This document shows positions 1 through 14,743 of a stretch of 14,743 bases of DNA, piece by piece. Below the pieces are notes generated by a model. It had not been told where the DNA came from and ran no database searches. It was given only the letters and a program-made list of their open reading frames with translations. The number at the start of each line of letters is the position of its first letter. Within the stretch, counting starts at the first letter, position 1. The position numbers and the translations under genes were made by a program. Where the stretch lies: contig NZ_JOOA01000003.1 of NCBI RefSeq assembly GCF_000712055.1, positions 1 to 14,743 on the forward strand. Reading direction: 5' to 3'. The DNA comes from Ruminococcus sp. HUN007. Its GTDB lineage: Bacteria > Bacillota > Clostridia > Oscillospirales > Ruminococcaceae.

Positions 1-1
1 C

Positions 2-151
2 CAGATCTACAAGCTCATAACTGACAGGACGATCGAGGAAAAGATCATTGATCTTCAGACGAAAAAAGCCGAGCTCTACGACATTGCAGTAAACGGCGAA
101 GGTGACATCATGCATATGTCTGCGGACGATATCATGAGTATTCTTGAATAG
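2..151 (+). CDS. SNF2-family DEAD/DEAH helicase, C-terminal end only
   Basis: The last 50 codons of a gene entering from the left edge, ending at TAG 149-151. The reading frame is clean. The protein has the typical tail of bacterial SNF2/RapA-like helicases: the TDRTIEEKIIDLQTKK stretch is the end of the second RecA-like lobe after motif VI, followed by a short linker and an acidic ending (SADDIMSILE). Such proteins are ATP-dependent DNA translocases that act on nucleoprotein complexes in the cytoplasm. Family assignment rests on this tail alone; the ATPase motifs lie outside the window. No hairpin terminator follows directly. Confidence 0.75.
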   Translation, partial: QIYKLITDRTIEEKIIDLQTKKAELYDIAVNGEGDIMHMSADDIMSILE

Positions 152-159
152 TATTGATT

Positions 160-189
160 TTGACAATCCTTGGCCAGTATGGGTATACT
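160..189 (+). promoter_or_regulatory. Probable sigma-A promoter for the SUF locus
   Basis: TTGACA at 160-165 and TATACT at 184-189 with an 18-base spacer. It begins just after the helicase stop and would give a leader of about 180 bases before the SufC start. The 13 bases starting at the -10 box recur at 240-252. Confidence 0.55.
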
Positions 190-252
190 TAAAGATAGCT
201 GACTGGCTGTTTGCGGAGTCAGTTCATATGGGGATTCGATATACTTAAAGAT
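184..252 (+). repeat. Direct repeat TATACTTAAAGAT, two copies
   Basis: The 13-mer TATACTTAAAGAT occurs at 184-196 and again at 240-252. Between them lies an imperfect hairpin, AGCTGACT (197-204) with AGTCAGTT (217-224). The first copy overlaps the -10 box; the second has no convincing -35 box. It may be a duplicated regulatory site or chance in an AT-rich leader. Confidence 0.4.
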
Positions 253-300
253 TACCAGCCCCATGTGGTTTAATTGGTTATTTTATTTTGCGCAGCTCAG

Positions 301-332
301 CCCCCTCCCTGGGGAGGGGGTTGGGGGTGGGG
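301..332 (+). other. GC hairpin and G-quadruplex-type motif in the SUF leader
   Basis: CCCCCTCCC (301-309) pairs perfectly with GGGAGGGGG (312-320). The same strand carries four G-runs of at least four (311-314, 316-320, 323-327, 329-332) separated by loops of one or two bases, which matches the canonical G-quadruplex pattern. The two folds are mutually exclusive because they share the runs at 311-320. It lies about 45 bases upstream of the SufC start and would be transcribed from the promoter at 160-189. Confidence 0.6.
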
Positions 333-375
333 ACTATATATTACAATATAAAAAGAAAGGGTGGTATTATTTTAA

Positions 376-1118
376 ATGCTGCAGCTTAAAGATATAAGAT
401 GGTCCACTGAGAACGGTGAAAGCATTCTGAACGGTGTTGACCTTACAGTACCGGGACGGAAAACTTACAGTAATTACAGGACCGAACGGAGGCGGAAAGA
501 CCTTCACTTGCCAAGGTGATAGCAAGGTCTTTACAAGCCGGAAGGCGGTCAGATCCATAGCAGACGGAAAAGACATCACAGACTGGAGCATAACGGAGCC
601 GTTCAAGACACGGCCTTGCCTATGGCTTTTCCAGCAGCCTGTACGTTTTCAAGGGCTTACAGTTCGTGATCTTCGTTTCGCATTTTCAGCGGGAAAAGAA
701 CTTAGCAAGTGCGGAAAGTGTGCCATCTTCTTGCAAACTGTCGGACTCTTGCGGCCGTGACTATATCGACAGGGAAGCGGACGCAAGCCTTTCAGGCGGC
801 GAAAGCAAAGAGAATCGAAATAGCAACAGTTCTTGCGAGAAAAGACGCAAAGATACTCGTTTTCGATGAACCGGAAGCAGGTATTCGACCTTCTGGAGCT
901 TTACAAGTCTTATCGAAGGCTTTTGAAAATATCAAGAAGGACAGTGACCGTTCGCTCCTTATCATCTCACATCAGGAGAGAATTAATGAACATTGCTGAC
1001 TACATTGCGGTAGTAGCGGACGGAAAGGTCTCAAAGATGGGTACAAGGGAAGAAATATTCCCTTCACTTATGGACAAGACGGCAAGCAACAACGCTGCTC
1101 GCTCAGGGACCAAAATGA
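376..1118 (+). CDS. sufC: SufC-like ABC ATPase of the iron-sulfur assembly complex (frameshifted)
   Basis: Soluble ATPase that powers the SUF scaffold during Fe-S cluster assembly in the cytoplasm. Read across shifts it begins MLQLKDIRWSTENGES. It has Walker A GPNGGGKT at 479-502, a Q-loop region (FQQPVRF) near 630-650, the ABC signature LSGGES at 789-806, Walker B ILVFDEPEAG starting at 853 and the H-loop IISHQ with His at 970-972. These motifs fall in three different frames, so at least three indels interrupt the gene. DEPEAG is typical of SufC rather than of transport ATPases, and no permease follows. The start ATG 376 is preceded by an AAAGGGTGG-like ribosome site. The stop is uncertain; TGA 1116-1118 overlaps the ribosome site of the next gene. 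The length of about 245 residues is normal for SufC. Confidence 0.85.
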
Positions 1119-1133
1119 AGGAGGAGCTTTATA

Positions 1134-2066
1134 ATGAACAGTATTACAGAAACAGCTTCTCAAGCGTGGGTTTCAGACTGGGACGGCAGCTACAAGGGTG
1201 CATACAATATCCGTGAAGACGGAGGGGTGCGCAGGAAGGCAGTCATCAGAGAACATCAAAATAGAGCCTAAGAGCGACAACCCGGGTATCGTTATAAAGA
1301 ATCAGTTCAAAGGCTCAGAATGAGACGGTTTATATCCCTGCATGCGTTACAAAAGCCGGGCGTAAACGATCTTGTTTACAATGACTTCATCGTTGAGGAC
1401 GGTGCTGACGTTATCATCGTAGCCAGGATGCGGCGTTCACAGCGAAGGCGAGGAGGAAGCAAGACACAACGGTATCCACCGCTTCTTCATCGGCAAAAAA
1501 CGCAAAGGTCATCTACAAGGAAAAGCACATCGGTACCGGTAACGGCAAGGGTGCAAAGAGAATAGATCCTGTAACTGACGTTGAAATGGATGAAAACTCA
1601 TACATGGAAATGGATACAGTCCAGATAGGCGGCGGTTACATCCACAAAGCCGTCTCACAACAGCCAGGCTCGGAAAGGACGCAAAGCCTCGTTATCAGGG
1701 AAGCGCCTCATGACCGAAGGCGATGAAAAGGCAAAGTCGGACTTCAAGGTGGATATGAACGGGCGACGGCCTCAAGTGTTGACCTCGTTTCAAGATCTGT
1801 TGCACGCGGCAGTTCATATCAGGAATTTGTTTCGACGATCAACGGTAACTGTAAGTGGTACAGGCCATTCCGAATGTGATGCCATCCTTTCTGAAAACGG
1901 CCGTGTAAATGCTGTTCCGGGCCTTTTTGCCGGCAACATCGACGCGTCACTCATCCACGAGGCTGCCATCGGCAAGATCGCAGGCGAGCAGATCACAAAG
2001 CTCTGCACACTCGGACTTACTGAGGAGGAAGCTGAAAGAAAGATCATTGACGGATTTCTTAAGTGA
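1134..2066 (+). CDS. SufB/SufD-family Fe-S scaffold protein (frameshifted)
   Basis: Partner of the SufC-like ATPase; SufB/D beta-helix proteins hold the nascent cluster. ATG 1134 sits behind AAGGAGGAG (1118-1126) and TGA ends it at 2064-2066. Read across shifts it starts MNSITETASQAVSDWDGSYKG. It contains VYNDFIVEDGADVIIVAGCG near 1375-1430, a central HIGTGNGKGAKRIDP region, GTGHSECDAILSENG near 1855-1895 and the usual SufBD ending HEAAIGKIAGEQITKLCTLG followed by EEEAERKIIDGFLK. At about 310 residues it is much shorter than SufB and fits the single SufBD protein of two-gene (SmsCB-type minimal) systems. No SufS, SufU or second SufB/D follows. The last 118 codons are in one open frame; upstream there are several indels. 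Confidence 0.85.
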
Positions 2067-2081
2067 TTTTTTCATTTATCA

Positions 2082-2195
2082 AAGGAAACACTGATTTAAA
2101 CCCGGAAATACGGCGAAGCCGTATTTCCGGTTGTGGAAGATTGCGGGATTTCGCCCCGTGCCCCACGCTGATTTATGAATAAATCAGTGGTTTCT
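2082..2195 (+). repeat. Palindromic intergenic repeat, copy A
   Basis: Starts 15 bases after the SufB/D-like stop. The ends are inverted (AAGGAAACACTGATTT and AAATCAGTGGTTTCT). Inside are stem 1, GGAAATACGGC with GCCGTATTTCC; stem 2 around GCGGGATTTCGCCCCG, closed by GTGG/CCAC; and stem 3, CGCTGATTTAT with ATAAATCAGTG. The intrinsic terminator at 2201 follows five bases after it. No coding capacity. Confidence 0.85.
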
Positions 2196-2200
2196 ACAAT

Positions 2201-2231
2201 AAAAAACGTCTGCGTATGCAGACGTTTTTTT
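2201..2231 (+). terminator. Intrinsic terminator of the SUF locus
   Basis: Perfect 13-bp stem AAAAAACGTCTGC / GCAGACGTTTTTT with loop GTAT, followed by a T-run. The A-run on the other side makes it potentially bidirectional. Confidence 0.9.
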
Positions 2232-2298
2232 AAGGCATCCGCGGTAAGCTTTTTGCTAACCGTCATTTCCCTGAAGTCACCAAAAAGGAGCAGATATA

Positions 2299-2806
2299 TT
2301 GAAAAACCAGAAAACTTGCGGAGATGTCCATGCTTGCGGCTCTTGCACTTTATTATTTTTATAGTCGAATCACGAATACCGACGCTGGCTCCCATACGGG
2401 AATGAAGCTTGGTCTTGCCAATATAATCACCGTATATGCGGTGTACCGCTTTAAACCATCCGAGGCAAGCCATGATACTTGCAGTCAGACTTGTCTTGGG
2501 ATCAGTGTTTTGCCGGTAATCTTTCCGGCACTTATGTACAGTGCGGCCGGAGGCGGTCTTGCTGCCCTTGCCCGGAATGATTTTTTATGCGAAAGATAAT
2601 TCCCGAAAAGAATATGTATCTTGCCAGTGCAGCCGGAGCGGTATTTTCACAAACACCGGTCCAGATACTTGCTGCCTGCCTGATAATGCGTTCTTTCCGC
2701 GGTGTTTTTCTACTTACCCTTTTCTCATAGTTTTCAGGTATCATCGCAGGGCCTGTTTACCGGCTTCTGCGCCATGTTCGTGATAAAGCGTCTGAAACGC
2801 TGTTGA
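2299..2806 (+). CDS. Gx transporter / heptaprenyl diphosphate synthase component I family membrane protein (frameshifted)
   Basis: Integral membrane protein of the Hpre_diP_synt_I (Gx transporter) family, related to small-molecule uptake S-components; the component I name is historical. TTG 2299 follows AAAGGAG (2284-2290) at 8 bases; TGA is at 2804-2806. Across shifts it reads MKNQKTAEMSMLAALAL, then SYIESRIP, then the family hallmark GMKLGLANIITVYAVYRF (about 2398-2452), then LAVRLVLGSVLFGNLSGT, YSAAGG, and finally FLIVSGIIAGLFTGFCAMF near the C-terminus. Stretches of apolar residues indicate about five membrane segments. The length of about 170 residues fits the family. It stands alone here, with no prenyl synthase component II or ECF ATPase beside it, and a terminator separates it from the SUF genes. 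Confidence 0.8.
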
Positions 2807-2856
2807 AATGATATCTTTATAGTTGCTATAAATGAAATATAGCGAAAGGCTGTTTT

Positions 2857-2872
2857 AATCAGCGTTTCCTTA
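2857..2872 (-). repeat. Solitary end of the palindromic repeat
   Basis: AATCAGCGTTTCCTTA matches the outer end of the palindromic repeat in inverted orientation relative to copy A (with TTTT before it, as in other copies). None of the internal stem-loops is present. Together with the outer end of copy A it flanks the Gx transporter gene. Confidence 0.6.
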
Positions 2873-2885
2873 AAATACTCTTACT

Positions 2886-2920
2886 GCAGTGAACGTAAAA
2901 ATCTGTTTTGCGTTCACTGC
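2886..2920 (+). promoter_or_regulatory. Hairpin in the potassium-channel leader
   Basis: Perfect 10-bp stem GCAGTGAACG / CGTTCACTGC with a 15-base loop, 22 bases upstream of the channel start. There is no clean T-run after it, so it is not a standard terminator; it could be an mRNA leader structure or a weak terminator for the upstream gene. Confidence 0.5.
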
Positions 2921-2942
2921 TGATTTCGTTACAGGAGGAAAG

Positions 2943-3946
2943 ATGAAAAAACACATTTTCCGGATTAATTCAGATAGGCAGCAAGGAGGATCTGCCAAAG
3001 CAGGCCTGTTTTTTGGACTATTTCATAGTTACGTGCATAATCCTTAACATAACTGTTTGCGTTCCTTTATACATTCAGTGAGCTGAGCGCTTTTTACGGT
3101 CTGTTCAGGATAATTGAAACACTTACAGTTGGTGTATTCATACTGGAGTACGGCCTTCGTCTGTGGACGGCTGACCAGCTGTATCCTGAAAAGAACAAAG
3201 GAAAATCAGTTCTTGAGGTTCCTTTTATCATTCGACGGCATCATCGATTTTTCTGACGATCCTTCCGTTTTTCTTCCTTTCGGGATTCATCGTGTTCCGA
3301 ATGCTCAGAGTCGTAAAGAATATTCAGACTGTTCAGGGGTAAAAATTCGCAGTATGACTCATTTTCAAGTATTAATAAACTTACCGGTTTTATTTGAAAA
3401 AAAAAAAAAAAGAAGGAATCAGATCCTTTCTTCACTTTTTATTTAATTGTTTCATTCTCTCATGCTTGCTTCATCACTCGGCATATACAATGCTGAGCAC
3501 GAAGCTCAGCCGGATGTCTACAGAAACGCATTTTCCGGTATATGGTGGAGCGTTTTCCACCACTTCTTACCGTAGGGCTACGGTGACATTTATCCTGTGA
3601 CGACAGCGGGAAGGATAATCGCAATTTTTCAGTGCATTTCTCGGAGTCGGGGCAGTAGCTTATCCCTACCGGTATCATCAGTGGCCGGATTTGTTGAACC
3701 AGTATACGAAAAAAGCAGTATTCGGACATTAAATTTCAAAAGATATCAAAGAGATCGGCGAAAATTATAGCTGACAGAACGAACGGAAACTTGAAGGCCA
3801 TTACTGTCGGACAGGCAAAAGAAGATTTTTTGATCTTCATATCTACGTTGTTATCCGTGATGATCTGACGCTTATGGCGTCCGACGGTCTGCTGATAAAG
3901 GCCGGAGACGTGGTGGTTGCCGGTTTCAAAGAAAATAGTAAAATAA
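2943..3946 (+). CDS. Voltage-gated-type potassium channel (ion transporter family, frameshifted)
   Basis: Tetrameric membrane ion channel with six membrane segments. ATG 2943 follows ACAGGAGGAA; TAA is at 3944-3946; about 330 residues. Across shifts: S1 (FIVTCIILNITVCVL), S2 region (FRIIETLTVGVFILEYGLRLW), S3, then S4 with spaced arginines (FRMLRVVRIFRLFR, about 3296-3340). A lysine-rich S4-S5 linker is encoded by 15 consecutive A (3397-3411), followed by S5 (SSLFIVLILMLASSLGIY) and the pore with selectivity filter TVGYGD at 3569-3587, interrupted by one extra G in 3575-3577. After S6 comes a cytosolic tail of about 80 residues. Its end (VVIRDDLTLMASDGLLIKAG) resembles the TrkA/RCK C-terminal ligand-binding fold; that resemblance is inference. 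TVGYGD predicts K+ selectivity. Confidence 0.88.
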
Positions 3947-3956
3947 GTTGTTGTTT

Positions 3957-4072
3957 AAGCGACACACTGATTAAAACGGAAATCCGGCCTTCGCCGGATT
4001 TCCGGAGGTGAGATTTGCGGGACTTCGCCCCGGACCCTCACGCCTGATTTATTCATAAATCAGCGTTTCCTC
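3957..4072 (+). repeat. Palindromic intergenic repeat, copy B
   Basis: Begins about 10 bases after the channel stop. Ends are AAGCGACACACTGATT and AATCAGCGTTTCCTCA. Stem 1 is GGAAATCCGGC / GCCGGATTTCC, stem 2 surrounds GCGGGACTTCGCCCCG, and stem 3 is CTGATTTAT / ATAAATCAG. Same orientation as copy A, and again an intrinsic terminator follows within a few bases. Confidence 0.85.
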
Positions 4073-4075
4073 AGG

Positions 4076-4113
4076 AAAGCGGCTGCGTTTTTTTTGATGC
4101 AGCCGCTTTTTCT
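4076..4113 (+). terminator. Intrinsic terminator after the potassium channel
   Basis: AAAGCGGCTGC (4076-4086) pairs with GCAGCCGCTTT (4099-4109), followed by TTTTCT. The loop is T-rich. Confidence 0.9.
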
Positions 4114-4127
4114 CCGCGTATGCTCTA

Positions 4128-4156
4128 TTGACTTTTATAGTATAAAATGATAAAAT
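4128..4156 (+). promoter_or_regulatory. Sigma-A promoter for thyX
   Basis: TTGACT (4128-4133), 17-base spacer, TAAAAT (4151-4156). It lies just after the upstream terminator and about 35 bases before the ThyX start. Confidence 0.7.
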
Positions 4157-4191
4157 TATTAAGGAATATTGTTTTGGGAGATGTATAGGTT

Positions 4192-4994
4192 TTGAAAGTA
4201 AACCTTATAGCCCATACTCCTGATCCGGAAAGAATTATTGCTACTGCTGCAAAGCTTTGCTATTCCCCGAGCGGACTATCATGTCGCTGAAGGAAGGAAC
4301 TTACCGATGAAAAGGTGGAAAGCTTTTGTATCAATGCTCATAAGGCATCGGGACACGAGAGCGTTTCTAGAGCATGTCAGCTTTACTTTCGGCATTGAGG
4401 GTATATCAAGGGCGTGTTCGCATCAGGCTTGTAAGACACAGAATAGCGTCATATTCACAGAAAAGCCAGCGCCTATGTAAATGAAGACGGATTTGACTTC
4501 ATAACACCGCCGGAAATTTGCGGCTGTTCCTGAAGCAAAAGCTGAGTTTGACAGGGCAGATGGAAGCACTTACTGAGAGTTATAACAGGGATCGCTGATA
4601 TTCTCACTGAAAATCATAAAAAGACTTTTATGGAACAGGGCTTTGACGAAAAGGAAAGCCGCATCCAGAAGCAAGAAAAAAAGCTAATGAAGATGCGCGT
4701 TTTTGTACTTCCGAATGCGTGCGAGACCAAGATGTGGTTACGATGAAACGTCAGAAGTCTTTTGAATTTCTTCAGGCACCGCTGCTGCTGCCAGAGCACA
4801 GTGGGGAAATAAAGGGATGGTTTGCCAGATGAAATGCTGAAACTCTGCTGCGAAGCCGCGCCGAATGTGTTTAGGAAAAAGCCGGTCCTTCATGCTATTC
4901 CGAGGGCAAATGTCCTGAAGGGAAGATGACCTGCGGAAAATACGCTGAAGTAAAAGATTTTTACAGCAGACTGCACTCAGATAACAAAGCTTAG
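4192..4994 (+). CDS. thyX: Flavin-dependent thymidylate synthase ThyX (frameshifted)
   Basis: Makes dTMP from dUMP using FAD, NADPH and methylene-tetrahydrofolate, releasing tetrahydrofolate. TTG 4192 is the first in-frame start after GGGAG (4177-4181); TAG is at 4992-4994. It starts [20 protein letters not shown]. The diagnostic ThyX motif RHRxxSxxxxSxR is seen as [13 protein letters not shown] at 4434-4472, preceded by [19 protein letters not shown]. The second half reads [32 protein letters not shown], then [18 protein letters not shown] (near 4735-4790), and ends with [20 protein letters not shown]. About 265 residues, with several single-base shifts. It has its own promoter and terminates inside a palindromic repeat. 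No thyA is visible. Confidence 0.92.
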
Positions 4995-5109
4995 GGGAAA
5001 CGCTGATTTCTCATTAAATCAGCGTGAGGGTTCGGGGGCGAAGCCCCGCAAATCCCACCTCCGTAAATCCGGCGGAAGCCGGATTTACGGTTTTGATCAG
5101 CGTTTCCCT
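4993..5109 (-). repeat. Palindromic intergenic repeat, copy C (inverted)
   Basis: Overlaps the last bases of the ThyX stop codon and ends 17 bases before the DJ-1 family start. Orientation is opposite to copies A and B. Read on the minus strand, stem 1 is CCGTAAATCCGGC / GCCGGATTTACGG, stem 2 surrounds GCGGGGCTTCGCCCCCG, and stem 3 is CGCTGATTT / AAATCAGCG. No terminator follows on the plus strand, so thyX transcripts could run into the next operon. Confidence 0.85.
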
Positions 5110-5126
5110 GGAAAAGAAGGTTTAAT

Positions 5127-5695
5127 ATGGTTTTACGTTTTTTCTCGCTGACGGCTTTTGAAAGAGATCGAAAGCCCTTACAGTAAGTTGATTCTTTGCA
5201 GAAGAAGCCGGAATTGATGTTTAAAAACAGTCGGTATCGGAAGGGAAGCTATTCCGCGGGTTCACACGGTATACTTGTTCAGGCCGACGTTAAGGACACA
5301 GGACTTCGCTCCGGACGCTGAAACAGAAATGATTCGTGCTTCCGGGCGGAATGCCGGGAACAAAGAATCTTGAGGCTTCTGACACAGTTTCAGAAGGCGA
5401 TTGGACTTCTGCGTTACCAACAATAAATATGTGGCTGCTATATGTGCAGCTCCGTCCATTCTCGGACACAGAGGACTTCTCAGGGGACACAAGGCACTCT
5501 GCTATGCCGGTTTTGAAAAGCCAGCTAGAAGGTGCTGAAATCGCCTACGGAACAGTATGTCTTTCAGGCAGCTTCCTCACATCAAGAGGTCCGGGGAACA
5601 GCTGTCGACTTTTCAACTCAAGATCGTTGAGATCTTAAAGTCAAGGGAGATAAGTGAAGCACTGGCTTCATCACTTTCTTTACACAAGCCGATGA
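5127..5695 (+). CDS. DJ-1/PfpI family protein (frameshifted)
   Basis: Glutamine-amidotransferase-like flavodoxin-fold protein; family members act in glyoxal or methylglyoxal damage handling or redox sensing, and the exact role here is not known. ATG 5127 follows AGAAGG; TGA is at 5693-5695. Across shifts it reads VFLADGFEEIEAL at the start, then AEEAGIDVKTVGIG, SHGILVQADV, the conserved LPGGMPGTKNLEASD (about 5338-5382), and CAAPSILGHRGLL with the nucleophile-elbow Cys at 5443-5445. The C-terminal half (YAGFESQLEGAEIAYG, then SRGPGTAVDFSLKIVEIL) is characteristic of the DJ-1 branch. About 185 residues, the family norm. The stop overlaps the next start as ATGA, which indicates translational coupling. 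Sequence from about 5373 on is repeated in the right arm. Confidence 0.88.
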
Positions 5696-6278
5696 TGACA
5701 GATAAACTGCTTTTCAGAAAAACAGGCGCTTAAAATGCGTTCCGAACTTTTTTCCTTCTGCAGAAAAAAAGAAAGAGGCAGATCTTAAGATCCTTGAAAA
5801 ACCTCGTAAACGCAGATCTTATCAGGAAAGCAGAAATCGTCCCTTACCTATGTTTCATACAGAGATGAAGCAGATACTTTAAAACTTATAGAATATCTTT
5901 TGTCAGAAGGCATCAGTACTGCCCGTTCCCCGCTGCAGAAAGCAGGGAGAGATGGACTTTTTCATGATAAAAAAGTTTTGAGGATTTAAAACCTTCTTTC
6001 ATGGGAATACCGGAGCCGGAATATGACGAGACCCGACTGGTTCGTAATTTTACCGGTGCTCTCTGTATCGTTCCGGGAACAAGCCTTTGATCTTAAGGGA
6101 AACCGGTACAGGTTACGGCGGAGGATATTACGACAGGTTTTTAAGCCGTGAAAAGGACGTAACACCGGCAGGAATCTGCTACAGCCCGCTTGTCTTTGAT
6201 GAGGTACCTTCAGAACCTCACGATGTAAGCGTTGACTATATAATAACAGAGAAAGGAATAATAGATATCAATGGATAA
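5692..6278 (+). CDS. 5-formyltetrahydrofolate cyclo-ligase (frameshifted)
   Basis: Converts 5-formyl-THF to 5,10-methenyl-THF with ATP, returning stored folate to the active pool. ATG 5692 overlaps the upstream TGA (a second ATG follows at 5695); TAA is at 6276-6278. It begins [20 protein letters not shown]. The N-terminal half has basic and helical segments, then [18 protein letters not shown] and the [12 protein letters not shown] region. The signature [11 protein letters not shown] is at 6111-6143, followed by [19 protein letters not shown] and [15 protein letters not shown]. The length of about 195 residues is typical. The gene overlaps the MltG start by eight bases. Single-base shifts occur before 6080; the last 63 codons are clean. 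Confidence 0.92.
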
Positions 6279-7601
6279 TCAGAAAGATGAAAACGGTCCA
6301 GGAAAGAAATAAAAGACCTGCTTCGTCCCGGAAACAAGCCAAAAGGCACGTTTTCAGGATTTATGAAGGCATTTCTTGCACCTGCACCGCCTCCGAAGAA
6401 GAAAAGACCTTCAAAGGTGATCCGATATATCAGACCTAAGAAAGGAAACCGTATAGCAATAAGCCTTGTGTTTATTTCGCTATACTCAGTGTATCAGTAC
6501 TCTCATCTATAGGAATAATATTCTTAGCCAGAGAATTTCTCCGGTATAGACAAGAGTGGCGGCTACCTACATTGTAAAATATTCCGGAAAAACGCAACGA
6601 CTGATGGACGTTATCAGAATAATGACTGTTGATCAGGAGAAGAACAGGAAGGAACCTATTATCAAGGTCGATAAAATGTTCAGGATCCTCGCTGACCTTT
6701 CAGGAGAGACGAAACGAAGAACCTATAGAGTATGTTTCCGGCAACCCACAATCTGCGTCCTAATATGGGGTTATCAGGATATTCTCGAGGAACTGCAGAG
6801 TACATATTATATCGAAAAAGGAAAACTGTAACAATAACCATCAGGGAAGGCATGCGCCTGAGAGCGGTTGCCAAGCTGCTCGAAGATGAAGGTGTCTGTG
6901 CTGCGGACAAGTTTATATACTACTTCAACGCAGGACTTGAAGACTACGAACTTTATAAATAATATTCCGCAGCCTACAGCCAACGATCTGCGTTTTGACC
7001 GGAATGGAAGGATATCTCTTCCCTGATACCTACGAATTCTACAAGGCCCCGGACGGCGATGTCAAGGTGCTTGAGGAACAGGATTATGAGATCATTCTCA
7101 GAACTATCTATGAGAACTTTGAAGCCAAGTATGATGACGAGATGAAGAAAAGAGCGGGCTGAAGTCGGTATGACAATGGACAAGGTCGTTACACTTGCAT
7201 CAATCGTACAGCTTGAAGCTGCAAATACAGCTGACATGAAAAATGTTGCCTCAGTATTTATGAACCGTCTTAATGACTATGAACGGTTCCCGGCTCTTGA
7301 ATCAAACCCTACAACCGAATACAGCATTTATCTCAAGAGTCTTGATGATTATTCCGTTACTTCAAAAATGCTGAAAGCATATGATACATACCAGACAAAC
7401 GGACTCCCGCCGGGAACCGATATGCAGCCCTGGTCTTGATGCTATGAAGGCTGTACTCTGGCCTAACAATACAAATTACTATTACTTCTGTGCTAACGTT
7501 GAAACAAAGGAAGTATACTATGCTGAAAACTAACGAACAGCATGAAGAAAAACCTTATCAAGGCCGGAATTGATATTAACGACCTTGATTATGATGACTG
7601 A
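6271..7601 (+). CDS. mltG: Endolytic transglycosylase MltG (frameshifted)
   Basis: Membrane-anchored murein lytic transglycosylase that cleaves nascent glycan strands and limits their length. ATG 6271 overlaps the end of the folate gene; TGA is at 7599-7601; about 440 residues. A basic, proline-rich cytoplasmic head (APAPPPKKKRPSKVIRYI) is followed by one membrane segment (ISLVFIFAILSVSVLSSIGI, about 6450-6520). Next come a LysM-like part (EETVTITIREGMRLRAVAKLL), the family motif EGYLFPDTYEF at 7007-7039, and the catalytic region LASIVQLEA with the conserved Glu at 7215-7217. Then VFMNRL, NGLPPGP and YYYFCANVETKEVYYAETN. Several indels break this copy; the right-arm copy is cleaner in the N-terminal half. 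The position directly before a U32 peptidase matches the Bacillus yrrL-yrrO neighbourhood. Confidence 0.93.
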
Positions 7602-7624
7602 CCGATCAGATAATAAGTAAAGAA

Positions 7625-7658
7625 AAAGCACCGGATATGATTCATGTCCGGTGTTTTT
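7625..7658 (+). terminator. Intrinsic terminator after mltG
   Basis: Stem CACCGGATATGA / TCATGTCCGGTG (one G-U pair) with AAAAAG before and TTTTT after. It lies between mltG and the U32 peptidase gene, so the latter may depend on read-through or on its own promoter. Confidence 0.85.
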
Positions 7659-7702
7659 GGAGAAAAACGCAGTGTTTCCACAGAATAACGGAGGTTTTGA
7701 AT

Positions 7703-8965
7703 TTGGAATTAGAGGTACTTGCGCCGGCCAGGGGACCGCCGAAAGACTTTTATCAGCACTTAACTACGGCGCCGATGCCGTTTATCTCGGAAGAAAACAG
7801 TTCGGTATGAGAGCTTCATCCGGCCAATTTTGATTTTGAAGGACTTAAGGAAGCAGTAAAGGCTTTCCCACGACAAGGGCGTGGAAGGTGTTCCTTACCT
7901 GCAACACTCTTCCGAGAAATAATGAGATACCGCTTTTTGAACAGTTTGTACGTGAAGCTGTTGAAGCCGGGGTGGATGCACTTATCGCTGCCGATCTCGG
8001 AATAATCTCGCTCATTAAGAAATATGCACCTGACATGGTGATACACCGCTTCCACACAGACAGGTATCGTAAACTATGTTACAGCAAACGAACTTTATAA
8101 CATGGGATGCAAACGAGTAGTTCTTGCCCGTGAGCTGTCACTTGATGAAATAGCTGAGATACGTGCCAGGACTCCTAAGGATCTTGAAATCGAGTGCTTC
8201 GTTCACGGTGCTAATGTGCGTTTCATTCTCGGGACGCTGTCTGCTTTTCAAGTTACCTTGTAAACCGTGATGCCAACAGGGGAGAATGTGCACAGCCGTG
8301 CCGCTGGGGATATCATCTTCAGGAGGAAAAAAGGCCTAATGAGTTCTATCCTGTTTTCGAGGACGAGCAGGGAACATACATTCTCAATGCCAAGGACATG
8401 TCGATGATAGAACACATCGACAAGCTTCGTGAAGCAGGTATATACAGTCCTCAAGATCGGAGGGAAGGGCAAAGTCCAGCCTACTACGTTTCAGTGGTTA
8501 CAAACGCCTACAGAAATGGCTGTGGGACTGCTGCCTGAAGGGTGAGCCTGTACCGCAGTGGGTTTATGACGAGGTATTCAAGGTAAGCCACAGAAAGTAC
8601 TGTACCGGAATTTTTCTTCGGACATCCGAAGGACAGTCAGTTACTATGAGACGGGCGGGTTACATAAGGGAATATGACGTTGTGGCTGTTGTTGATGAAT
8701 GCCGTGACGGAAGGCTCTATGCCACACAGCGAAACAAGTTCCTTGCAGGAGATACGCTTGAAGTATTCTCGCCGGGAAAGGAACCGCAGATCATCAAAGC
8801 TGATGTGATCTACAACGAAAAAAGATGAGTCAGTTGAGAGTGGCGAACCACGCAATGATGAAGTTTTTCGATACCGTGCGAAAAGGAATTCCCGAAGGAT
8901 GCAATAATCCGAATGCAGAAAACAGTAATAATATCAGGACGAAAAAAATCAGGTCACATGATTGA
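7703..8965 (+). CDS. trhP: U32 family peptidase, TrhP-type tRNA hydroxylation protein (frameshifted)
   Basis: Members of this branch (E. coli TrhP/YegQ, Bacillus YrrO) are needed for 5-hydroxyuridine at the tRNA wobble position; they are named peptidases only historically. TTG 7703 follows GGAGG (7690-7694) at eight bases; another TTG at 7697 is too close. It reads LELEVLAPAGDRERLLSALN, GADAVYLGRKQFGMRASSGN, then KGVKVFLTCNTLPRN and FVREAVEAGVDALIAADLG. The U32 signature follows as ECFVHGAMCVSFSGRCLLSS (about 8191-8250), then NRGECAQPCRWGY, YILNAKDMSMIEHIDKLREA and the C-terminal beta domain (NKFLAGDTLEVFSPGKEP, about 8730-8783). About 420 residues, the long form. The 3' end is uncertain: the frame drifts into the terminator, and the likeliest stop is TGA 8963-8965 or TAA 8926-8928 after one lost base. 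Confidence 0.88.
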
Positions 8966-8987
8966 TCATGTGCCTGATTCTTTTTTT
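8942..8987. terminator. Bidirectional terminator between convergent genes
   Basis: ATCAGGTCACATGAT (8948-8962) and ATCATGTGCCTGAT (8965-8978) form a long stem with an A-run on the left and a T-run on the right. It serves the U32 gene on plus and the ATP-binding gene on minus. Confidence 0.9.
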
Positions 8988-9008
8988 GAAATTTTTTTAG
9001 AATATATT

Positions 9009-9453
9009 TTAACTGAGATAAATTTCAAAACGTACTGTTGTACCGCAGCCAAGTTCAGTTTCTATTTCGAAACTGTCGGTATTTTTTCTGATCTTTGAAA
9101 AATCCCTGTCCGTTGCCAAGGCCCCGGGCTCTGATCTCGGAATCAGGAAGAGCGGTAGTAATAACCGTCGTTCATAGCCATTTTCAGGATCGGCAATACC
9201 CGGTCCGTTGGTCCGCTGCTTCCACCCTGAGTAACATCCGGTGGTGATTCTCAACATCAATAAGGCCGCCGTTAGCATGTATTATCATGTTGAGTTCTGT
9301 TTCGTATACAGCAAGTGGTGGCTTTTTACGGATAATTTCATTATTGATGTTCATTTCAGAGAGTTTTGTTTTTATGTCTTCTGAAAACAGCTCCGGCATT
9401 TAGAAAATCAATTAGGTGTTACAATATAATGATAGTTTGGTTTCAGGATTCAT
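9009..9453 (-). CDS. RsbW-like anti-sigma regulatory ATP-binding protein (frameshifted)
   Basis: Single-domain GHKL (HATPase) protein related to serine kinase/anti-sigma factors such as RsbW and SpoIIAB; it would act in cytoplasmic partner switching, partner unknown. The best start is ATG 9453, giving MNPETKLSYIVTPNDFLNAG behind GGGAGG. A later ATG at 9399 would drop a conserved N-terminal strand. The N box is YETELNMIIHANGG, the G1 box DQGPGIADPE, the G2 box region RGLGNGQG, and the end FEIETELGCGTTVRFEIYLS, with TAA 9011-9009. About 148 residues. Conserved Glu, Asn and His of the N box are present, so ATP binding is expected. It has its own promoter and ends at the shared terminator. Its frame is broken near 9170-9240 and elsewhere; the right-arm copy at 10669-11115 resolves these. 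Confidence 0.82.
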
Positions 9454-9494
9454 TCTTTTTTCGATAACCTCCCTGCTTTTTCTTTCTAATATAT

Positions 9495-9523
9495 ATTATA
9501 CCATAATACAAGAGAAAAGTAAA
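9495..9523 (-). promoter_or_regulatory. Sigma-A promoter of the RsbW-like gene
   Basis: On the minus strand TTTACT (9523-9518), 17-base spacer, TATAAT (9500-9495), about 42 bases from the start at 9453. The palindrome AAAGCGCTTT (9521-9530) overlaps the -35 box and matches the core of a CcpA cre site. Confidence 0.75.
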
Positions 9524-9624
9524 GCGCTTTTTTGTGTATTTTGTTCAAATAATGTTTGTGATAATATTATTGTTTTTTAGTCCTGATTTTCTGATATAAA
9601 TTATAGTATACGTGAAAATGAATG
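9524..9624. other. AT-rich divergent intergenic region
   Basis: Lies between the RsbW-like promoter and repeat copy D. It contains the perfect palindrome ATAATATTAT (9561-9570). A plus-strand promoter for the dehydrogenase should be here; TGATTT followed 17 bases later by TATACG (near 9585-9612) is the only weak candidate seen. Confidence 0.4.
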
Positions 9625-9740
9625 TTAAGGAAACACTGATTAAACGGAAATCCGGCTTCAACGTATTTCCAAAGGTGGGTATTTCCCGGGACTTTGCCCC
9701 GGAGCCTCACGCTGATTTATGATAAATCAGCGTTTCCTTA
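9625..9740 (+). repeat. Palindromic intergenic repeat, copy D
   Basis: Ends are TTAAGGAAACACTGATT and AATCAGCGTTTCCTTAA, an almost perfect terminal inversion. Stem 1 is partly decayed (GGAAATCCGGC faces ACGTATTTCC), and the mirror copy shows the same change, so it is not a read error. It sits in the 5' leader of the dehydrogenase, 16 bases before its ATG, unlike copies A to C which follow genes. Confidence 0.85.
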
Positions 9741-9756
9741 AGGGGAGGATTATGAT

Positions 9757-9994
9757 ATGACAGCACTTATCACCGGAGCGAGTACAGGGATCGGCGCTGC
9801 GGATATGGCGCGAATCTATCTTCAGCCCAGCTCTTGGATAATGATCTTATTCTTGTGGCAAGAAAGCAGAGACAAGCTGCTTAAACTGAAAAAACTTCTT
9901 CCCCTGTAAGGGTAAAAGGTAATCGCAAGCAGATCTTTCTGATCCGAAAATGCAAAAAGAGTATATTATGTAATAAGACCGGAGTTTTCAAGAT
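9757..9994 (+). CDS. Short-chain dehydrogenase/reductase, N-terminal part, cut by the fold-back
   Basis: NAD(P)-dependent oxidoreductase, substrate unknown. ATG 9757 follows GGGGAGG; it opens MTALITGASTGIGAA, with the TGxxxGIG Rossmann dinucleotide loop. After that this arm shifts frame repeatedly; helix and strand content can be followed (LGYDLILVARSRDKLLKLK, PVRVKVIAADLSDPE). Homology with the other arm stops near 9994, where the read turns back. The missing continuation (NNAG and later) is read on the minus strand at 9995-10145. The catalytic YxxxK is not in the window. Confidence 0.85.
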
Positions 9995-10144
9995 GCCAAG
10001 ATCTCCGGTAAAAAAAAGCTTTGAAAGTATATGAAGTGCTGTAACATTAAGATTAATAAGGTTCAGCTCTTTTTCAAGTGAAGTTTTTCTCAAAAGGACC
10101 TACTTCACCAAATTCCTGCGTTGTTTACCAGAAGATCGGACTCT
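9995..10144. other. Unpaired turn of the fold-back
   Basis: About 150 bases between the two arms with no counterpart on the left. Coding on minus (dehydrogenase). The turn itself falls in a small inverted motif, CCGGAG (near 9979-9984) and CTCCGG (near 10003-10008), which makes the exact junction ambiguous by some bases. Confidence 0.75.
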
Positions 10145-10364
10145 GAAACTCCGGCATACATAATAATACTCTTTTTTGCATTTTCCGGATCAGAAAGATC
10201 TGCTGCGATTACCTTTACCCTTACAGGAAGAAGCTTTTTTCAGTTTAAGCAGCTTTGTCTCTGCTTCTTGCCACAAAGAAATAAGATCATATCCAAGAGT
10301 GCTGAGATAGATCGCCATATCGCGGCCCGATCCCTGTACTCGCTCCGGTGATAAGTGCTGTCAT
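9995..10364 (-). CDS. Short-chain dehydrogenase/reductase, second reading, longer but incomplete
   Basis: Same gene as at 9757, read on the opposite strand; ATG is at 10364-10362. It extends about 50 codons further than the left reading: after the Rossmann part come DLLVNNAGFGEVGPFEKTSL (about 10143-10084), including the SDR motif NNAG, and ELNLINLNVTALHILSKLFL (about 10074-10014), the usual alpha-4/beta-5 region, ending PEIL where the turn occurs. No Ser-Tyr-Lys catalytic residues are reached. The stretch 9995-10144 has no partner in the left arm. The left arm stops about 150 bases earlier. Confidence 0.82.
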
Positions 10365-10379
10365 ATCATAATCCTCCCC

Positions 10380-10499
10380 TTAAGGAAACGCTGATTTAAT
10401 TCATAAATCAGCGTGAGGCTCCGGGGCAAAGTCCCGGAAAATACCACCTTTGGAAATACGTTTGAAGCCGGATTTCCGGTTTAATCAGTGTTTCCTTAA
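10380..10499 (-). repeat. Palindromic intergenic repeat, copy D, second reading
   Basis: Mirror of 9625-9740. It supports the ends AAGGAAACGCTGATTT and TTTAATCAGTGTTTCCTTA and confirms the altered stem 1. Confidence 0.85.
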
Positions 10500-10597
10500 C
10501 ATTCATTTTCACGTATACTATAATTATATCAGAAAATCAGACTAAAAAACAATAATATTATCACAAACATTATTGAACAAAATACACAAAAAGGCGC

Positions 10598-10627
10598 TTT
10601 ACTTTTCTCTTTGTATTATGGTATAAA
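10598..10627 (+). promoter_or_regulatory. RsbW-like promoter, second reading
   Basis: TTTACT 10598-10603 and TATAAA 10622-10627; the spacer is 18 here because of one extra T compared with the left arm (17). The cre-like palindrome reads GGCGCTTT in this arm, with one altered base. Confidence 0.65.
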
Positions 10628-10668
10628 TATATATAGAAGAAAAAGCAGGGAGGGTTATCGAAAAAAGA

Positions 10669-11115
10669 ATGAATCCTGAAACCAAAAACTATCATATATT
10701 GTAACACCTAATGATTTTCCTAAATGCCGGAGCCTGTTTCAGAAGACATAAAAACAAAACTCTCTGAAATGAACATCAATAAATGAAATTATCCGTAAAG
10801 CCACACTTGCTGTATACGAAACAGAACTCAACATGATAATACATGCTAACGGCGGCGCTTAATTGGATGTTGAGATCACACCGGATGTACTCAGGGTGGA
10901 AAGCAGCGGACCAACGGACCGGGTATTGCCCGATCCTGAAATGGCTATGAACGACGGTTATACTACCGTCTCTCCTGATTCCCGAGATCAGAGCCCGGGG
11001 CCTTGGCAAACGGACAGGGATTTTCAAAGATCAGAAAAAATACCGACAGTTTCGAAAATAGAAACTGAACTTGGCTGCGGTACAACAGTAACGTTTTGAA
11101 ATTTATCTCAGTTAA
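10669..11115 (+). CDS. RsbW-like anti-sigma regulatory ATP-binding protein, second reading
   Basis: Mirror of 9453-9009. ATG 10669 begins MNPETK. This arm clearly reads the middle of the domain: LDVEITPDVLRVE, then DPEMAMNDGY, and FEIETELGCGTTV in shifted frames. One extra A in the GTAACG codon near 11091 creates a premature TGA; the left arm lacks it and gives TTVRFEIYLS. The true stop is TAA 11113-11115. Confidence 0.8.
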
Positions 11116-11137
11116 AATATATTCTAAAAAAAAATTC

Positions 11138-11183
11138 AAAAAAAGAATCAGGCACATGATCAATCATGTGACCTGATTTTTTT
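11138..11183. terminator. Bidirectional terminator, second reading
   Basis: Mirror of 8942-8987: ATCAGGCACATGAT and ATCATGTGACCTGAT with flanking A-run and T-run. Confidence 0.85.
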
Positions 11184-12428
11184 CGTCCTGATATTATTAC
11201 TGTTTCCTGCATTCGGATTATTGCATCCTTCGGGAATTCCTTTTCGCACGGTATCGAAAAACTTCATCATTGCGTGGTTTCGCACTCTCAAACTGACTCC
11301 ATCTTTTTTCGTTGTAAGATCACATCAGCTTTTGATGATCTGGCGGTTCCTTTTCCGGCGAGAATACTTCAAGCGTATCTCCTGCAAGGAACTTGTTTCG
11401 CTGTGTGGCATAGAGCCTTCCGTCACGGCATTCATCAACAACACAGCCACAACGTCATATTCCCTTATGTAACCGCCCGTCTCATAGTACTGAACTGTCC
11501 TTGCGGATGTCCGAAGAAAAAATCCGTACAGTACTTTCTGTGGCTTACCTTGAATACCTCGTCATAAACCCCACTGCGGTAGCAGGCCTCACCCTTCCAG
11601 GCGCAGCAGTCCACAGCCATTCTGTAGGCGTTTGTAACCACTGAAACGTAGTAGGCTGACTTTGCCCTTCCCTCGATCTTGAGACTGTATATACCTGCTT
11701 CACGAAGCTTGTCCCATGTGGTTCTATCATCGACATGTCCTTGGCATTGAGAATGTATGTTCCCTGCTCGTCCTCGAAAAACAGGATAGAACTCATTAGG
11801 CCTTTTTTCCTCCTGAAGATGATATCCCCAGCGGCACGGCTGTGCACATTCTCCCCTGTTGGCATCACGGTTTTACAAGGTAACTTGAAAGCAGACAGCG
11901 TCCCCGAGAATGAAACGCACATAGCACCGTGAACGAAGCACTCGATTTCAAGATCCTTAGGAGTCCTGGCACGTATCTCAGCTATTTCATCAAGTGACAG
12001 CTCACGGGCAAGAACTACTCGTTTGCATCCCATGTTATAAAGTTCGTTTGCTGTAACATAGTTTACGATACCTGTCTGTGTGGAAGCGTGTATCACCATG
12101 TCAGGTGCATATTTCTTTAATGAGCGAGATTATTCCGAGATCGGCAGCGATAAGTGCATCCACCCCGGCTTCAACAGCTTCACGTACAAACTGTTCAAAA
12201 AGCGGTATCTCATTATTTCTCGGAAGAGTGTTGCAGGTAAGGAACACCTTCACGCCCTTGTCGTGGGAAAGCTTTACTGCTTCCTTAAGTCCTTCAAAAT
12301 CAAAATTGCCGGATGAAGCTCTCATACCGAACTGTTTTTCTTCCGAGATAAACGGCATCGGCGCCGTAGTTAAGTGCTGATAAAAGTCTTTCGCGGTCCC
12401 CTGCCGGCGCAAGTACCTCTAATTCCAA
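11160..12428 (-). CDS. trhP: U32 family peptidase (TrhP-type), second reading
   Basis: Mirror of 7703-8965; TTG start at 12428-12426 with CCTCC (the GGAGG complement) at 12437-12441. This arm has a 184-residue uninterrupted stretch (12099-11545 on minus), the best reading of the middle: VIHASTQTGIVNYVTANELY, CKRVVLARELSLDEIAEIRA, and ECFVHGAMCVSFSG of the U32 signature. It then shifts at a GGGGAC run before the next cysteine. Combining both arms gives the complete signature with all cysteines. The stop suffers the same uncertainty as on the left (TGA 11162-11160 or a TAA near 11200). Confidence 0.87.
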
Positions 12429-12470
12429 ATTCAAAACCTCCGTTATTCTGTGGAAAACACTGCGTTTTCC

Positions 12471-12506
12471 AAAAACACCGGACATGAATCATATCCGGTG
12501 CTTTTT
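12471..12506 (-). terminator. Terminator after mltG, second reading
   Basis: Mirror of 7625-7658: CACCGGACATGA / TCATATCCGGTG with flanking A-run and T-run. Confidence 0.85.
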
Positions 12507-12527
12507 CTTTACTTATTATCTGATCGG

Positions 12528-13848
12528 TCAGTCATCATAATCAAGGTCGTTAATATCAATTCCGGCCTTGATAAGGTTTTCTTCATGCTGTTCGTTAGTT
12601 TCAGCATAGTATACTTCCTTTGTTTCAACGTTAGCACAGAAGTAATAGTAATTTGTATTGTTAGGCCAGAGTACAGCCTTCATAGCATCAAGACCAGGGC
12701 CTGCATATCGGTCCCGGCGGGAGTCCGTTTGTCTGGTATGTATCATATGCTTTCAGCATTTTTGAAGTAACGGAATAATCATCAAGACTCTTGAGATAAA
12801 TGCTGTATTCGGTTGTAGGGTTTGATTCAAGAGCCGGGAACCGTTCATAGTCATTAAGACGGTTTCATAAATACTGAGGCAACATTTTTCATGTCAGCTG
12901 TATTTGCAGCTTCAAGCTGTACGATTGATGCAAGTGTAACGACCTTGTCCATTGTCATACCGACTTCAGCCGCTCTTTTCTTCATCTCGTCATCATACTT
13001 GGCTTCAAAGTTCTCATAGATAGTTCTGAGAATGATCTCATAATCCTGTTCCTCAAGCACCTTGACATCGCCGTCCGGGGCCTTGTAGAATTCGTAGGTA
13101 TCAGGGAAGAGATATCCTTCCATTCGGTCAAAACGCAGATCGTTGGCTGTAGGCTGCGGAAATATTATTTATAAAGTCGTAGTCTTCAAGTCCTGCGTTG
13201 AAGTAGTATATAAACTTGTCCGCAGCACAGACACCTTCATCTTCGAGCAGCTTGGCAACCGCTCTCAGGCGCATGCCTTCCCTGATGGTTATTGTTACAG
13301 TTTCCTTTTCGATATAATATGTACTCTGCAGTTCCTCGAGAATATCCTGATAACCCATATTAGGACGCAGATTGTGGTTGCCGGAAACATACTCTATAGG
13401 TTCTTCGTTTCGTCTCTCCTGAAGGTCAGCGAGGATCCTGAACATTTTATCGACCTTGATAATAGGTTCCTTCCTGTTCTTCTCCTGATCAACAGTCATT
13501 ATTCTGATAACGTCATCAGTCGTTGCGTTTTCCGGAATATTTACAATGTAGGTAGCCGCACTCTTGTCTATACCGAGAAATTCTCTGGCTAAGAATATTA
13601 TTCCTATAGATGAGAGTACTGATACACTGAGTATAGCGAAAATAAACACAAGGCTTATTGCTATACGGTTTCCTTTCTTAGGTCTGATATATCGGATCAC
13701 CTTTGAAGGTCTTTTCTTTCTTCGGAGGCGGGTGCAGGTGCAAGAAATGCCTTTCATAAATCCTGAAAACGTGCCTTTTGGCTTGTTTCCGGACGAAGCA
13801 GGTCTTTTATTTCTTTCCTGACCGTTTTCATCTTTCTGATTATCCCAT
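12528..13848 (-). CDS. mltG: Endolytic transglycosylase MltG, second reading
   Basis: Mirror of 6271-7601; ATG 13848-13846, TGA 12530-12528. Here 209 residues are uninterrupted (13757-13128), covering the basic head, the membrane segment SLVFIFAILSVSVLSSIGII, then AATYIVNIPENATTDDVIRI and TVTITIREGMRLRAVAKLLE. A second open stretch (13123-12854) holds EGYLFPDTYEF and ASIVQLEA with the conserved catalytic Glu. The C-terminal 70 residues are in a third open stretch. This is the better copy for building the true protein. Confidence 0.92.
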
Positions 13849-14429
13849 TGATATCTATTATTCCTTTCTCTGTTTATTATATAGTCAACGCTTACATCGT
13901 GAGGTTCTGAAGGTACCTCATCAAAGACAAGCGGGCTGTAGCAGATTCCCTGCCGGTGTTACGTCCTTTTTCACGGCTTAAAAACCTGTCGTAATATCCT
14001 CCGCCGTAACCTGTACGGTTTCCCTTAAGATCAAAGGCTGTTCCCGGAACGATACAGAGAGCACCGGTAAAATTACGAACCAGTCGGGGTCTCGTCATAT
14101 TCCGGCTCCGGTATTCCCATGAAAGAAGGTTTAAAATCCTCAAAACTTTTTATCATGAAAAAGTCCATCTCTCCCTGCTTTCTGCAGCGGGGAACGGCAG
14201 TACTGATGCCTTCTGACAAAAGATATTCTATAAGTTTTAAAGTATCTGCTTCATCTCTGTATGAAACACATAGGTAAGGACGATTTTCTGCTTTCCTGAT
14301 AAGATCTGCGTTTACGAGGTTTTTCAAGGATCTTAAGATCTGCCTCTTTCTTTTTTCTTGCAGAAGGAAAAAGTTTCGGAACGCATTTTAAGCGCCTGTT
14401 TTCTGAAAAGCAGTTTTATCTGTCATCAT
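13840..14429 (-). CDS. 5-formyltetrahydrofolate cyclo-ligase, second reading
   Basis: Mirror of 5692-6278; ATG 14429-14427, TAA 13842-13840. [11 protein letters not shown] is seen at about 14011-13979. This arm has an extra G in the GGGATAA end, so the last codons shift; the left arm gives GIIDING. It keeps [20 protein letters not shown] and [20 protein letters not shown] intact, which the left arm breaks. Confidence 0.9.
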
Positions 14430-14743
14430 CGGCTTGTGTAAAGAAGTGATGAAGCCAGTGCTTCACTTATCTCCCTTGACTTTAAGATCTCAACGATCTT
14501 GAGTGAAAAGTCGACAGCTGTTCCCGGACCTCTTGATGTGAGGAAGCTGCCTGAAAGACATACTGTTCCGTAGGCGATTTCAGCACCTTCTAGCTGGCTT
14601 TCAAAACCGGCATAGCAGAGTGCCTTGTGTCCCCTGAGAAGTCCTCTGTGTCCGAGAATGGACGGAGCTGCACATATAGCAGCCACATATTTATTGTTGG
14701 TAACGCAGAAGTCAATCGCCTTCTGAACTGTGTCAGAAGCCTC
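14426..14743 (-). CDS. DJ-1/PfpI family protein, second reading, 5' part outside the window
   Basis: Mirror of 5373-5695; TGA 14428-14426. This copy is essentially clean and gives the C-terminal 100 residues: AAICAAPSILGHRGLLRGHK with the conserved Cys at 14674-14672, then ESQLEGAEIAYGTVCLSGSF and GTAVDFSLKIVEILKSREIS. The gene runs off the right edge. Confidence 0.88.
   Translation of the reverse strand, partial: EASDTVQKAIDFCVTNNKYVAAICAAPSILGHRGLLRGHKALCYAGFESQLEGAEIAYGTVCLSGSFLTSRGPGTAVDFSLKIVEILKSREISEALASSLLYTSR

Follow-up and report, generated by a model that had tools for sequence, protein, structure and literature searches.

An abundant intergenic MITE with IS5-type ends and YTAR target duplications in Ruminococcus sp. 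HUN007 and close relatives

Insertion sequences (IS) of the IS5 group have ends starting with GG and a 4-bp YTAR target, and RUP elements are IS630-related, with TA target duplications. Among the MITEs, MITEPsy1 of Pseudomonas syringae pv. phaseolicola is, according to the accessible parts of its description, an element of 100 nt that contains no CDS and is present in six copies (PMC3189936). Its ends start with GGAA and are close to those of ISPsy2, a member of the IS5 family, and it shows a 4-nt duplication at CTAG or YTAA. In the same source it is reported to transpose in vivo, likely via the ISPsy2 transposase (PMC3189936). The repeat described here is very probably an element of the same kind: a MITE of the IS5 group of about 109 bp, moved in trans by an IS5-type transposase.

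The window analyzed here (14,743 nucleotides) is the whole contig C3 of a 4.2-Mb genome in four contigs. An earlier note, made from its sequence, had listed four full copies of a palindromic repeat in both orientations. A search model derived from 27 copies of the genome that lie outside the window gave five strong matches (Table 1), among which all four listed copies proved genuine, each about 113 bp long; the list had missed the match at 10382-10497 and the solo right end at 2857-2870. The 14-base end AATCAGYGTTTCCT, with at most two mismatches, occurs ten times in the window, against 0.33 expected and a maximum of three in 200 shuffles, and the folding of six strands is far more stable than that of shuffles (z -5.15 to -8.55). 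The four copies and the solo right end are also present in the polished contigs, where the flanking 4-mers are still identical in one copy out of four (C1:923618). With gene names assigned by eye from the translations, copy 1 lies directly downstream of a SufB/SufD-like gene and copy 2 downstream of an ion-channel-like gene. In the C1 version of copy 3, the TAG stop of a ThyX-like gene falls within the left 4-mer; the C2 version has an extra A and the ThyX-like frame ends earlier.

Table 1. Features located in the window, with the corresponding strong matches of the search model.
Feature	Position	Strand	Strong model match	Basis and remarks
MITE copy 1	2082..2195	+	2082-2194 (+)	polished C2:3249412-3249519; flanking 4-mers differ
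Solo right end AATCAGCGTTTCCT, truncated copy or remnant	2857..2870	+		end-pattern match, polished contigs
MITE copy 2	3957..4072	+	3961-4071 (+)	polished C2:3251206-3251314; flanks TTAA/TCAG
MITE copy 3	4993..5109	-	4996-5108 (-)	polished C2:3252215; left 4-mer TTAG
Artefactual inverted repeat, 9.4 kb	5372..14743	none		self-alignment and mapping to C1
MITE copy 4	9625..9740	+	9627-9739 (+)	polished C1:923618-923726; intact TTAA/TTAA duplication
Mirror image of copy 4, second fold-back arm	10382..10497	-	10382-10497 (-)	not an independent copy

Our analysis flags contig C3 itself as redundant and artefactual. Both arms of its inverted repeat map to one stretch of C1 (about C1:923.2-927.9 kb), with 230 and 87 gap positions and just 9 and 5 mismatches. 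An unpolished long read that folds back on itself would give arms of this gap-rich, mismatch-poor kind, and because of the many indels many genes in this part of the window are frameshifted. The ends of C1 and C2 overlap each other over 3.8 kb (98.9%), and C3 duplicates these ends and adds no extra sequence.

The consensus was derived from 160 distinct full-length sequences, 82 and 28 of them from two relatives and 50 from the own genome, a few of the latter being one locus read from two overlapping contigs. It measures about 109 bp (113 bp when one 4-bp copy of the target is included), has 13-bp terminal inverted repeats and, as had been claimed for the window copies, contains no transposase gene. 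Its left end is GGAAACACTGATT; the interior holds the GC-rich hairpin 1 (GGAAATCCGG/CCGGATTTCC) and hairpin 2 (CGGGG/CCCCG), and the right end AATCAGCGTTTCC is preceded by its own inverted copy, resulting in hairpin 3. Shorter forms of 73-92 bp are also present. In the 160 copies, doubly compensated cells number 45 for hairpin 1 (shuffles: mean 3.0, maximum 9), beside 39 that are broken and 6 that are single-sided, counts in which inherited subfamilies are included many times over. Double changes elsewhere number two in hairpin 2 (shuffles up to 3), two in hairpin 3 (up to 2) and five in the end-to-end pairing (up to 8). In the consensus, hairpin 1 lacks a following U-run and is thus not an ordinary terminator, and no Rfam match at gathering thresholds was found in the window.

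A transposase gene bounded by the same ends, which the earlier note had proposed to look for, is present elsewhere in the genome. There are 30 loci with PF01609, of which 11 are bounded by MITE-type ends (GGAAACRCTGATT type) and 19 are not. The IS is 1,224 bp long, with ten full-length copies at most one base from the reference and one further copy of 1,225 bp, and its transposase of 331 aa scores 306.9 bits against NCBIfam transpos_IS5_4 (cut-off 140). The flanking 4-mers are identical at 10 of the 11 loci (TTAG, CTAA, CTAG), the exception being TTAG/CTAG. Two loci, L048 (G000:C2:749818-750811) and L047 (C2:3172518-3173510), share their flanks, so that there are at most ten independent loci; one of the two has a 1-bp length change and a broken transposase frame, and the pair represents either a duplicated locus or one copy that stems from the assembly. 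Over the first 19 bases, the left end of the MITE agrees with that of the IS at 17, and the right end of the MITE matches the left and right ends of the IS at 17/18 and 15/18 positions, respectively. Beyond these ends, the interior hairpins of the MITE have no match in the IS. Larger units with such ends and equal 4-mers, among the loci scanned, were limited to the IS and one neighbouring MITE pair (L096). Three IS copies lie close together at G000:C2:2774-2781 kb (L044-L046), two of them parted by TTAG alone, a layout that suggests that the IS inserts beside itself at the YTAR it creates. By eye, a TTGACA-17-TATAAT promoter can be seen in the left end of the IS at L040, upstream of the transposase gene.

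We also checked the ends at loci of related transposases obtained from a family search. Similar ends flank three loci from other genera at 63-65% identity (L257, L258, L265), although for L258 the 4-mers differ (TTAG/ATAG) and for L257 the right end falls at the contig end. At 48% identity, a Pseudomonas aeruginosa plasmid (L273) has similar ends with a CTAG/CTAG duplication; a Hydrogenophilus plasmid (L272, 50%) shows a looser likeness, and no end pair was found at L259 and L260 (58-60%). Among ten loci at 42-44% identity, a different end (GGCAATACCGCA type) is seen at nine, and the remaining locus yielded no end. The GGAAACRCTGATT-type end is thus typical of part of the IS5 family. The remark that the sequence could not be recognized was fair for the interior, but ends of this kind also bound IS5-type elements elsewhere.

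Target duplications are observed for the MITE as for the IS, and the two share the 4-bp YTAR motif. Flanking 4-mers are identical in 19/34 end pairs of the own sample (shuffles: mean 5.3, maximum 11) and in 63/98 end pairs, drawn from 80 of 103 loci, of the relatives (mean 17.1, maximum 27); they are unequal in the other 15/34 and 35/98. The target 4-mers are TTAA, TTAG, CTAA and CTAG, and also ATAA. A TA target duplication was rejected, as the paired flanks show 4 bp. In two places (L109:3032-3252 and L131:2766-2984) two MITEs lie end to end with 3-4 bp between them, and look as if the next copy had used the target site at the end of the other.

Empty sites in related species, another check proposed at the outset, were found for five distinct insertions, and the mobile, MITE-like character suggested for the repeat is borne out by this polymorphism between related species. 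Among 53 cross-species comparisons (156 distinct sites), several of them reciprocal, 27 sites were filled, 6 empty (the five insertions; junction offset of at most 6 bp) and 20 other (rearranged, partial or ambiguous), with filled sites over-represented since the loci in relatives were picked for holding a copy. The clearest empty sites are L013 vs L139 (599 bp, 93.8%, no gap, with TGAA in place of TTAA), L116 vs L031 (441 bp, 95.5%), L121 vs L194 (598 bp, 87.6%) and L118 vs L127 (600 bp, 91.8%). The sixth comparison, L013 vs L147, is weak, with a left flank at 61%.

Further copies of the MITE are spread across the sampled parts of the polished contigs, which disposes of the concern that the window might hold the only ones. 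A 15-base end pattern with at most one mismatch matched the genome 147 + 146 times, the ends of the IS and the redundant contig included, and the reversed control gave 0 matches. In an 800-kb sample, 73 model matches were obtained at E 0.01 or better, of which 32 were near-full (at least 64 bits and at least 91 model positions), or one per 25 kb; the others are partial or degenerate copies and secondary palindrome matches. Extrapolated from this sample, the genome holds roughly 170 near-full copies. The earlier estimate of hundreds per genome has the correct order of magnitude only if degenerate and partial copies are counted, and the four copies within 7.7 kb, real as they are, form a local cluster.

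Within the genus, the MITE was matched in 5/11 genomes and is dense in three (the own genome, G004 and G008), with two matches each in G002 and G005. In G001, of the same genus, none of 40 scored candidates (74 at first look) matched; these are perhaps another repeat family. At the family level, where the two best candidates per genome were scored, 4/297 genomes matched, all in the same genus (1/126 genera). An exact 29-base pattern was found in 103 stretches among 84,980 species genomes (a set that may lack the records of the own genome), all in two MAGs, RUG13497 (uncultured Ruminococcus sp.) and RGIG2815 (Oscillospiraceae, goat omasum). Neither of these wider collections yielded the MITE in another genus, blastn of one copy against phages and plasmids gave no match at E 1e-3, and the 29-base pattern had no exact match in viral contigs.

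The MITE copies probably differ in age from the IS. Among 47 own loci, the median pairwise identity is 89% and the lowest 49%; 4 of 1081 pairs reach at least 99%, and one pair is identical. This divergence greatly exceeds that among the IS copies, and most MITEs are therefore probably older than the present IS burst. Neither G004 nor G008, both equally dense in MITEs, yielded the IS transposase, though fragmented assemblies may lose multicopy 1.2-kb repeats; G002 holds a transposase fragment at 70% identity. The simplest mover of most copies is probably an earlier IS5 relative with the same ends; from sequence comparison, we infer that the present IS transposase can mobilize the MITE as well. 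In such a mechanism, the IS5-type transposase would come from a full-length element that shares these ends; it would bind the GGAAACRCTGATT termini of the MITE and join the MITE to a 4-bp YTAR target that becomes duplicated. As YTAR contains TAA/TAG, insertion at a stop codon would duplicate the stop and could leave the gene intact, and together with selection against insertion within genes this would fit the presence of copies at gene ends.

The apparently greater age of the MITEs and the two dense genomes without a detected IS copy would also fit movement by an unrelated transposase (IS630/RUP/Correia-like or Tn3-like), with the likeness of the ends to the IS5 element due to chance. We consider this very unlikely: the duplications are of 4-bp YTAR as for the IS, rather than TA, in other genera IS5-type transposases are likewise accompanied by similar ends, in one case with a CTAG/CTAG duplication, and the match of the ends over 17-19 bases together with the shared duplications largely refutes it. 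An IS630 origin in particular was rejected, since there is no DDE_3 transposase match in the genome and the duplication is 4-bp YTAR. That the density of the repeat is an artefact of a chimeric contig has next to no probability. The window is indeed an unpolished fold-back, but the copies in polished contigs and in two independent MAGs refute this for all but the copy at 10382-10497. The shared ends, the matching duplications, the empty sites and the location between genes are demonstrated, and trans-mobilization by IS5-type transposases, in line with the movement in trans that the earlier note had thought probable, is the best explanation of the family.

This location raises a different alternative, in which the repeat was once mobile and is now kept as RNA hairpins in 3'-UTRs (acting in mRNA processing or stability), with a benefit for the host conserving the shared sites. 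With genes called by a simple codon-usage script, and gene boundaries therefore approximate, 38/40 sample copies lie outside genes (21 tandem, 9 convergent, 8 divergent); the two in-gene copies are unoriented hits, and six unoriented hits (both included) were dropped, leaving 34 for the distance tests. Of these, 29 face the 3' end of a gene, 21 of the 29 within 60 bp, vs 14% of unmatched intergenic YTAR sites, a difference that favors a role at gene ends, as do the compensation in hairpin 1 and the copies at the same site in 27/53 cross-species comparisons. The bias is weaker when matched within the same gap (p = 0.059, 24 copies), however, and both the shared sites and the compensated cells are inflated, by the choice of loci and by the repeated counting of subfamilies. 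Palindrome correction in replication would yield the same compensation pattern, hairpins 2 and 3 show few double changes, and hairpin 1 is no ordinary terminator. In five copies the stop codon overlaps the target 4-mer, an arrangement that copy 3 of the window exemplifies; the control for this overlap left out gene-overlapping sites and is not valid. Taken together, an RNA role of the hairpin is possible, and its maintenance for the benefit of the host is an unlikely account of the family. Slightly less likely is the broader idea that, within one Ruminococcus-like lineage, the family now serves genome-wide as RNA elements at 3' ends. Insertion at YTAR sites with stop codons would then supply mRNA ends with a conserved, compensating hairpin while leaving the genes undisrupted, and, if true, a single processing or stability signal, dispersed by an IS5 transposase, would be common to hundreds of transcripts.

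Our data show that ends, target duplication and empty sites can lead from a dense family of bacterial repeats, its origin unknown at first, to a partner IS. With ten near-identical full-length IS copies and roughly 170 MITEs, the genome would be a good natural system for tests of trans-mobilization, and whether the compensated hairpin plays a role at gene ends is a question open to testing.

The repeat is related to IS5-group insertion sequences by transposase family, by ends starting with GG and by the 4-bp YTAR target; unlike them, it lacks a transposase gene and carries GC-rich hairpins of its own. The initial comparison was with ERIC, BOX or RUP elements, in size and layout. ERIC, Correia and RUP are, in the parts of the source available, also short intergenic repeats of tens to hundreds of copies (PMC10969869). 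The 4-bp YTAR duplication and the IS5 partner set the present repeat apart from these by description, and place it with the IS5-group MITEs rather than with RUP. Neither the TA duplication nor the IS630-type transposase of RUP/IS630-type MITEs was found. MITECca01 of Cardinium, as far as the consulted text describes it, is likewise lineage-specific, mostly intergenic and of high copy number (169), with an intact parental IS in the genome; it differs in length (~240 bp) and in its parent, of the IS982 family (PMC9769881). No earlier description of the present MITE appeared in the literature among the matches listed. It is short, has terminal inverted repeats, and has ends in common with an autonomous IS5-family element in its genome, with the same YTAR duplication and with empty sites. 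Thus, the repeat is an apparently undescribed member of the IS5-group MITEs, with MITEPsy1 as the closest precedent. It differs from MITEPsy1, on the available text, in its end sequence (GGAAGGTCTGAAAAAGCC in MITEPsy1), in its copy number and in its distant host; both are small, have no CDS and combine IS5-family ends with a 4-nt duplication (PMC3189936).
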